The notes beneath the pieces were generated by a model. The model was not told the DNA's origin and made no database searches. It saw only the letters and a program-made list of their open reading frames with translations. From an uncultured Eggerthellaceae bacterium (GTDB lineage Bacteria > Actinomycetota > Coriobacteriia > Coriobacteriales > Eggerthellaceae), in the NCBI GenBank assembly GCA_944321455.1, contig CALULI010000006.1, forward strand, positions 310,001 to 374,000: DNA of 64,000 bases. The letters run 5' to 3'. Numbering within the stretch: position 1 is the stretch's first letter; every line of letters starts with the position of its first letter. Made by a program: the position numbers and the translations under genes. Of this stretch, positions 1 to 64,000 are shown one piece after another.

Positions 1-528
1 ATTGTTGGGATACCCAAGAAACATTATTTTTGCGCGCTTGAGCACCTCTTCAGGAACAGTGCCAAAATCAGCTAAAAAGCCATTTTCTTTATTCATGGGC
101 ATAAAGTACGTATTGGCATTTTGTAGCGTTGCACCGCCAGAATAAACGGGATAACCAATAGCGGGAGCAAGTACGTAATCTCCAGGATTTACAAAAGCAG
201 TATGTAAATGCGCAATGCCTTCTTTACTACCAATGAGCGCAAGAATCTCTGTTGCAGGATCAAGATCAACATCAAACCTGCGCTTCATATAGGTTGCACA
301 CGCCCTGCGATATTCAAGCGAACCGGCATAATCGGGATATTGATGGTTTTCAGGCTTGCGAATAGCCTCGGCCATTGCATCAACAATGTGACTTGGCGTT
401 GGCTTGTCGGGATCCCCAATACCAAGCGAAATAACATCTATACCTTGCTCGATAAGCGCTGCTTTTTTTGCATCAATCTGAGCAAAAAGATAAGGAGAAA
501 GATGATTAAGACATTCTGCTGTTTGCAT
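1..528 (-). CDS. dapL: LL-diaminopimelate aminotransferase (5' part, cut by window edge)
   Basis: The frame opens at an ATG (528-526) and stays open for 176 codons to the window edge. The product starts MQTAECLNHLSPYLFAQ and has the class I/II PLP aminotransferase start 'VISLGIGDPDKPTP', then 'HQYPDYAGSLEYRRA' and 'ALIGSKEGIAHL', which are typical of DapL-type enzymes. DapL converts tetrahydrodipicolinate directly to LL-diaminopimelate with glutamate as amino donor. The PLP lysine lies beyond the edge and cannot be checked. dapF ends 67 bp upstream, so the two consecutive steps of the aminotransferase route to meso-diaminopimelate (lysine and peptidoglycan precursor) are probably co-transcribed. 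Another class I aminotransferase is possible but unlikely given the neighbour. Confidence 0.85.
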   Translation of the reverse strand, partial: MQTAECLNHLSPYLFAQIDAKKAALIEQGIDVISLGIGDPDKPTPSHIVDAMAEAIRKPENHQYPDYAGSLEYRRACATYMKRRFDVDLDPATEILALIGSKEGIAHLHTAFVNPGDYVLAPAIGYPVYSGGATLQNANTYFMPMNKENGFLADFGTVPEEVLKRAKIMFLGYPNN

Positions 529-595
529 TGATAACTTCTTTCTTAAAGAGATGAATAAACCGTAAAGCGCCTTACCGCTAATTAGCACCGTGCCA

Positions 596-1594
596 TTAGG
601 ACGTTTTAATTGTTGCAGGGGGCTTTGTTTCTACATCAACCGTTCCACTAAACCGCTCACATGCAGGTCCCGTCATAAAAACAGTGCCGTGATCAAGCGC
701 GATATGTAGTGTTCCGCCCCGCAAATAAAGATCGGACTCAAGATCGGTCTTGCCTAACAAGTAGGCAGCTACCTGTGTCGCACATGCTCCAGTCCCGCAT
801 GCCTGCGTCTCACCACAACCTCTTTCAAAAACACGCATCTCTATAGTGTTGCGGTCATACACCACGGCAAACTCTACATTTGTTTTTTCAGGAAAAAGCT
901 CATGCGCCTCAAAAAACGCGCCGATGCTATCAACGTCAAGATTGCTCAGAGAGCGCTTATAATCTGTTTCTGTCTCTGTTGTGTCAATACAGGCACTCAT
1001 GTTAGTAAAACAATCAGCAGGAAGCCTCTGCATTGTATCTTCATCAAGAAAGCAAACAGCATGAGGGTTTCCCATACTTACACACGTAAAGGCAAACGAA
1101 CCCCAAGGAGAATCAATCTCAGATTCCTTTACGTATTCGATGCCTTCGGAATTTGCTGCATTGGCGCAAAGAGTAGTTGGAATAAGCGCTGGATCAAGAA
1201 TGGGGTTTCCCATATCAACCGTTGCCGAAATCAGTTTTTTGTTTTCATCTACGCTAAACGAAATTGATTTTGGACCAGCAAGCGTATCAACAACAAGAAA
1301 ACCAGAATCGGGATTGACGTAGCCATGATCTACTAAGAATTTTGCAAAACAGCGCACTCCGTTGCCACACATTTGGGCCAAAGTTCCATCGGCATTGATA
1401 TAGTGCATATAACCATCACATTCAGGCCTCGCCGATGGCTTTACCACAATAATGCCATCGGCTCCAATCCCTGTGTGACGATCGCACAAAGCGATAACGT
1501 CCTGGGTAGAAATTTCAAAAGGATCTTTCATGGAATCAAAAAAGATAAAGTCGTTTCCAAGACCATGAAGCTTCCAAAATGATCGAAGAGACAC
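596..1594 (-). CDS. dapF: Diaminopimelate epimerase
   Basis: A 332-aa protein that interconverts LL- and meso-diaminopimelate in the cytoplasm. The start 'KLHGLGNDFIFFDS' is the family N-terminus. The two catalytic cysteine motifs are present: 'QMCGNGVRCFAKF' (Cys76) and 'ERGCGETQACGTGAC' (about residues 257-271, Cys266). The protein is longer than the usual 270-290 aa, partly because of an extra loop around residues 200-228 ('IDTTETETDYKRSLSNLD') and a C-terminal tail. It lies just upstream of dapL on the same strand, consistent with a two-gene lysine/cell-wall unit. Confidence 0.95.
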   Translation of the reverse strand: MSLRSFWKLHGLGNDFIFFDSMKDPFEISTQDVIALCDRHTGIGADGIIVVKPSARPECDGYMHYINADGTLAQMCGNGVRCFAKFLVDHGYVNPDSGFLVVDTLAGPKSISFSVDENKKLISATVDMGNPILDPALIPTTLCANAANSEGIEYVKESEIDSPWGSFAFTCVSMGNPHAVCFLDEDTMQRLPADCFTNMSACIDTTETETDYKRSLSNLDVDSIGAFFEAHELFPEKTNVEFAVVYDRNTIEMRVFERGCGETQACGTGACATQVAAYLLGKTDLESDLYLRGGTLHIALDHGTVFMTGPACERFSGTVDVETKPPATIKTS

Positions 1595-1849
1595 GTTTTG
1601 ACACCTTTCCTACACATCCAACTCGCAGACACAAAATGCCTCTCAGAAAAAGATGCACATAAAAATGATGAGCATTTACAATACAAATCATCGAGATTGC
1701 AGGACAAAGACAAGCACCGCTTTTGAGTTTGTCGAGGAGCTCTCAAAGTGCAGCCATCGCGATTTAAAAAATTGGGCGGAAAACAGTGTCTCTTAAAAAA
1801 CGACGGTTGCAGTGCGGTTAATGTCTCTGTCCTGCTTATCGCAAAGCCC

Positions 1850-4012
1850 TTATACGTAGAACAACATATTGTTGTAGCTTGGTACGGGCCAGTGCGAACG
1901 ATCAGTGATAGTCTCCGTGTAGTCGACTACCTCGCGTAAGTTATCCATGATAGGAATAACGGTATGAGCGTAATAGTTAGCACGTTCTTGCTGATTTTCA
2001 ATTTCTTGAGCTTTTTTCCCAGCAGCATCAAGCTCTTCAACAAAAGCGTATATTGCATCGATGCTATCAAGAAGCTTTGCAAGAAGAGTTTCTTGAACAG
2101 TTGTCTTGCTTTCTGGAGCCATCTCGCGATAGCGCTTCAAGCTTTCAGCAATTTCAGACGCATAATCATTAATAGCAGGAAGGAACGTACGGCGTGACAT
2201 GCGACGCATTACCCGCGCTTCTATGTTGATCAACTTGCAATAACGCTCAAGCTTGCATTCATAGCGGCTCATAATTTCACTTTGAGTAAGCACATTCATT
2301 TCATCAAAAAGCGCGATGGATTTTTCTGCAACATACGCAGGAAGCGAATCTGCTGTCGTACGATTATTCGCAAGACCACGACGCTGGGCTTCATTTTCCC
2401 ATTCTTGTGAATACCCATTACCGTTGAAGATAATGCGTTGATGATCGGTAAGCGTTTCTTTGATGTAAGCTGCTGCCGCGCTGCGCGGGTCGGCGCTTCC
2501 TTCAAGTTTGTCGGCGCAGTTCTTTAAGCTTTTTGCTACAGCCGTGTTTAAGATCATATTGCAATCTGCAAGGTTATTGTGCGACCCAGGCATACGGAAC
2601 TCAAACTTATTACCGGTAAAAGCAAAAGGGCTGGTTCTATTGCGGTCAGTATTGTCTTTTGCGAACCGAGGCAAAGATTGAACGCCAAGATCTATTTTTG
2701 TGGCGCTTTGGCCGATATATTCTTCGCCCTTAATAATGGCATCGACAATAGCCTCAAGCTCATCACCAAGAAAAATAGAGATGATAGCAGGAGGTGCTTC
2801 ATTTGCGCCCAAGCGATGGTCATTGCCAGCCGTAGCAACAGACATGCGAAGCAGCTCTTGATATTCATCGACCGCCTCAATAATTGCTGTCAAAAACAGA
2901 AGGAATCGTAAATTATCAGTAGGATTATCGCCTGGATCTAGGAGATTCTTTTCATCAGCAGAAATTGCCCAGTTGTTATGTTTGCCAGAACCGTTTACCC
3001 CTTCGAATGGCTTTTCATGCAAAAGGCACACGAGTCCAAAGCGGCTTGCAAGCATAGTCATCTTTTCCATAGTTAATAGATTTTGATCAATTGCTTGATT
3101 AGCATTAGAAAAAATAGGAGCGATTTCATGCTGCGCTGGAGCTACTTCATTGTGCTTTGTTCGAACAGGAATACCAAGCTTCCATAGCTCCTCATCAAGA
3201 GCTTTGAGAAAATTATTTACGGTAGGACGAATTGCCCCAAAATAATGTTCTTCAAGCTCTTGGCCCTTGCACGGAGAATAACCAAAGAGTGTTCGTCCTG
3301 TTAAAACAAGGTCTTCGCGACGTTCATATTCTTCTTTAGGGATAAGAAAGAATTCTTGTTCTGCGCCAACCGTCGTAGTAACACGATGAGGATGTTCGCC
3401 AAAAAGTGCCAAAACACGTTTAGCTTGCTTTTCAATAGCACCCATTGAACGCAAGAGAGGAGTCTTCTTGTCAAGCGCCTCCCCGGTATAGGAGCAAAAG
3501 GCAGTTGGAATGCAAAGCACTTCGTCCTTAATAAAGGCATGGCTAGTAGGATCCCAAGCGGTATAGCCTCGTGCTTCAAACGTAGCACGCAAGCCCCCAT
3601 TAGGAAAACTTGAAGCATCGGGTTCGCCCTGAATTAGTTCCTTGCCCGAAAACGTCATAATGACGCCGCCTTGTGGTTGCGGATTAATAAAGGCGTCGTG
3701 CTTTTCGCTGGTTACCCCTGAAAGGGGCTGGAACCAGTGCGTGAAATGGGTTGCTCCCTTTTCTATAGCCCATTCCTTCATGGCATGAGCTACAACATTA
3801 GCAACGTCAAGATTAAGGGGTTCTCCATCATTGATGGTGCGCATAAGTTCCTTGAAAGTTGCTTTAGGTAAGCGCTCCTGCATAACACGCTCATCAAAAA
3901 CCATGCCCCCGTAGAATTCAGACACATTGGTTGTCGTGGTATCGCTGGGCTGACCGTGTGATCCACTCATAGATCCGTCTTCATATACCGTAAGTATAGT
4001 CGCGTTAGTCAT
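1850..4012 (-). CDS. glnN: Glutamine synthetase type III
   Basis: At 720 aa the protein has the length of the large GSIII class rather than GSI (about 450-470 aa). It makes glutamine from glutamate, ammonia and ATP as a large cytoplasmic oligomer. Visible landmarks are 'THFTHWFQPLSG' (about 89-99), 'GAEQEFFLI' (216-224, metal-binding glutamates), 'NEVAPAQHEIAP' (288-299) and 'GVNGSGKHNNW' (338-348), the GSIII form of the catalytic loop. It follows gltB and gltD on the same strand after a 151-bp gap, which suggests a GS-GOGAT ammonium assimilation cluster; glnN may have its own promoter. That gap holds two short inverted repeats (gaagca-tg-tgcttc and atgtt-tcg-aacat) that could be operator half-sites. 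Confidence 0.95.
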   Translation of the reverse strand: MTNATILTVYEDGSMSGSHGQPSDTTTTNVSEFYGGMVFDERVMQERLPKATFKELMRTINDGEPLNLDVANVVAHAMKEWAIEKGATHFTHWFQPLSGVTSEKHDAFINPQPQGGVIMTFSGKELIQGEPDASSFPNGGLRATFEARGYTAWDPTSHAFIKDEVLCIPTAFCSYTGEALDKKTPLLRSMGAIEKQAKRVLALFGEHPHRVTTTVGAEQEFFLIPKEEYERREDLVLTGRTLFGYSPCKGQELEEHYFGAIRPTVNNFLKALDEELWKLGIPVRTKHNEVAPAQHEIAPIFSNANQAIDQNLLTMEKMTMLASRFGLVCLLHEKPFEGVNGSGKHNNWAISADEKNLLDPGDNPTDNLRFLLFLTAIIEAVDEYQELLRMSVATAGNDHRLGANEAPPAIISIFLGDELEAIVDAIIKGEEYIGQSATKIDLGVQSLPRFAKDNTDRNRTSPFAFTGNKFEFRMPGSHNNLADCNMILNTAVAKSLKNCADKLEGSADPRSAAAAYIKETLTDHQRIIFNGNGYSQEWENEAQRRGLANNRTTADSLPAYVAEKSIALFDEMNVLTQSEIMSRYECKLERYCKLINIEARVMRRMSRRTFLPAINDYASEIAESLKRYREMAPESKTTVQETLLAKLLDSIDAIYAFVEELDAAGKKAQEIENQQERANYYAHTVIPIMDNLREVVDYTETITDRSHWPVPSYNNMLFYV

Positions 4013-4163
4013 GAGATCTCCTATCTATGGGTTCTCGCGAACGTAAGAAGCATGTGCTTCGTTGTTGTTTTTAGCCTAAGGCCCAAATGTTTCGAACATG
4101 ATTCGGGACCGTTAATACTCTTGTAATAATTGCCCTTATTTTTTTAATGCTGGTCAGAGGTGC

Positions 4164-5654
4164 TTAAAACATTGCAAGCAATTCCCGAGCGCAATCAAGA
4201 CCATCGGCTATAGCGTTAACAACAAGCGTCGAACCCAAGCGGCTATCACCTGCAATAAATACAGCAGGTTTCTGCACTTGTTGATCAAAAGCACGCAAAC
4301 AATGCGAACTGCATGAGGCCACAGAATTGTTTTCTAATGAAGATGAGCCTTGAAATGAATCCGATGGCGTTTGCAAGTTAGGGGGTTCTACATCAAATGC
4401 CTCAAAAACAGACCTGTCAGCTCCAAGAAAGCCTTTTGCTATGAGAACAAGTTGCGCAGGAAGGCTATCTTCTGCCCCTTCGATGCGATGACGACCCCCT
4501 TCATAAGACAGCGCCTGAATCTCCACGGCCTCAACAGCGTTGTTTCCCTTAAAAGCAATAGTATCGGTAGAGAATATACGAGGATCTCGTCCAAAAAGTT
4601 CACATGCTTCCCGCTGCCCGTATCCCTGAGTAAATACATTGCGTTCGGCAGGCCAGACTTCTTGGATGTTACACATTTCGGGTGCTTTTTGAGCGCGTAT
4701 AACTTGTGTGATGCTTTTTGCTCCTTGACGCAAAGCGCATCCAACACAATCGTTTCCCGTATCACCACCACCAATGACCACCACGTCTTTGTCTTTTGCA
4801 GAGATTGTGCAACTGCGATCATCAAGAAGAGAGTTGGTAATTTCCGAAAGATAGTCAACCGCAAAATAGATGCCGTCTAATTCACGTCCATCAACAGCAA
4901 CATCGCGTGGTACTTGAGCGCCAATAGCAAAAACAAGAGCATCCGATTCAGTAGTTATATTGTCTACGTGCTCGGTAGCGTCGGTATTGCAGATAAACTC
5001 AATACCGCTTTGCTTCATTACATCTATGCGTCTATCTATTACCCACTTTGGCAGCTTCATGTTTGGAATACCATACATAAGCAGACCACCGGGACGATCG
5101 GCCTTTTCATAGACACGCACACGCCAGCCTGCACGCGCCATCTCCCATGCAACCGTTAAACCAGCAGGACCCGACCCAATGATACTTACCACAGAAGCAT
5201 CATCGGAAGGCAAAGGTAGCGGATCTATTCCTTGTTCCCACGCATAATCTGAAAGGGCGCGTTCGTTGTCATTAATAGTTACTGCTTTTTTATGAAGCCC
5301 TAAATTACAGGCAACTTCACATGGAGCAGGACAGACACGCCCCGTGAACTCCGGAAACGGATTAGTAAGCGCAACACGCTTGACAGCATCATCAAAACGA
5401 TGTCGATACAGCAGATCATTCGTTTCAGGAATAAGGTTATGAAGAGGACAACCTACCTCGTGTTTCGATCCCCCAAGGCGTATACCACTTTGACAAAAAG
5501 CAACGCCGCAATTCATACAACGGCTTGCTTGTTCGCTTTGTTCCTCAAGAGTTAAAGGAACAACATAATCGTCAAAATCACACACCGATTCGCTTGCAGG
5601 CCGAATGGCGTGATCAACACGATCAATATGTAAAAATGCTCCAATTCGTCCCAT
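4164..5654 (-). CDS. gltD: Glutamate synthase (NADPH) small subunit
   Basis: A 496-aa protein that passes electrons from NAD(P)H through FAD and iron-sulphur clusters to the large subunit. The N-terminal cluster region has Cys46, Cys49, Cys54 and Cys69 ('CMNCGVAFC', 'GCPLHNLIPE') and then 'GRVCPAPCEVAC' (about 106-116). The FAD site 'IIGSGPAGLTVAWEMA' lies near 158-173, the NADPH site 'VVVIGGGDTGNDC' in the middle and 'VFIAGDSRLG' near the C-terminus, as in GltD-type oxidoreductases. It begins 2 bp after the gltB stop codon, so translation is probably coupled. Confidence 0.95.
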   Translation of the reverse strand: MGRIGAFLHIDRVDHAIRPASESVCDFDDYVVPLTLEEQSEQASRCMNCGVAFCQSGIRLGGSKHEVGCPLHNLIPETNDLLYRHRFDDAVKRVALTNPFPEFTGRVCPAPCEVACNLGLHKKAVTINDNERALSDYAWEQGIDPLPLPSDDASVVSIIGSGPAGLTVAWEMARAGWRVRVYEKADRPGGLLMYGIPNMKLPKWVIDRRIDVMKQSGIEFICNTDATEHVDNITTESDALVFAIGAQVPRDVAVDGRELDGIYFAVDYLSEITNSLLDDRSCTISAKDKDVVVIGGGDTGNDCVGCALRQGAKSITQVIRAQKAPEMCNIQEVWPAERNVFTQGYGQREACELFGRDPRIFSTDTIAFKGNNAVEAVEIQALSYEGGRHRIEGAEDSLPAQLVLIAKGFLGADRSVFEAFDVEPPNLQTPSDSFQGSSSLENNSVASCSSHCLRAFDQQVQKPAVFIAGDSRLGSTLVVNAIADGLDCARELLAMF

Positions 5655-5656
5655 GA

Positions 5657-8600
5657 TTATGCTCCCATTCTTGTTGCTTCAAAAGCCAATTCTTCAGCTT
5701 CTTTACGTGTGTGACCTTGTGCTTCATATTCGTCGATTAAATCGAGCATCCTGTCGTATTCAACAGGAATTACCTTAGTGAAGTAATGAGCAATATCGTC
5801 AAACTGATAGAGCATCTTCGCACCAAGAGGACTTGCTGTTGCCCTAACGTGTTCTTCTAGTAATTGGCGAATTGTTTTGATTTCTTGCTTTGAAGGAGCC
5901 GTAAGCTTAACGAGCTCTCCGTTGCAGCGTTTTTTCAGCGTTTTCGTTTCGTCGTAGACATAGGCAATGCCACCACTCATACCGGCCGCAAAGTTCAATC
6001 CGACTTCACCCAGAATAAGCACGGTACCGCCCGTCATGTATTCACATCCGTTTTCTCCAACACCTTCAACAACAAGTTCAGCACCAGAATTGCGCACCGC
6101 AAAACGCTGGCCCGCTAATCCGTTGACAAACCCCCTACCTTCAGTTGCGCCATAGAATGCAACATTTCCTACCAAAATATTTTCTTCGGGGCGATAGGTG
6201 GCACTGGCTGGTGGAGTGATTGCAAGCTTGCCGCCCGAAAGACCTTTGCCAAAATAGTCATTAGTATCGCCTGCAATAGAAAGCGTGATACCGTGAGGCA
6301 AAAATGCTCCAAAGCTCATACCGCCAGAACCACTGCATTGAATCTCAATTGAGCCATCAGGCAGACCATCTGGATGAGCAGCAGTGACACGCGAACCAAG
6401 CATAGTGCCAACGCAACGATTGATATTGGCAATATCAGCATGGAAGCGTATTGGCTCAAGATGCTTACGAGCCTGTGCAGTATAAGGAACAAAAAGCGTA
6501 GCATCGAGAGTCTGCGGAAGCGTATCGGGCGCTTGCGCTTCTGGCAAGAAATGCAAACAGTGAGCAACAGGAATAGCTCGACCAAATTCCACTTCAGGCT
6601 TTACAAGAAGAGGAGTGAGATCAACCAGATTTGCCTTCCAGCTCCGTGCTGTACGAATCTGGCGCAGACATTCTACCTGACCAACCATTTCTTCAACAGT
6701 GGCAAAGCCAAGCTGAGCCATTATGGTGCGAAGTTGTTCTGCAACCATCATCATGTAATTCACGACGTATTCTGGTTTGCCACAGAAACAAGATCGTAAG
6801 CTGCGGTTTTGCGTTGCAATGCCTACAGGGCAGGTATCTTGCTGACAGTCACGCTGCATAAGACAGCCCATTGCAATCAAAGGCATCGTTGCAAATCCAA
6901 ATTCTTCAGCACCAAGCAAGCACGCAATAGCAACATCACGACCATCCATTAATTTGCCGTCAGCTTCAAGAACAACCCGTGAACGCAAGCCGTTTTGAAG
7001 CAGGGTTTGCTGAGTTTCTGCTAAGCCCATTTCAAGAGGTAAACCTGCATGGTGGATAGAATCACGTGGCGCAGCACCAGTACCCCCATTAGCTCCAGAG
7101 ATGAGAATCTTATTCGCTCCACCTTTTGCTACACCTGTTGCAATGGTTCCCACTCCTGTTTCTGATACAAGCTTTACCGAAATGCGTGCATCGGGATTTG
7201 CGTTTTTGAGATCAAAAATGAGCTCAGCCAAGTCTTCAATGGAGTAAATATCATGATGTGGGGGTGGCGAAATAAGGCCAATGCCTGGTGTTGAACGACG
7301 AGTGCGTGCAATCCAAGGCCAGACCTTGCCGCTAGGCAAGTGACCTCCTTCACCAGGTTTTGCGCCCTGAGCAAGCTTGATTTGCAATTCTGTCGCACTC
7401 ATAAGATAACGACTTGTTACACCAAACCTGCCAGAAGCAATTTGTTTGATTGCACTTCGTTTGCTATCTCCGTTAGGAAGAGGTGTTTCTCGCTCAGGGT
7501 TTTCACCGCCCTCACCAGAATTAGAGCGTCCACCTAATCGATTCATAGCAATTGCTAAACATTCGTGCGCTTCTTTAGAAATGGACCCGTAACTCATAGC
7601 TCCCGTGTTGAATCGCTTTACAATTTCAGCCGCTGGTTCAACTTCATCAAGAGAAATAGACGGACGTGTAGAAACAAATTCGAGCAAGTCTCGTAGCACA
7701 ATTGCACGGCCCGCTTGATGAATGGCCTTGCTGTAGTCATCAAAGAGGTCTGGATCGTTAGTGCGTACAGCACGCTGCAAAAGCGAAATAACCTCTGGCG
7801 TAATAAGATGCTCTTCGCCTTTTGGACGCCATGTGGTAATGCCAGAACTCAGCAGCTGGTCTGGTGCAGGAGAATGCGCTTGCGCAAGAGCCTCTGCATA
7901 ATGCAAATCACATTCTTTTTGAAGATCGTCAAGGGAAAGACCACCAACGCGGCTGACCGTACCAGTAAAGTGAGCCTCAATCAATTCTTCAGACAAGCCA
8001 ACTGCTTCGAATATTTGGGCTGCATGATAACCCTGCATGGTTGAAATGCCCATCTTGGACATGATGGATACTATTCCCGCAAGAAGTGCTTTGTTATAGT
8101 TTGCAATTCCTGTATCAGCATCAACAGTTATAGCAGAACTCTTAGCTAAAGAAGCAATGGTATCGTGCGCAAGATAGGGATAAATACCTGATGCTGAATA
8201 GCCAACCAGTGTTGCAAAATCGTGCGCGGTAACAGCATCGCCGCATTCCACAATAAGGTCTGCCTGCATACGCAATCCGCAGCGCAACAAATGATTATGG
8301 ATGCTAGAAACGGCAAGCAGAGAAGGTATGGGCACCTCTCCTTTGGATGCACGATCAGAAATAGCAAGAATATTGACCCCAGCGCGAACAGCCTGTTCAG
8401 CTTGATCGCACAAAACATTAAGCGCAGAGGCAAGGGCGTGAGGATTGGTGTCTGCACAAGATTGTCCCACAGGATATGTCGCATAGATCTTTGTTCCCCT
8501 AAAGCCCTTTTTGTCAATGTGCGCAAGCGTATTGAACTCATCTTGCGTAAGGATTGGCGAATCCAAGCGTATTAAGCGACAATTTGCACGAGCGTCTTCT

Positions 8601-10291
8601 AGAAGATTGCCGTGATTACCCAAGTAGAGCAGTGTTGATGTGAGATGTGATTCGCGAAGTGCATCAATGGGCGGATTGGTAACTTGAGCAAACAATTGAT
8701 TAAAGTAATCAAAAAAGCGACGGGGACGTTCTGATAAACAGGCTAGAGGTGTATCGGTGCCCATTGATGCTAATGGTGTTTTTGCGTTTTCCGCCATAGG
8801 AAGAATAGCTTCTTCAATATCATCAAAGTAGTAACCATGTATAGCTTGTCGACTGCTTAAGGAAAGCGAGGCATCGGGCATATTTTCGCCATCGCCCGAT
8901 AGGCCCTTGCTTGCCTTTTCGTCAACGAGTGAATCGATCTTGAGTGTCTCGGTATTAATCCAATCAAAATAAGGCGCCTTGCCTGCAAGAACTTCCTTTA
9001 TTTCATCATTAAACAGAACACGACCTTCGTTTGGATCAACAAGCAACATCTGGCCTGGTCCAAGGCTTCCTGCGTTGAGGATTAGTGAAGGGTCAATATC
9101 TAAGGTGCCTGTTTCGCTCGAAAGAATAAGACGATCATCAGAGGTAATGTAATAACGTGCAGGACGTAAACCATTACGATCAAGCACAGCACCCATAATA
9201 CGACCATCAGAAAAGGCAATGGCAGCAGGACCTTCCCATGCCTCAGTTAACATGGACTGATATTCGCCCCAAGCACTTCGTTTTTTGGAAAGCGCAGGAT
9301 TTTTATCCCATGGCTCAGGAAGCAACATCGATACCGCACGTGGCAAACTTCGGCCGTTCATAACAATGAATTCCAGCATGTTATCAAGCATTGCTGAGTC
9401 AGAACCCTCACCGTTAAACACAGGGAGCACCTTTTTAAGGTTGTCTCCCATGACCGGAGAATACAGATGAGGTTCTCGTGCTCGCGTCCAATTGATATTG
9501 CAATGAAGCGTATTGATTTCTCCGTTGTGAACGATGTAGCGATTTGGATGAGCGCGTTCCCATGAAGGAGTCGTATTGGTTGAGTAGCGCGAATGAACAA
9601 GCGCGATAGCGGTTTCGCAAGACGCATCATCAAGATCTTTAAAGAACCCACGCATTTGTGTTGATATGAGCATACCTTTATACACAATGGTACGCGCACT
9701 CATGGAACATATATAGAATGTCTTGTTTTCAAGACTAGCTGTTTGCTTAGCACGTTTCTCAATAACACGACGACACATGTACAGACGACGCTCAAAATCG
9801 TCAGTTGTTTCGCAGTCATCAGGACGACCAAGAAATGCTTGCTTGATGATTGGCATACATTCAAGAGCCGCTGAACCTAGATCGTGCGCATCCGTAGGAA
9901 CATCGCGCCAAAAAAGCAGAGGAATACCTTCAGCGATACAGCCGTCTTCAAAAACACGCATTGCTTCAGTAAGACCGTGTTCGTCGGTTGGCAAGAACAG
10001 CATCGCAACGCCGTAGTTGCCTTCATCAGGTAAGAGACTTCCATATTTTTGTGCTTCTTTACGAAAGAAACGATGCGGAATTTGTAAAAGAATACCTGCG
10101 CCATCACCTGTGTTTGGCTCTAAACCAACACCACCGCGATGCTCCAGATTAACGAGCACAGAAAGTGCATCATCGACCATTTGATGGGAACGAACCCCTT
10201 TTAGATTGGCCAGTGCACCAATGCCGCATGCGTCATGCTCAAAAGAACTTCGATACATGCCCGTTGGTGTACGCAATGTTTCGCTATTCAT
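5657..10291 (-). CDS. gltB: Glutamate synthase large subunit
   Basis: A 1544-aa protein. After a short propeptide (about 21 residues) comes 'ACGIGAL', where Cys22 is the expected N-terminal nucleophile of the class II glutamine amidotransferase domain. Then follow the central domain, the FMN/2-oxoglutarate domain ('GEGGENPER', 'PPPHHDIYSIEDLAELI', 'ISGANGGTGAAP'), the 3Fe-4S loop 'CLMQRDCQQDTCPVG' and the C-terminal GxGxG domain ('GENGCEYMTGGTV', 'GLNFAAGMSGG'). It transfers the glutamine amide to 2-oxoglutarate, giving two glutamates, together with GltD. The ATG is preceded by AGAGG; that ribosome site is folded in an inverted repeat, listed separately. Confidence 0.96.
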   Translation of the reverse strand: MNSETLRTPTGMYRSSFEHDACGIGALANLKGVRSHQMVDDALSVLVNLEHRGGVGLEPNTGDGAGILLQIPHRFFRKEAQKYGSLLPDEGNYGVAMLFLPTDEHGLTEAMRVFEDGCIAEGIPLLFWRDVPTDAHDLGSAALECMPIIKQAFLGRPDDCETTDDFERRLYMCRRVIEKRAKQTASLENKTFYICSMSARTIVYKGMLISTQMRGFFKDLDDASCETAIALVHSRYSTNTTPSWERAHPNRYIVHNGEINTLHCNINWTRAREPHLYSPVMGDNLKKVLPVFNGEGSDSAMLDNMLEFIVMNGRSLPRAVSMLLPEPWDKNPALSKKRSAWGEYQSMLTEAWEGPAAIAFSDGRIMGAVLDRNGLRPARYYITSDDRLILSSETGTLDIDPSLILNAGSLGPGQMLLVDPNEGRVLFNDEIKEVLAGKAPYFDWINTETLKIDSLVDEKASKGLSGDGENMPDASLSLSSRQAIHGYYFDDIEEAILPMAENAKTPLASMGTDTPLACLSERPRRFFDYFNQLFAQVTNPPIDALRESHLTSTLLYLGNHGNLLEDARANCRLIRLDSPILTQDEFNTLAHIDKKGFRGTKIYATYPVGQSCADTNPHALASALNVLCDQAEQAVRAGVNILAISDRASKGEVPIPSLLAVSSIHNHLLRCGLRMQADLIVECGDAVTAHDFATLVGYSASGIYPYLAHDTIASLAKSSAITVDADTGIANYNKALLAGIVSIMSKMGISTMQGYHAAQIFEAVGLSEELIEAHFTGTVSRVGGLSLDDLQKECDLHYAEALAQAHSPAPDQLLSSGITTWRPKGEEHLITPEVISLLQRAVRTNDPDLFDDYSKAIHQAGRAIVLRDLLEFVSTRPSISLDEVEPAAEIVKRFNTGAMSYGSISKEAHECLAIAMNRLGGRSNSGEGGENPERETPLPNGDSKRSAIKQIASGRFGVTSRYLMSATELQIKLAQGAKPGEGGHLPSGKVWPWIARTRRSTPGIGLISPPPHHDIYSIEDLAELIFDLKNANPDARISVKLVSETGVGTIATGVAKGGANKILISGANGGTGAAPRDSIHHAGLPLEMGLAETQQTLLQNGLRSRVVLEADGKLMDGRDVAIACLLGAEEFGFATMPLIAMGCLMQRDCQQDTCPVGIATQNRSLRSCFCGKPEYVVNYMMMVAEQLRTIMAQLGFATVEEMVGQVECLRQIRTARSWKANLVDLTPLLVKPEVEFGRAIPVAHCLHFLPEAQAPDTLPQTLDATLFVPYTAQARKHLEPIRFHADIANINRCVGTMLGSRVTAAHPDGLPDGSIEIQCSGSGGMSFGAFLPHGITLSIAGDTNDYFGKGLSGGKLAITPPASATYRPEENILVGNVAFYGATEGRGFVNGLAGQRFAVRNSGAELVVEGVGENGCEYMTGGTVLILGEVGLNFAAGMSGGIAYVYDETKTLKKRCNGELVKLTAPSKQEIKTIRQLLEEHVRATASPLGAKMLYQFDDIAHYFTKVIPVEYDRMLDLIDEYEAQGHTRKEAEELAFEATRMGA

Positions 10292-10325
10292 GTAGTACCT
10301 CTTTCGCCTGTTTAGGTGGTACTAC
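10292..10325 (-). promoter_or_regulatory. Hairpin over the gltB ribosome binding site
   Basis: On the minus strand GTAGTACC (10325-10318) pairs perfectly with GGTACTAC (10299-10292), which ends one base before the gltB ATG. The GG of the AGAGG ribosome site is inside the stem. The inverted repeat is seen directly; a role in translation is inference. Confidence 0.5.
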
Positions 10326-10670
10326 TCTACGAAAGCTCTGTATCTTGACTATTACGCGTGTGTTTCAGGTTCGTTAATTTAGTTTTATAGACAACAGTCA
10401 AAAACTATTAGCTTATCGATTCTCAAGATAGAGAAACAACGGTGATGCTCAGCACACTGATACCTTCTTCATGTTGTGTAGCGTATTTAAGTCCTTATTT
10501 TCGCTATTCGGCATTTTCTATTAATAAGAGCTATCGATAAGCGTTCTTATTTATACTTTTTGCCGTTTTGTATAAATAAGAGCAGCTAAATTTCTCTGTC
10601 CTTCTTAATACCTAGATGGACAAATTACGATCCATAGAAAGCTTTAAGTTGTGATTCTTGCAACCAGAGT
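10326..10670. other. Gene-free leader/promoter region upstream of gltB
   Basis: A 345-bp A+T-rich stretch between gltB and the ASCH gene, with no credible coding frame. It holds a perfect 12-bp inverted repeat (10545-10556 tcttatttatac with 10570-10581 gtataaataaga, 13-nt loop) and a related direct repeat (aataagagc near 10533 and 10576). On the minus strand TTGACT occurs about 100 bp before the gltB start, but I see no well-spaced -10 box, so no promoter is called. Confidence 0.4.
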
Positions 10671-11219
10671 TTAAGAATTAGCGTTTTGCTTTTGCTCTTC
10701 TATAAAATTATTCCACCAGGAACGTATTTCTTCTTCTTTGATGGTGCGATTATGCCAGGTAAGAAGTGGTTCATAATACGTCTTTAGAGCGGTTGCGTTA
10801 TCAATTTCATCAGGAATAATTTCAATCAAGCTATCATCAACATCAAAGAGGTGAAGCTTGCCTTTGACTTCAAAAGGCTTCACCCAGCCTAACCCATCAA
10901 AGATCCAAGCGTAGCAGTCACCTTCTGGCATTTCATCCATATTGGCAGTATCTAAATGTTTCTTTTCAAAGGGAACAATGTCTACAAGATTAACAATGCA
11001 CAGTGCATGTTTTGCAATAGATCCTGGCCAAGCTTTTGAACTAGCACATATTAAAAGTTCGCCACGATAATCTGTTTTCCACGTTCGACATTCAACGGTT
11101 TTCCAACCAAGAAGCACACTCATTGCCCATTCAGGCATCAACGACAAAGCTTTCACGGGTTCTTTCGCCTTCCTCTTGAAAGACTTTACTGACCTTCTGA
11201 ATCTGAATTGTTCATCCAA
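10671..11219 (-). CDS. ASCH-domain protein
   Basis: A 182-aa protein. Residues about 22-70 ('ALSLMPEWAMSVLLGWKTVE', then 'CRTWKTDYRGELLICASS') match the ASCH fold, a PUA-like beta-barrel thought to bind RNA or modified nucleotides. The C-terminal part has no recognised feature. It overlaps the 3' end of the upstream zinc-ribbon gene by 34 bp in another frame, which indicates translational coupling. The exact start is uncertain; the ASCH homology itself begins some 20 residues in. Function unknown; regulation of translation or tRNA metabolism is only a family-level guess. Confidence 0.7.
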   Translation of the reverse strand: MDEQFRFRRSVKSFKRKAKEPVKALSLMPEWAMSVLLGWKTVECRTWKTDYRGELLICASSKAWPGSIAKHALCIVNLVDIVPFEKKHLDTANMDEMPEGDCYAWIFDGLGWVKPFEVKGKLHLFDVDDSLIEIIPDEIDNATALKTYYEPLLTWHNRTIKEEEIRSWWNNFIEEQKQNANS

Positions 11220-11722
11220 TAGTGGTTCATTTGCTCAATGAAATCCTGCATTATGGGATACCCAGAGGCGTCACCAATTATCGCATCCTTACCACAAAGC
11301 GGACATACAGCGGTATAGCCATCTGAATCGTCAATCCATTCATCTATTTCATCGGGGCAGAAAATAGTCTGGCATCCGAAACAAGCGCACTGTTTGCTAT
11401 TAGCAAGTTCCTCTTGATTAAAGGAACAGTGACTATGTGCTTCAACGTAGTCAGGAATTGGTTCATGCCTTAACGTAAACTCAACGCTCCAGATATCACT
11501 CTGCCCGAACGTATGCCAACAATCGAGACATTTCCACTTTGGCGCACGCCTGTCGACAAAGCAACTACCCAAGGTGAGCTTCCCTGAATCCAGTTTTTCT
11601 TTAAAACCATCGGACCATTCGGGCCTACCCCACTGAATCCGTGCTATTTTTCTAGACCCACACGAAGGGCAACGAAATAACGCTTCTTCTTTGTTGGTAG
11701 CCTTAAAAGTCTTTTCGGACAT
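11186..11722 (-). CDS. Zinc-ribbon protein of unknown function
   Basis: A 178-aa protein with several paired cysteines: 'CPSCGSRKI' (about 18-26), 'WKCLDCWHTFG', 'CACFGCQTIFCPDEI' and 'CPLCGKDAIIGDASGYPI'. The last block belongs to an uncharacterised family often labelled 'cytoplasmic protein', where a ribbon is followed by DAIIGDASGYPI. It probably binds two zinc ions. The gene overlaps the ASCH gene and is likely to act with it. Nucleic-acid binding is plausible but not shown. Confidence 0.65.
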   Translation of the reverse strand: MSEKTFKATNKEEALFRCPSCGSRKIARIQWGRPEWSDGFKEKLDSGKLTLGSCFVDRRAPKWKCLDCWHTFGQSDIWSVEFTLRHEPIPDYVEAHSHCSFNQEELANSKQCACFGCQTIFCPDEIDEWIDDSDGYTAVCPLCGKDAIIGDASGYPIMQDFIEQMNHYWMNNSDSEGQ

Positions 11723-11794
11723 TTTTGGTCATCTCCGCGTAGAGCTTAAACAAGTGGGCAACTATCAAAATGGACCGATATCGCCCCCACAATA

Positions 11795-11887
11795 TTATCC
11801 AGTTGATCTATCGCAAAGCAAAACCTCGAGAACGCCATTCTTGGCATAACACTCAATGTCATCTGAAAAGTTAACTGTTTTACTCAT
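11795..11887 (-). pseudogene. Fragment resembling the N-terminus of a DNA methylase
   Basis: A 30-codon frame reads MSKTVNFSDDIECYAKNGVL and then EVLLCDRSTG before a stop. From memory this resembles the first residues of a family of restriction-type DNA methyltransferases common in gut bacteria ('MSKxVNxNxEIECYAxNGVLEVLLxDR'). Nothing of the rest of such a protein follows in any frame, so this would be a broken remnant beside the integration site. The match is not searched and could be chance. Confidence 0.3.
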
Positions 11888-11964
11888 GGCCTTATTCAAC
11901 GCGTTGGATTGGTTCTTCTTAGTGATCGGACCACTTTAGGACTATTAAAATAATACAATAAAAA

Positions 11965-11992
11965 AGGTCAGAAGCTTTTATACTTCTGACCT
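11965..11992 (-). terminator. Terminator displaced from the initiator tRNA gene
   Basis: Perfect 10-bp stem (aggtcagaag 11965-11974 with cttctgacct 11983-11992), 8-nt loop, followed on the minus strand by a run of T (11960-11964). It sits 7 bp beyond the left tRNA fragment. Before the island inserted it would have directly followed tRNA-fMet. Confidence 0.8.
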
Positions 11993-11999
11993 GGTGGTT

Positions 12000-12045
12000 T
12001 TGGTCGCGGGGGCCGGATTTGAACCAACGACCTTCGGGTTATGAG
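12000..12045 (-). repeat. Left attachment site (tRNA-fMet 3' half)
   Basis: A 46-bp segment identical to 28968-29013. It covers the anticodon, the anticodon 3' stem, the variable and T arms, the acceptor 3' strand and CCA of the initiator tRNA. No 5' half is present here, so it is a non-functional tRNA remnant and marks the left end of the island. Confidence 0.9.
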
Positions 12046-12157
12046 GGCGTAAAGACGACCCGACAGTGCATGACACAAAACGACAAAAGTACCTTCTACT
12101 AGCCCTTTTCGATGACACTGGTACCTATGCAAGACACGATGCGACACTGGTTTTTTG

Positions 12158-12182
12158 CCAGAGTCACGGCAAAGTCACGGCA
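12158..12182 (+). promoter_or_regulatory. Candidate integrase arm-type sites, left end
   Basis: Two copies of agtcacggca (12162-12171 and 12173-12182) lie about 115 bp inside the left attachment site. The longer word ccagagtcacggca (12158-12171) recurs perfectly at 28887-28900 near the right end. The placement near both ends fits arm-type integrase binding sites; the role is inferred. Confidence 0.4.
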
Positions 12183-12229
12183 CTCGCTAGGCAAACGCCC
12201 AGTTCGGATGCCGAGGAAGGAAGGTAGCA

Positions 12230-12541
12230 ATGTCAGCCACGAACACCGATTGGACCGCCCTGCAGCAAGCCGAGGACATGGCCTACTTCAAGGCAGACCT
12301 CTGCTGCTATTCGCCCGAGAGCTACAGCCTGGAAGAGAAGAAAGAGATTTGCAACGAGATGGTCTCCACCAGCAAGGCCGTGCTCGACGCCATGCGCGCC
12401 GACTTCGAACAGCTGCCCGCCGATGCCAGGGGCAAGCTTCTCGACATGCTCTGCCAGTCAGGAGTCGAGAGCCCCGAATGGTGGTGGGACGTCCTTGTCG
12501 GCGAGGGCGACCCGCTGTATAGGGGGCTTGAAGCAATCTAA
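12230..12541 (+). CDS. Small acidic hypothetical protein
   Basis: A 103-aa protein (MSATNTDWTALQQAEDMAYF...) with a good ribosome site (GGAAGG, 5 nt before the ATG). It is mostly alpha-helical by eye, acidic, and has a Trp-rich stretch near the end ('SPEWWWDVL'). No motif is recognised. It is the only plus-strand gene at the left end of the island and converges on the Cys-rich unknown cluster. Its position beside the arm-type repeats would suit an excisionase-like or regulatory gene, but the sequence gives no helix-turn-helix to support that. Confidence 0.55.
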   Translation: MSATNTDWTALQQAEDMAYFKADLCCYSPESYSLEEKKEICNEMVSTSKAVLDAMRADFEQLPADARGKLLDMLCQSGVESPEWWWDVLVGEGDPLYRGLEAI

Positions 12542-12564
12542 TCAATAGTCGTCTTGTCGAAAAC

Positions 12565-12592
12565 GCCCTCCCAATCCATCGACTGGGAGGGC
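12565..12592 (-). terminator. Rho-independent terminator of the Cys-rich gene cluster
   Basis: Perfect 9-bp stem (gccctccca 12565-12573 with tgggagggc 12584-12592), 10-nt loop, followed on the minus strand by GTTTTCG. It lies 46 bp past the stop of the 12638-13480 gene. Confidence 0.7.
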
Positions 12593-12637
12593 ACGCTCAT
12601 CTATGCACCGTGCGTCAATGAGAGCCGCAGATCGCCA

Positions 12638-13480
12638 TCATGCTTCAAGGGACGAATTGCCATCCAGACTCTGCCTAATCAGGTGAAGAGCATGATCGAT
12701 AACCTCCCCCTCCTCGTCGTCGGCTATTGCATCCTTGAAAGCCTGCGACTGCATGATTGGCAGAATCTCATCATCTGTTTCAGTGATTAACGGAAAGAAC
12801 GGATAGTAGTACCAGTCGGACAGGTCCTCATAGCCCTCTTGGGGAGGTTCGTGAGAGACCCTGACGTAGTCCCCGATCCACATACCACTTGGATCAGGAA
12901 CGTCGTCTCTGCCGTCGAGATATCCGTCACCGTAGCGTTCGGCTCCTGCCCCCAAGAAGACTGGAAGCAGGTCGAGCCGTTGGATGCCTTCCCTCACGCC
13001 GCCATCACGCCAGACATGCGTTGAGGTCATGGGCGTGCGCTCTCGATCGTAATACTGCCTCTTGGTCTCGTTGATGACATACCTGTAATGGATGACATCC
13101 TTGTCGAAGGTGCCCTCATAGGGAACCTCTGGCAAGCCAGGTGATTCGCAATCGTAGTAGTTCTTGCCCTTCGCCAAGCGAAAACGTCCAGCGACATCGA
13201 CGTAGATGTCCTCGGCTTCGCAGAGCGCGCATGGCTCGCGGTGTCCGCAATCGGCCTCGATCTTGGCTAGCGCGGGGTTCTCTTCGTTGTCCAGCTCGCG
13301 ATAGTCACCGAGAAAGACGAGCATGTCGCCGCGCCAGTCGCTGTCAAGCAAGGTGCAGATCGCGTCGGTGTACTCGTTGCCTACGTCAATGTTGGAAACC
13401 ATCTTGGCACCGGTGTCGAAGGGCTCTATGCCAAGCTGCTCACGTTTGTCGGCGTTAAGCCAAAGGTAGTATTCTCCCAT
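12638..13480 (-). CDS. Unknown protein, 'MGEYYxW' family
   Basis: A 280-aa protein. The ATG at 13480 is chosen because AGGT lies 8 nt before it and because the product then begins MGEYYLWLNADKREQL, which matches the start of an unnamed family I know from gut bacteria ('MGEYFYWVNVDKKEYI'). Later parts also fit: 'LLDSDWRGDMLVFLGD', 'HYRYVINETKRQYYDR', 'LLPVFLGAGAERYGDG' and 'GMWIGDYVRVS'. A small Cys cluster 'CGHREPCALC' lies around residue 78-87. No enzymatic motif is visible. It is the last gene of a three-gene minus-strand cluster ended by a terminator. An immunity or cargo role is possible but unproven. Confidence 0.6.
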   Translation of the reverse strand: MGEYYLWLNADKREQLGIEPFDTGAKMVSNIDVGNEYTDAICTLLDSDWRGDMLVFLGDYRELDNEENPALAKIEADCGHREPCALCEAEDIYVDVAGRFRLAKGKNYYDCESPGLPEVPYEGTFDKDVIHYRYVINETKRQYYDRERTPMTSTHVWRDGGVREGIQRLDLLPVFLGAGAERYGDGYLDGRDDVPDPSGMWIGDYVRVSHEPPQEGYEDLSDWYYYPFFPLITETDDEILPIMQSQAFKDAIADDEEGEVIDHALHLIRQSLDGNSSLEA

Positions 13481-13535
13481 GCCAATCAACCTATTCTCGA
13501 CTGTCGCGCCAGCGATGGCGCTCCATACCACATCG

Positions 13536-14093
13536 CTACTCCTCGTCTTCCCATGTCTGCTCGTAGCGCATCCATGCCTTCAGTGGGACGTTCATCTTCC
13601 TCGTGCCGTAGAACACGATGTAGTCGGCATAGTTGCGGCAATACCACCAGTCTCGGAAGCGGCCTTCCTTCCCACTGAATACATCCTCTTCAAGCCTCCG
13701 TGGGGTAAGGTAGTCCCACGTGTAGTCGAAACTCTTCCCGCCGTGCTCCCACTCCCACGTGTAATGCGAGTCAACTTCGTTGAAGAGCAGGTTGTTGTAG
13801 ATGTAGCCCTCGACGCACGGCAGCTCATCAAGGTTGGCAGGCAAGTCGTCGACGCAGATTCGCTTCATATAGCGAGTGACCTTCGGCTCGGTGTCGAACA
13901 CCATGAACCGGTCGCACATGTCGCATTTCCAGATGTTGATACAGCCCTCGTCCTCGTTCCTCAGGTTGAAAAAAAAGGAGCAGCTGTCGTAGTTTGCCTC
14001 GAACACGCTGAACGGAACGAAGTCGTACTCCGTCTCGTCCCCGTCGCAGCCGTTCCACAGCTGGTTGCCGCAAGGACACCCGAGCTTAGCCAT
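13536..14093 (-). CDS. Small zinc-ribbon protein of unknown function
   Basis: A 185-aa protein starting MAKLGCPCGNQLWNGCDGDE. The ATG at 14093 is chosen because AGGGGTG lies about 8 nt upstream; the frame runs further upstream without a ribosome site. Two cysteine pairs ('CPCG' near 6-9 and 'CDMCDRFMVFD' near 61-71) suggest one zinc ribbon split by an insert. The C-terminal half is rich in Tyr and Trp. Its first 8 bp overlap the stop of the gene before it, so the two are translationally coupled. 'MAKLGCxCG' proteins with 'WxCxxCxRxYVF' are frequent uncharacterised proteins of gut bacteria. Function unknown. Confidence 0.6.
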   Translation of the reverse strand: MAKLGCPCGNQLWNGCDGDETEYDFVPFSVFEANYDSCSFFFNLRNEDEGCINIWKCDMCDRFMVFDTEPKVTRYMKRICVDDLPANLDELPCVEGYIYNNLLFNEVDSHYTWEWEHGGKSFDYTWDYLTPRRLEEDVFSGKEGRFRDWWYCRNYADYIVFYGTRKMNVPLKAWMRYEQTWEDEE

Positions 14094-14949
14094 TATCATC
14101 ACCCCTAAATTCCTCGATGGGCACCGCGTAGCGGCGCTTCGACTTGGGGAGCATCTCCCTGCAGGGCGCACCACGCGAGATCTCTCCGTCGTCGGACTCG
14201 ACGAACGCCCCGCAATACCTGCACGTGACGCGGAACTTGCGGAACTCAAGGCCGGCAGAGCTCGGGATGATCTCGTATGAGAACGGGCCATCGCCTGGAT
14301 ACGGGTAGTACCACTTGCACATCCCGTGCCTTGCCCTGAAGTCCGAAACGGCAGCCATCTCGCTTTCGCTGAGGTACAGCTCCCACTTCTCCTGAACAGG
14401 CTCTGCGTCGTCGTGGTCCCAGCGGTACGTGGCCTTCCCGAACTCGCTCAGCACTGCGGACTCGAGCAAGTCGCCTTGCCTCAACTCTTCTAGGCGCTTG
14501 AAGAAATACCTCTTGGTCTCGTCCAGCGTTTCGAAATAGCTATGCTCCCAGTTCTTACCTGTGTGCTCAATCACACAGCCTGGCCCCATCCTGGCAAAGC
14601 CCGGGTCGTTCGGGTCGAAGCGGCCGGACAGGAAGTGCCGCCACCTGTCGCCAGCAGCTGGCCCTGTCACGATGGGGCCGCCCTCGTTCTCCGGCACGAA
14701 CAGGTAGAAGCTCCCGGGATCATCCTGACTCTCGACGAGCAGCCTGCCGCATTCCGGACACTGGTAGAGTGACCGCTCGTAGTCGAGCGGGTCCATGAGA
14801 GCGCCTAGGTCCTGGCCACGACCCTTCCTCATCCACGCTTCCCAGTAGTCTTCGGCATCAACGTCCGAGATGATGTGCATGGCCCAGGGCTCGTGGTCAG
14901 TCGAGTCCCATATGCGACCTCCGCCGTGACAAGTGCTGCATGCGCTCAT
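14086..14949 (-). CDS. Cys-rich protein of unknown function
   Basis: A 287-aa protein with three CxxC pairs: 'CSTCHGGG' (4-11), 'YQCPECGRLLVE' (about 62-73) and 'CRYCGAFVE' near residue 240. 'CPECGRLLVE...GSFYLF' echoes the ribbon of the downstream 13536-14093 protein, so the two may be related by duplication. The middle holds 'DETKRYFFKRLEEL', similar in style to 'NETKRQYYDRE' of the third gene. It is first in the cluster, with AAGGAGC shortly before the ATG. No catalytic motif is seen. Confidence 0.55.
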   Translation of the reverse strand: MSACSTCHGGGRIWDSTDHEPWAMHIISDVDAEDYWEAWMRKGRGQDLGALMDPLDYERSLYQCPECGRLLVESQDDPGSFYLFVPENEGGPIVTGPAAGDRWRHFLSGRFDPNDPGFARMGPGCVIEHTGKNWEHSYFETLDETKRYFFKRLEELRQGDLLESAVLSEFGKATYRWDHDDAEPVQEKWELYLSESEMAAVSDFRARHGMCKWYYPYPGDGPFSYEIIPSSAGLEFRKFRVTCRYCGAFVESDDGEISRGAPCREMLPKSKRRYAVPIEEFRGDDNG

Positions 14950-15062
14950 GTTGCTCCTTTCTCCGATTTCATGATGTGAGCATTATCCCATGCCCCTGGG
15001 ACACAAATTGTCCCTTACGTGGGACAGCGGAGACGGTTTCTGCAAAACGCGAGGTCAGACGG

Positions 15063-16256
15063 CTAAGCGATCGTAATGTACCCCGGAGTGCTCGCGGTGT
15101 CGATGCGGAAGTAGGTGTACGCCGTCTTGTTGCTGGCCCACACGGTGCCGTTGCCGCCGACGGGCGATGTGGAGCACAAGTAGAAGCACTGCGAGCCCGA
15201 GATTCCGCTCGAAGGCAGCGCCCAGGTCGCGTCCGCGTAGATCCTCGTTAGCTTGTTGCACCCCGAGAACGTGTAGAACAGGTCCGTCAGCGTGGACAGA
15301 TCGAAGCCCCGGAAGTCGATCGTCGTGAACGCACAGGAGCTGAACATGTAGCGCATCGAGCGCACGCCCGAGAGGTTGCCCAGGCCGCCCACGCTCGCAA
15401 GGTTCGTGCAGCTGTAGAACAGGTAGTTGAAGTTCAAATACAAGAAGCCCGCCATGTTGGTCGCGAAGGTCGCGCTCGTAAGATGCTGGCGGTGCGTCGG
15501 GCCGGTGACGCCGCCCCAGGGCGTGAAGCCCAGTCCCACGTACTTGCCGATGGAGCAGATCCGCCCGGACGCGACGAACTCGCGCGTGGCGTCGGGTGTC
15601 GAGGTGGCCGTGAGCACGCCCTCGCCGTCCGCATAGTAGTGCGCCCAGAACCAGGTGCGCCGGTCGTCGTTGGGGTCGGTCAGAACGCCGCCCGCGCCTA
15701 GCTTGCACACGGAAGCCCCGCTCGTCGTTGAGGGCACGAAGCCGTCCGTGCCGCCAACCAGGCGGTTGCAGCTGTTGAACATGAGCGAGCCCGAGAGCCC
15801 CGAGTTGCTGAAGCTCGTGGCGTAGATCGTCTCCAGGCTCCCGCAGCTCGTGAACATCTGGTTCGCGCTCGTCATGCCGGACAGGTTCTCGAAGCCCCTC
15901 ACCTCGGTGCAGTTCGAGAACGCGTTGAACCAGTAGTTGCAGTTCGTCAGGCCCAGGCTCCCGATGGTGCTGTCGATGTAGACCTTCTTCACCAGCAGCT
16001 TTATCGAGTCGTAGGAGCGTGCGCTCGCGGACGAGTAGCCCGTCGGGTCGATCTCGAAGACCTGCACGATGCGCCCGCCGGTGACGGAGGTGCGCCGCTC
16101 GTAGTAGTTGATCTCCAGCGTGCCGTCGTCCAGGAGCAAGGCGCGGATCTTGTAGCCCACGTCCCATTCGAGCGCCAGGATGGAGGCTGCCACGTCGCCC
16201 GGCGCGTAGAGCGTGCTCTCGCGCGGCTTCCTGCTCTTGTGTCGTCTCTGCGCCAT
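15063..16256 (-). CDS. BspA/DUF285-type repeat protein, phage-like
   Basis: A 397-aa protein. The start MAQRRHKSRKPREST (16256) has AGGTG 7-8 nt upstream. The first 100 residues are a basic tail followed by a beta-rich region. The rest contains degenerate repeats of the BspA/DUF285 kind, built around 'F..C..L..I....F' units ('NAFSNCTEVRGFENLSGMTS', 'MFTSCGSLETIYATSF', 'MFSSCAFTTIDFRGFDLS', 'TFSGCNKLTRIYADATW'). There is no signal peptide or sortase motif, so it is probably not a free surface adhesin; as cargo of a prophage it could be a tail-tip or receptor-binding protein. It stands alone, with gaps of about 110 bp on both sides. Confidence 0.6.
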   Translation of the reverse strand: MAQRRHKSRKPRESTLYAPGDVAASILALEWDVGYKIRALLLDDGTLEINYYERRTSVTGGRIVQVFEIDPTGYSSASARSYDSIKLLVKKVYIDSTIGSLGLTNCNYWFNAFSNCTEVRGFENLSGMTSANQMFTSCGSLETIYATSFSNSGLSGSLMFNSCNRLVGGTDGFVPSTTSGASVCKLGAGGVLTDPNDDRRTWFWAHYYADGEGVLTATSTPDATREFVASGRICSIGKYVGLGFTPWGGVTGPTHRQHLTSATFATNMAGFLYLNFNYLFYSCTNLASVGGLGNLSGVRSMRYMFSSCAFTTIDFRGFDLSTLTDLFYTFSGCNKLTRIYADATWALPSSGISGSQCFYLCSTSPVGGNGTVWASNKTAYTYFRIDTASTPGYITIA

Positions 16257-16366
16257 GGTTATCACCTGCCATTTGCCCAGCCTTTCGTCTCAGGCGGGCA
16301 AACGCAAGAAGCCCGCACCATTGCTGATGCGGGCATCGTCTCAGACCGTCACAAAGTGCGTTGTCG

Positions 16367-17185
16367 TTAGACCTCCATGCTCACCATGCGGTCTCTGTCA
16401 TAGTGGAATTCGGGGACGTTCATCCTTGTAACGTCGTATACAACAGTCTCTGGCAGCATAAGTCCCTTTGCAAAAAGGTGCTCGTGCTTGAAGGGCGTTC
16501 GCCAGATGAAATAGTCTGCATTGGAGCTCCTGATGACGTCAAGAAACGCAGCGTCGGCGAAGAAGTAGTGCAGTCGCCCCCGCAAACAGTCCCCCTCATG
16601 GATTTCGTTCTTAATCGGTTCGGCGCTCTCCAGATATCCGGTTGATTCGTCGAAAACGTAGAAGACCAGTTTGTAGCCTGGGTAATTGTCTCGGTAGCTG
16701 TCGGCATGGCGTGCATGCTTCTCGACGATGCGCCTGAATCCGTCAAGATACATGCCGTAGCCATGGTCCTCTACTGTTGGAAGGCTCGTCTTGCCGATTA
16801 TGGTCAGCCTGGCATCATCAGCCGCCATGTCTAGCATCTCGCGAAGCTCGTGCTCGTACTGCCTGATGATTTCGCTTTCATGCGATCTCGATGGGTTGAC
16901 AAAACCCTTCTTGTCGCCTGGTCTCTCGTGATCGTCGACTCGCATGGCTTCCAGCATAATGTGCTGGCCATGATTGACAAAGTCGGGTGGTGGCACATCC
17001 TCGCTTGAGTAGTCTTCCCATCCAGCTTCATCCAGTACGATGCTGAGAATCGCTTCTGTCTCCTCGTCTTCGGGAATCAGAGCGCATTCCTCGCTCCTAA
17101 AGCCCGTACGGAGATAATCGAGTTGTTCAGCCTCGATATCAAGCGAATTGCGGAGACGCGGTCTTTTGTTGCCTGTCGCATCCAT
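16367..17185 (-). CDS. Unknown protein at the end of the type I restriction operon
   Basis: A 272-aa acidic protein starting 11 bp after the hsdS stop, so it is probably translated from the hsdRMS message. 'PPDFVNHGQHIMLEAMRVDD' (about residues 65-84) recalls a family of uncharacterised proteins with a 'PDF....IMMEVMRVDD' core, and 'NPSRSHESEIIRQYEHELRE' follows. 'YKLVFYVFDEST' and 'YFIWRTPFKHEHLFAKG' are beta-rich stretches further on. I cannot assign a fold. A nuclease fold of the PD-(D/E)XK kind is possible from the PD...E pattern but not established. Linkage to the restriction genes suggests an accessory defence role. Confidence 0.6.
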   Translation of the reverse strand: MDATGNKRPRLRNSLDIEAEQLDYLRTGFRSEECALIPEDEETEAILSIVLDEAGWEDYSSEDVPPPDFVNHGQHIMLEAMRVDDHERPGDKKGFVNPSRSHESEIIRQYEHELREMLDMAADDARLTIIGKTSLPTVEDHGYGMYLDGFRRIVEKHARHADSYRDNYPGYKLVFYVFDESTGYLESAEPIKNEIHEGDCLRGRLHYFFADAAFLDVIRSSNADYFIWRTPFKHEHLFAKGLMLPETVVYDVTRMNVPEFHYDRDRMVSMEV

Positions 17186-17196
17186 TCTGAATGCTC

Positions 17197-18387
17197 CTAC
17201 TGCACGTACAAATGATTATTTGGCTGCATAAGGCCGACCTTTGAGACGTCGATTTCACCGGACATGAGTTTGGGAAGGAGGGCGTCACGGAGCGAGCCCA
17301 GACGTTGTGACTCGATCCCATTGAGCTCAATCTGCCGGTAAATTGGGTCTGCAAAATCGCAGAAAGCCTCAATCGCCGTGCGGCAAGGGCTGGGCATCGG
17401 GTAATCGAGAGTTGCTTTTGGCTGCGCCCTTTGACGACTGCCCGTTGATCCGGTTACGTGCTCTAGGAGGAATGCGGTAAAGCTGGCGGCGTTGATGGCA
17501 GCGCAATAGAAGCTCTTGTGTCGTGGCTCCAGCGGTTTATACACGATAAACTCTGTTGAGCAGACGGCCTTATCGGTCAAACATGCCGGTATCCACATTC
17601 GTTTTATCGAAGGGTTCAGTTTCGATATGAGAATGGAGCTACGATCAACGATGTACTTGTTGCTCTTTATTCCATCCGCTAGTTCAAATATCGGCCAATG
17701 CATCTCATCAAATGCAGGGATACTGTAATGCTCCCAGGTCTCGCCCGCATGTTGTTGGGGCTTAAGCGATTTGGTTGAGATTTCTAGCACATTTTTCAGC
17801 GATGTTGTTGAAACTGAGCCGCTAAATCGCTTGGAGAACTCCAAATCAACGAGCGTAGCCAAATAATCATTTACTCGAGTGTTGACCGCAATCTTATCAT
17901 CGATAGAGCCAGCTATATCCACAATCGTGTCTCGCACATGCTGCTCTGGCCATGGGATAGTTAGAGATTCGAGCACAGGTACATAGAGATTCTTTTGCAC
18001 GCTTCCTACAGCCATTGCAATAATCGATTGTCGCGCCATCCGAAGTGAATAGAAAATGTATCTCAAATCATTTGATTGCTTAGGCACGATATTAATCACG
18101 GCACGATTACCGCACATGGGTTTTCTTAGAATGCCAAGCCGTCCGATTGTTCCCGACTTACTTATGCCGATTGAGTTAGCGGGAAACATCAATGCGCTCT
18201 TTCCTGCGGACTCGTACCCTGCCTGTGAAAGAGTTCTGCTCGTTTCAAACACTTCCGCATCATTGAGATCAACCGCACGCAGCCAGCGAATCCCTCCACC
18301 AAAGTATCCCGGAACTTTCTGTGATGGGTTGACGTAGCCTTCTTGAAGGTCGCAGATGTTTCCGATTTCCACAGAATTAGAAACCAT
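17197..18387 (-). CDS. hsdS: Type I restriction enzyme specificity subunit
   Basis: A 396-aa protein with two target-recognition domains. The first spans about 1-150 ('IGNICDLQEGYVNPSQ', 'GISKSGTIGRLGIL', 'VGSVQKNLYVPVLESLTIPWP') and ends in the conserved helix 'IDDKIAVNTRVNDYLATLVD'. The second spans about 190-370 ('HYSIPAFDEMHWPIFE', 'ISKLNPSIKRMW', 'GSTGSRQRAQPKATLDYPMP') and ends with 'IESQRLGSLRDALLPKLMSGEIDV', the usual HsdS C-terminal helix. It sets which bipartite DNA site is methylated or cut. The start overlaps the hsdM end by 11 bp. Base composition is lower in G+C here than in hsdM and hsdR, as often seen for swapped recognition subunits. Confidence 0.95.
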   Translation of the reverse strand: MVSNSVEIGNICDLQEGYVNPSQKVPGYFGGGIRWLRAVDLNDAEVFETSRTLSQAGYESAGKSALMFPANSIGISKSGTIGRLGILRKPMCGNRAVINIVPKQSNDLRYIFYSLRMARQSIIAMAVGSVQKNLYVPVLESLTIPWPEQHVRDTIVDIAGSIDDKIAVNTRVNDYLATLVDLEFSKRFSGSVSTTSLKNVLEISTKSLKPQQHAGETWEHYSIPAFDEMHWPIFELADGIKSNKYIVDRSSILISKLNPSIKRMWIPACLTDKAVCSTEFIVYKPLEPRHKSFYCAAINAASFTAFLLEHVTGSTGSRQRAQPKATLDYPMPSPCRTAIEAFCDFADPIYRQIELNGIESQRLGSLRDALLPKLMSGEIDVSKVGLMQPNNHLYVQ

Positions 18388-19888
18388 AGCCGATAACCTC
18401 CAGATTCTTGCGGATTTGCTGCTGCAGGCGGTCGGATTCCTCGAAACACTTGGCTAGCTCGCCGGTCAGACGTTTCATCTTCTCCTCGAAGGGCTCGCCA
18501 TCGTCCTCCTCGTCCTTTATGCCTACGTAGCGACCAGGGGTCAGAATGTAATCTTGTTTGGCTATGTCCTCGATGTCGACGGCTGCGCAGAAGCCCTTCT
18601 CGTCCTCCAGTTCTCCCTTGCGGAAGGCGTCGAACGCTTTGGCCACCTTGGCGATGTCCTCGTCAGTGAACTCGCGCAGGCGACGGCTTACCATGGTGCC
18701 CATCTCGCGAGCGTCCACGAAGAGCGTCTTGCGCTGGCGGTTCGGCTCCTTGCTGATGATCCAGAGGCTCACGGGAATGCCCGTGCTGTAGAAGAGGCGG
18801 TCCGGCATGGCCACGACACCCTCGACCAGCCCGGCATCGACGATAGCCTGTCTGATGGTGCCTTCGTTGTTCTGTTGCGAAGAGAGCGACCCGTTCGCAA
18901 GCACCATGCCCATGTGCCCGCCCTCGGCCAGGTGGTGGATCATGTGCTGCATCCAGGCGAAGTTGGCGTTACCTGCGGGCGGCGTGCCGTACTCCCACCT
19001 CGGGTCCTCGGTCAGCTGATCGCCGCCCCAGTCGGAGGCGTTGAATGGCGGGTTCGCCAGCACGAAGTCGAAACGCTTGTCCTTGTGCACGTCGTTGAAG
19101 AACGTATCGGCGTTGAAAGTCCCCAGGTCGGCGTCGATGCCCCGGATGGCCAGGTTCATCATCGCCATCTTCCACGTGGTGGGGTTGCTCTCCTGGCCGA
19201 AGATGGAAAGATCGCTGATCCTGCCCTGGTGGCGGTGGACGAATTGCGCCGACTGCACGAACATGCCGCCCGACCCGCAGCAGGGGTCGTACACGCGCCC
19301 GTGGTAGGGTTGGATTATCTCGACTAGCGCGCGCACCACGCAGGCGGGCGTGTAGAACTCTCCGGCATTCTTGCCCTCGGCCTCGGCGAACTTGGAGAGG
19401 CAGTACTCGTAGGTGCGGCCCAGGATGTCGCGCGTGTCGCCCTTCTCGGCCATCTGCACGTTGGTGAACAGGTCCACCACCTCGCCCAGGCGGCGCTTGT
19501 CCAGCTCCTGCCGCGCGAAGTTCTTGGGCAGAATTCCCTTCAGCTTGTCGTTCTCCGCCTCGATGAGCCGCATCGCGTTGTCGATGACCTTGCCTATCTC
19601 GGGCGTGTGGGCCGCTCCAGCGATGACGTCCCAGCGGGCCTCCTGCGGCACCCAGAAGATGCTCTTGTAGGTATACTCGTCGCGGTCCTCCTCGAAGCCC
19701 TCGCCCTCGTCGACCAGCTCTTGGTAGCGGGCGTTGAACTTGTCGGAGATGTACTTGAGGAAGATGAGCCCGAGCACGACGTTCTTGTACTCGGACGCGT
19801 CGATGTTGCCGCGCAGCTTGTCGGCGGCGCTCCAGATCTGCTGCTCGAAACCGATCTCTGCGGTGTTGTCTGCCTTCTTGCGTGCCAT
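18377..19888 (-). CDS. hsdM: Type I restriction enzyme methyltransferase subunit
   Basis: A 503-aa N6-adenine methyltransferase subunit. An N-terminal helical domain ('WSAADKLRGNIDASEYKNVV', about 19-38) is followed by 'GEFYTPACVVRALVE', the S-adenosylmethionine motif 'DPCCGSGGMF' (201-210) and the catalytic motif NPPF (279-282). With HsdS it protects host DNA; with HsdR it forms the restriction complex. It starts 11 bp after hsdR and overlaps hsdS, so hsdR-hsdM-hsdS form one operon. All motifs are intact. Confidence 0.97.
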   Translation of the reverse strand: MARKKADNTAEIGFEQQIWSAADKLRGNIDASEYKNVVLGLIFLKYISDKFNARYQELVDEGEGFEEDRDEYTYKSIFWVPQEARWDVIAGAAHTPEIGKVIDNAMRLIEAENDKLKGILPKNFARQELDKRRLGEVVDLFTNVQMAEKGDTRDILGRTYEYCLSKFAEAEGKNAGEFYTPACVVRALVEIIQPYHGRVYDPCCGSGGMFVQSAQFVHRHQGRISDLSIFGQESNPTTWKMAMMNLAIRGIDADLGTFNADTFFNDVHKDKRFDFVLANPPFNASDWGGDQLTEDPRWEYGTPPAGNANFAWMQHMIHHLAEGGHMGMVLANGSLSSQQNNEGTIRQAIVDAGLVEGVVAMPDRLFYSTGIPVSLWIISKEPNRQRKTLFVDAREMGTMVSRRLREFTDEDIAKVAKAFDAFRKGELEDEKGFCAAVDIEDIAKQDYILTPGRYVGIKDEEDDGEPFEEKMKRLTGELAKCFEESDRLQQQIRKNLEVIGYGF

Positions 19889-19899
19889 TTGCCCTTACC

Positions 19900-22800
19900 T
19901 TACCTATCCGCCTTCGTGTCCGCCCAGAGCTCGCATTGCGCCATGACCGTCTCCATGGCCTCCTCGGCTCCCTCGGGCGGGTACTTGTATTTTCTCAGAA
20001 GCCGCTTGATGGCGCGGCGCATGCCGGCCCGTGCCGACTCCTTGCGCTGCCAGTCAATCGTCGAGTTCTTCCGCATAGCCTCGGTGAGCTCGCGGGTGAT
20101 GGCGACCAGCTGGTCGTTGTCGTAGAAGTCTTTCACCGCTTGCGGCTTGGTCAGCGCGTCGTAGAATGCAAGCTCTTCCTGCGTGAGTCCAAGTTGCTCG
20201 GCCTCGCCGCGCTCGGCCATCATATCCTTGGCCATCTTCAGCAGCTCCTCGATGACCTCGGCGTTGGTGAGCATCCCGTTGAGGTAGCTGTTGATGGTCT
20301 TCTGCAGGAGCTCGCTGAACTTCTGCGACTTCACCACGCTCGTACGCTGGTAGCTTCGCACCTGCTCCTTGATGAGGCGCTTCAGGGTCTCGAAGGCGAT
20401 GTTCTTCTCCTTCATGTGGGCGAGCTCTTCAAGGAACGACTCGTCGAAGAGCGATATCTCCACGCTGTCCTGCTCGAAGAGGTCGATGACGCCGTCGCTC
20501 TTCACGGCCTGCTCCAGGATGGCGGTCACGCGCTGATTCAGCTCGGCGTAGCTCATGCCACCGCCGCCGTTTCCACCTTTGCCCTGGATGCGGAGCACCT
20601 GCACGCGAAGCACGCTGATGAACGCCGCCTCGTGCTGATCCTCCTCGGACACCAGGCTCTTGCACAGGGAGAGCGCCTGGTTCATGAGCTGCGCCTGCTT
20701 CAGCAGGTCCTCGGTCAGGTTCGTCCGCGCCGGGTCGAGCAGCCAGTTGGCGCCCTCGGTGATGCAGCTCGCCAGCTCCTGCTTGCTGCCGCTGAATATG
20801 CGCTCGCGGTAGTCGAATCCGTACAGCAGGTCGCGGCACACTTCCAGCTTCTCGCGGAACTTTGGGTACGCCGTCGCGGCGATGTCCATGTCGCCGTAGT
20901 TTGACTGGTCGCGGGCGGTGTAGTCCTTCATGGCCCGCTTGAGCGCACCGGCGATGCCGATGTAGTCCACGATCAGGCCGCCCTCCTTGCCGGGGTAGAC
21001 CCGGTTAACGCGGGCGATGGCCTGCATCAGGTTGTGGCCCTTCATGGGCTTGAACACGTACATGGTCGCCAGGCTCGGCACGTCGAAGCCCGTGAGCCAC
21101 ATGTCCACGACGATGGCTATCTTCATCGGGTCGTCGTCGCTCTTGAACTTGCGCTCCATGTCCTTCTTGTGCGTCGCGCCGCCGCAGACGTCGAACCACT
21201 CCTCGGGGTCCTGGTTGCTCATGGTCATGACGACGCAGACCTTCTCCTTCCAGGCGGGCCGCATCTCCATCAGCCTGTAGTAGATCTTCATCGCGATGGG
21301 CCGGCTGTAGGCAACGATCATCGCCTTGCCGGTCAGAACGTCGGCGCGGTTCGCCTCGTAGTGCTCGACGATGTCGGTGCAGAGCGCGTCGATGGTCTCG
21401 GGCGTGCCAAAGATGGCGTCCATGCCACCAAGCTCGTGCTTGCTGCGCTCGATGCTGGCGGCGTCCGCGTCCTCTGCGTACTCCGCGTAGACGGCATCGA
21501 GCTTGGAAAGGACGCTCTCGTCCAGGTGCAGCGCGACCACGCGGCTCTCGTAGAAGACTGGGCGCGTGGCGTTGTCCTCTACAGCCTGCGTCATGTCGTA
21601 CACGTCGATGTAGTCGCCGAAGATCTCGCGCGTGTTCTTGTCCTCGGTGGCAATGGGCGTCCCCGTGAAGCCGATGTAGCTCGCGTTGGGCAGGGCCTTG
21701 CGAACCATGCGGGCCGCGCCTATGGTCACGTTACCGCGCTCGTCCATGCGCTCGGTCAGTCCGTATTGCCCACGGTGCGCCTCGTCCACCATCACGACCA
21801 CGTTGCTGCGGTCGCACAGCGGCTCGTCGCCGTCCATGAACTTCTGCATCGTCGTGAAGATGATGCCGTTGGCCTCGCGCCCGATGAGCAGGTCCTTCAG
21901 GTGCTGTCGGCTCTTTGCGTTCACGGGCTCCTGGCGCAGGAACGCCTTGCAGCGCCCGAACTGACCGTAGAGCTGGTCGTCCAGGTCGTTGCGGTCGGTG
22001 ATGACCACGATGGTCGGGCTATCCAGCCGCTCCTGCAAAAGATGCGCGAAGAACACCATCGAAAGCGACTTGCCCGATCCTTGTGTGTGCCAGAACACGC
22101 CGATCTTGCCGTCTCCGCTCACGGCCTCCACGGCGCGGTCGGCCGCCTTGCGCACCGCGAAGTACTGGTGGTACCCAGCGAGTATCTTCACGACGCTCTC
22201 GGCCGAGTCGTTGAAGCAGATGAAGTTGTGCACGATGTCGATGAGGCGCTCCTTGCCGAACATGCCGTCGAGCATTGTCTTCCAGTCTGCGTGCGCCGTT
22301 GCCGAGTAGTCTCCGTCCACGCTCTTCCAAGCGACGTAGCGGTCCTCCTTGGCCGTGATGGTGCCCACGCGCGTCTCGGTGAGGTCGCTCATCACGCAGA
22401 AGGCGTTCGGCACGAACAGGCTGGGAATGTGTTTCATGTAGTTGCGCAGCTGCTTGTAGGCGTGGCTTGCGTCGGTCTCCTCACGCGAGGGAGACTTCAG
22501 CTCGAACACGACGAGCGGCATGCCGTTCACGAACACGATGACGTCGGGACGCTTCTCGGAGTACTCGACGAAGGTCCACTGGTTCACCACGTGGAAGCTG
22601 TTGTTCAGCGGGTTCTTGTAGTCCAGGAGGTAGACGATGTCGTCGCGCTCCTCCTTGCCGTCGTAGAAATGCACCTCCACGCCCGACTGCAGGTAGTCGT
22701 TGAAGACCTCGTTCTTCTGGTAGAGCGTGCCCGCGTCGATGTTGGACATCTTGAGAATGGCCTGCTCGATTGCCACGTCGGGAAGGCCGGGGTTGATGCG

Positions 22801-22995
22801 CCTCAGGCTGTTGGGCAGCACCACGGGAAGGAACACGTCGCGGTAGTCCGGCGTCGTCCTCGGCACGTCCGGGCCGTGAAGGAACTCATAGCCCAGGTCG
22901 TCGCGCAGGTGCTCGATGATGACCTGCTCGTAGAAGTCCTCGTTGATGGGCATCGAGACGGCCATGTACTCGATGGACACCTTGTTGTCGAACAT
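19900..22995 (-). CDS. hsdR: Type I restriction enzyme endonuclease/translocase subunit
   Basis: About 1031 aa from the ATG at 22995, chosen because AGG lies 8 nt upstream; a GTG at 23004 in the same frame abuts the previous stop. Residue numbers here count from that GTG. The nuclease core is 'RPDVIVFVNGMPLVVFELK' (about 152-170; Asp154, Glu168, Lys170). The motor follows, with Walker A 'TQGSGKSLS' (about 307-315) and DEAH box 'VMVDEAHRGQYG' (407-410), then 'IGFTGTPIATEDK' and 'QAIARVNRVYPGKEGG' as helicase motifs. It translocates DNA with ATP and cuts unmodified DNA at a distance from the HsdS site. No frameshift is visible, so the system looks functional. Confidence 0.96.
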   Translation of the reverse strand: MFDNKVSIEYMAVSMPINEDFYEQVIIEHLRDDLGYEFLHGPDVPRTTPDYRDVFLPVVLPNSLRRINPGLPDVAIEQAILKMSNIDAGTLYQKNEVFNDYLQSGVEVHFYDGKEERDDIVYLLDYKNPLNNSFHVVNQWTFVEYSEKRPDVIVFVNGMPLVVFELKSPSREETDASHAYKQLRNYMKHIPSLFVPNAFCVMSDLTETRVGTITAKEDRYVAWKSVDGDYSATAHADWKTMLDGMFGKERLIDIVHNFICFNDSAESVVKILAGYHQYFAVRKAADRAVEAVSGDGKIGVFWHTQGSGKSLSMVFFAHLLQERLDSPTIVVITDRNDLDDQLYGQFGRCKAFLRQEPVNAKSRQHLKDLLIGREANGIIFTTMQKFMDGDEPLCDRSNVVVMVDEAHRGQYGLTERMDERGNVTIGAARMVRKALPNASYIGFTGTPIATEDKNTREIFGDYIDVYDMTQAVEDNATRPVFYESRVVALHLDESVLSKLDAVYAEYAEDADAASIERSKHELGGMDAIFGTPETIDALCTDIVEHYEANRADVLTGKAMIVAYSRPIAMKIYYRLMEMRPAWKEKVCVVMTMSNQDPEEWFDVCGGATHKKDMERKFKSDDDPMKIAIVVDMWLTGFDVPSLATMYVFKPMKGHNLMQAIARVNRVYPGKEGGLIVDYIGIAGALKRAMKDYTARDQSNYGDMDIAATAYPKFREKLEVCRDLLYGFDYRERIFSGSKQELASCITEGANWLLDPARTNLTEDLLKQAQLMNQALSLCKSLVSEEDQHEAAFISVLRVQVLRIQGKGGNGGGGMSYAELNQRVTAILEQAVKSDGVIDLFEQDSVEISLFDESFLEELAHMKEKNIAFETLKRLIKEQVRSYQRTSVVKSQKFSELLQKTINSYLNGMLTNAEVIEELLKMAKDMMAERGEAEQLGLTQEELAFYDALTKPQAVKDFYDNDQLVAITRELTEAMRKNSTIDWQRKESARAGMRRAIKRLLRKYKYPPEGAEEAMETVMAQCELWADTKADR

Positions 22996-23004
22996 GCCCG
23001 CCAC

Positions 23005-23217
23005 CTACTTCCGGTCGCGAGGAGCGGAAAGCTTCTCGATCATGCTCTGCTTGACGAAAGAGGTGAAGGTGAGCCCCGAAAGCGATGCGGCCTCCTTGGC
23101 CGAGTCGCGAAGGCTGCGCGGGATGCGGATGGTGACGGGAACCAGTTCCGAATCCACGAGAAACGCCTGAATCTCGGACGTCGTAGCGCCAGACTCAAGC
23201 AGCTCCGAATACTTCAT
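23005..23217 (-). CDS. Ribbon-helix-helix protein upstream of hsdR
   Basis: A 70-aa protein (MKYSELLESGATTSEIQAFL...) with AGGA 6 nt before the ATG; the frame extends further upstream but without a ribosome site. The part 'LVPVTIRIPRSLRDSAKEAA' and 'SGLTFTSFVKQSMIEKL' is a typical ribbon-helix-helix DNA-binding pattern: a short beta strand (VTIRIP) followed by two helices, as in Arc/MetJ or antitoxin proteins. Its stop codon abuts the hsdR start region, so it should be the first gene of the restriction operon. No toxin partner is adjacent. It could control hsdRMS expression; that is inference. Confidence 0.7.
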   Translation of the reverse strand: MKYSELLESGATTSEIQAFLVDSELVPVTIRIPRSLRDSAKEAASLSGLTFTSFVKQSMIEKLSAPRDRK

Positions 23218-23986
23218 GAGCCGTCCTAACAACATGTTGACAAGAGCAATACATAACAGGCTCATGATAACAGACCAGGAGAACACGATGCTTAGCTGGC
23301 AGCTTAGTTACCCGCGCGTGACGTGAATAACCTTGGCGAAGGTCATATTTGTCAAGGAGCATAAACGCGAGAAGGGCGTGTTGCTGCATGTTGATAGCTA
23401 GATGCCTGTGCTGGAAGAATGGACCTGTGAGCAAACCATGCGTGTCCGGCGATAAAGGCTGAGGAACTCTCACGCTGTTGAATTTGTTTTGCCGCCATCC
23501 CTGGCTGCTGGCCTGGCCGTGCGCTACTCGTCGCGGGTTGTCCGGTCTGCTGCCGTCACGAGCTCGTCCGCGCACGCCCGGTCTATCGGCCAGCGCGGGC
23601 GGCAAAGGCTCACTGCAGCGGCCACCCGGCTGGCGTCTCGAACCTGAAGGTGTAAGCCTCGCGCACATCAGGACCTGCGAAGATCCCTTGCAGCTATCGC
23701 TTTATCTGAACCTCAAGAATCTACTCGAAACCTGACGGGTTTTCCCCGACAACGCCTCCGTGCCTATAGGCGCTCCAAGGCTGCTGTAACCGCTAAGCGC
23801 AAGGCATGTATGACACCGTCTACTGAAATCGCTTAGCATAATCCCAGGTCGGCGGTAACGGTTTGCCCCAAGATCACCCAGCCTCTTGAATAGCCAGCCC
23901 TCGGTGGGGTACTATACATGTAGTCATTTACCGATAGTTTATGACGCGGCCTGCCTCGGAGCCAGAAATCCGGGGCACTGGTGTTT
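23218..23986. other. Gene-free stretch between the restriction operon and the nuclease pair
   Basis: About 770 bp without a convincing gene. Open frames here (for example 23195-23668 minus and 23478-23735 plus) have no ribosome site or recognisable protein pattern. One short minus-strand run near 23626-23690 reads LQGIFAGPDVREAYTFRFET between two stops and looks like a relic. The region probably holds the promoter of the restriction operon and debris of lost prophage genes. Confidence 0.35.
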
Positions 23987-24487
23987 CTAAGCACCCCAAA
24001 CGCCCATGTTCGTACCCTGTCCTCTAATACAGCGGTCGTAATAGCTCTTGCTGGAAGGGTATGCAGTCAAGATTGCATAGCGATTCTGGACCTCGGCCAT
24101 AACCACAACATAGTATTCGTGTTCCACCTCAATGACGGTAAGCACGCGCCTCACGCTCAGTTTCTTGCCACGCCTTTCGGAAACGCGATAGCACCTCGAC
24201 TCTATCTCTCCGCGAATCACCTTTCCTATCAGTGGTAGGCATCTCGCGCGCCGCTCTACGAAATCTATGTCGTGGCCTAATGCGGTGTCGTACTTGTTAG
24301 AACTGCCAGAAACAATATGGCTAAAGCTCACTTCAGTGAAACCGCGGACAAGCTTGCCGTCAAAGGCAATAACCTCTACGTCACTCAGATTTTCAACAAA
24401 ATAGTCCCAGCACTGGTCGAGCTTTTCCTCGTCATTCGAGCAGCCTGAAAAATCCAGCAGGCCGTCATCGCCAATCGTGTACGCCAT
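23987..24487 (-). CDS. PBECR-like nuclease domain protein (tentative)
   Basis: A 166-aa protein starting 3 bp after the DUF3800 stop. The second half, 'RRVLTVIEVEHEYYVVVMAE', 'NRYAILTAYPSSKSYYDRCI', has the strand pattern and 'TAYP' ending seen in phage PBECR domains (Barnase/EndoU/ColicinE5-D/RelE-like nucleases); 'HDIDFVERRARCLPLIGKVI' supplies the basic and histidine residues. Such domains are often attached to phage portal or head proteins, and a portal gene lies one gene away. The assignment is by eye only; an unrelated phage protein is possible. Confidence 0.45.
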   Translation of the reverse strand: MAYTIGDDGLLDFSGCSNDEEKLDQCWDYFVENLSDVEVIAFDGKLVRGFTEVSFSHIVSGSSNKYDTALGHDIDFVERRARCLPLIGKVIRGEIESRCYRVSERRGKKLSVRRVLTVIEVEHEYYVVVMAEVQNRYAILTAYPSSKSYYDRCIRGQGTNMGVWGA

Positions 24488-24490
24488 GGG

Positions 24491-25180
24491 CTACTCCCCG
24501 AAAGCGAAGACGTTGAACTTGCGTTCAGATGCCCACGTCGAGAACCGCAACGACGGTCGCCCGAGTCTGCCAGCGAGATGTTCGCAAAGCTCGACCTTGA
24601 AGGAACTTGCCTTAGGGTACTTGTTTGGATCGGTATGTCCGTTCCACTCGTAACCCATGCATCCGATGAGAAGGTCTGCCACCTGTACGAGTGCGCATTC
24701 CCGCGATTCGACCTCCTCCATGCAGGCGAGCTCGCAGCCGCTTGGCATGCTTCGCCAAGTTTTCCCACGTAGCGTATCCACGCGGCGCTGTCTCGAGTTC
24801 TTCTTCTTGTCGAGATAAACGTGATACATGTTGCCGGATACGAGCCAATGGTAGAGGAGCTGGTGATAGGCAACGTAAAAGCCGTCCTCGTCGTCTGAGG
24901 ACCAAAGGTTACCCTTGTTCACCACAACGCATCGGAAGAGAAGGTCGTCGCAGCTGACGAACCAGTCGATGACCGCCTTGTAGAAGTCTCCCTTGTTTGG
25001 CGAAGCGGATTTCCAGCCGAACTCACCGCCGATTCCGTATTGGCGCTTGATCTCGTTCAGATCGGCTACGATTTCGGGCTTATTGTCGCGCAGGCACTTC
25101 ACGGCGCCGATGACCAAATAAGGGTCATCAGGATTCGAGTACCTGCTCTCGTCGCAATAGATATTGACGTCGTTGGGCAT
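24491..25180 (-). CDS. DUF3800 domain protein
   Basis: A 229-aa protein from the ATG at about 25180, which has GGAG about 8 nt upstream; further upstream codons in frame lack a site. The N-terminus 'NIYCDESRYSNPDDPYLVIGAV' is the DUF3800 signature, where the Asp-Glu pair sits at the start of an RNase H-like fold. 'RECALVQVADLLIGCMGYEW' near the C-terminus supplies the later conserved Asp. DUF3800 proteins are common in prophages and defence islands; most are unstudied. It is coupled to the 23987-24487 gene and lies after the portal gene. Confidence 0.75.
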   Translation of the reverse strand: MPNDVNIYCDESRYSNPDDPYLVIGAVKCLRDNKPEIVADLNEIKRQYGIGGEFGWKSASPNKGDFYKAVIDWFVSCDDLLFRCVVVNKGNLWSSDDEDGFYVAYHQLLYHWLVSGNMYHVYLDKKKNSRQRRVDTLRGKTWRSMPSGCELACMEEVESRECALVQVADLLIGCMGYEWNGHTDPNKYPKASSFKVELCEHLAGRLGRPSLRFSTWASERKFNVFAFGE

Positions 25181-25281
25181 AGTTTGCATCTCCGTTGGGC
25201 ATGTCTGTTTTGCAGAAGACAGTATACCAGCGTGGGCGTCAACCATTAATGCCACCGCATCTGTTGACGGTTTAAGATGCT

Positions 25282-26769
25282 CTATTGCGAAAGACCCTCG
25301 GCCGACTGTCTGCTCGCAAGCCCACGAGCTCGAGCCTTAGCCGTCTTCTCGTCCTCGCCGTACCATTTGGCGCGATATTCCCAGGCGTTCATGGTGACGC
25401 CCACCTCGCGCATGTCCTGCTCCTTCTCAGCAGCAACGTCCTGCACGATGGAGTCGTCGTACTGGACGCGCATACAGCCCTCATCGGGGATGCTCTCCCC
25501 AAAGCCGCGCGAGACGCCCATGACAGCCCTGGCGATGCCCGTGATAGCCCCCTCGAGCGCGTTCTCATGTCTTCGAATATTGCGCATCAGGGCGGAGTTG
25601 TCAGAGGACACCTCGGTGGCCGTGCGGACGTACCCACGTGACTCGTCGAAGTCGAAATATCCCAGCCCGAAGCCGCAAAGATCCCCGAGCATCTGGAGAG
25701 CTATGCGGAATGCCTCGCTTTGCGAAGAGGTGCGCAGCGCCGGCGCGAACTCCTGGATCGTGTCTTCGGTCGACATCACCTTTCGGAAGACGGTGCAGTC
25801 CTGCTTACCGAACGGTATGGAGATGGCCTTGTCACCGGTCTTCTCGCGATCGAAAAGTACGTCGGAGAGAAACACGCGCATCTTGCTCACGTCTACCTCG
25901 TTGATGAGAGCGTCGAAGGTGAGGTCCACCGCCTGCACGGCATCCACCGCATCCGCGAAGACTGACTGCCCGTAGGGCGACATGTCCACACGCGTATTGG
26001 TGACGGCGGGCTTGACGATGCCGAAGGTGAGGAAAGCGCATCCCGTATCAAACACCGGCGCAACACCCACGGGCGCGAGCTCGTTCCCGTCCTTGTCGAA
26101 GCAGACGGTGACGATCTTGTAGCTCTCCCCATTGTTCATAGCGAGAAGAGCGTCCGCGTGCTCAGGTGATAGTGAGGAATTGGAAGGTGAAGAAGAGCCT
26201 GCCGAGAAGCCCATGCCGCCCTTTAGGTGCATCTGCAGCTGGTCGACTGCCTTCCCGCGGTAGAACGCCCGCGTTACGAACGCGCATTCCGTGACGCCGT
26301 CCTCGTCCCACGTGAGCGGTATCACCATCCGGGCATCGTAATGCCGGATGCGGACCTCCTTCCTATCCAGGTCGAGCCAAAGCGCCCAAGCCCCGGTACC
26401 CAGCCCGAACGCCCGAACGACGGTGTCCTGCGCCTGCGCCATGAACCCCGTGCGGGAGAAGAACCCGTCTATCCACTCGGTAGCCTTCTGGTCCTCGCAA
26501 ACGACCTTGACCTCCTCGTTGAGGAGAAGAGATCCCCACTCCTTGCACACGCGCATAGCAGGGTGAATGGACCGCCGGTGAACCTCGTACACCCGCCCGA
26601 GCCCGTCCTTGTCACGATAGTCGTAGAAATCCCCGCGAGCCCCCATCCAGTCGTCCCACGACCGAATCCACGGCTCCATGTCATCCAGGGGAAGGACAAA
26701 CCCCAACCCCCGTAGATACTCCTTCACGTGCTCAGGCACCCAGTACTCGTCCAAGCTATTCACGCTCAT
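25282..26769 (-). CDS. Phage portal protein
   Basis: A 495-aa protein. The start MSVNSLDEYWVPEHVKEY (26769) has GGAGG 7 nt upstream. 'RVCKEWGSLLLNEEVKV', 'GLGTGAWALWLD', 'AVDLTFDALINEVDVSKMRV' and 'RTATEVSSDNSALMRNIRRH' are the pattern of SPP1-gp6-like/DUF portal proteins of siphophages, the dodecameric ring through which DNA enters the capsid. The frame is intact. Terminase remnants lie upstream, but head, tail and lysis genes are missing, so it is probably a leftover. A plus-strand gene separates it from terL. Confidence 0.85.
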   Translation of the reverse strand: MSVNSLDEYWVPEHVKEYLRGLGFVLPLDDMEPWIRSWDDWMGARGDFYDYRDKDGLGRVYEVHRRSIHPAMRVCKEWGSLLLNEEVKVVCEDQKATEWIDGFFSRTGFMAQAQDTVVRAFGLGTGAWALWLDLDRKEVRIRHYDARMVIPLTWDEDGVTECAFVTRAFYRGKAVDQLQMHLKGGMGFSAGSSSPSNSSLSPEHADALLAMNNGESYKIVTVCFDKDGNELAPVGVAPVFDTGCAFLTFGIVKPAVTNTRVDMSPYGQSVFADAVDAVQAVDLTFDALINEVDVSKMRVFLSDVLFDREKTGDKAISIPFGKQDCTVFRKVMSTEDTIQEFAPALRTSSQSEAFRIALQMLGDLCGFGLGYFDFDESRGYVRTATEVSSDNSALMRNIRRHENALEGAITGIARAVMGVSRGFGESIPDEGCMRVQYDDSIVQDVAAEKEQDMREVGVTMNAWEYRAKWYGEDEKTAKARARGLASRQSAEGLSQ

Positions 26770-26887
26770 GCGGACACCTCCGTAAACCACGCTGATGTTC
26801 ACGGTGAAGTTTCCGACATCGTCACAACCTCGCCCGTGCTTTAGAATTCGGGAGAAAGATCGTGAAGAGAGGCCATGGGAGAAGAGG

Positions 26888-27637
26888 ATGCAGAACCGAT
26901 ACACAGGCGACATCGGAGACTTCAGCAAGCTCGGGCTCCTGCGTGCATTGCGAAACGTCGACCTGTCAATCGGGCTCAACTGGTACCTAACCCCAGACGA
27001 AACGCACAACAGCGACGGTCGCCACGTGAGCTACCTCGACCAGGACGAATACCGTAAATGCGATGAGGAGCTGTGGTTAGAGCTAAGGGCCATTGTCAAA
27101 GAAGACAGGCGGAAAGTGCGCTACATGGAGAACGACCGCGTCCTCAAGGCAACGTTCTTCTCGGAATGCATCGATTTCTCTGCAAACGAAGAAGGCGAAA
27201 AGCATAGGCACAAGCCAAGGGCCGAGAGAAACGCGCTTCGCAGCGAATGGTTCGGAAGGTCGCTCGCCATGCTGGTGGGAAAAGACATTGTCTGCGTTGA
27301 CCCCGACAACGGCCTGGTGGTGCCTTCTGCCAAGGGGAAACCGAAGGAGAACAAGTACGTCCTGCCCTCCGAACTCGCCAGATACTACGCCCAAGGCTCT
27401 ACCGTCATCTATTACCAGCACAAGGCGAGATATAAGGACGATCATTACGCTCGGCAGCTCGGCGAGCTATTGAAAAGGCCAGATTTTGAAGGCGCTTCCG
27501 GTCTCGCATTGAAGTTCAAGACAACTTCGCAGCGGTATTACATGTTCGTCATCCAGCCGCGTCATGGGGAAACGATTGAGAATGCCGTAGGTCAGATGCT
27601 CTCGTCAGCTTGGGGCAAACATTTCCATCTGCTGTAA
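26888..27637 (+). CDS. Unknown prophage cargo protein, 'MQNRYTGDIGDFSK' family
   Basis: A 249-aa protein. The ATG at 26888 is chosen because homologues I recall begin 'MxNRYxGDIGDFGKYGLLR'; the open frame goes 31 codons further upstream, and GGGAG precedes this ATG. It contains 'LNWYLTPDETHNSDG', 'LSYLD'-like and 'DIVCVDPDNGLVVPS' (a possible Asp-rich site), and 'STVIYYQHKARYKDDHYARQ'. The 3' end 'YYMFVIQPRHGETI' is beta-rich. The family is uncharacterised and often near phage or defence genes. It is the only plus-strand gene between minus-strand portal and terminase genes, its 3' end one base from terL, so it looks like an inserted cargo gene with its own promoter. Confidence 0.65.
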   Translation: MQNRYTGDIGDFSKLGLLRALRNVDLSIGLNWYLTPDETHNSDGRHVSYLDQDEYRKCDEELWLELRAIVKEDRRKVRYMENDRVLKATFFSECIDFSANEEGEKHRHKPRAERNALRSEWFGRSLAMLVGKDIVCVDPDNGLVVPSAKGKPKENKYVLPSELARYYAQGSTVIYYQHKARYKDDHYARQLGELLKRPDFEGASGLALKFKTTSQRYYMFVIQPRHGETIENAVGQMLSSAWGKHFHLL

Positions 27638-27638
27638 A

Positions 27639-28352
27639 TCAACCGCGAAGCACGTCGTCCATTACCGCATAGCGCACACCGTCTATGGAATGGTCGTCGC
27701 CGTCCGGGATGATGTCGAGCCAGCTCCCGTCGCGGTCGCGCTCGTATTCCTTCATGGCGAATTCCTCGAAGGTGAGCGGGCACCGCGCAGGGTCAATCAC
27801 GATCTCCCGCAGCCCTGCCAGCCACTCGTAGGAAAGCTTGCGCATGCGCCCCTTGCGGGCAGGACGTGCCCGGATGCCGAGGTCGCGCCTGTATACGCTC
27901 ATCTGCACCTTGCCGTCAGGCGTGTCATCCACCCACACCACCTGGTCATGGTAGTAGGCTTCCTCACCGGGCTCGTCGGCATAGGTGAGGGAGTCGAGCA
28001 CGATGCGCCCGGTCTCCTCGGGCGTCATCTTGTTGGCAGTGTGCTCCTCGAAGATGATGAGCCGCCGGGATCCTGGCTGTCATTCGCAGCGCACGAACCG
28101 CCACGGGTCGACGGCCCACAGCACCTGCGTGTACACCGAGTCGCGAAGCGTGTTGCCGAACCTCCGCACCACGACCACGTTCACCTCGGGGTTTGCCACG
28201 GTGAGAAGGACAAGGCAAAGCGAAATGAACGAGCTCTTCGTGCTGCCTCGCCCGCCGTGAAGCCAGTAGTGCGTATGCCCGTGCATAATCACGTCGCCGA
28301 GCACGGGGTGGAAGCGTTCGATGCAGAGGTCAGCCGCGCTAGTCGTCGCCAT
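27639..28352 (-). pseudogene. terL: Terminase large subunit, internally deleted and interrupted
   Basis: The frame starts at ATG 28352, overlapping the end of the small-subunit remnant, and carries the Walker A region 'WLHGGRGSTKSSFISL'. After about 90 codons it meets an in-frame TGA (28082-28080) and continues in the same frame with 'RRLIIFEEHTANKMTPEE', 'DLGIRARPARKG', 'GLREIVIDPARCPLTFEEF' and 'DGDDHSIDGVRYAVMDDVL', the C-terminal nuclease part of PBSX-type terminases. A whole protein has over 400 residues; only about 237 codons remain, so the ATPase/nuclease middle is lost. It cannot package DNA. Confidence 0.8.
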
Positions 28353-28478
28353 CGGATGACCTCGCAACCTTGAGCTCCACGCCGAGCGTGATCTGCGGGA
28401 CGTCCTCGCCCTCGGCCTCGGCCCTGCGGGTGGTCTGCGCGTACTCGTCTGGGTACTTGCGCTCGAGCAGCCAGGCGG
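28339..28478 (-). pseudogene. Terminase small subunit, 3' remnant
   Basis: The frame ending at 28339 reads 'AWLLERKYPDEYAQTTRRAE' then 'AEGEDVPQITLGVELKVARS', the usual C-terminal part of a small terminase. Upstream of about 28478 the reading frame gives no terminase-like sequence and the integrase remnant begins on the other strand, so a deletion joined the two. The right limit is approximate. Its last codons overlap the terL start, which is the normal arrangement. Confidence 0.55.
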
Positions 28479-28886
28479 AAGAGCTCGTCAAGATCTGTGT
28501 CAAGCAGACCGACAAGATGCCGGTGTGCTGTTCGAGCACGGGCGGCCGCATCCGCATCGACAACTTCAGCCACTAGTGGGGTATCTGGCGCAAGGAGCAT
28601 GGCTTCGACGGGCTCAAGTTCCACGAGCTTCGGCACACGCAGGCCACACTGCTCCTCGCCAACGGCGTCGACGTCAAGACCGTCCAGAGCAGGCTCGGCC
28701 ATGCCAGCGCGAGCATCACGCTTGATTGGTACGCCCACGTCATCCCGCAGAACGACTACGCGGCGGCAACGATGCTCGGCAACCTGCTCAACGGCAAGCA
28801 AGAGGAAGACGAGCCGAAAGACCCGCAGGAAAACGCTGCTCAGACCCAAGAAGAATCATTCCGGTTGCTCCCTCACGAGAACCTTC

Positions 28887-28900
28887 CCAGAGTCACGGCA
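28887..28900 (+). promoter_or_regulatory. Candidate integrase arm-type site, right end
   Basis: The 14-bp word ccagagtcacggca is identical to 12158-12171 and lies about 70 bp inside the right attachment site, within the integrase remnant. Confidence 0.35.
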
Positions 28901-28922
28901 GAAGGCTCGAAGGGGGCATACG

Positions 28923-28959
28923 AAAACAGGCCAGCTCGTCCAATTAGTGAGCTGACCTG
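28923..28959 (-). terminator. Island-borne terminator for tRNA-fMet
   Basis: On the minus strand CAGGTCAGCTC (28959-28949) pairs with GAGCTGGCCTG (28937-28927), with one G-U wobble, an 11-nt loop and TTTT after it. It lies 10 bp past the tRNA 3' end, where the original terminator (now at 11965-11992) used to be. Confidence 0.75.
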
Positions 28960-28967
28960 CGTCAATG

Positions 28968-29045
<78 letters not shown>

Positions 29046-29076
29046 CTATGTAATTACTGCGTTGCAGCAATAGAGT

Positions 29077-29105
29077 ACTTTATCTAATTGCCTTATCAGA
29101 TGCAA
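29077..29105 (-). promoter_or_regulatory. Promoter of tRNA-fMet
   Basis: On the minus strand TTGCAT (29105-29100), a 17-bp spacer and TAAAGT (29082-29077), placing the start about 25 bp before the tRNA. The -10 box is imperfect. Confidence 0.5.
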
Positions 29106-29141
29106 GTTTTTTCCTGTCTGTTCGCATAATCTCCACAAAAG

Positions 29142-29168
29142 AAGAGGTCCTCATACAGAGGACCTCTT
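29142..29168 (-). terminator. Rho-independent terminator of the hsp20 gene
   Basis: Perfect 10-bp stem (aagaggtcct with aggacctctt), 7-nt loop, then CTTTTGT on the minus strand; about 85 bp after the hsp20 stop. Confidence 0.75.
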
Positions 29169-29253
29169 TGGAGATGTAACGGTTGGTAGTGTGAACAAAG
29201 GGAAAGTTATGGTTAAAACGATCGACCGTCAACAATCGCTTTACTTCAAGTAA

Positions 29254-29694
29254 TTAGTCTTCGATAGCAATCAGACGCTTGCGGTCTTCAGGCTTTGGCA
29301 ATTCCTTCTTAGGAACGTTGATGGTCAAAATGCCATCGGCAAACTTCGCAGAAACATCTCCTTCTGAAATGTCATCGCCAACATAGAAGCTACGGCTGCA
29401 AGAACCGCTGAAGCGCTCCTTGCGCAAGAAGGTGCCGTCTTCTGCCTTTTCTTCGTCCTCATGTTCGGTCTTGGCATTAATGGTCAGATAGCCTTCGTTC
29501 AGTTCAATCTGAACATTTTCCTTCTTGAAACCAGGCAAGTCGATTGCCAACTCATAGCCCTTTTCGGTTTCCTTGATGTCGGTCTTCATCAAAGAAGAGG
29601 TTGAAGCCTTAGGAGAAGGGGTAGTACCGAAAAAACCAAAATCAAAAGGATCACTCATAAAATCATTAAAGAAATTCCTACGTGCTAACATCAT
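29254..29694 (-). CDS. hsp20: Small heat shock protein (Hsp20/alpha-crystallin)
   Basis: A 146-aa ATP-independent holdase chaperone. N-terminal 'RRNFFNDFMSDPFDFGFF' is followed by an alpha-crystallin domain from about residue 40: 'TDIKETEKGYELAIDLPGFK', 'NVQIELNEGYLTINA', 'RSFYVGDDISEGDVSAKFAD', ending 'GILTINVPKKE', which includes the conserved GxLxI-like strand. It is a single-gene unit with its own CIRCE-controlled promoter and terminator. The very short C-terminal tail is usual for the class. Confidence 0.95.
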   Translation of the reverse strand: MMLARRNFFNDFMSDPFDFGFFGTTPSPKASTSSLMKTDIKETEKGYELAIDLPGFKKENVQIELNEGYLTINAKTEHEDEEKAEDGTFLRKERFSGSCSRSFYVGDDISEGDVSAKFADGILTINVPKKELPKPEDRKRLIAIED

Positions 29695-29779
29695 TTGTCA
29701 TCTCCATTTCGTTTGGGACACAACGTATGCTTTCTCAAACCTTGTATGCCTTGTGTCCGTATCTCTTTTAACGATTTTT

Positions 29780-29807
29780 ATTATAGGAGCATTTTTAGCA
29801 CTCTCAA
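29780..29807 (-). promoter_or_regulatory. Promoter of hsp20
   Basis: On the minus strand TTGAGA (29807-29802), 16-bp spacer, TATAAT (29785-29780). The -35 box lies inside the CIRCE operator. The 5' leader would be about 80 nt. Confidence 0.7.
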
Positions 29808-29821
29808 GCCGAGAGTGCTAA
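29795..29821. promoter_or_regulatory. CIRCE operator (HrcA site)
   Basis: Perfect TTAGCACTC-N9-GAGTGCTAA (29795-29803 and 29813-29821), the consensus HrcA binding site. It overlaps the -35 box of the hsp20 promoter, so HrcA should block RNA polymerase until heat shock. Confidence 0.92.
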
Positions 29822-29942
29822 ATGGTACCGTTCTGTAAGATTCCGCCTGGAGCAGCAACGTTCGTCACAGACATGCAATTCATTTGCTACACGTATGAAA
29901 CATGAGGAATATTTTATTACCTAAAAGGATTAAATTATTATT

Positions 29943-30200
29943 ATGAGAACAAAACTCGATCCACGTTTCAACCAGCCCAAAGAAACTATGTTTACCAGCA
30001 GTGCACAGCTTGGAAGCATTATTAGATTACGCCGTAAGGAACTTGGTTATACCCAAACTGACATTGCTAATTTCATGGGATGCAGCCAAAGATTAGTAAG
30101 CGAAATTGAACGTGGTAAACCAACGGCAGCCTTCGAAACCGTACTACGAATGGCTAACGGTCTTGGTATAGACCTTATAGCCGCGATTCGAGGAAAATAG
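29943..30200 (+). CDS. XRE-family regulator, HipB-like
   Basis: An 85-aa protein with a helix-turn-helix of the Cro/C1 type: 'LGSIIRLRRKELGYTQTDIA', 'GCSQRLVSEIERGKP', 'FETVLRMANGLGIDL'. The layout and the ending 'IAAIRGK' resemble HipB antitoxins, but no hipA kinase gene follows; the next gene is menEC on the opposite strand. It is one of very few plus-strand backbone genes. It could be an orphan antitoxin or a general repressor. Confidence 0.8.
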   Translation: MRTKLDPRFNQPKETMFTSSAQLGSIIRLRRKELGYTQTDIANFMGCSQRLVSEIERGKPTAAFETVLRMANGLGIDLIAAIRGK

Positions 30201-30302
30201 TCATTGCGTTTCTCAGGTGAACAAACTGGTAGACCCTCTTTTAAAAGGAGTCTCTGATCGAGCTGAAGCAATCCTTGGATAGTGGGCATTACTTTAATGC
30301 CA

Positions 30303-33011
30303 CTATCCCGTGATGAACGCCTGATCAATCAGAATTGATTTCAGATAGTCGTCGTTGAGCTTGCAACCAAGACCTGCTTCATAGCCTGACTGGTTCAGCG
30401 TCAGCATACCCTGATCCAATACTGTAGCAGGAACGCAGCTATCCTGGTTGAAGTAGAACGTGTAGTCTGAAATATCGCCAATCATGGTTACGGTAGGCAG
30501 CGTTTCGAATGCTGCATGCATACGCTTTGATACACCCGTATCAAACATACCGCCCATCCACACATCAATGTTGTATTCAGATGCCCACTGGCAAAAATCA
30601 AGCGCAGGTTGAATGCCACCAAACTTGGAAATTTTCACGGTGTAGCAGCGCAAGTTACTAAACGCCATAGCAGCCGTCATGTCTTGAGCCGTTACCACCG
30701 ATTCATCCAAGCAAACAGGCGTTGCAATGGTTTCCTGCAGTAAGCTCAAGCGCTCAAAGATATTAGTTATGCCTGATGAAGGTACGTAGTTCGGATCAAG
30801 CGGCTCTTCTATGCACGCAATGTTGAGCGCATCAAAGCGATGCAACACATCCAGGTATTCTTCGCTAAAGCTTTGATTTGCATCAAGCATAATAATTAAA
30901 TCGGGGTGCTTTTCGCGCACAGCCTTCACCTTTTCGAAGGCGGAATCAGGCGAAATTTTAATCTTGACGCGCTTATATCCTGCCGCAACCGCTGCATCAA
31001 CCGCCGCCACCGTGTCATCATCCGACATGATGCCAATCACAACACCACCAGGCACCTGCTTCTTCGCGGGATCGCCACCAATTAACTGGCTCAGTGGCTG
31101 GGAAACAATCTTGCCGTACAAGTCCCAGATGGCAGGCTCAACAGATGCCTTGGCCATAGGATATTTTGCCAAGTAAGGAAACGTTGCCAGCGAACGGGAA
31201 ACTTCACGCGGATGCAGGTAGCGTTCATTGGTAACCACCGACGCAATGCGCGTGCGCACCACTTCGTAGTCTTCAGCAATAGTTTCAGGTAGATACCAGT
31301 TAGTTGCAAACGAAACGCATTCGCCAATACCCGTACGCCCTGCCCAGTCAGTCACGCGAACAAAGAAGGATTCGCGGTCCTTAACGCGCGCCTTTGCCGT
31401 ACCAACTTCTGCCATAGGCTGCTTGACGCGCAAAAGTTCAATGCTCTTGATATCAATGCGGCGATCATACAGCTTCTTCAGTGCCACCACATCGGTCTTG
31501 CCCGCCGTTATGCGCGGGAATTCTGGCAGCACCAAAATGTGCTTGGGGTGCTGCAAGTGAGACATGCGTGGCTCAAGGAAATCATGAATCATGTGCGCAA
31601 ATTCCTGCGGACACGTTGCCGCGCGAACGCCTGTCTCCTGCGGATCAAGACCAAGCTGTTCGTGGTCGCGCTTGATAGTTTCTGCCGAATAATCAGCTTC
31701 TACAAATGCAACAGGACGATACCCCCACGTTTCGTCAGCCGTGCCGAAGACGCACGCATCCTTAACACCAGGAATGCGCAAAATAGCGCCGCGAACTTCT
31801 TCGGGATAGATGTTTTCGCCACCAGAAATAATGACGTCATCCACGCGCTCAAGAACGTGCAAAAAGCCATCGCGATCCATATAGCCACGATCACCCGTCA
31901 CAAACCAACCATCAGCGCTAAACGATCCGCGCGCGTTGAGGTATCCCTTGAAAACACCAGGACCCTTCACGTGCACCTGGCCGATGCCCTTTTGGTTAGG
32001 ACGCATGATGCGCACTTCGTAGCCGGGCAGAAGCTGCAGTCCACCATCGAAGCTGCGGTTGATAGGAGCAAGCGCAAGAGCACTGCACGTTTCAGTCATG
32101 CCATAGCTGGCATACACACGCGCCTTGGCTCGAAGCGCCTTGCGCAGCGTTTTGTTGTTGAGCGCCGCGCCGCCTAACATGATGCATTCGTATTGCGAAA
32201 TAATGCGGTCGTGGTCATTTTCCAGCAGATCAACCAGCATTTTGTCCACAACAGAAATATGAGTTGCCTTAAACGTCATGACGTCATTTAAGATGCGCGA
32301 TGGAACATAGCGCTCATACAAAATGAACTGGCTTTCGTTGAGCAAGGAGCGCACCATAACCTGCAAGCCACCAACGTGGCACATGGGCAAAATAAGCTGC
32401 CACACACCACGACGGGGGCGCATTAACGCCGTTGTTGCAGCATCGGCAGACCCCATCAAGGCTTCCCACGTAAGCATGGTTGCCTTTGGCGTGCCCGATG
32501 TGCCCGACGTAAACATGACAATACCGCATTTCTTGGGCTTGAATTTTTCTTCATGCTGGCGCGCATACGTAAAGGCTGCCAGCGCATGAGGCGTGGTTGG
32601 CACGGTGCCATTTTTCGCCACGTCATACATGCTAAAGCCCAGCGCATCCACAATCATGCGACGAATAGCCTTGTCAGTAAGAACCATAATGTCGTGTTCG
32701 TGAACGGCGCTTTCAAGTTCAACCTTGCGAAGACGCTGTTCTTCTTCAGACAAGCGCGGATTCAGCGTTGCTAACGTAAAGCCACCGTAGGCTGCAGCCA
32801 GTGCCAAGAATACAAATTCGGGTCCGTTATACAACGAACACGCCACGTGTGATCCTTGCGAAACGCCGCGCTTGGCAAGCTCTTGGGCCAGCGCCGCAGA
32901 CAGCATGCGCGTCTGAGCATACGAAAACGACTGCGTTTCCTTGTCTGACTGGTTGTAGAAGAAAATCTTGCTGCCGTTAACTTGTGCTAAATGTCCTAAT
33001 GCAGTAATCAT
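30303..33011 (-). CDS. menEC: Fused o-succinylbenzoate-CoA ligase / o-succinylbenzoate synthase
   Basis: A 902-aa two-domain enzyme of menaquinone synthesis. Residues 1 to about 515 are an acyl-CoA ligase: AMP-binding loop 'TSGTSGTPK' (168-176), 'YGMTETCSA', 'TGDRGYMDRDGFLHVLERVD' and the late lysine motif 'ITAGKTDVV'. Residues about 519-902 are an enolase-superfamily synthase: KxK at 683/685, metal ligands Asp710, Glu735 or 736 and Asp769, and the acid/base Lys in 'VKISKFGG' (about 793-796). The MenC part makes o-succinylbenzoate by dehydration, the MenE part activates it with CoA and ATP. It is last in the men series; a GTG or ATG start follows menB by 23 bp. Both active sites look complete. 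Confidence 0.93.
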   Translation of the reverse strand: MITALGHLAQVNGSKIFFYNQSDKETQSFSYAQTRMLSAALAQELAKRGVSQGSHVACSLYNGPEFVFLALAAAYGGFTLATLNPRLSEEEQRLRKVELESAVHEHDIMVLTDKAIRRMIVDALGFSMYDVAKNGTVPTTPHALAAFTYARQHEEKFKPKKCGIVMFTSGTSGTPKATMLTWEALMGSADAATTALMRPRRGVWQLILPMCHVGGLQVMVRSLLNESQFILYERYVPSRILNDVMTFKATHISVVDKMLVDLLENDHDRIISQYECIMLGGAALNNKTLRKALRAKARVYASYGMTETCSALALAPINRSFDGGLQLLPGYEVRIMRPNQKGIGQVHVKGPGVFKGYLNARGSFSADGWFVTGDRGYMDRDGFLHVLERVDDVIISGGENIYPEEVRGAILRIPGVKDACVFGTADETWGYRPVAFVEADYSAETIKRDHEQLGLDPQETGVRAATCPQEFAHMIHDFLEPRMSHLQHPKHILVLPEFPRITAGKTDVVALKKLYDRRIDIKSIELLRVKQPMAEVGTAKARVKDRESFFVRVTDWAGRTGIGECVSFATNWYLPETIAEDYEVVRTRIASVVTNERYLHPREVSRSLATFPYLAKYPMAKASVEPAIWDLYGKIVSQPLSQLIGGDPAKKQVPGGVVIGIMSDDDTVAAVDAAVAAGYKRVKIKISPDSAFEKVKAVREKHPDLIIMLDANQSFSEEYLDVLHRFDALNIACIEEPLDPNYVPSSGITNIFERLSLLQETIATPVCLDESVVTAQDMTAAMAFSNLRCYTVKISKFGGIQPALDFCQWASEYNIDVWMGGMFDTGVSKRMHAAFETLPTVTMIGDISDYTFYFNQDSCVPATVLDQGMLTLNQSGYEAGLGCKLNDDYLKSILIDQAFITG

Positions 33012-33034
33012 GACGTCACTTTTACCTTTAATTC

Positions 33035-33874
33035 CTAGGGAAACTTAGGGAACTGATCAAAGTCTGGGTCGCGGTGTTCCTTGAACGCATCGCGTCCTTC
33101 CATGGCTTCGGCGGTGGTGTAGTACAGAAGCGTTGCATCGCCTGCAAACTGCTGCAAGCCAGCCAAGCCATCCGTTGCCGCATTAAATGATGCCTTCATG
33201 AAGCGCAAAGCCGTTGGAGACAGCTTTAGCATCTCACGTGCCCACGAAACGCATTCCGCTTCCAATTCCTCAAACGGAACTACCTTGTTGACCAGGCCCA
33301 TTTCAAGTGCTTCAGCTGCCGAATACTGACGGCAAAGATACCAAATTTCGCGTGCCTTCTTCTGGCCAACAATGGCCGCCAAATAGCCTGCGCCATACCC
33401 TGCATCAAAGCTACCAACGCGAGGACCCGTCTGGCCAAACTTGGCCGTTTCGGCTGCGATGGAAAGGTCACACAGAATGTGGAGCACATGACCGCCGCCA
33501 ATGGCATAGCCGTTGACCATAGCAATCACGGGCTTAGGCACAACGCGAATCAAGCGTTGCACATCAAGAATATTCAAGCGCGGAATATTGTCTTCGCCCA
33601 CATAGCCACCAACGCCGCGCTTCTTCTGGTCTCCACCAGAGCAGAAGGCTTCGTCTTCGTGGCGGCCACCATGATTAGCGCCCGTCAAAATGATGACACC
33701 AATCGAAGAATCATCACGTGCCTCTGAAAACGCATCGTAGAGTTCGTGCGCGGTAAGGGGCGTAAACGCATTGCGGCGCTCAGGACGATTGATGGTAATT
33801 TTTGCGATGCCATCCATCGTTTCGTAAATGATTTCTTGATACTCTTTTGCTTTCTTCCACGGAAAATCCGTCAT
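33035..33874 (-). CDS. menB: 1,4-dihydroxy-2-naphthoyl-CoA synthase
   Basis: A 279-aa crotonase-fold enzyme that closes the second ring of o-succinylbenzoyl-CoA. '[20 protein letters not shown]', '[11 protein letters not shown]', '[16 protein letters not shown]', '[20 protein letters not shown]' and 'FPKFP' at the C-terminus are MenB hallmarks. It lies between menH and menEC on the same strand, only 11 bp after menH, and supplies the step after the MenE domain. Confidence 0.97.
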
Positions 33875-33885
33875 TCGTTCCTCCT

Positions 33886-34782
33886 TTAAATAAGGGACTT
33901 AAGAAAAGTATACAGCGCGTCTACGAACTGGTCAGGCTGTTCGATATGAATATTGTGACCCGCCTGAGAAATTGTTATAACTTTTGAGCCGTCGCGGTGT
34001 TTTTGCGCCGTTTCGAAGGCTTGGTCAAGCCGCGCAGCCTCTGCCTGATACTTACTATCAAGCTCCCCTGCCATATACAGCACAGGCTTTTCGCAGTGCA
34101 CAAGAGCTTCGCACCCATCTAACATGTTCTCTTTACCCAAACCTTTGAGCACTAAAACCAACAGTTCAGGGTTGTTAGCTAAGCGCCCCAGATGAATTTT
34201 TTGGCGAACGTCTTCGGAAAGGTTCTTCTGCGATTCAAAAAGCGGCAGGTTTTCCCAAAACGCAATGAAGTCCTCAAAGGGCATGGTCTCTAAACGCTCG
34301 ATGGTTTTTGCATTGGCTATGCGAAAGGCTTCACGCTGCTCTTCAGAATGAGGGCCAAGCGCGGATGATTCAATAACCACTGCCAGAACCGAAGCGGTCA
34401 GTTCAGGCTTGGTAGAAATGATCTGTTCTACCACGCGTCCGCCCAGCGAATAACCACCTAAAACGAAGGGGCGCTGCGCACAAAATTCGTCTACTACCGC
34501 ACTAACCTGCTGGGCTGCTCCCTCAAACGTGAAGGCCCCTTCTGCCTGAGGATTCTTGATTTCAGTCAGGCCGTGACCAGCAAGTTCAGGTGCGATAACA
34601 AACCAATCCTTTGCCAGTGCGTTAGCCACTGTGTCCCATATAACAGCGGTCTGCATAAACCCATGCAGCAACACCAGCGGCGTGTTGTCAGGATTGCCCC
34701 ACAGATGAACTGCCGTTTTTGCCGATGTTTTTCCAAGAGCATGGTGAACCCATGTTATTTCATGCGGATAGGTACTGTTCAT
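33886..34782 (-). CDS. menH: Alpha/beta hydrolase, SHCHC synthase
   Basis: A 298-aa alpha/beta hydrolase. '[15 protein letters not shown]' (oxyanion region), the nucleophile elbow 'GGYSLGGRV' and '[12 protein letters not shown]' with the final His are visible. In MenH this fold eliminates pyruvate to give 2-succinyl-6-hydroxy-2,4-cyclohexadiene-1-carboxylate. Position between menD and menB supports this role; a generic esterase is the alternative. The gap to menD (about 60 bp) contains degenerate 19-bp repeats. Confidence 0.85.
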
Positions 34783-34805
34783 GCGCTTATCATCTGCTTT
34801 CTTTT

Positions 34806-34862
34806 AGCGTTGGTGCGGCCATTCAGCGTTGGTAATGCCATTCATCGCTGGTACGGCTGATA
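34806..34862. repeat. Degenerate 19-bp tandem repeat at the menD 3' end
   Basis: agcgttggtgcggccattc (34806-34824) is followed by agcgttggtaatgccattc (34825-34843) and a weaker third copy (atcgctggtacggctgat). The menD stop codon lies within the array. Confidence 0.5.
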
Positions 34863-36902
34863 GCGATCACGCACGCCTTCACGGGGCAGGTTAATTTCTA
34901 TCACGTGAATGCCTGGCTTGCCTAGATGCTCAGCTAGTGCGGCGTTGAACTGCTCCACCGTTTCGGCGTGAGCATAGGGAACATCGAAGGCTTGCGCTAT
35001 ATGTTCAAACTTCACCGCCTGCGGCGTAAGGAACAGACGGTTAAAGTACGGATCTGTTGACTGCTGCGGCAACATGTCAAAAATTGCACCACCATCGTTG
35101 TTGAGCAACACGATAGTGAGTGACGGAATTTCGCGGCGTGGTCCCGAATATTCATCACGGGCACGAATGCGCATTTCGTTTTGCAACGCCAGCGCATTGA
35201 TGTCATGCAACATGGTTAAGTCGCCCGTCAGCAGCACGCCTGTGCCGTTTTCTTGCACCGCACCAAGAGCGCTTGAAAGGGTGCCGTCGATGCCATTAAG
35301 GCCACGATTGCCCAAGACGAAGAGTGCTTTATCCGAGGCATTATAGAACGTATCAACCGCACGAATGGCCATGCTGTTAGCCACAAAGAAAAGCGACTCT
35401 TCAGGCAGTTTGTCCAAAAGTGCCGTAACGTAGGAGCCTTCAAAGGCGTCATCGTTCGCGTTGCGCACCGCCGCTATGCGTTCGCGCTCGCGCTTATTAA
35501 CTGCGCTCCACGCTGCTATGTTGGGCGTAGAAGTTGTATCGTTTGCGCGGGAGTCTGCCGCGCCTTGAACGCTTTGAGCACCTTGAGCACCTTGAGCACC
35601 TTCGCAAGCACTGCACGCTGCACCCTCAAGCATGCTCTTAACAAAATGAGTAGGCTCCATCGCAATAAAGGTTGTGGTGCCACAATTGAAATCGCGTGTT
35701 TCCTGCGGATCTACCACGATAGAAAAGAACGTTGATGCTGATTGCGCTGCGTCCGCGTGATCAGAAGAGCGCTTTGCCAGTGTTGTCGTAGTTGATTTGG
35801 ATACGGGGTAGCGTCCAAAACGGATCACCGCATCAAAGGCAGGAGTATCGCCTTGGTTAAACAGATTGTCGTAGCAGTCAATAACGGCGCTGTCCCCACA
35901 ACTGCGCATACCTGAAAGCGGATCAGCCAACAGGGGAACATCAAAAGCATGAGCCCACTGGCATAACACATCACGCTGCTGGTTAAGCGTTTCGCTGTTG
36001 GTGCCAGGTGAGAGCGTTCCTTCCCCGCACAAAGCAATCACCCTGTGTTCGCGCATAAACGAAACAAGCGCACATTGTTGCTGCTCAGATAGCACGCAGG
36101 TGGTGTGTACAACAGGATCAAGATCTGCCAGATCAGCAGATTCACGTTGCGCGTTAATGCCACAGTCCAATGCACAAGCGCCATACGCACGTGCCCCGCG
36201 CCCACACACAAACAGATCTCTAATGGTCAGATCGGGCTTGAGTGGTTCATCAAAGGGGAAATTAATATGAACAGGTCCCGCTGACCAGGTGTCAGGAGCT
36301 GCCGCAATCACCGCTTCGCGGGCAATTTGACGCGCATAAGAAACAACACGCCCATCTTGTGAGGGCTGCGGCATCTGCCAGAATTTCTTGACGTGATCAG
36401 AAAATACTTTGAGCTGATCAAAGGTCTGTGGTGCGCCTAACTGCTGCAAGCGCGCAGGTCTGTCCCCCGAAAGCACCACCAGGGGCACGCGGGAAGATTC
36501 GGCTTCCATAACTGCGGGTGCATAGTTAGCAAGGGCGGTGCCCGATGTACACACTACGGCCACCGCGCGACCGCTGGCCTTCGCCAAACCAAGCGCAAAA
36601 AAGGCAGCCCCACGCTCATCTACGTCCACGTACAAGTTCATCGAAGAAGCATGGGCAACCATGGCAAGTGCGGTCGATCGCGATCCAGGGCTGACCACCA
36701 CATCCTGCACGCCACAGGCAATCAATTCATCAAAAAAGGCCGAAACCATACGTGCCGTTTGCTGCGGCAAGGATTGTACTGCTTGTTGTGCCACAGATTG
36801 CCCCTCTGTGTGTGACGCTGCTTGCTGTGTCACAGATTGCGCCGCTGTGTGTGACGCTGCTTGTGCTGTCTGCTGCATAGACTGTGTGGACTCTTTCATC
36901 AT
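34842..36902 (-). CDS. menD: SEPHCHC synthase, thiamine-diphosphate dependent
   Basis: A 686-aa protein that joins isochorismate and 2-oxoglutarate. The normal start of the fold, 'ARMVSAFFDELIACGVQDVV' and 'SPGSRSTALA', comes only at about residue 50; before it is a Gln/Ala/Ser-rich extension with two 13-aa repeats ('AASHTAAQSVTQQ', 'AASHTEGQSVAQQ'). 'DERGAAFFALGLAKASGRAV' and 'CTSGTALANYAPAVMEA' are typical; the cofactor motif is 'LLTGDLTMLHDINAL' near 585. An inserted 'GAQGAQGAQSVQG' tract lies around residue 440. A shorter internal start cannot be excluded. menH follows, menF precedes with a 7-bp gap. Confidence 0.94.
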   Translation of the reverse strand: MMKESTQSMQQTAQAASHTAAQSVTQQAASHTEGQSVAQQAVQSLPQQTARMVSAFFDELIACGVQDVVVSPGSRSTALAMVAHASSMNLYVDVDERGAAFFALGLAKASGRAVAVVCTSGTALANYAPAVMEAESSRVPLVVLSGDRPARLQQLGAPQTFDQLKVFSDHVKKFWQMPQPSQDGRVVSYARQIAREAVIAAAPDTWSAGPVHINFPFDEPLKPDLTIRDLFVCGRGARAYGACALDCGINAQRESADLADLDPVVHTTCVLSEQQQCALVSFMREHRVIALCGEGTLSPGTNSETLNQQRDVLCQWAHAFDVPLLADPLSGMRSCGDSAVIDCYDNLFNQGDTPAFDAVIRFGRYPVSKSTTTTLAKRSSDHADAAQSASTFFSIVVDPQETRDFNCGTTTFIAMEPTHFVKSMLEGAACSACEGAQGAQGAQSVQGAADSRANDTTSTPNIAAWSAVNKRERERIAAVRNANDDAFEGSYVTALLDKLPEESLFFVANSMAIRAVDTFYNASDKALFVLGNRGLNGIDGTLSSALGAVQENGTGVLLTGDLTMLHDINALALQNEMRIRARDEYSGPRREIPSLTIVLLNNDGGAIFDMLPQQSTDPYFNRLFLTPQAVKFEHIAQAFDVPYAHAETVEQFNAALAEHLGKPGIHVIEINLPREGVRDRYQPYQR
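36792..36863. repeat. Two 33-bp repeats (39-bp period) in the menD 5' end
   Basis: Copies at 36792-36824 and 36831-36863 differ at two positions. They encode the 13-aa repeats of the MenD N-terminal extension. The period is a multiple of three, so the frame is kept. Confidence 0.75.
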
Positions 36903-36909
36903 GCCACCC

Positions 36910-38163
36910 CTACGAATCTGCGCGGAATGCTCCCAAAATTGTTTTCAACTTTAAGTCTATCTCATCAAATTCGCTACGCGCATCGCTGCCTTCGACCACG
37001 CCGCAGCCCGCATAAATCCAGCCGCGTTCGCCGTCAAAAACACCAGAGCGAATAGCAACCGCGAATTCGCCATCGCCGTTGCCGTTAACGTAGCCAACCG
37101 CACCACCGAAAAAGCCACGGTTGTACGCTTCAATTTCACGCAAACACATGAGCGCTTCGCCAACGGGCGTTCCCGAAAGCGCGGGCGTGGGATGAAGCTG
37201 CGCCGCAAGAGAGGTAAGGGTCCTGCCCTCCATCACCTGCGCACGGGCAGGGGTATAGAGGTGCTGAATGTGCTTGAGCTTCATGAGGGTTGGCGTTTGC
37301 GGAATGTCTACATCAAAGCAATTACGTCTAAACACTTCACGCATAAAACTGACAACGTATTCATGCTCGCGGCGATTTTTCGCGTCATTCATCAGCTCAT
37401 CGCCTAAGCGCGTTGATTCTTCGTTGGTTGCGCCCATTGCGGTTGTGCCCGCCAAGCACATGCTTTCAACCGCCGTGCCCTGCTTGCGCACCAAAAGTTC
37501 AGGCGTGCACCCGCAGAAAAAGACATCACCATAGCGGTAGAGAAACACCTTGCCAGGTGCTGCACTATCAATCAGATTCACCAGCAAATCCTTAGACGAA
37601 AAAGGCTCTGCTGCCTTCAATTCCAAGCGCCGCGATGGTACCAGCTTCTCAATGCGCCCTTCGTGAATGAAATCGAGCGTCTTTCCCAGCGCTGCATCCC
37701 AGGCCTCAAACGAATCACGCACCAATTCGTAAGGAATCGTGCGGCGCGTGCGTGGTGCTGCCTCTGCGGCGTGACGCTTAAAGCGCTCCACACGTCCCGC
37801 ATACACAGGCCCTAAGCTGTTGACCTGCAGATACGTGCCCGTCTCATCTTCAAGCAACACCACTTCAGGCAACATATAGCGAAGACGCGGAAAAGCCGCC
37901 ATCATGTCATCAGCAGGTTTGGGATTTTCCGCATCAAAACGGTTGAAAGAAAAATAATAGGGCAGCTTATCAACGCTACCCTGAATCACATAATCAGCTT
38001 CCGTAAGCGATGTCAGCGCGATACAGCGCCCTAGCCCCATCACGCGGTGCGGATGGTCCTTGTCAAAGTAAACAAATTGGTCAGTAAAGCCTTTTTGCAG
38101 TAAACAAAACGCATCTACAATGTCTTCGTTCAAGACACAGGTAGCGCTGTAAATTTTAGGCAT
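36910..38163 (-). CDS. menF: Isochorismate synthase
   Basis: A 417-aa chorismate-binding enzyme. The ATG at 38163 (MPKIYSATCVLNEDIV) has GGGGG before it and overlaps the mazG stop by 8 bp. The C-terminal half has the family blocks 'FHEGRIEKLVPSRRLEL', 'FLYRYGDVFFCGCTPELLVR', 'MCLAGTTAMGATNEE', 'HLYTPARAQV' and 'LHPTPALSGTPVGEAL', then 'NRGFFGGAVGYVNGNG', which supply the Mg and chorismate ligands. It makes isochorismate, the first committed step to menaquinone. A salicylate or anthranilate role is unlikely given menD next to it. Confidence 0.94.
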   Translation of the reverse strand: MPKIYSATCVLNEDIVDAFCLLQKGFTDQFVYFDKDHPHRVMGLGRCIALTSLTEADYVIQGSVDKLPYYFSFNRFDAENPKPADDMMAAFPRLRYMLPEVVLLEDETGTYLQVNSLGPVYAGRVERFKRHAAEAAPRTRRTIPYELVRDSFEAWDAALGKTLDFIHEGRIEKLVPSRRLELKAAEPFSSKDLLVNLIDSAAPGKVFLYRYGDVFFCGCTPELLVRKQGTAVESMCLAGTTAMGATNEESTRLGDELMNDAKNRREHEYVVSFMREVFRRNCFDVDIPQTPTLMKLKHIQHLYTPARAQVMEGRTLTSLAAQLHPTPALSGTPVGEALMCLREIEAYNRGFFGGAVGYVNGNGDGEFAVAIRSGVFDGERGWIYAGCGVVEGSDARSEFDEIDLKLKTILGAFRADS

Positions 38164-38977
38164 GATTCCCCCGTTGTTTAGCTTGGTCCCAGAGAGCCTG
38201 CAACTCATCCATGGAAAGATCTTCTATGCGCTTGCCATCGTTCCAGGCAGCCTCTTCCATGTAAGACCAACGGTCACGAAACTTATTGCAGGTGGCACGC
38301 AGCGCAGTTTCTGAATCAACGTGCATCTTGCGCGCAACGTTGACCAGCGAAAACAACACATCGCCCAGTTCTTCTTCCACAGCAGAAGCATCACCTGACT
38401 CATAGGCCTGCTGAAGTTCTGCGCGCTCTTCATCAACTTGGTCCCACACATCATCAAGTGTGTCCCATTCAAACCCTGCAGAAACTGCTTTGCGCGAAAT
38501 TTTCTGCGCCTGCATCAGTGCGGGCAAACCCTTTGGCACGCCATCAAGCAGTCCCTTGGGCTTATCCTGGTCTGCTTCAGCTTGCTCCTTTTCGGAAAGC
38601 TTAACGCTGTCCCAAATATCTAACACTTCGTTGGCGGAATCCGCTTGTTGGGTCGTAGTAAACACATGAGGGTGACGGCGAATCATCTTGTCATTAACAT
38701 CACGGCAAACATCGTTGATAGTGAATTCGCCCGCATCCGCCGCAATTTGAGCCTGCAAAACAACCTGCAGCAACACGTCACCCAGCTCTTCGCGCAGGTG
38801 AGCAACATCGCCTTCCTCAATGGTCTCTACCGTCTCATACGCTTCTTCAATGAGGTTGTGCGCGATGGACTCATGCGTCTGTTCGCGGTCCCACGGGCAC
38901 CCTCCTGGAGAGCGAAGGGTTTTGATCGTAGCAACGAATGCTTCAAATTCTGGCTGATCGGCACATTGATCTGACAC
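38156..38977 (-). CDS. mazG: Nucleoside triphosphate pyrophosphohydrolase
   Basis: A 273-aa protein with two MazG domains. The first has 'GCPWDREQTHESIAHNLIEE' and 'AYETVETIEEGD', then 'HLREELGDVLLQVVLQAQIA' with the ExxxE metal-binding helices; the second has 'GFEWDTLDDVWDQVDEER' and 'VEEELGDVLFSLVNVARKM'. It hydrolyses non-canonical or excess NTPs to NMP and pyrophosphate. It heads the menF-menD-menH-menB-menEC series and overlaps menF by 8 bp. Confidence 0.95.
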   Translation of the reverse strand: MSDQCADQPEFEAFVATIKTLRSPGGCPWDREQTHESIAHNLIEEAYETVETIEEGDVAHLREELGDVLLQVVLQAQIAADAGEFTINDVCRDVNDKMIRRHPHVFTTTQQADSANEVLDIWDSVKLSEKEQAEADQDKPKGLLDGVPKGLPALMQAQKISRKAVSAGFEWDTLDDVWDQVDEERAELQQAYESGDASAVEEELGDVLFSLVNVARKMHVDSETALRATCNKFRDRWSYMEEAAWNDGKRIEDLSMDELQALWDQAKQRGNHA

Positions 38978-38988
38978 GTTGATCCCTC

Positions 38989-39978
38989 TTATTCTTTTGA
39001 GCCACCTTCGGCGTACTCTTCAGCCCCTCCGTCAGTTGCTTCGTCAGATGAGGCATCCTCAGATTCATGCGCAGCTTTTTCGTTCTTGCCCTTTTTACCA
39101 CGCTTATCTTTTTCAGGCTTAGGACGGGGTGGTACATAGTCGCGCGTGAATGGAAGATATTCTTCAGGAAGCAAAACGGGACCCTTTTCTTCTGAATCTT
39201 CGTCTTCGCCGTCTTCCTCTTCTTCCTTTTCGGCCAAGATCTTTTCAGAATTCTTCTGAATTTCCTTTGCAATGCGCTTGGCGTCTTCCATGCTCATAGC
39301 ATCACTGGTGTGATACGTAATAAATTCAACTACCTGCGAAAGGTGACCAACGAACAACGTGTCATCAATTTCGATGTAGTCATCATCATATTCTTCGTCA
39401 TCTTCAAGATCTTCATCTTCGATGTTTTCCACTACATCGTCATCATCATATTCTTCGAAATCATCTTCGTCTTCAACAAAGTCATACAAGGACAGATCGT
39501 CATCAAGTTTAGTTTCATCAGGGAAAACAGCCATAGGATACATGGGCACGTCTTTCAGTTCAGGAAACATATCACGCAGCGTCACAATGTTGACATTCGC
39601 GCGCCAAAGCGGACTGGTAAAACGCTTCTGGCCAAAGCCCGCAAGCGTTGTTTTGTACCACGTCTGCACGTCCTTTACCCCCGAAATCTTGCCGTCAGTA
39701 ACGGTGAATTCCAAGCAGAACACGCCGTGGGGAGAAACAATAATTTGGTCAGCACGCGTGCTTCCCAGCTTAGTCATCAAATACTGTTTGGGCAGGACAA
39801 TATAGTCATTGCCGGGCAGCTCTTTGAGCTTTTCAGGAAGAGCGAAAACAATCTGCTCATTTTCGTAATCTTCTTGGCGGCGCTTTTTACGTCCTCTAAA
39901 AAACGTCACGATGGCCAAAATAATGCCACCAATCGTGAGCACCGTAACGATGAAATAACTCAACATATCTACGAACAC
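38989..39978 (-). CDS. Membrane-anchored NERD-domain protein with a long acidic insert
   Basis: A 329-aa protein. Residues about 5-27 form one membrane helix ('YFIVTVLTIGGIILAIVTFF') followed by basic residues. About 50-120 resemble a NERD nuclease-related domain: 'DYIVLPKQYLMTK', 'ADQIIVSPHGVFCLEFTVTD', 'VQTWYKTTLAG', 'SPLWRANVNIVTLRDMFPE'. A strongly acidic stretch (Asp/Glu/Tyr) lies around 165-205, and the C-terminus is Lys/Glu-rich and probably disordered. The canonical nuclease residue pattern is weak ('EFTV' instead of 'EVK'), so activity is doubtful. It precedes mazG by 11 bp on the same strand. Confidence 0.7.
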   Translation of the reverse strand: MFVDMLSYFIVTVLTIGGIILAIVTFFRGRKKRRQEDYENEQIVFALPEKLKELPGNDYIVLPKQYLMTKLGSTRADQIIVSPHGVFCLEFTVTDGKISGVKDVQTWYKTTLAGFGQKRFTSPLWRANVNIVTLRDMFPELKDVPMYPMAVFPDETKLDDDLSLYDFVEDEDDFEEYDDDDVVENIEDEDLEDDEEYDDDYIEIDDTLFVGHLSQVVEFITYHTSDAMSMEDAKRIAKEIQKNSEKILAEKEEEEDGEDEDSEEKGPVLLPEEYLPFTRDYVPPRPKPEKDKRGKKGKNEKAAHESEDASSDEATDGGAEEYAEGGSKE

Positions 39979-40040
39979 GACAGATCCCCTTTATCCGCTC
40001 TAGCCTTTAGCAGTGCTTCCCTGTTAGTTATACGGTTTAA

Positions 40041-40310
40041 CTAGATTTTATACATGAACTGGAATACGTCTTCACGCTGAAGAATAATTTGCACGCCCAG
40101 TTCTTCGCTTGTTTGCTCAAGCGCTTCTTGCACTTCGTTGAATCCAGCTACATCGGTGTTCAGCTCAACAATCATGGTCATGCTGAAAATGTCGCTCAAA
40201 ATGGTCTGGCTAATATCAACAATATTGCCGCCCTTTTCAGCCAAGACGCCTGAAACAGCAGCTACAATACCGCCGCGGTCTTTGCCTAATACTGAAACTA
40301 CACAACGCAT
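40041..40310 (-). CDS. ACT-domain protein (UPF0237 type)
   Basis: An 89-aa protein that is a single ACT domain with a short tail: 'VVSVLGKDRGGIVAAVSGVL', 'EKGGNIVDISQTILSDIFSM', 'VQEALEQTSEELGVQIILQ'. The 'GKDRGGIVAAVS' loop is where small ligands bind in this class. These proteins are probably amino-acid or metabolite sensors; ligand unknown. It follows folE by 27 bp and may be in its operon. Confidence 0.85.
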   Translation of the reverse strand: MRCVVSVLGKDRGGIVAAVSGVLAEKGGNIVDISQTILSDIFSMTMIVELNTDVAGFNEVQEALEQTSEELGVQIILQREDVFQFMYKI

Positions 40311-40337
40311 CGTAAGTCCTTTCGCTGCTGTTTTACT

Positions 40338-40910
40338 TTATGAATGGTTAAATATCAATGATAGCGCTTCCGCACGTGTTGCATGGTTGCGCTCAAAAAG
40401 TCCACGGACTGCACTGGTTGCCGTGGTGGTGCCTGCCTTTTTTACGCCGCGCATGCTCATGCACAGATGCTCTGCCTCAATCACCACAATTACACCCTGG
40501 GGATGTAACTGATCTACCAGCGTGTCAGCAATCTGAGAGGTCAAACGCTCCTGCACCTGAGGACGACGCGCAAACACATCAACCAGACGTGCCAACTTGG
40601 ACAAACCGCAAATGCGTCCGCTTTTTGCGGGAATATAGGCCACGTGCGCATGACCGAAAAAGGGTGCAAGGTGATGTTCACACATGGAATAAAACGGAAT
40701 ATCGCGCACCAAAACCATTTCTTCGTGATGTTCGTCAAACGTAGTTTCAAAATGTTTAGCAGGATCCTCTTCCAAGCCCGCAAAGCATTCGGCATACATA
40801 CGTGCAACGCGCTCAGGTGTTTTCAAAAGGCCTTCGCGTTGAGGATCTTCGCCAATGCCTTCAAGAATCAGGCGGACGCCCTCTTCAATTTTTTGCTGAT
40901 CAATAGCCAT
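40338..40910 (-). CDS. folE: GTP cyclohydrolase I
   Basis: A 190-aa enzyme that converts GTP to dihydroneopterin triphosphate, the first step to folate. '[14 protein letters not shown]', '[20 protein letters not shown]' (zinc Cys and His residues), '[20 protein letters not shown]' and '[16 protein letters not shown]' (second zinc Cys) are all present. Length is standard. The start lies 2 bp after the exonuclease III stop. Confidence 0.97.
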
Positions 40911-40912
40911 GT

Positions 40913-41722
40913 TTATTCCACATCCAATTCAAGAGCCACCGGACAATGGTCGCTACCAAAAACTTCGTTATAAATACTTGCCATTTGCACCTTATCACGC
41001 AGCGCTTCGCTTACGAGAAAATAGTCAATGCGCCATCCTGCGTTGTTGGCGCGCGCATTGAAGCGATAACTCCACCACGAATACGCGCCTTCGGTGTCAG
41101 GATGAAGCAGGCGAAACGTATCGATGAAACCTGCGTCCAAAAGCGTGGTGAACTTTTCGCGTTCTTCATCAGAAAAGCCGGGATTGCCACGATTGGTGCG
41201 CGGATTTTTAAGATCAATTTCTTGGTGAGCAACGTTAAAATCGCCGCACATGACCACGGGCTTTGGCGCTGGAGCGGTGTTGGTGGCACCCACACCTTCA
41301 GGAACAACGCCCGCTTCAAGGCCTTTGCAGAAATCAAGGAACGCATCGTCCCAGGCCATGCGATGATCCAAGCGCTTCAGTTCGCTTTGGGCATTAGGCG
41401 TGTACACGTCCACAAACCAAAAGGGTTCAAACTCAAGCGCAACAATGCGACCTTCTGTATCAAGATCAGGAATGCCAAGACCGCGCACCATTTGGAGCGG
41501 CTCCTGCTTGGAAAACACCGCCGTTCCCGAATAGCCTTTACGCTCAGCGTAGCTCCAATAATCATGGTACTGTGGCAGATCAAGTTCAATCTGGCCTTCT
41601 TGAAGTTTCGTTTCCTGCAGCGCAAAAATATCTGCATCGAATTCATCGAAGATATCCATGAATCCTTTTTTCATAACGGCACGCAGGCCGTTAACGTTCC
41701 AAGAAACAAGCCTCACTAGCAT
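40913..41722 (-). CDS. xth: Exodeoxyribonuclease III
   Basis: A 269-aa AP endonuclease and 3'-5' exonuclease of base-excision repair. '[17 protein letters not shown]', '[12 protein letters not shown]' (metal Glu), '[12 protein letters not shown]', '[18 protein letters not shown]' and '[11 protein letters not shown]' (catalytic Asp-His pair) are complete. The family normally begins at this residue. It is co-directional with folE and ends the previous unit's terminator region. Confidence 0.96.
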
Positions 41723-41756
41723 CCCCTAACCCAATCAACAGCGTTGATTGAACAAA

Positions 41757-41788
41757 CAAACCCGGTTGCAGCAGTGCAGCCGGGTTTG
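41757..41788 (-). terminator. Hairpin between the membrane protein gene and exonuclease III
   Basis: Perfect 9-bp stem (caaacccgg 41757-41765 with ccgggtttg 41780-41788) around a GC-rich loop, followed on the minus strand by TTTGTTC. It would end the 41818-42327 transcript. Confidence 0.65.
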
Positions 41789-41817
41789 TCTTCTTTTCTA
41801 AAAAATCGTACAGCGTC

Positions 41818-42327
41818 CTACTTGCGCCTTTTCTTGTGCTCCTGGTTATAGAGCTTTTCGCGCAAAGGACGAATCTTTTTGATGTCCGTAACAATAGCAG
41901 CCGTCAAGCAGCCCCAAGCAAGAACCAACAAGAACATGCTGGCATCGCCGAGTTGCTCAGCAAAGAAAGCTGCAATAAGTACTACGATCAGACCAAAGAT
42001 CATCAAGCCAGCCTGAACATAGCGCCACTTGCGAAATTCAGGATTGTTGCGTGGCTTAAAGCGACGAATTTCGTCCTTGCGATGCGTTGCTTCCTTACGC
42101 GCAGCCTTGCGCTCTGCTTCCTGCTTCAATTCTTTTTCGGAGCGATTGTCTCCGTGAATCAAGCGGGAAAAGAAGCCAGGCTGTGCTGCCTTTGCATTGG
42201 CAGACTTAACGTAAACCGAAGATGCTGCTTTGCTTACTGGTTTAGCAGAAGCGGCACTCTTGCGCGTTTTACCTTTAACTTCATCGCGATTCTGATTGCG
42301 CTCATTCATGGGGTTTCGTTGTGACAT
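41818..42327 (-). CDS. Small membrane protein of unknown function
   Basis: A 169-aa protein. The first 90 residues are basic and low-complexity (Lys, Arg, Ala, Gln) and probably cytosolic. Two membrane helices follow: 'VQAGLMIFGLIVVLIAAFFA' and 'SMFLLVLAWGCLTAAIVTDI', ending in a Lys/Arg-rich tail. No family recognised. It sits between purC and the exonuclease gene on the same strand. Confidence 0.7.
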   Translation of the reverse strand: MSQRNPMNERNQNRDEVKGKTRKSAASAKPVSKAASSVYVKSANAKAAQPGFFSRLIHGDNRSEKELKQEAERKAARKEATHRKDEIRRFKPRNNPEFRKWRYVQAGLMIFGLIVVLIAAFFAEQLGDASMFLLVLAWGCLTAAIVTDIKKIRPLREKLYNQEHKKRRK

Positions 42328-42377
42328 ACCCTCGTGTTCTCCTTATTCCAACGGGTGCGAAATAGCAGACGAAGCAA

Positions 42378-43253
42378 TTACTGAGCAACAAATGTCTTGC
42401 CCGTAATTTTTTCGTAAGCCTGGATGTACTTTTCGCTCGTTGCTTTGATAACGTCCTCAGGAAGACGAGGAGGATTTCCTGTGCGGTCCCAGTTTGCATT
42501 GAGCCAGTTACGAACAAACTGCTTGTCAAAGCTGGGCTGTTCTTCGCCAACCTTATAGGTGTCAGCTGACCAGAAACGGGAAGAGTCTGGCGTTAGCACT
42601 TCGTCGCCCAAAATGATGGAGCCATCATAGACGCCAAATTCAAACTTAGTATCTGCGATGATGATGCCGCGCTCACGCGCATGGTCTGCAGCGCGGTTGT
42701 ATACCGCAAGCGTCAGATCACGCAGCGATGCAGCATTGTCTTCGCCGATCAATTCGGCGCAACGAGCAAAGCTGATGTTTTCGTCGTGATCGCCAATTTC
42801 TGCCTTAGTTGAAGGGGTGAAGATTGGTTCAGGCAGGCGGGAAGAATTAACCAATCCTTCAGGAAGGTTAATGCCGCATACCGAACCCGTTGCCTGATAG
42901 TCCTTCAAGCCAGAGCCCGTCAGATAACCGCGAACAATGCACTCGATAGGAAACATTTCGGCCTTTTTGACCAGCATGAAACGGCCAGCCAAATAATCTG
43001 AGTAAGGCTTGAACTGCTCAGGCAGATCAGCAACGTCAGCAGAAATCAGGTGGTTTTCAACCACATCAGAAAGAAGATCAAACCAGAAGCAGGAAAGCTG
43101 CGTCAAAACCTGACCCTTGTAAGGAATTTCGTCTTCCAAAATGTAATCAAATGCAGAAATACGATCCGTTGCAACCAAAAGAAGCTTATCGCCCAAATCG
43201 TAGAGGTCGCGTACCTTACCCTGTGCATCAGGAGTGATATCAATTCCAGCCAT
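42378..43253 (-). CDS. purC: Phosphoribosylaminoimidazole-succinocarboxamide synthase
   Basis: A 291-aa enzyme that joins CAIR and aspartate with ATP. The ATG at 43253 ([20 protein letters not shown]) has AGGA 6 nt upstream; longer starts lack a site. '[20 protein letters not shown]' and '[16 protein letters not shown]' form the ATP part; '[20 protein letters not shown]' and '[15 protein letters not shown]' are the two PROSITE-type signatures. Two other pur genes (purB, purD) and purA are in this window. Confidence 0.97.
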
Positions 43254-43319
43254 GATGATCCTTTCTGTTTTATCACAACAGCCTATTATGCCATGTATTT
43301 GAGAATTGCACAGCACCAC

Positions 43320-43480
43320 GCATAAAAAACGTAGGTAAAATCATGCTTACAAGAGCGCGCTCAAGCATCCGTAAGCATGTGTGGGCGTGTGTAGAGATGC
43401 GCAAGCGTGCGTGGGTATGCAGATATGAATAGGCTACGCGGGCATGCACGGGCATGCGTAGGTAGTTAGCGTGCAATCTT
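43320..43480. repeat. Simple GCATG/GTGGGT-rich intergenic stretch
   Basis: Between the histidine kinase and purC the sequence is made of variants of gcatg, gcgtg and gggtatgc. No gene is visible. It is a degenerate short-period repeat and could form several weak hairpins. Confidence 0.4.
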
Positions 43481-43482
43481 AC

Positions 43483-45018
43483 TTACCCGTTTTTCCCATT
43501 TTCGCTGTAGCGGTTAGTATCGTTGCGCTTTGATTTGCGTCGCTTGGCCGTAACACCATCATAGAGCGGAATATAAATGGTGAAGCAGGCGCCTTCATTA
43601 GGACGACCTTCCACACGAACCCAGCCATTATGACGGTCTACTATTTCTTTCACTACGGTAAGCCCTACGCCCAAGCCACCCGTTGCGCGCGTACGTCCCG
43701 CATCGGCACGCCAGAAGCGCTGGAATACCATCTTTGCTTCTTCGGGCGTCAGGCCAATACCTGTGTCACGCACAATAATTTGGCCCATGATGTCACCCTT
43801 GTGAGCCGTCACCGTGATGGTTCCCCCTTCAGGGGTATAGCGAACCGCATTAGAAATAAGGTTTGCGGTTGCCTGGCGAAGCAGGTCGGCATCGCCATAG
43901 ACGTACACGTGCGGATCGTAATTGAATTCAAGATTGAGTCCCGCATCGTTAACGTAGGCTTTGTGAGTTTCCACAATGGTGCTTAATAGCTCGGTAAGGT
44001 CAACCTTTTTACGCTCAATAGGCGTTGACCTGTTTTCAAGACGCGAAAGTTTCAGCAGCGCATCAACCAAGCGGCTCAAACGGCGCACCTCAGAATTGAG
44101 TGTCTCCAAGCGCTCGGGGCTTGAATCAAACACGCCGTCAATCATTGCTTCGACGGTGGACTGGATAGCCATCAGCGGAGTGCGCAATTCGTGGGCAACG
44201 TCAGTAATCAGGCGGCGCTCAAGCTTGCGGTTAGCTTCAATTGAGTCCGCCATCAGGTCAAACGTGTTGCCCAAGCGTGAAATTTCGTCGTTTCCATCCA
44301 TGCCCGTGCGGGTAGAATAGTTGCCTTCCTTCAGCGCTTGGGCGGCCTTCGTAATGCGATTGATAGGACGAACCAGCGCGCGTGCAAACAAAATACCTGC
44401 AACAAGCGCGATAATCAGCGCAAACACCGAAGCGAAAATCATGGCTTGGTAAGATCGCTCACGGAATTGTTGGTCAGATTGAGTGAGCAGCGTATCAGAA
44501 CCAAACACGCTTAAATACAGCGTGCCCACCTGAGTGCCATCTGCCACAATAGGCGCTGATGCCACATTGTCTCTGTTTTGGGGAGGCGCCTGTAATACAT
44601 CGGAATCTTGCTGCGCATCGTTATAGATAACGTTGCCATCAAGGTCAACAATTTTGATATTGACCGTTTCATAGAGACGGCTTGCTGTTGCCGCTTCGCT
44701 GAGCGCTCCGCCATACCAATCGCTGTGGACGGCATAGGCTTCGGCAACACGATTAGCCGTTGACGTAGCAACGCGCTCCATGTTGTCGCGTGTGTAGGTT
44801 TGATAGTGCTGTTCCCATACAAATGAAAGCATGCCAACAGCAGCCAAGATGGTCATCAAGGAAACGGCAAGAAAGGCAATGGCAACACGCGTGGTAAATG
44901 TGATGCCATGGCCCTGTTCTTTTTTGCCGTTTTGAGAAGCGGTGCCCTGCGTGCTAAAAGAAGAGTCATCCTTGCTGCTCTCTTCACTCAACAGTTGTGT
45001 TTTCGTTGTTCCTACCAC
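43483..45018 (-). CDS. Two-component sensor histidine kinase
   Basis: A 511-aa membrane kinase, GTG start. An N-terminal cytosolic Ser-rich tail leads to membrane helix 1 ('VAIAFLAVSLMTILAAVGML', about 46-65), an extracellular sensor of about 120 residues, and helix 2 ('MIFASVFALIIALVAGILFA'). HAMP follows ('RALVRPINRITKAAQALKEG'), then the phospho-His motif 'DVAHELRTPLMAIQSTVEAM', and the ATPase boxes 'NLISNAVRYTPEGG', 'VRDTGIGLTPEEA' and 'RTRATGGLGVGLTVVKEIV'. It pairs with the response regulator gene 130 bp upstream. The signal is unknown; the PhoR/BaeS-like layout suggests envelope sensing. Confidence 0.94.
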   Translation of the reverse strand: MVGTTKTQLLSEESSKDDSSFSTQGTASQNGKKEQGHGITFTTRVAIAFLAVSLMTILAAVGMLSFVWEQHYQTYTRDNMERVATSTANRVAEAYAVHSDWYGGALSEAATASRLYETVNIKIVDLDGNVIYNDAQQDSDVLQAPPQNRDNVASAPIVADGTQVGTLYLSVFGSDTLLTQSDQQFRERSYQAMIFASVFALIIALVAGILFARALVRPINRITKAAQALKEGNYSTRTGMDGNDEISRLGNTFDLMADSIEANRKLERRLITDVAHELRTPLMAIQSTVEAMIDGVFDSSPERLETLNSEVRRLSRLVDALLKLSRLENRSTPIERKKVDLTELLSTIVETHKAYVNDAGLNLEFNYDPHVYVYGDADLLRQATANLISNAVRYTPEGGTITVTAHKGDIMGQIIVRDTGIGLTPEEAKMVFQRFWRADAGRTRATGGLGVGLTVVKEIVDRHNGWVRVEGRPNEGACFTIYIPLYDGVTAKRRKSKRNDTNRYSENGKNG

Positions 45019-45050
45019 AATGGCACCACATACATTTACTAACTTTGGTT

Positions 45051-45126
45051 ACGTACTCTGCGCACAAGCCCTGCGTGTAGGCTCTGCACCTGTTCTCACG
45101 TACGGCTTCTGCACAAGCCCTGCGTG
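45051..45126. repeat. Imperfect tandem duplication between kinase and regulator genes
   Basis: gcacaagccctgcgtg occurs at 45062-45077 and again at 45111-45126; acgtac precedes both copies. The unit is about 49 bp. The region separates the regulator stop from the kinase start. Confidence 0.55.
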
Positions 45127-45148
45127 CTGCAGGCCGCGCGCTGAGAGA

Positions 45149-45859
45149 TTATTGACCCTGTTTGGTTGGATCTTCGAAGCGATAGCCCACGCCATGAACC
45201 GTGTGCAACCACTTAGGATGACGAGGATTGTCACCAATCTTGGCGCGCAAGTTCTTCACATGGCTGTCAATGGTGCGCTCATATCCTTCGAAGTCATACC
45301 CCAAGACCTTTTCAACCAATTCCATACGGGAATACACGCGCCCTGGATAGCGGCACAGCGTGGTTAACAGCTTGAATTCGCTTGCAGTCAGGTCAACTTC
45401 CTTGCCTGAGACAAGAATCTTGTGACCAGAAATATCAATAGTCAGTTCGCCAAACTCAAGCACTTCACGCTGAGGCTCAGAATCAACATGGACACGACGC
45501 AGCAAAGCGCGAACGCGTGCTACCAATTCGCGAGGGCTAAAGGGCTTAACCAAGTAGTCGTCAGCGCCCAATTCCAAACCAATAATGCGGTCTTCGACTT
45601 CACCCTTAGCAGTCAACATAATAATAGGCGTGTCGGAATTGTCACGAATGACGCGGCAAACGCGCTCACCAGGAACGCGTGGCAGCATGAGGTCAAGAAC
45701 AACTAAGTCAAAGTGATGCTTAGCGAATTCTTCGAGTGCTTCTTGGCCATCACCAACAGCAGTAACCCAATAATTTTCACGTTCAAGATAGGCTGCTACC
45801 GCATCACGAATAGCCTTTTCGTCTTCAACTAAGAGAATACGACGAGTATCATTATTCAT
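45149..45859 (-). CDS. OmpR/PhoB-family response regulator
   Basis: A 236-aa protein. The ATG at 45859 (MNNDTRRILLVEDEKAIRDA) has AGGAG 8 nt upstream. The receiver domain has the acidic pair 'VEDEK', the phospho-Asp in 'FDLVVLDLMLPRVPGE' and the Lys in 'YLVKPFSPRELVARV'. The C-terminal winged helix has 'LTASEFKLLTTLCRYPGRVY' and 'RTIDSHVKNLRAKIGDNPRH', typical for DNA binding. The kinase gene follows on the same strand. Confidence 0.96.
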   Translation of the reverse strand: MNNDTRRILLVEDEKAIRDAVAAYLERENYWVTAVGDGQEALEEFAKHHFDLVVLDLMLPRVPGERVCRVIRDNSDTPIIMLTAKGEVEDRIIGLELGADDYLVKPFSPRELVARVRALLRRVHVDSEPQREVLEFGELTIDISGHKILVSGKEVDLTASEFKLLTTLCRYPGRVYSRMELVEKVLGYDFEGYERTIDSHVKNLRAKIGDNPRHPKWLHTVHGVGYRFEDPTKQGQ

Positions 45860-46036
45860 TGCGATGCTCCTTTTCCTATATGACATCGTTATTACGAATT
45901 GCAACGTAATGTTCAATTTGAGTTTATTGTAACAATTGAGGTCAAATTCATACTTCCCTGATACTTAAATGTCACAATAAGTAGAGTTTGTTGAATAGAT
46001 TTCACAATCCCAGCATAAGAGATAGGCGGAAGATTA

Positions 46037-47566
46037 GTGCCCACAAAGCGCAATAAAAACGTACCTGGTAAGAAAGCTCACCCAACGCGTAGCTATGGTG
46101 CGCATCATGCGGGGCGTACAACGTCGCGCAAGTCGTCGTTTGCTTCTAGCTCCCGCCGCACGTCCGCGCCTTCTGCTCGTGCTTCCTATGGCGCGCGCAA
46201 AAAAGGTGGCTTTGCGGCGGATGCGTCATCGCGCTTTTCTCAAACCTTTGCGGGAAAGGGCAGTCATGGTACTGGCGGCAAGGGCGGCAGAACCCCTCAA
46301 GGATCATCGAAGCCTGAAATGCTGCTGACGCGCCGCAACTTGCTTATTGGTGCTGGCGCCTTAGGCGGCATTGCGCTTGTTGGTGGTGTTGGCAGCTTTG
46401 CTATTGACCAGCTTTCGCCCCAGACTGACACGGTTGATTCTATTTCTGTTCCTGAAGAAGCGGTAACACCGTTGGACAACATGACGGCGGACAATTGGAA
46501 CAACTACTTTCGTGTTGTGGGCAATTTCCGCTTGCCTGCAAACACGCTGGTGTGGGCAGACAATGACACCGTTGCTGCGTGTTTGACCCCTACCGATAAT
46601 TCCAAACCCATTTCAACCCTTGGCTTGCTGCACCTTTCCACGGGTAACAGCCCTACGGTGTTAAGCGAACCGCAGGGTCTTGCCGATGGCTTTGACTTTC
46701 TTGATGTGCGTTGCAGTGACCAGGGCATGATTTGGGTCGAAAGCAACTTTTATGATTCGCGCTGGGCGGTCTACACCGCACGCATTAGTGGCGCGCAGCT
46801 TGAAAACATTACAAAGGTTGACGAAGGTGACGCAAATTGGATGGCGCCTTCTATTGCTGCCGTTGATGGAAGCGCCTTCTGGCAGCTGATTCCTGCAACC
46901 ACGGGTGAAGCGGCAGGCGATCCATCGTTGGTTAAACGCGCTGCGTTTTCGTCGCAGGATGTGCAGGAAGTCTATCGCAGCAATAAGCCATTTGCTACAC
47001 GCATCACCCCTGCTGATGATGGCGTGGTTATTACCCCGCGCGTTTCAACCACCACAACCTACTACCAGCTCACGAAGCTTTCTTCTTCTGATGGTTCGGT
47101 GATTGACCAGATGACGCTGCCGTCATCCATGACACCATCAGGCGTAGCGTATGTGCAAAGTGGTTTTTCCTTCTGCTTTGACAGTATTTATAACTATGGC
47201 GGCGGCATTGCTAATCTGGGCACTTACACGCCTACGGCACAAGCCAACCCCTACCACTACAACGACCTGTCGTGGTTTAGGTTTAGTCGCTCACCGCTTG
47301 CGTCTCCGTCATGGTGCGGCAATTGGTTCATCGTTAAATCAACCACCGTTATTGCCTGCGTTCATTTTACGTCGAATATCTACTGCGTGTTTGACGCCCA
47401 ATCAGGTGCCGATGATTATGGCGAATACTTAGTCTCTTCAGGCATTTCATCCTACGTTGTTGGTTCAAGCCAAATTATTTCGCCTACCAACACCGAAGAT
47501 GATCCCTACACTCTGGTGCGCGTGTACGCTCCTATCGAAGGGTCTATCGGATCCGCCTTCGCTTAA
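46037..47566 (+). CDS. Tat-type secreted protein of unknown function
   Basis: A 509-aa protein, GTG start with AGGCGG upstream. The first 95 residues are basic, Ser/Gly-rich and low-complexity. Then comes 'LLTRRNLLIGAGALGGIALV' (about 96-115), a twin-arginine signal/anchor with RRNLL, and the mature part from about 125. It is rich in Trp, Tyr, Thr and Ser and appears all-beta ('LVWADNDTVAACLTP', 'QGMIWVESNFYDSRWAVYTA', 'AFWQLIPATTG', 'VRVYAPI'), possibly a beta-propeller. It is transcribed divergently from the two-component genes and might be their target. Similar Tat proteins are usual in Eggerthellaceae (family knowledge, not searched). Confidence 0.75.
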   Translation: MPTKRNKNVPGKKAHPTRSYGAHHAGRTTSRKSSFASSSRRTSAPSARASYGARKKGGFAADASSRFSQTFAGKGSHGTGGKGGRTPQGSSKPEMLLTRRNLLIGAGALGGIALVGGVGSFAIDQLSPQTDTVDSISVPEEAVTPLDNMTADNWNNYFRVVGNFRLPANTLVWADNDTVAACLTPTDNSKPISTLGLLHLSTGNSPTVLSEPQGLADGFDFLDVRCSDQGMIWVESNFYDSRWAVYTARISGAQLENITKVDEGDANWMAPSIAAVDGSAFWQLIPATTGEAAGDPSLVKRAAFSSQDVQEVYRSNKPFATRITPADDGVVITPRVSTTTTYYQLTKLSSSDGSVIDQMTLPSSMTPSGVAYVQSGFSFCFDSIYNYGGGIANLGTYTPTAQANPYHYNDLSWFRFSRSPLASPSWCGNWFIVKSTTVIACVHFTSNIYCVFDAQSGADDYGEYLVSSGISSYVVGSSQIISPTNTEDDPYTLVRVYAPIEGSIGSAFA

Positions 47567-47574
47567 GAAACAAA

Positions 47575-47605
47575 AGCAGCGCCTGAGCAATACCCAAGCG
47601 CTGCT
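47575..47605 (-). terminator. Rho-independent terminator of purB
   Basis: Perfect 8-bp stem (agcagcgc 47575-47582 with gcgctgct 47598-47605), then TTTTGTTTCTT on the minus strand. It lies just past the stop of the converging Tat-protein gene. Confidence 0.65.
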
Positions 47606-47661
47606 GAAAAGTAGATCCTTAAAAGGTAGGCCTTTAAAAGAAGGCCCTTATTCAGGCAAGA

Positions 47662-49005
47662 CTAAAACTCAAGCGTTTCAAGTCGTTTGAATACTTCATC
47701 CTTGCGATGCAAGAACTCCCATGGATCAAAAATGGCATCAAGCTGTTCGCTAGAAAGCGTGCATTCTTCGTCCTGCTCCAAGCGTTCGCGATAGCTTGGT
47801 CCAGGCTGAGCCATCTGCACGTCATGCCACGTTGCCATTGCATTGCGCTGAACAATAACGTAAGCATCTTCGCGCGTGATACCCGTGTTAACCAACGCAA
47901 GCAACACCTTAGAAGAAAAGATAAGGCCACGCGTCTTGTGCAGGTTAGCCAGCATGGATTCAGGATAGGTTTGCAGACCATCAAGAATGAAGAACATCTT
48001 GTCGCAAATGTAGTCAAACGCAATAAAGCTGTCTGCAAGAGCAACGCGCTCTGCACTGGAGTGAGAAATGTCGCGCTCAAACCACAGAGCAACATCGTCA
48101 AGACCAACCTGTGCGTTCGCCTTGATTAAACGAGACATGCCGCATACGCGCTCTGCCGTAATAGGGTTGCGCTTGTGAGGCATAGCGGACGAACCCTTCT
48201 GGCCCATCTTGAAAGGCTCTTCTGCTTCAATAACATCACTTTCCTGCATCAAGCGAACCTGCAGCGCAATGGATTCAAGCGTTGCAGCGCCAACAGCCAA
48301 TGCGGTCATAACCTGTGCGTGACGGTCACGCGCAAGAACCTGCGTTGACAGAGGGTCAGGCGTCAAACCAAGCTTTTCGCACACATACTGCTCAACATAC
48401 GGATCGATGCTGGAATACGTACCAACCGCACCAGAGATAGCGCCCGTTGCAGCAACTTCACGAGCCTGCTGCAAACGCGTCAGTGCGCGCTTAAGAGCCC
48501 ACGCCCATGCGCCGAACTTCATACCAAAGGTCATTGGTTCAGCGTGAATGCCATGCGTGCGACCAACGCAGAGCGTCTCCTGGAATTCAAACGCACGACG
48601 CTTGCACACTTCGCCAAGCTTTTTCACGTCTTCAATAACAATATCTAAGGCCTGCGTGATCTGATAGCTCAACGCCGTATCGCCCAAGTCAGATGACGTC
48701 ATGCCATAGTGAACCCAGCGGGAAGGCTTTTCTTCACCTTCAGGAATGTCAGCGTCAATGTATTCAGCCATGTTGGTCAAAAACGCAATAACGTCATGGT
48801 TGGTGATGCGTTCAATTTCGTCGATGCGCTCAACGGTGAAATCAGCATGCTGGCGAATCCACGCAGCTTCTTCTTTCGTGATGCCAGCCTGACCCAGTTC
48901 AGCCTGAGCTTCGCATGCTAAAATTTCAATTTCTTTCCAGATGGCAAACTTGTTTTCGTTCGTCCAAATTTTGCCCATTTCTGGGCGAGTATAACGACCA
49001 ATCAT
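47662..49005 (-). CDS. purB: Adenylosuccinate lyase
   Basis: A 447-aa fumarase-superfamily enzyme acting twice in purine synthesis (SAICAR to AICAR, adenylosuccinate to AMP). 'YTRPEMGKIWTNENKF', 'SRWVHYGMTSSDLGDTAL', 'VGRTHGIHAEPMTFGMK' and the mobile signature loop 'GSSAMPHKRNPI' with the catalytic Ser are present. Length is normal. It is separated from purC and purD, so the purine genes here are dispersed. Confidence 0.97.
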   Translation of the reverse strand: MIGRYTRPEMGKIWTNENKFAIWKEIEILACEAQAELGQAGITKEEAAWIRQHADFTVERIDEIERITNHDVIAFLTNMAEYIDADIPEGEEKPSRWVHYGMTSSDLGDTALSYQITQALDIVIEDVKKLGEVCKRRAFEFQETLCVGRTHGIHAEPMTFGMKFGAWAWALKRALTRLQQAREVAATGAISGAVGTYSSIDPYVEQYVCEKLGLTPDPLSTQVLARDRHAQVMTALAVGAATLESIALQVRLMQESDVIEAEEPFKMGQKGSSAMPHKRNPITAERVCGMSRLIKANAQVGLDDVALWFERDISHSSAERVALADSFIAFDYICDKMFFILDGLQTYPESMLANLHKTRGLIFSSKVLLALVNTGITREDAYVIVQRNAMATWHDVQMAQPGPSYRERLEQDEECTLSSEQLDAIFDPWEFLHRKDEVFKRLETLEF

Positions 49006-49065
49006 GAAGGTCCCTTTCCCCTAGTCGTTTATTCACGCAGTAAACGCCTGGTTGCGCAGGCGTAT

Positions 49066-49737
49066 TTACAAGGCTCGTATCACGTTACGAGCACTTACTA
49101 GCATATCAGTATTGGCAGCTAAAATTAGCTGATCTCCCGGTTTGAGATAGGTATTCTCTCCCACCACTTCCGTGTCATCATGGCGAGAAACGGCAACAAG
49201 GCGAATGCCGTCTTCAAATTCAATGTCGAAGGCACGCACCCCTTGTTCGTTGTCGTGGTTGCGCATGCGCGGCACGGTCACTTCGATCAAGCCAACTTCG
49301 TCGTTGGTCATGGCAATAGCAACACTCATAGAACCCAGCATGGCTTCTTCCTGAATCAAGCGGGCAATAAGCGCCGTTGAAGAAATACTTTCAATGCCTA
49401 AGCGCCTAAAGATGCGCAGGTTCTTCGGGTTGTTAACGCGGGCCACGCAGCGCTGCACTGAAAAGACGCGCGTCGCAATTTCGCAGGCCGCCAAATTGTC
49501 TTCGTCTTGACCCGTGACCGCTACAAAAATATCAGCCTGCTGAACGCCCGCATCTTCCTGGATGCTCACCTCACAACCATCACCGCAGATGGTTAGCAGC
49601 TGCCCTTCCAAAGTCTCAGACAAGTGCTGGGCAATATCGTTGCCTTCTTCAATCAGGACAACCTGATGATCTTCGCGCAGAAGCGTTTGGGCCAGATATT
49701 CGCCAACCTTACCGCCACCAACAATTACGATATACAC
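49066..49737 (-). CDS. TrkA/KtrA-type potassium uptake regulator (second)
   Basis: A 223-aa cytosolic regulator of a Trk or Ktr potassium channel. An RCK-N Rossmann domain starts 'YIVIVGGGKVGEYLAQTLL' with the nucleotide-binding GxGxxG, and 'DIFVAVTGQDEDNLAACEIA'; a C-terminal RCK-C domain follows ('FEDGIRLVAVSRHDDTEVVG', 'LKPGDQLILAANTDM'). It follows the other TrkA-like gene by 10 bp. The membrane channel subunit (TrkH/KtrB) is not in the window. NAD(H) or ATP binding at the N-domain and c-di-AMP binding at the C-domain are known for relatives. Confidence 0.92.
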   Translation of the reverse strand: MYIVIVGGGKVGEYLAQTLLREDHQVVLIEEGNDIAQHLSETLEGQLLTICGDGCEVSIQEDAGVQQADIFVAVTGQDEDNLAACEIATRVFSVQRCVARVNNPKNLRIFRRLGIESISSTALIARLIQEEAMLGSMSVAIAMTNDEVGLIEVTVPRMRNHDNEQGVRAFDIEFEDGIRLVAVSRHDDTEVVGENTYLKPGDQLILAANTDMLVSARNVIRAL

Positions 49738-49747
49738 AAGCTGCCTC

Positions 49748-50410
49748 CTAGTTCTGCATATACTTTGCCAGCGAAGGCAAAAGATCGTGACGGACAGTTG
49801 CTAAAACGGCATCACCTTGGTAGAGCACGCTTGATGATGATGGAATGGAATTGATGCTGCCATCGGCGCGCTCAAACGCGCAGATGCGAATGCCGTGGTG
49901 GCGCTCAAGGTCGCTCACCTTAATGCAGTCAGTATTCTCCCCCGAAAGGTCAAGCGCAAACTGGACCACTTCATAGTCACCGAAGGTAGCAACGTGATCC
50001 CCAACGCCTGAAGTAATTTTCGAAAAGATTTCTTCAGCCACCAGCGCAGTGCCGCACACATAGTCAATGCCCAAGCGCAAGTAGGCGCGTTCGTGGCCGG
50101 TGTTGTACAGGCGCGCAATAACATTAGGAACATCGTAGAGGCGGCGAGCAATTTCGACCACCATCAGATTGGCATTGTCGCTTTGGGTAACGGCTGCAAC
50201 CACGTCGCAGTCTTCAATGCCTGCTTTGATGAGCACTTCTTCGTCATACCCAACGCCTGCGAAGGTGGAGCCATTGAAATCGCGCCCCAGCGAAGCAAAC
50301 GCGGCAGGATTTTTATCAATCATGCAGACGTTATTGTCATCAGAATTGGAAAGCATGGTTGCCAAACGTGAACCAACGCGTCCGCATCCCACAATAATGA
50401 TGTTGCTCAT
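49748..50410 (-). CDS. TrkA/KtrA-type potassium uptake regulator (first)
   Basis: A 220-aa protein of the same plan as its downstream neighbour: 'NIIIVGCGRVGSRLATMLSN' and 'CDVVAAVTQSDNANLMVVEI' (RCK-N), then 'IKVSDLERHHGIRICAFERA' and 'VLYQGDAVLATVRHDLL' (RCK-C). The two proteins are clearly related but diverged, so this is an old duplication. They may form a hetero-octameric ring under one channel. Confidence 0.92.
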   Translation of the reverse strand: MSNIIIVGCGRVGSRLATMLSNSDDNNVCMIDKNPAAFASLGRDFNGSTFAGVGYDEEVLIKAGIEDCDVVAAVTQSDNANLMVVEIARRLYDVPNVIARLYNTGHERAYLRLGIDYVCGTALVAEEIFSKITSGVGDHVATFGDYEVVQFALDLSGENTDCIKVSDLERHHGIRICAFERADGSINSIPSSSSVLYQGDAVLATVRHDLLPSLAKYMQN

Positions 50411-50519
50411 ACCAGTCCTTTTCTCGTTTCCCGATAGTATACCGCGAAAAACAAACGCGCCCTGATATTCAGAGCGCGTTGAAATTACCTACGAGCAAAA
50501 GAAATTGAGTATTCGCACC

Positions 50520-51272
50520 TTACAGGAAGCGATATGAAACCGTACGTACTCCCCATTCATCAGGTGTTGAAGCACCAAAGGCTTTGTAAACACCAGGTGC
50601 TAAGTCAAGTGAGCGACCATAACCAGCAAACCCACCCGTGTCAGTAACCGTTGCAATAACCACCTTACCGTCATAGCAAATTTCCACGATGCTGCCCAAC
50701 AAATAAGACTGGCTAGCAGGCACCGCTACCGTAACGCTTGAAGAAGTAAGGGCAATACCCGATGCCGTAACATCAACGCCGAAATTACCCGCACCATCAT
50801 CATTTGTTGTGATGTTGTAGGCCGACGCAGACCCACTTGACCAGGTACCATCGTTAACGTCTGGCGCAACACGAGGTGCGGTAGGCAAAGGATCAAGTGT
50901 GCATACCTGTGCTGCTTTTTCAATTGCTGTTGGATTGCTTGAGTCAATGGCAACAGGCACTACAACAGGATCAGGATCGTTCACGGTAATGGAGCGCTTT
51001 GCGGATTCTGTTGCGTCAACCGCCTCAGAAATAGCCTGTTCTGATGTTTTTGAATCAGACACAGAAGCAATACGTGTTGCAGAATCCATAGAAGACTGGC
51101 TGGATTGGTTTTGTCCCACACCAATTGTGGAAGAGTCAACCTCTCCTGAGCCTTGTGCCTGACCTACGGTAAACACCAGCAAGCAAGCGCACATTGCAAG
51201 CACCATAGCAACGAAAACAAAAATCTTTGCTGAGCTACGATGAGCACGTTTATGTGTTTTGGCTGAAGCCAA
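50520..51272 (-). CDS. Secreted double-psi beta-barrel (RlpA/3D-like) cell-wall protein
   Basis: A 250-aa protein. I choose the TTG at 51272 because GGAGG lies 4 nt upstream and the product then starts with a basic tail (ASAKTHKRAHRSS) and a signal/anchor helix 'AKIFVFVAMVLAMCACLLVF'. A Ser/Thr-rich linker of about 110 residues leads to the C-terminal barrel: 'SGSASAYNITTNDDGAGNFG', 'VTASGIALTSSSVTVAVP', 'VIATVTDTGGFAGYGRSLDL', 'VYKAFGASTPDEWGVRTVSY'. The Asp in 'TDTGG' and the 'LDL' motif are typical of such barrels, which bind or cleave peptidoglycan. A long leader precedes it. Confidence 0.75.
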   Translation of the reverse strand: MASAKTHKRAHRSSAKIFVFVAMVLAMCACLLVFTVGQAQGSGEVDSSTIGVGQNQSSQSSMDSATRIASVSDSKTSEQAISEAVDATESAKRSITVNDPDPVVVPVAIDSSNPTAIEKAAQVCTLDPLPTAPRVAPDVNDGTWSSGSASAYNITTNDDGAGNFGVDVTASGIALTSSSVTVAVPASQSYLLGSIVEICYDGKVVIATVTDTGGFAGYGRSLDLAPGVYKAFGASTPDEWGVRTVSYRFL

Positions 51273-51496
51273 AAAACCTCCAAAATACACGCTTAACAAG
51301 AAGAAAAGAGGTCCATAAAAGACCTGATTAGAAGGCCCTCAGACAAGGGCACCATACGTTGAAACCACACAGAACACCATCTCAGGCGAATCTTACAAAA
51401 GGCTTCACACAAGTTCTTGTAAGCTATCTTTTCGCAGTTGGTGAGTGTGTTAAGGATACATTTACTGCGACTTTCATGCGCTTTCGCGCAGTAGCT
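51273..51496 (-). promoter_or_regulatory. Structured leader of the double-psi barrel gene
   Basis: Roughly 220 nt lie between the promoter and the start codon. On the minus strand they hold GCGC-GAAA-GCGC (51489-51478) competing with TACTGCG/CGCAGTA (51493-51463), CTTACAA/TTGTAAG (51423-51392), GCCCT/AGGGC (51350-51335) and a small AGGTC/GACCT hairpin followed by CTTTTCTT (51325-51302) that resembles an attenuator. A 17-codon frame (51477-51424) could be a leader peptide. I could not match a known riboswitch. Confidence 0.45.
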
Positions 51497-51524
51497 ATTA
51501 TACCGTACAAGCAGCTGAGGGCAA
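51497..51524 (-). promoter_or_regulatory. Promoter of the double-psi barrel gene
   Basis: On the minus strand TTGCCC (51524-51519), 16-bp spacer, TATAAT (51502-51497). A second candidate lies upstream: TTGTTT, 16 bp, TATAAT (51598-51593), at the end of the PspC gene. Confidence 0.6.
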
Positions 51525-51593
51525 AACAAGTAGTCCGTAAACGGTGCTTTCATGAGGGTTTATCAGAAAAAGCTCACATATGAAAGCGCTCTA

Positions 51594-52499
51594 TTATACG
51601 GCTCCCATCGGGGCAAACAAAAAGTTATGGTGAGTATATGGTGCTCCGCCCAAAAGGTAGGAAAAGAAGTGGATTTCACCAAGCGTACATAAACAAGCAA
51701 TCAAGGTTAAAACAACGGTCACCACGAACAAGGTATCCTCTTTGCAGACGAGTGCCGTAATAAAAACAAAGAACGAAGCAATCCAGAGCAAGCTTGGCAC
51801 AGGACCCGTTTTGCCCAGCACGTCAAAGGGAATTTCCAGCAGCGTAAACCCTAAAAAGTACAGACAAAGCTCTATGCACAAGATGAAGCCGCACACACGA
51901 ATAGGCAGTGCCCACCGATGCAGCGGTACCACCAACACCACAATGCCTAACACCACAAACGCGATGGGAATAAATTGGATCAACTCCAGATCGGGTACCC
52001 TCCCCACCATGTTGTTGGCAAACATACTAAACAGAAGAATCAACAGAATTGCTAAGAAAAAGGCAATCAGCACAGGATGCTGTTTCTGCTTTGCTGAATC
52101 TTCTTTGATGGGAGTTGGCTCTGCCACACCTGGGGTAGACGATGTTTGAACATTCAACGGCGGCTGGGGCGGAACATGGCCAGCGCCAGCAAACACGCCG
52201 TGTTGAGCCTGTGCGCTCGATTGCGCGGGCGTGTTTACCACATGCGTGTATTTGTCTGATTGGACATCCAAGGGGTCTACATCTACAAGCGAATCACGCG
52301 GAGCGGCATACGAAGGCAGCACTGCCCACATGATGACGTAGGGAATAACCGCAATGCCCAGCGTGAAAATGCCTAAAATTATGGCCGCTACGCGGATGAG
52401 AATGCTGTCCATATCAACGTAATCAGCAATACCAGCACAAACCCCGCCAAACAAGGCGTTGTCTTCGTTTCTTGCTAATGTCCGTTTTTGCTTTACCAC
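51594..52499 (-). CDS. PspC-domain membrane protein
   Basis: A 301-aa protein. The GTG at 52499 is preferred (AAGGGAA 6 nt upstream, product VKQKRTLARNEDNALFGGVC), since PspC proteins normally begin just before this motif; an ATG at 52526 with AAGGTG upstream is possible. 'GGVCAGIADYVDMDSILIRV' is the PspC signature, followed by membrane helix 'AAIILGIFTLGIAVIPYVIM'. After a Pro/Gln-rich linker come about five more helices ('LIAFFLAILLILLFSMFA', 'FIPIAFVVLGIVVLVVPL' and others). PspC relatives sense envelope stress. It lies downstream of two PH-domain membrane genes. Confidence 0.82.
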   Translation of the reverse strand: MVKQKRTLARNEDNALFGGVCAGIADYVDMDSILIRVAAIILGIFTLGIAVIPYVIMWAVLPSYAAPRDSLVDVDPLDVQSDKYTHVVNTPAQSSAQAQHGVFAGAGHVPPQPPLNVQTSSTPGVAEPTPIKEDSAKQKQHPVLIAFFLAILLILLFSMFANNMVGRVPDLELIQFIPIAFVVLGIVVLVVPLHRWALPIRVCGFILCIELCLYFLGFTLLEIPFDVLGKTGPVPSLLWIASFFVFITALVCKEDTLFVVTVVLTLIACLCTLGEIHFFSYLLGGAPYTHHNFLFAPMGAV

Positions 52500-52503
52500 G
52501 CAA

Positions 52504-52553
52504 ATTCCCTTCTGCCCTGAGGTCATTAAACACCTTAAAAGGCAGAAGGGAAT
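52504..52553 (-). promoter_or_regulatory. 13-bp inverted repeat over the pspC-type ribosome site
   Basis: On the minus strand ATTCCCTTCTGCC (52553-52541) pairs perfectly with GGCAGAAGGGAAT (52516-52504), 24-nt loop. The second arm contains the AAGGGAA that precedes the GTG start at 52499. The ATG alternative lies in the loop. Confidence 0.6.
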
Positions 52554-52569
52554 CTTTTGTCAGAAAATT

Positions 52570-52654
52570 GTTAGTTTGTCTGCGATGTTTGTTGAGCTGC
52601 GATGTTAGTTTCTTTGCAATGTTGGTTTGTCTGTCATGTTAGTTTGTCTGCGAT
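52570..52654. repeat. Five-copy 17-bp tandem repeat
   Basis: Units start at 52570, 52587, 52604, 52621 and 52638; the first and last are identical (gttagtttgtctgcgat) and the middle three are diverged. The array covers the last codons and stop of the PH-domain gene and the following gap. 17 is not a multiple of three, but the stop codon lies in the first unit reached by the ribosome, so copy-number change would not alter the protein. Confidence 0.85.
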
Positions 52655-54780
52655 GTACGCGGAATGGCCCAGGCAAGCCAACGCTGAGCATCATCGTTAG
52701 CGGCATCAATCAGTGTTTCCCTTTTCGCCGAAGTACCCTGCGCAGTTATTACCACAACGGTAGCTACATCAGCTGCACGCTGGAGCGGATTGCGCTGGAC
52801 GCACGAAATTTGGATTTTGTTGCGCGGCACCACAACAATGGAACGCGAATAGCCGCCATTGACCAGCACCACATAGCGATTGTTAAACCCGAAGCCTGAC
52901 ATCTTGTACCACTGCAGGGCGCCTATTGCTTCAAAGATTACACTGACAACGCAAAGCGCATAGAGCGAAACGACCGCAATGGTAATTCCCGTATCCACTG
53001 CAGCAGGAGCAAGACCCGCTTCAATCCAGGTAGCATCATCAACAACGCTTACCCCCAGCCAGAACAGCGACACCATAACTGCGAGCCAAAAACCAAAGCC
53101 CTGCAGAATCACGCGTCTGATAAGTGCGCGACGGCACGCTTTCTTAGGTAAGGGGAAATCAGGTTTTACCTCAATCTGGTGTTCGGGCGTTAATCCCGCC
53201 ACCACTTCGTCAACGCGATCAAGTTTCAAGAAAGGATGCACAACCAGCTTGTCTTGCGCCGTTGTCTGAGTAGACGCGGTTGAGTATTCGTTTTCTTCTG
53301 GCGTGCCCGCCGTCACGCGCCCATACGAAAGGGTGCAATACCCTAAAAGGCGCTGGAAAAATGACTGGGTCACCGTGATACTTTGGATGCGATCAATGTC
53401 CATGCCCGTCAGGTTATGAGAAATAATTCCCTGGCCCACTTCAACACGATTACCGCGGCGGCATGCCTTAAATCCGCCGTAATACAGGCAGGTTCCCAAA
53501 AACGACGCCGCCCAAATTATCACGATGCTGACCAACACAATAATGCCCACAATAAGCATGACGAAAGGAACGGAAAGTGCCGAGGCCATCGCATGCGTTG
53601 CAGCATCAACCATGCCGTCGGAGACAATGCGCAAATCAATCACCAGCGATATGGCAGAAAAAATACTAACAACAACACCTGCCAACACCAGCGCAAACGA
53701 TGTTTTGCCCGTTAGTGCTGCAAGGAAAAGCTCTTTGTTGTTAAGGCCAATCTCGTAGGTGACCGCACCTGTTTCAACCTCTAGTCCACCAAAAATGCCG
53801 CGCATGTCTGAGGCAACTTCAGCAGGCATATCTAAGACATTAGACGCAGGAGCAGCTGCCGCTGGCACAGCAGGCGATTGCATTGTAGGTTGAGCAGGCG
53901 CAGCGGGCGCCCCTGCTGCAACAGAAGTCTGTGCAACGGGTTGAGCAGGTACAGCAGGAGGCGGGTAGGTGCCAGGAGATGAATAGGAAGCAGGTGGTGG
54001 GTAAGCGCCCGATGAAGGCACGCCTGCTGGTGGCACGGGCACGCCCGCATTGATAAGCGCTTCTGCCTGAAGACGAACACCATCACCCAAGCGTGCCATT
54101 TCGGCATGAACTTCTTGCGCCGTCATGCCTGAATCAAGAAGCTTTTTGCGCAGGAAAATTTCACGGCGAATGCGCTCTGCTTCTTCACGCTGAACGCTGC
54201 GCAGTGAAATGGCTGTGTTGGACGATCCACCTGCCGTGTCAATTTCAACACTGCAAACACCAACCAAACGCTGAATAAGCGACGTCTTTTGGTTGACTGA
54301 TTGAATGCGCTGATACGGCACATGAGCGTGCTTCTTGTTAAAGATGCCTGAATAGAAGCTGAACTCACCAGGGGTAAATTCGTACCAAATATAGCGATAC
54401 GAAACAGCTGAAATAGCAATCGTAATGCCACAAAGAACAAGCGTTGTAATTATGGTAAGCACCAGGCTGATAGCTGTTGCTGAAGCAGGAGGGAGCACAC
54501 CCGTATCGTTCAAGATAGCAGTCAGCGGCGGTACCAGCGACACCACACTTACCACCAACGCAAGAGGAATAACGTTGATGCCCTGCAGCCAAATAAAGCT
54601 ATGGTGCAATTTGTGGCGTTCAACCGTTGCGGGTACGGACTGCGCAGGTGAAGACTGCGCTGGTGCGGACTGCGCAGATGCAGGCTGCGGCGGCTCAGGC
54701 TGCACAGGTGCGCCCTGCGATGAAGCAGGTTGCGGATCTGCAGGTTGCACAGGCGTACCCTGATAATCAGGCCCGACCAT
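52639..54780 (-). CDS. PH-domain (YdbT-like) membrane protein
   Basis: A 713-aa protein. The first 50 residues are Pro/Gln/Ala repeats ('PVQPADPQPASSQGAPVQPE'). Then two membrane helices ('INVIPLALVVSVVSLVPPL', 'AISLVLTIITTLVLCGITI') and a bacterial PH domain ('YIWYEFTPGEFSFYSGIFNK', 'HVPYQRIQSVNQKTSLIQRL', 'VGVCSVEIDTAGG'). A long Pro/Ala linker separates a second copy with helices and 'GIISHNLTGMDIDRIQSITV' and 'TQSFFQRLLGYCTLSYGRVT', and a third at the end ('GFGFNNRYVVLVNGGYSRSI'). The layout is YdbT. In Bacillus YdbS/YdbT help resist antimicrobial peptides. The start overlaps the stop of the previous gene (TAATG). Confidence 0.85.
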   Translation of the reverse strand: MVGPDYQGTPVQPADPQPASSQGAPVQPEPPQPASAQSAPAQSSPAQSVPATVERHKLHHSFIWLQGINVIPLALVVSVVSLVPPLTAILNDTGVLPPASATAISLVLTIITTLVLCGITIAISAVSYRYIWYEFTPGEFSFYSGIFNKKHAHVPYQRIQSVNQKTSLIQRLVGVCSVEIDTAGGSSNTAISLRSVQREEAERIRREIFLRKKLLDSGMTAQEVHAEMARLGDGVRLQAEALINAGVPVPPAGVPSSGAYPPPASYSSPGTYPPPAVPAQPVAQTSVAAGAPAAPAQPTMQSPAVPAAAAPASNVLDMPAEVASDMRGIFGGLEVETGAVTYEIGLNNKELFLAALTGKTSFALVLAGVVVSIFSAISLVIDLRIVSDGMVDAATHAMASALSVPFVMLIVGIIVLVSIVIIWAASFLGTCLYYGGFKACRRGNRVEVGQGIISHNLTGMDIDRIQSITVTQSFFQRLLGYCTLSYGRVTAGTPEENEYSTASTQTTAQDKLVVHPFLKLDRVDEVVAGLTPEHQIEVKPDFPLPKKACRRALIRRVILQGFGFWLAVMVSLFWLGVSVVDDATWIEAGLAPAAVDTGITIAVVSLYALCVVSVIFEAIGALQWYKMSGFGFNNRYVVLVNGGYSRSIVVVPRNKIQISCVQRNPLQRAADVATVVVITAQGTSAKRETLIDAANDDAQRWLAWAIPRTSQTN

Positions 54781-55274
54781 TAGACATCTTCCTTAGCAAT
54801 GCGCGCGAGTTCGGCAGCCTTATCGCGCACCTGATCTGCCTCTTCGGCACTCAATCCTGGAATCTCAAGCGATCCTGCCGCTGTGGATACCGTAACGCTT
54901 GCCAGGCCAAAGGCACGCAGGATAGGACCTTGTTTGGTATCAGTATTTTGCACGCGAATAAACGGCACAATGAAACGCTTGCGCCACAGAATGCCATTCG
55001 CTATATCAAGAAAATCATGGGAAAGTTCATAGCGCCAACGCGCGTAGCGCACAGGTGTTACCACCGTCATGAAAAGAACCATCAGTACCACATAGAGCAC
55101 AATGCATACAATGCAGTAGGGCAGCGACCAGAAGCGTGTGTCTTCACTTGCTAAAAACGCAATAAAGCCCACAAGCCCAATGCATACAAAGATAATGGTT
55201 AACACAACAGCATCACTAATGCGCCAAACAGCTTTGATTTTTGGGTCAAGCTGATTTGGTGGTAGTTCTTTCAT
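54780..55274 (-). CDS. PH-domain (YdbS-like) membrane protein
   Basis: A 164-aa protein with two membrane helices ('VVLTIIFVCIGLVGFIAFLA' and 'YCIVCIVLYVVLMVLFMTVV') and a bacterial PH domain ('RYARWRYELSHDFLDIANGI', 'IVPFIRVQNTDTKQGPILRA', 'LASVTVSTAAGSLEIPGLS'). It overlaps the YdbT-like gene by one base, the standard ydbS-ydbT pairing. Confidence 0.88.
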   Translation of the reverse strand: MKELPPNQLDPKIKAVWRISDAVVLTIIFVCIGLVGFIAFLASEDTRFWSLPYCIVCIVLYVVLMVLFMTVVTPVRYARWRYELSHDFLDIANGILWRKRFIVPFIRVQNTDTKQGPILRAFGLASVTVSTAAGSLEIPGLSAEEADQVRDKAAELARIAKEDV

Positions 55275-55333
55275 AAGAGCCCCTTCACTACACCATCAGA
55301 TGCTTTGAGTATAGCGTTTTTTTGCCCGCAATA

Positions 55334-56410
55334 TTACAGGTATCTAAAGTATGCGGCGCAGGAACCTTCCGAAGAAACCATGCAGGGACCCACGGGGTTT
55401 TCAGGGGTGCACACCTTGCGGAACAGAGGGCATTCGTTAGGCGTCATAGCACCACGCAACACATCGCCGCAGCGACAACCCTTTGGTTCTTGTGTTGGCT
55501 CAACTTCAGGCTGGAAGCGCTTGAATGCATCAAATTCGGCATATTTGGGGCGAATAGCATAGCCCGATTGTGGAATAACGCCCAGACCGCGCCATGTTGC
55601 ATCAACCGTTTCGAACACTTCATTAATAGCAGCCAACGCTACGGGGTTGCCTTCATCCATAACACCGCGCTTGTAAGCAATTTCAATTTCAGCGCGACCT
55701 TCGTGAAGCTGACGCATAAGCATGGCTACGCCCTGCAGAACGTCCACAGGCTCAAAACCAGTAATAACGCCTGGCACGCCGTATTCGGTAGCCAAGAATT
55801 CATAGGGCTTTTTGCCAATGATGGTGCTTACGTGACCAGGCAAAATAAGAGCATCCACCTGAAGTGCAGGGTCAGAGACAATAACTTCAAGGGCGTTCGG
55901 CATATTTTTGTGAGCAACAAATACGCTGAAGTTCTTCAGGCCCAGCGCTTGGGCACGCTCAATAGCCATAGCTACCAGCGGCGTGGTGGTTTCAAAGCCA
56001 ACACCAACAAACACAACTTGGCTATCAGGATTTTCCTGGGCAATTTTGAGTGCATCCAGCGGCGAATAGACAATGTTCACATCGCGCCCTGCAGCCTGTT
56101 CTTTGAGCAAGCTTGACGTGGAACCAGGAACGCGGGTCATATCGCCAAAGGTGGTAATTTTGACACCAGGAATGCGGGCAAGCGCAATAACGGTATCAAT
56201 GTCTTTGTTAGACGTAACGCACACCGGACAGCCAGGGCCTGACGCTAAGCGCGTGCCTTCAGGCATCATGGTACGCAAGCCGTTGCGCGCAATGGCAACG
56301 GTATGCGTGCCGCACACTTCCATGAGCGTGGCATGTTCAGGAGCCCACTGTTGAATAGAATGAATAAGACCCTTCGCTAACTGAGGGTCTTTAAATGCTG
56401 AAAAATCCAT
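55334..56410 (-). CDS. hypD: Hydrogenase maturation protein HypD
   Basis: A 358-aa iron-sulphur protein that, with HypC, assembles the Fe(CN)2CO group of NiFe hydrogenases. 'LMEVCGTHTVAIARNGLRTM', 'LASGPGCPVCVT' (conserved CPVC), 'FVGVGFETTTPLVA' and 'LPGHVSTIIG' are complete; the C-terminal cysteines 'EPKGCRCGDVL', 'CPLFRKVCTPENPVGPCMVS' ligate the cluster. It follows hypC by 11 bp. No hydrogenase structural gene, hypE or hypA/B is in the window. Confidence 0.97.
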   Translation of the reverse strand: MDFSAFKDPQLAKGLIHSIQQWAPEHATLMEVCGTHTVAIARNGLRTMMPEGTRLASGPGCPVCVTSNKDIDTVIALARIPGVKITTFGDMTRVPGSTSSLLKEQAAGRDVNIVYSPLDALKIAQENPDSQVVFVGVGFETTTPLVAMAIERAQALGLKNFSVFVAHKNMPNALEVIVSDPALQVDALILPGHVSTIIGKKPYEFLATEYGVPGVITGFEPVDVLQGVAMLMRQLHEGRAEIEIAYKRGVMDEGNPVALAAINEVFETVDATWRGLGVIPQSGYAIRPKYAEFDAFKRFQPEVEPTQEPKGCRCGDVLRGAMTPNECPLFRKVCTPENPVGPCMVSSEGSCAAYFRYL

Positions 56411-56421
56411 GGCGGCCGTCC

Positions 56422-56661
56422 TTAGGAAACGGCGTCAAGATCGGCCAATTCAGGAATTTCGCGAATCAGATTCAACGTATCCTGAGCATATTCTTCACTG
56501 ACCACTTCGATAGCAAAGCCAGCGTGTACTAAAACATAGCTACCCACTTCGGCGGTAGGCGTAAGATCAAGTGCTACTTCGCGGGTGACGCCAAGAATAT
56601 CGACGGTGGCTAGCTTGTCATCATTAATAGATTTAACCTGTGCAGGAATTGCTAAACACAT
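56422..56661 (-). CDS. hypC: Hydrogenase maturation chaperone HypC
   Basis: A 79-aa chaperone beginning MCLAIPAQVKSI; Cys2 and the following residues bind the iron of the Fe(CN)2CO group and the hydrogenase large subunit precursor. 'VDILGVTREVALDLTP' and 'YVLVHAGFAIEVVSEE' are family blocks. It lies between hypF and hypD with short gaps (6 and 11 bp). Confidence 0.97.
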   Translation of the reverse strand: MCLAIPAQVKSINDDKLATVDILGVTREVALDLTPTAEVGSYVLVHAGFAIEVVSEEYAQDTLNLIREIPELADLDAVS

Positions 56662-56667
56662 ACTGCA

Positions 56668-59064
56668 TCACTCCTTGTCATTTGTGTGCAATCCTAGCAC
56701 AGCCTGACCGTAAGAGATCGAGGCATCGTTAGGCGGTAGTTCACAGTTGAGAGCCACCGTAAACCCATGCTGTTCAAGAAGCGGCAAGACGTGCTCCAAC
56801 AGATAGCGATTCATAAATACGCCGCCTGAAAGCGTAACGGTAGAAATGTCATAGACCATACGAACCACTTCGGCAATCATCACGATGGCTTTCACGAAGG
56901 CATCATGGAAGCGGCGGGCAATAATACGGCGGTCAACCCCATGCTCAAGATCATCCAACATAGCTTCAAATACATCGGCTGGATCAAGAAGTAGCACGGA
57001 TGTATCCTGTGCCGTGCTGGCGTCGGAAGCGGTATTTTTGATAAGCGCAATGCTGTAGCTATCTTCATCAGGCGTGTAAGCAAGATCAGCTACCATGCCT
57101 TGATGCACCGCCGCTTCAAGCAAGATTGCCGCTTCGCCTTCATAGCGGGGGCGGCGGCAAATATCCAAAAGTGCCGATGCTGCATCAAACAGACGCCCTA
57201 CTGAAGAGGTCATGGGCGTGTTGATGCCGCGTTCAATCATCTGATCAAGCAGGTCGCCGCGCGCTTCAACGTCCTCAATAAAGCGCTGCGCGGCAGGATG
57301 TTCAAGCAGATCAAATTCCCACAGAGCACCATAGGTGATGCGAGAAGGGTCCTTGATGGCAGCCGCACCGCTGGGAAGTGGGAAGTAGGCAAAGTTGGCG
57401 AATCGCTCAAATGCCTGGTAGTTTGCCAGCAACACTTCGCCACCCCAGATAGCGCCATCCATACCATAGCCAGTGCCATCAAACGCAATGCCACATACGG
57501 GTCCTTCCAGATTGTTTTCGCCCATGACGGACAGCACGTGAGCATGGTGATGTTGCACTTCGGTGACAGGCTGGTTTTGCTGGTGCGCCCACTTAGTGGT
57601 GATGTATTCAGGATGTTTGTCGCAGATGATGCGCTGCGGATCCAAGCGGAATAGCTCTTGATAGTGCTGGCAGGTTTCACCCCAGGCATCCAACACGTCA
57701 ACGCTTTCCATATCCCCAATGTGCTGGGAAACAAACGCTTGGCCATCGCGCACAAAGGCCATGGTGTTTTTCTGTTCAGGACCTGTGGCAAACAGCTCCT
57801 CTGCACCATCAGGACTTGGGATTGCCAGTGGCACCGGAGCAAGTCCGCGGGCACGACGAACCACCTGCACCAGCGACTCTTCGCCATCAGGGTTGATCAC
57901 GCGCACGACCGAATCGTCATAGCGCGACACAATGGCGCGATCGTTAACCAAAAAGCCATCAGCAATTGAAGCCAACTTGGTAAGTGCCTGCTCTTCGTCA
58001 GTCACAATAGGTTCATCGTGCAAGTTGCCCGACGTCATAACCAACATGCCGTCAGTCCCGAAGTCATGAATAATCAAGTGCTGCACAGGCGTGGTAGGCA
58101 ACATGACGCCCAGTTCGGGAAGATCATCGGCCAAGCCTTTGGCGAATACGACATCTGGGCGCTTGCGTAAAAGAACAATGGGGCGCGCAGCCGAGGTAAG
58201 CTGCGCTTCTTCCGCTTCGCTTACCAGACAATACTTCTTAGCTTCATCAACCGTAGCAACCATAACCGCAAAGGCTTTGCCTTCGCGGCGCTTCTTTTTG
58301 CGCAGCTGTTCAAGCGTCTCTTCATTTGTGGCATCACACACCAGGTGGTAGCCACCAAGTCCCTTGACGGCCATAATGCCGCCCTGGCGCAAAACAGCAA
58401 CGGTGCGCGCAATAAGATCGTCAGATTCTTCGCGGTTGTGTGCCCATTCGATAGCTTGGACGGGCAGCACGCCACCGCGGTATGCCGATGAAGCCCATCC
58501 CAGATGCGGACCACATTCGAAGCACGCATCAGGTTGCGCATGGAAACGGCGGTTGCCAGGATCGTCATATTCGGCTTGACAGTCGGGGCACATAGTAAAG
58601 CTTGCCATTGAGGTAAGCGGGCGATCATAGGGAAGCCCATTCATGATGGTAAAGCGCGGGCCGCAGTTCGTGCAGTTGATAAACGGATAGCGATAGCGCC
58701 TATCTGCTGGATCAAACAGCTCCGCCACGCATTCATCACACGTTGCCAGATCGGTCGATACCAATGTGGTTTGATTGGACTGCGAATCCTGCGAAAAGCG
58801 AATCGAAAAGCTGTTGAACCCTTCCACGGGCGCATCGTCGAGCGTCACTTCCTTCACCACGGCAGCGCTCGGATGATCTTCGGCAAGCGAAAGCGCAAAG
58901 CGATCAAGATTCTTTTGCGTGCCTTCGGCGTGAATGGACACCCCTTCGGTTGTGTTTAAAACCCAACCCGTGATGTTGTACTCTTGCGCCAAACGATAGA
59001 CAAAGGGGCGGAAACCCACCCCTTGTACAATGCCTTTGACGTGAATGTTAAGCGCTTCAATCAT
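56668..59064 (-). CDS. hypF: Carbamoyltransferase HypF
   Basis: A 798-aa enzyme that makes the cyanide ligands of NiFe hydrogenase from carbamoyl phosphate. Domains in order: acylphosphatase ('GIVQGVGFRPFVYRLAQE', about 11-28), two zinc fingers ('CDECVAELFDPA', 'CTNCGPRFTI', 'CPDCQAEYDD', 'CFECGPHLG'), YrdC-like ('GGIMAVKGLGGYHLVCDATN', 'KRREGKAFAVMVAT') and Kae1-like carbamoyl transfer ('VQHHHAHVLSVMGEN', 'GIAFDGTGYGMDGAIWGGEV', 'TLSGGVFMNRYLLEHVLP'). It starts 2 bp after the pgi stop, so it is likely co-transcribed with pgi. Confidence 0.97.
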   Translation of the reverse strand: MIEALNIHVKGIVQGVGFRPFVYRLAQEYNITGWVLNTTEGVSIHAEGTQKNLDRFALSLAEDHPSAAVVKEVTLDDAPVEGFNSFSIRFSQDSQSNQTTLVSTDLATCDECVAELFDPADRRYRYPFINCTNCGPRFTIMNGLPYDRPLTSMASFTMCPDCQAEYDDPGNRRFHAQPDACFECGPHLGWASSAYRGGVLPVQAIEWAHNREESDDLIARTVAVLRQGGIMAVKGLGGYHLVCDATNEETLEQLRKKKRREGKAFAVMVATVDEAKKYCLVSEAEEAQLTSAARPIVLLRKRPDVVFAKGLADDLPELGVMLPTTPVQHLIIHDFGTDGMLVMTSGNLHDEPIVTDEEQALTKLASIADGFLVNDRAIVSRYDDSVVRVINPDGEESLVQVVRRARGLAPVPLAIPSPDGAEELFATGPEQKNTMAFVRDGQAFVSQHIGDMESVDVLDAWGETCQHYQELFRLDPQRIICDKHPEYITTKWAHQQNQPVTEVQHHHAHVLSVMGENNLEGPVCGIAFDGTGYGMDGAIWGGEVLLANYQAFERFANFAYFPLPSGAAAIKDPSRITYGALWEFDLLEHPAAQRFIEDVEARGDLLDQMIERGINTPMTSSVGRLFDAASALLDICRRPRYEGEAAILLEAAVHQGMVADLAYTPDEDSYSIALIKNTASDASTAQDTSVLLLDPADVFEAMLDDLEHGVDRRIIARRFHDAFVKAIVMIAEVVRMVYDISTVTLSGGVFMNRYLLEHVLPLLEQHGFTVALNCELPPNDASISYGQAVLGLHTNDKE

Positions 59065-59066
59065 GC

Positions 59067-60776
59067 TTAATACACAACTCTTTTCAACAGTTTCATCAGC
59101 GCAGAAATAGTAACTTGCGAATTGTCAGGAAGATGCACGTGCACGCAGCGGCGACCACGTTCGGAAAGAATAGCGAAATCGCCCATAGCCTGAGCCTTAG
59201 CGAGCTCACCTAAGCTCTGAGCACGATCATCGTCAATTAAAATATCGCGCGGCTCTTCAGCAGACACAATCAAGAACACACCCTTGTTAGGACCGCCCTT
59301 GTGCAGCTGACCCGTGGAATGCAGGTAGCGCGGACCAACTTCCAAGCACGATGCCACCGAATAGCGCGAAGAAACCGTGTGACGAATTTGCTCCATAGCT
59401 TCACGACGGCCCTCACCCATAAACGGCAAGAATGCGTTAAAGGAGAAGTAGTCGCCTGGTTTGATGCTGTCAAGCAAATCTTCAAGCGCTGCCGCTGCCG
59501 TGTGTTCCTTCAAGGTAGGAAGCAGAGCTTCGCTGACGTAGAATTCGGCACCTTCAACAGGAATTTCAGCCAAGCTGTGCTCAACAAAGGTTGGTTCCTG
59601 CGAACCTTCAGCCAGAATGTGGAGCACCTCTTTTTTAGCAACCGCCACGTCAGGCTGGTCAAAGGGGCATACCTCCATCAGATAGCCAACCATAGCAATG
59701 GCGTATTCCCACATTACGAAATGCGCTGCCAGGTCAACAACGTTTTCAACCTTGAACGACATGCGCGGGATAGCCTTGTCAATGAACTCCAGCGAATGGT
59801 TGAAGTTCTGGCGGTCATCCCACAAGTCCGTCTTGGTCATGTAGGTAATGACGGTGCGGTCGTGAGGATCTTCACTCAAGTTGAGCGAATCAACTTCGAT
59901 GTTAGGCAAAATACCCAAGCCGTTTTTGCCCAAGCTTTCTGCAACCAGCTGCTCAATCCACAGGCCCAATACACGGCCGCGCTGGGGAGAAAAGAACGAA
60001 AACTTGTCACGGCCCTGGCAATAGTTGTCATAGAGAAATGCTGCCAAGTTAAGGGCAGGATTATCAAGCGAATTGGAGCTGCACAGCAATTCAGCAGAGC
60101 GCGCATTAGCAATGAGCGCGTTAATGTTGATGCCAACCAGTGCTGCGGGAACCAAGCCGAATACGGAAAGGGCCGAATAGCGGCCGCCAACCGTTGGTTC
60201 GCCCAAGAAAACGCGCAGCCAACCTTCTTCACGGGCCCTGCGTTCAAGGTCTGAACCAGGGTCGGTAATAGCAATGAAGTGGTCTGCCATCTCTTCTTCG
60301 TTGAGCTTTTCTGACAAGATGTCGCGCACCGCTTTGAATGCCAGCGTTGGCTCAATGGTGCTGCCTGATTTTGAAGACAGAACAAACAGCGTGGTTTTAG
60401 GATCACATTCTGCCAACAGAGCGCGGACACGCACCGGCGAAATAGAGTCAAGCGTTTTGAACGTGATAACCGAAGAGTCAGGCTTGTTGTACTTGGTCAT
60501 GGTCATAGGGGCCTGCGTGGAACCACCCTGGCCCAACAAGATGACCGTCTTTAAGCCTTTGGCAATCTGTGCATCAGCAAAAGCCTGGATTTCCTGCAGT
60601 GGGCACGGAGGATTACTTGCAAGCGTAGACCAGCCCATATAATCACGGGAAACATCCTGAGCTTCAAGGGAAAAGTTATAGAGAGTCGCGTCTTGTTCAC
60701 GAATACGACTAGCTACCTGGTTATCAATGAGTTTTTGGGCGGAGGGCCAGGTTCCTTCCAGCGAAAAATCAATCAT
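59067..60776 (-). CDS. pgi: Glucose-6-phosphate isomerase
   Basis: A 569-aa sugar isomerase of glycolysis. 'VILLGQGGSTQAPMTM', 'VLSSKSGSTIEPTLAFKAVR', 'ITDPGSDLERRARE' and 'GGRYSALSVFGLVPAALVG' form the first SIS domain; 'FSFFSPQRGRVLGLWIEQLV' and 'GPRYLHSTGQLHKGGPNKGV' form the second. The latter resembles the isomerase half of bifunctional transaldolase/isomerase proteins more than E. coli Pgi. No transaldolase part is attached. It is the first gene after tRNA-Phe and its terminator, and appears to head the hypF-hypC-hypD run. Confidence 0.92.
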   Translation of the reverse strand: MIDFSLEGTWPSAQKLIDNQVASRIREQDATLYNFSLEAQDVSRDYMGWSTLASNPPCPLQEIQAFADAQIAKGLKTVILLGQGGSTQAPMTMTKYNKPDSSVITFKTLDSISPVRVRALLAECDPKTTLFVLSSKSGSTIEPTLAFKAVRDILSEKLNEEEMADHFIAITDPGSDLERRAREEGWLRVFLGEPTVGGRYSALSVFGLVPAALVGININALIANARSAELLCSSNSLDNPALNLAAFLYDNYCQGRDKFSFFSPQRGRVLGLWIEQLVAESLGKNGLGILPNIEVDSLNLSEDPHDRTVITYMTKTDLWDDRQNFNHSLEFIDKAIPRMSFKVENVVDLAAHFVMWEYAIAMVGYLMEVCPFDQPDVAVAKKEVLHILAEGSQEPTFVEHSLAEIPVEGAEFYVSEALLPTLKEHTAAAALEDLLDSIKPGDYFSFNAFLPFMGEGRREAMEQIRHTVSSRYSVASCLEVGPRYLHSTGQLHKGGPNKGVFLIVSAEEPRDILIDDDRAQSLGELAKAQAMGDFAILSERGRRCVHVHLPDNSQVTISALMKLLKRVVY

Positions 60777-60833
60777 TATTGCCTTCTTTCAAACAATGCG
60801 CCAATTTTATCAAATTAAGGGGCACACGCAAAA

Positions 60834-60855
60834 AAAGGAGCCTTGCGGCTCCTTT
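60834..60855 (-). terminator. Rho-independent terminator after tRNA-Phe
   Basis: Perfect 9-bp stem (aaaggagcc with ggctccttt), TTGC-type 4-nt loop, followed by TTTT on the minus strand. It lies 9 bp past the tRNA. Confidence 0.88.
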
Positions 60856-60864
60856 GAAAATTCA

Positions 60865-60940
<76 letters not shown>

Positions 60941-60976
60941 ACATTTGTCAGGCGTGCTTATCACACGCAGGGTGAT

Positions 60977-61005
60977 ATTGTAACGAGATCTTTTTATAAC
61001 GTCAA
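60977..61005 (-). promoter_or_regulatory. Promoter of tRNA-Phe
   Basis: On the minus strand TTGACG (61005-61000), 17-bp spacer, TACAAT (60982-60977). Transcription would start about 30 bp before the tRNA. Close to the sigma-70 consensus. Confidence 0.8.
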
Positions 61006-61071
61006 GCTCAAATTACAAAAAGGCTTATACGTTGTCCACATTCACCCCGATGCTGGTCGCCCCGCGGGCGC

Positions 61072-62364
61072 TTACTCCCAGGCGCTACGTCCCTGCAAGG
61101 CTTTCTTGCCAATATCGGTGCGGAACTGCTTTCCTTCGAAGTTGATCAGATCGCACGCACGATACGCCTGTTCGCGTGCCTGTTCGAAGGTATCCCCTAA
61201 GGCAACAACATTGAGCACGCGGCCACCTGCGGTAATCAGTTCGCCATCTTCGTTAACAGCGGTACCTGCATGGAAGACGATAACGTCATCAAGTGCTTCT
61301 GCTTCAGATACGCCCAAGATTACCTTGCCCTTTTCATATGATCCTGGATAACCTTCGCTTGCCAAAACAACGCTGACCGCCCACTTATCAGACCATGACA
61401 GCTTGATATCTTCGGGGCGTCCCTGGGCAACGGCGTACATAATATCAACAAGATCGCCCTGCAAACGAGGCAGAACAACCTGCGTTTCAGGGTCACCAAA
61501 ACGGGCATTGAATTCCAGAACCTGAGGACCATCAGGCGTCAACATGAAACCGCCATAGAGGCAACCGCGGTAATCAAACGTGAACGGATCTTTAGCCGTT
61601 GCAGCTGCAGCTGTTTCCATAACGTCATACATGGTGGCCATTTCTTCCTTGGTCACAATAGGCACTGGCGAATACACGCCCATACCACCCGTGTTAGGAC
61701 CAAGGTCGCCATCGAAGGCGCGCTTGTGGTCTTGCGCAGGAGCCATGCAGAATGCTTTGCCGTTTGAAACAAACGCCAACAGTGAACATTCAGGACCTGT
61801 GAGCATTTCTTCTACCACAACGGTCTGGCCTGCTTCGCCAAACGAACCGCTAAAGCACGAGTCAACTGCTTCAAGAGCAACCTCAAGCGTGTCAGCAACA
61901 ATAACGCCCTTGCCTGCTGCTAAACCATCAGCCTTAACAACCAGCGGTGCGCCCAACTCTTCGCAAAATGCGCGGGCTTCGTCTGCATCGGTAAAGCTTT
62001 TATAACGAGCCGTTGGAATGTTGTTTGCTTCCATAAAGCGCTTGCTGTAGGTCTTGGAACCTTCCAGCTGAGCGCCCTGAGCGTTAGGGCCAAACACCGC
62101 AATGCCTGCTTCGCGCAGCACATCGGCAACGCCAGCTACCAAGGGGGCTTCAGGACCAATAACCACCATCTCAATGGCATGTTCTTGAGCAAACGCTAAA
62201 ACGTCTTGACCTGATTCAGCTGATAGACCTGCAACATTAGTAGCAATAGCGCTGGTGCCACCATTGCCTGGTGCAACGTACAGATTGTCGCACTGAGGCG
62301 ATTTTGCAAGCGCCCATGAAATAGCATGTTCGCGTCCACCAGAACCTAAAACAAGGATATTCAC
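61072..62364 (-). CDS. purD: Phosphoribosylamine-glycine ligase
   Basis: A 430-aa ATP-grasp enzyme of purine synthesis. The GTG at 62364 (product (M)NILVLGSGGREHAIS) is the family start and has AGAGGG upstream; a longer frame to 62406 has no such support. 'NLYVAPGNGGTSA', 'VVIGPEAPLVAGVADVLRE', 'PLVVKADGLAAGKGVIVAD', 'HKRAFDGDLGPNTGGMGVYS' and 'VLEFNARFGDPETQVVLPR' are complete. purA lies upstream on the same strand, about 100 bp away. Confidence 0.96.
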   Translation of the reverse strand: MNILVLGSGGREHAISWALAKSPQCDNLYVAPGNGGTSAIATNVAGLSAESGQDVLAFAQEHAIEMVVIGPEAPLVAGVADVLREAGIAVFGPNAQGAQLEGSKTYSKRFMEANNIPTARYKSFTDADEARAFCEELGAPLVVKADGLAAGKGVIVADTLEVALEAVDSCFSGSFGEAGQTVVVEEMLTGPECSLLAFVSNGKAFCMAPAQDHKRAFDGDLGPNTGGMGVYSPVPIVTKEEMATMYDVMETAAAATAKDPFTFDYRGCLYGGFMLTPDGPQVLEFNARFGDPETQVVLPRLQGDLVDIMYAVAQGRPEDIKLSWSDKWAVSVVLASEGYPGSYEKGKVILGVSEAEALDDVIVFHAGTAVNEDGELITAGGRVLNVVALGDTFEQAREQAYRACDLINFEGKQFRTDIGKKALQGRSAWE

Positions 62365-62463
62365 CGAAATCCCTCTTTCCCTACGGTGGCTGAGCACTTC
62401 GCACAACCACGCTTTAACAACAATGGCAGACCATCGTCTGCCATTGCATTCACACCTTTGATA

Positions 62464-63819
<1,356 letters not shown>

Positions 63820-63855
63820 CTACATGCGACTAAATATAACAACTAACAAATAATA

Positions 63856-64000
63856 CTATAGTTCGACCAAATTACTCTCTGAATCAATCTCCTTGATAAG
63901 CTCTGCAACGTCTTTATGACAGGTAAACAGGATAATTTGGCGCTTTTTGGACAATTCGCACAGCGCTTTGATGGCCGCGCGACGGCGTTCGTGATCGAAA
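63856..64000 (-). CDS. AAA-type ATPase, C-terminal end (cut by window edge)
   Basis: The last 47 codons before a TAG (63858-63856): 'FDHERRRAAIKALCELSKKR', 'QIILFTCHKDVAELIKEID'. 'QIILFTCH' is the switch strand near the end of SMC/SbcC/RecF-like ATPases; the 'R(R)AAIKAL' helix follows a D-loop that would lie beyond the edge. Probably a YhaN/SbcC-like DNA repair ATPase; the exact family cannot be told from this piece. Confidence 0.6.
   Translation of the reverse strand, partial: FDHERRRAAIKALCELSKKRQIILFTCHKDVAELIKEIDSESNLVEL

Follow-up and report, generated by a model that had tools for sequence, protein, structure and literature searches.

A conserved RNA hairpin, apparently of an undescribed type, occurs in the Eggerthellaceae in the leaders of two kinds of genes, namely the division gene divIC and a predicted cell-wall gene lying beside trkA genes. 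We propose that it is a cis-acting element whose loop is bound by a trans-acting protein that gates the translation of DivIC, a reading to which we assign a probability of about 0.55. The copy before divIC would be the main one, and the wall gene of the window (the whole stretch of 64,000 nucleotides analyzed, G000:C6:310001-374000) would carry a looser copy. If true, an essential-type division gene of gut Coriobacteriia (relatives of Eggerthella, Gordonibacter and Slackia) has a conserved leader RNA, in bacteria whose gene regulation has, to our knowledge, been little studied.

The locus and the leader of its wall gene

The source genome (1.55 Mb) belongs to the Eggerthellaceae of the class Coriobacteriia, as do the relatives with which it was compared. 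On the minus strand, a gene for a PspC-domain protein comes first, followed by the leader, the gene for a membrane-anchored protein, two TrkA genes and the gene for an adenylosuccinate lyase (Table 1). The TrkA neighborhood described in the original prediction is thus present, with a TrkA_N domain recognized by Pfam in the next gene downstream. The Pfam search recovered no match for the wall-gene product itself. The DPBB_1 profile (PF03330) matches six of 14 relatives weakly (best E 0.0012), and the structure model (mean pLDDT 75.4) shows one long helix (residues 23-45) and, at the C-terminus, a barrel that Foldseek groups with expansins and the papain inhibitor SPI. The product is therefore a predicted membrane-anchored double-psi beta-barrel (DPBB) protein of the expansin/RlpA-like kind. 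Its start codon is TTG (51272-51270), after GGAGG. The palindrome that spans this codon is similar in the congeners L004 and L006 and could damp initiation.

Table 1. Features of the wall-gene locus, in window coordinates
Feature	Position	Strand	Basis
Promoter-like site: TTGCCC, 16 nt, TATAAT (-10 at 51502-51497), 10/12 consensus matches	51497..51524	-	
5'-terminal 5-bp hairpin with GAAA tetraloop (UGCGC-GAAA-GCGCA), window only	51477..51490	-	sequence, predicted fold
Conserved hairpin: arms UCGCAGU (51470-51464) and ACUGCGA (51438-51432), 25-nt G-poor loop AAAUGUAUCCUUAACACACUCACCA (51463-51439)	51432..51470	-	
Shine-Dalgarno GGAGG of wall gene, unpaired with conserved hairpin	51277..51281	-	
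Palindrome UUUUGGCU-UC-AGCCAAAA across TTG start codon of wall gene	51257..51274	-	by eye
Wall gene (membrane-anchored, C-terminal double-psi beta-barrel, expansin/RlpA-like)	50520..51272	-	start from alignment of relatives
TrkA-type K+ transport regulator, next gene downstream	49748..50410	-	Pfam TrkA_N
Second TrkA-type gene	49066..49737		
PspC-domain membrane protein, neighbor upstream	51594..52526	-	Pfam PspC

The promoter and the leader of about 220 nt that had been claimed for this gene are borne out. Transcription probably starts near 51490, giving a leader of ~218 nt, and by eye all 19 orthologue leaders have a -10 at the corresponding position, TATAAT in 14 and TAAAAT or TACAAT in five. 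The count of promoter-like sites in the region (2 versus 1.9 expected) does not exceed chance. Several other signals read from the same DNA are not supported. The overall folding of the 221-nt leader does not rise above shuffles, with a z of -1.34 and 15 of 200 shuffles equally or more stable. The small terminator-like hairpin has no counterpart by eye in the orthologue leaders, terminator-like sites in the region are near chance (4 versus 2.1 expected), and no conserved G+C-rich stem with a U tract, as in a terminator-type attenuator, was found between the leader and the gene. The 17-codon frame (ATG 51477 to TAG 51424) overlaps the conserved hairpin and has no Shine-Dalgarno (SD) sequence in front; nothing alike appears among the short frames compiled for five relatives, and the leader does not show what a uORF attenuator would require, a short frame that is conserved and has a ribosome-binding site to itself. 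When the leader DNA was compared across 40 relatives (its own genome among them), one congener matched, over just 31 nt around the ribosome-binding site.

A conserved hairpin in the wall-gene leaders

What does recur in the 19 orthologue leaders is a hairpin soon after the -10, in which a stem with changing letters closes a G-poor loop of 21-27 nt. A fixed criterion, set after hairpins had been seen, finds it in 12 of the 19 leaders against 0.43 expected from dinucleotide shuffles. By eye it is present in 14, the additional ones being L006, with a single mismatch, and L014, whose loop contains three G, and absent from L005, L009, L010, L013 and L035, one of which belongs to the same genus. Its distance from the -10 ranges from 18 to 37 in 14 wall-gene leaders. 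In an alignment of 11 wall-gene leaders 98.5% of the cells are paired, with the covariation chiefly at the outer pair. The original prediction had noticed a leader element without picking out this hairpin (51470-51432), and conservation holds for the hairpin and fails for the leader as a whole. Longer DPBB paralogues at 12 loci were considered and set aside: ten have a coiled-coil start and by eye lack such a leader, and the start is unclear in two (L020 and L021).

The window copy has a degenerate first loop repeat, and 5% of the shuffles of this leader yield a hairpin of the kind. Together with the five orthologue leaders that lack it, these observations would suit a scenario in which the divIC element described below is real and the hairpin of the window is nonfunctional, either a decayed copy or a chance resemblance. 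We regard this as distinctly unlikely, given that two of three congeners (L004 and L006) retain a hairpin built alike with other letters in its stem, that 14 orthologue leaders carry the hairpin by eye, and that additional trk-locus leaders are seen in G005 and G020. In the window, the hairpin ends at 51432 and the SD (51281-51277) lies ~150 nt further downstream, outside the stem. Hence, SD occlusion is inapplicable to this copy, and any effect of it must concern stability or transcript fate.

The leader of the window also stands apart from the known classes of regulatory RNA, in keeping with its earlier description as an unclassified element before a cell-wall gene. The Rfam covariance search that had been suggested assigns it to no known class: Rfam 15 at the gathering threshold gives no family at the leader in a search of the whole window, nor at eight related element loci, and at E up to 10 the leader draws four matches, all far below that threshold. 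The c-di-AMP riboswitch (ydaO-yuaA, RF00379) sits in leaders of wall-related genes in actinobacteria and has a large, multi-helix fold. The leader position, the cell-wall gene and the adjoining TrkA genes all recall it, and had led to the idea of a c-di-AMP riboswitch here. However, a covariance search of the entire genome for RF00379 found no match, the same search being positive in two control genomes, and the conserved part of the leader is a single small hairpin with a G-poor loop of 20-27 nt. Such an open-loop hairpin would leave little room for an aptamer, and we consider a riboswitch for c-di-AMP or any other small molecule highly improbable.

The same hairpin precedes divIC

Three covariance models were used: R1, trained on 11 wall-gene leaders only (L014 omitted); R2, from divIC leaders; and R3, a joint model from alignment A7, which was fitted to the R1 structure. 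The divIC leader of the window genome is a training row in R2 and R3, and its wall-gene leader in R1 and R3. Alignment A4 omits L148, L150, L143 and L162, and A5 omits L150 and L162; the registers of A5 and A6 were set by hand. At E 0.05, R1 matches 17 of 138 family genomes, ten of these being training genomes. In the seven others, five matches lie directly before a gene common to all five; the remaining two are an orphan copy and a match over coding DNA. Since chance alone would yield about seven matches at this threshold, it is the shared location that counts and not the number. The gene behind that location codes for the septum formation initiator DivIC (PF04977, E 2.7e-12, in a congener).

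Run on 44 loci (153 kb, both strands), R1 gives 31 matches. Wall-gene leaders account for 13 (of 14 present), divIC leaders for 17 (of 29) and the orphan copy for one, with no off-site match anywhere in the 153 kb. The 17 divIC loci include the five that first revealed the link, and the match at L160 has a shifted 5' arm. On the divIC leader of the window genome, R1 alone reaches only E 0.96, at rank 3. The window's wall-gene hairpin scores E 2.2e-4 with R1 and 0.0011 with R3, the copy being included in both training sets, and R3 finds the divIC leader of this genome, likewise a training row, at E 7.1e-7. A third R3 match in the genome (C2:89660, E 0.118) lies in or antisense to coding sequence and was taken as chance, as was a match of the same sort in G022 (E 0.0015).

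R2 at E 0.5 matches 48 of the 138 family genomes and picks up few wall-gene leaders. The N-terminus of DivIC follows in 29 of the 32 R2 loci read, with a CTG start in L178 and L192, and was not recognized downstream of L185, L193 and L195. Taking instead the divIC loci of the family recovered by protein search (n=30), 20 are positive with R2, 21 with R3 and 25 with the two together, counts in which many of the divIC leaders come from congeners. In all 25, the element lies 3-15 nt ahead of the start codon of a DivIC-sized frame. Among the five negatives, L153 has almost no upstream DNA and L148 carries the element by eye.

Anatomy of the element before divIC

The element is built of a stem of ~4-11 bp and a G-poor, A/C-rich loop of 20-27 nt. 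In 19 hand-registered divIC leaders it comprises 11 pairs in two helices with 89.5% of the cells paired. Nine of the 11 pairs have changed on both sides, with 21 such cells versus 5.1 in shuffles, and all shuffles and slid controls are lower on every covariation measure. The basal helix pairs the mRNA 5' end with the SD. As the registers had been chosen by hand, the SD-pairing test was rerun with a floating register on 25 divIC leaders (one placeholder row, G012, having been removed beforehand). The mean helix score was 13.2 versus 9.3 for shuffled arms, the top of 300 simulated means being 10.9, and 11 of the 25 leaders are below p 0.05 singly. SD pairing is thus kept by covariation in the divIC copies, as expected of an SD-occluding leader hairpin. 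By single-sequence folding most divIC leaders are no better than shuffled ones. Pseudoknots of the loop with the SD or with the leader, sought by eye, are possible in single species and inconsistent among them, and were dropped.

The basal stem starts a median of 7 nt past an extended -10 (5-9 nt in 27 of 28 leaders). This spacing suggests that divIC transcription starts at the first base of the element. With the element also lying just before the start codon, the 5' UTR of divIC would consist of little more than the element. The start codon is TTG, GTG or CTG, and not ATG, in 24 of 27 cases.

The loop of the divIC leaders carries two conserved AAAC-rich repeats (AAACRMAC-like), ~11 nt apart. 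Across 21 genera-level leaders, its first nine letters hold 4.9 bits and its last eleven 6.1 bits beyond composition, against at most 2.0 and 2.4 bits in 1000 within-loop shuffles; the consensus of these two segments is AAACAAACC and AAACGAACCAC. The G content is 5.1% in the wall-gene loops and 5.9% in those of divIC (orphan included). A passive design for low expression, with a hairpin that shields the 5' end and occludes the SD and an A/C-rich loop that acts as a ribosome standby site, would need no specific factor. It would account for the 5' end lying within the basal stem, the weak start codons and the 5-6% G of the loop. Nevertheless, the loop sequence is conserved far past composition and the same loop is retained before wall genes, where in the window the SD is far off, which makes a passive design somewhat unlikely.

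Distribution, and an orphan copy

Of 396 genomes of the class Coriobacteriia, R2 has matches in 31, of which 29 belong to the Eggerthellaceae. The two outside have E values of 0.03-0.04, and the match in the one that was read is not at divIC. In divIC leaders of other families (15 loci read in all), family f9 has the same loop on an unrelated 7-bp stem, UUCAGGC/GCCUGAA (R3 E 0.015), f3 has the loop only (R3 E 0.62), and f4 (G035) perhaps has it, as judged by eye; in the remaining families, where several starts are uncertain, the loop was not seen. At the trk locus, R3 finds untrained copies before other secreted-protein genes in G005 (E 0.109) and G020 (E 0.07). In L222 and L226, the secreted wall protein of this locus has been swapped between genera and a leader hairpin of the same type retained.

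The spacing of the direct repeats, close to one helical turn, and their position near the -10 raise the alternative that they are a DNA operator, bound just past the promoter by an OmpR-family regulator of the WalR/MtrA type. Response regulators of this type control wall genes, and the targets here are wall and division genes. When 24 genomes were searched with a degenerate pattern of the repeats alone, 59 matches were obtained versus 31 in the reversed control, the single recognized one being at divIC in G025. Against an operator, the flanking arms remain complementary as their letters change, the G-depleted strand is the mRNA strand in every leader read, the hairpin stands at varying distances from the -10 in the wall-gene leaders, and in family f9 the loop is retained on a stem that is entirely different. 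On balance, we hold an operator to be unlikely.

The orphan copy (L224, G058:C86:17189-17226, minus strand) has a TATAAT and an SD-like GGAGGG that is paired in the basal stem. It has no frame behind it and a terminator-like stem downstream, and is a candidate decoy RNA; the same genome also has a normal copy before divIC. Plasmids searched with the orphan copy gave no match, and an exact-pattern search of viral contigs gave none to the element.

Proposed mechanism

That the loop is conserved, that it recurs ahead of a second family of genes and that an orphan copy exists all point to a trans-acting factor. To such a factor, the RNA loop that we favor would offer paired AAACRMAC-like sites ~11 nt apart. 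The first base of the element would also be that of the divIC mRNA, whose 5' end would pair with the SD; the start codon, in most cases TTG or GTG, would come ~8 nt further on. With the SD sequestered by the mRNA 5' end, translation of divIC should remain low until the stem opens. A dimeric or two-domain protein that binds single-stranded RNA could bind the loop and shift the balance between the closed and open states, and KH proteins of the KhpA/KhpB type are candidates for this role. In the leader of the trkA-linked wall gene, this loop and the upper part of the stem stand near the promoter, where binding would affect the life of the mRNA or the fate of the transcript. As the same hairpin precedes the wall gene and divIC, one factor may set both genes together, and the common element would tie wall loosening to division. 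The transcription starts, the binding protein, the direction of control, the physiological signal and the function of the window copy are the parts of this scheme that we infer. A more elaborate variant, which we consider very unlikely, has the long Arg/Ser-rich cytoplasmic tail of DivIC itself (or a KH partner) binding both repeats of the loop, in the divIC mRNA as well as in the expansin-like mRNA linked to trk. Such a feedback would link division with wall loosening. A membrane division protein would control, and perhaps localize, the messages by which the septum is built and opened, with the orphan as a decoy RNA.

Relation to known systems

SD-occluding leader hairpins are a known general class. 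The divIC element resembles them in that its basal stem pairs the SD, and differs in that occlusion is by the mRNA 5' end itself and the stem is capped by a conserved loop with two repeats. The hairpin would thus work like known SD-occluding leaders and apparently belongs to none of the families tested. The KH protein family affects division through unclear sites; if the factor is a KH protein, the element gives that family a defined RNA target. The loop common to divIC and the wall-loosening gene predicts a shared RNA-binding factor that should be retrievable with the hairpin as bait.

EloR/KhpA of Streptococcus pneumoniae are reported as putative binders of mRNA 5' UTRs, including that of the division gene ftsA (PMC6403258), and loss of khpB in Lactococcus gives smaller cells and more secretion of wall-degrading enzymes (PMC12542702). 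The system of KhpA and KhpB (EloR/Jag) at ftsA is alike as a proposed RNA-binding control of a division-gene leader. However, it concerns a different gene, and the passages considered from these two papers neither define an RNA hairpin nor describe the element. The literature searched holds no description of it either. The terms Eggerthella, Coriobacter and divIC do not occur in PMC8632094 and PMC8040213, and PMC2864571 names only Collinsella-1.

The DivIC proteins

DivIC/FtsB (PF04977) proteins encoded by the second target gene are distinguished here by a long Arg/Ser-rich cytoplasmic N-terminus in addition to the RNA leader. In the window genome (L135, G000:C4:235330-235379 and downstream), this N-terminus extends for 320 residues before the membrane helix, with 18% Arg and 20% Ser. 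Four others examined are similar, the range over the five being 13-18% Arg. Two divIC frames, G022:C1:457946-458908 (L156) and G056:C3:1383-1730, contain one internal TGA, which could reflect sequence error, decay or recoding.
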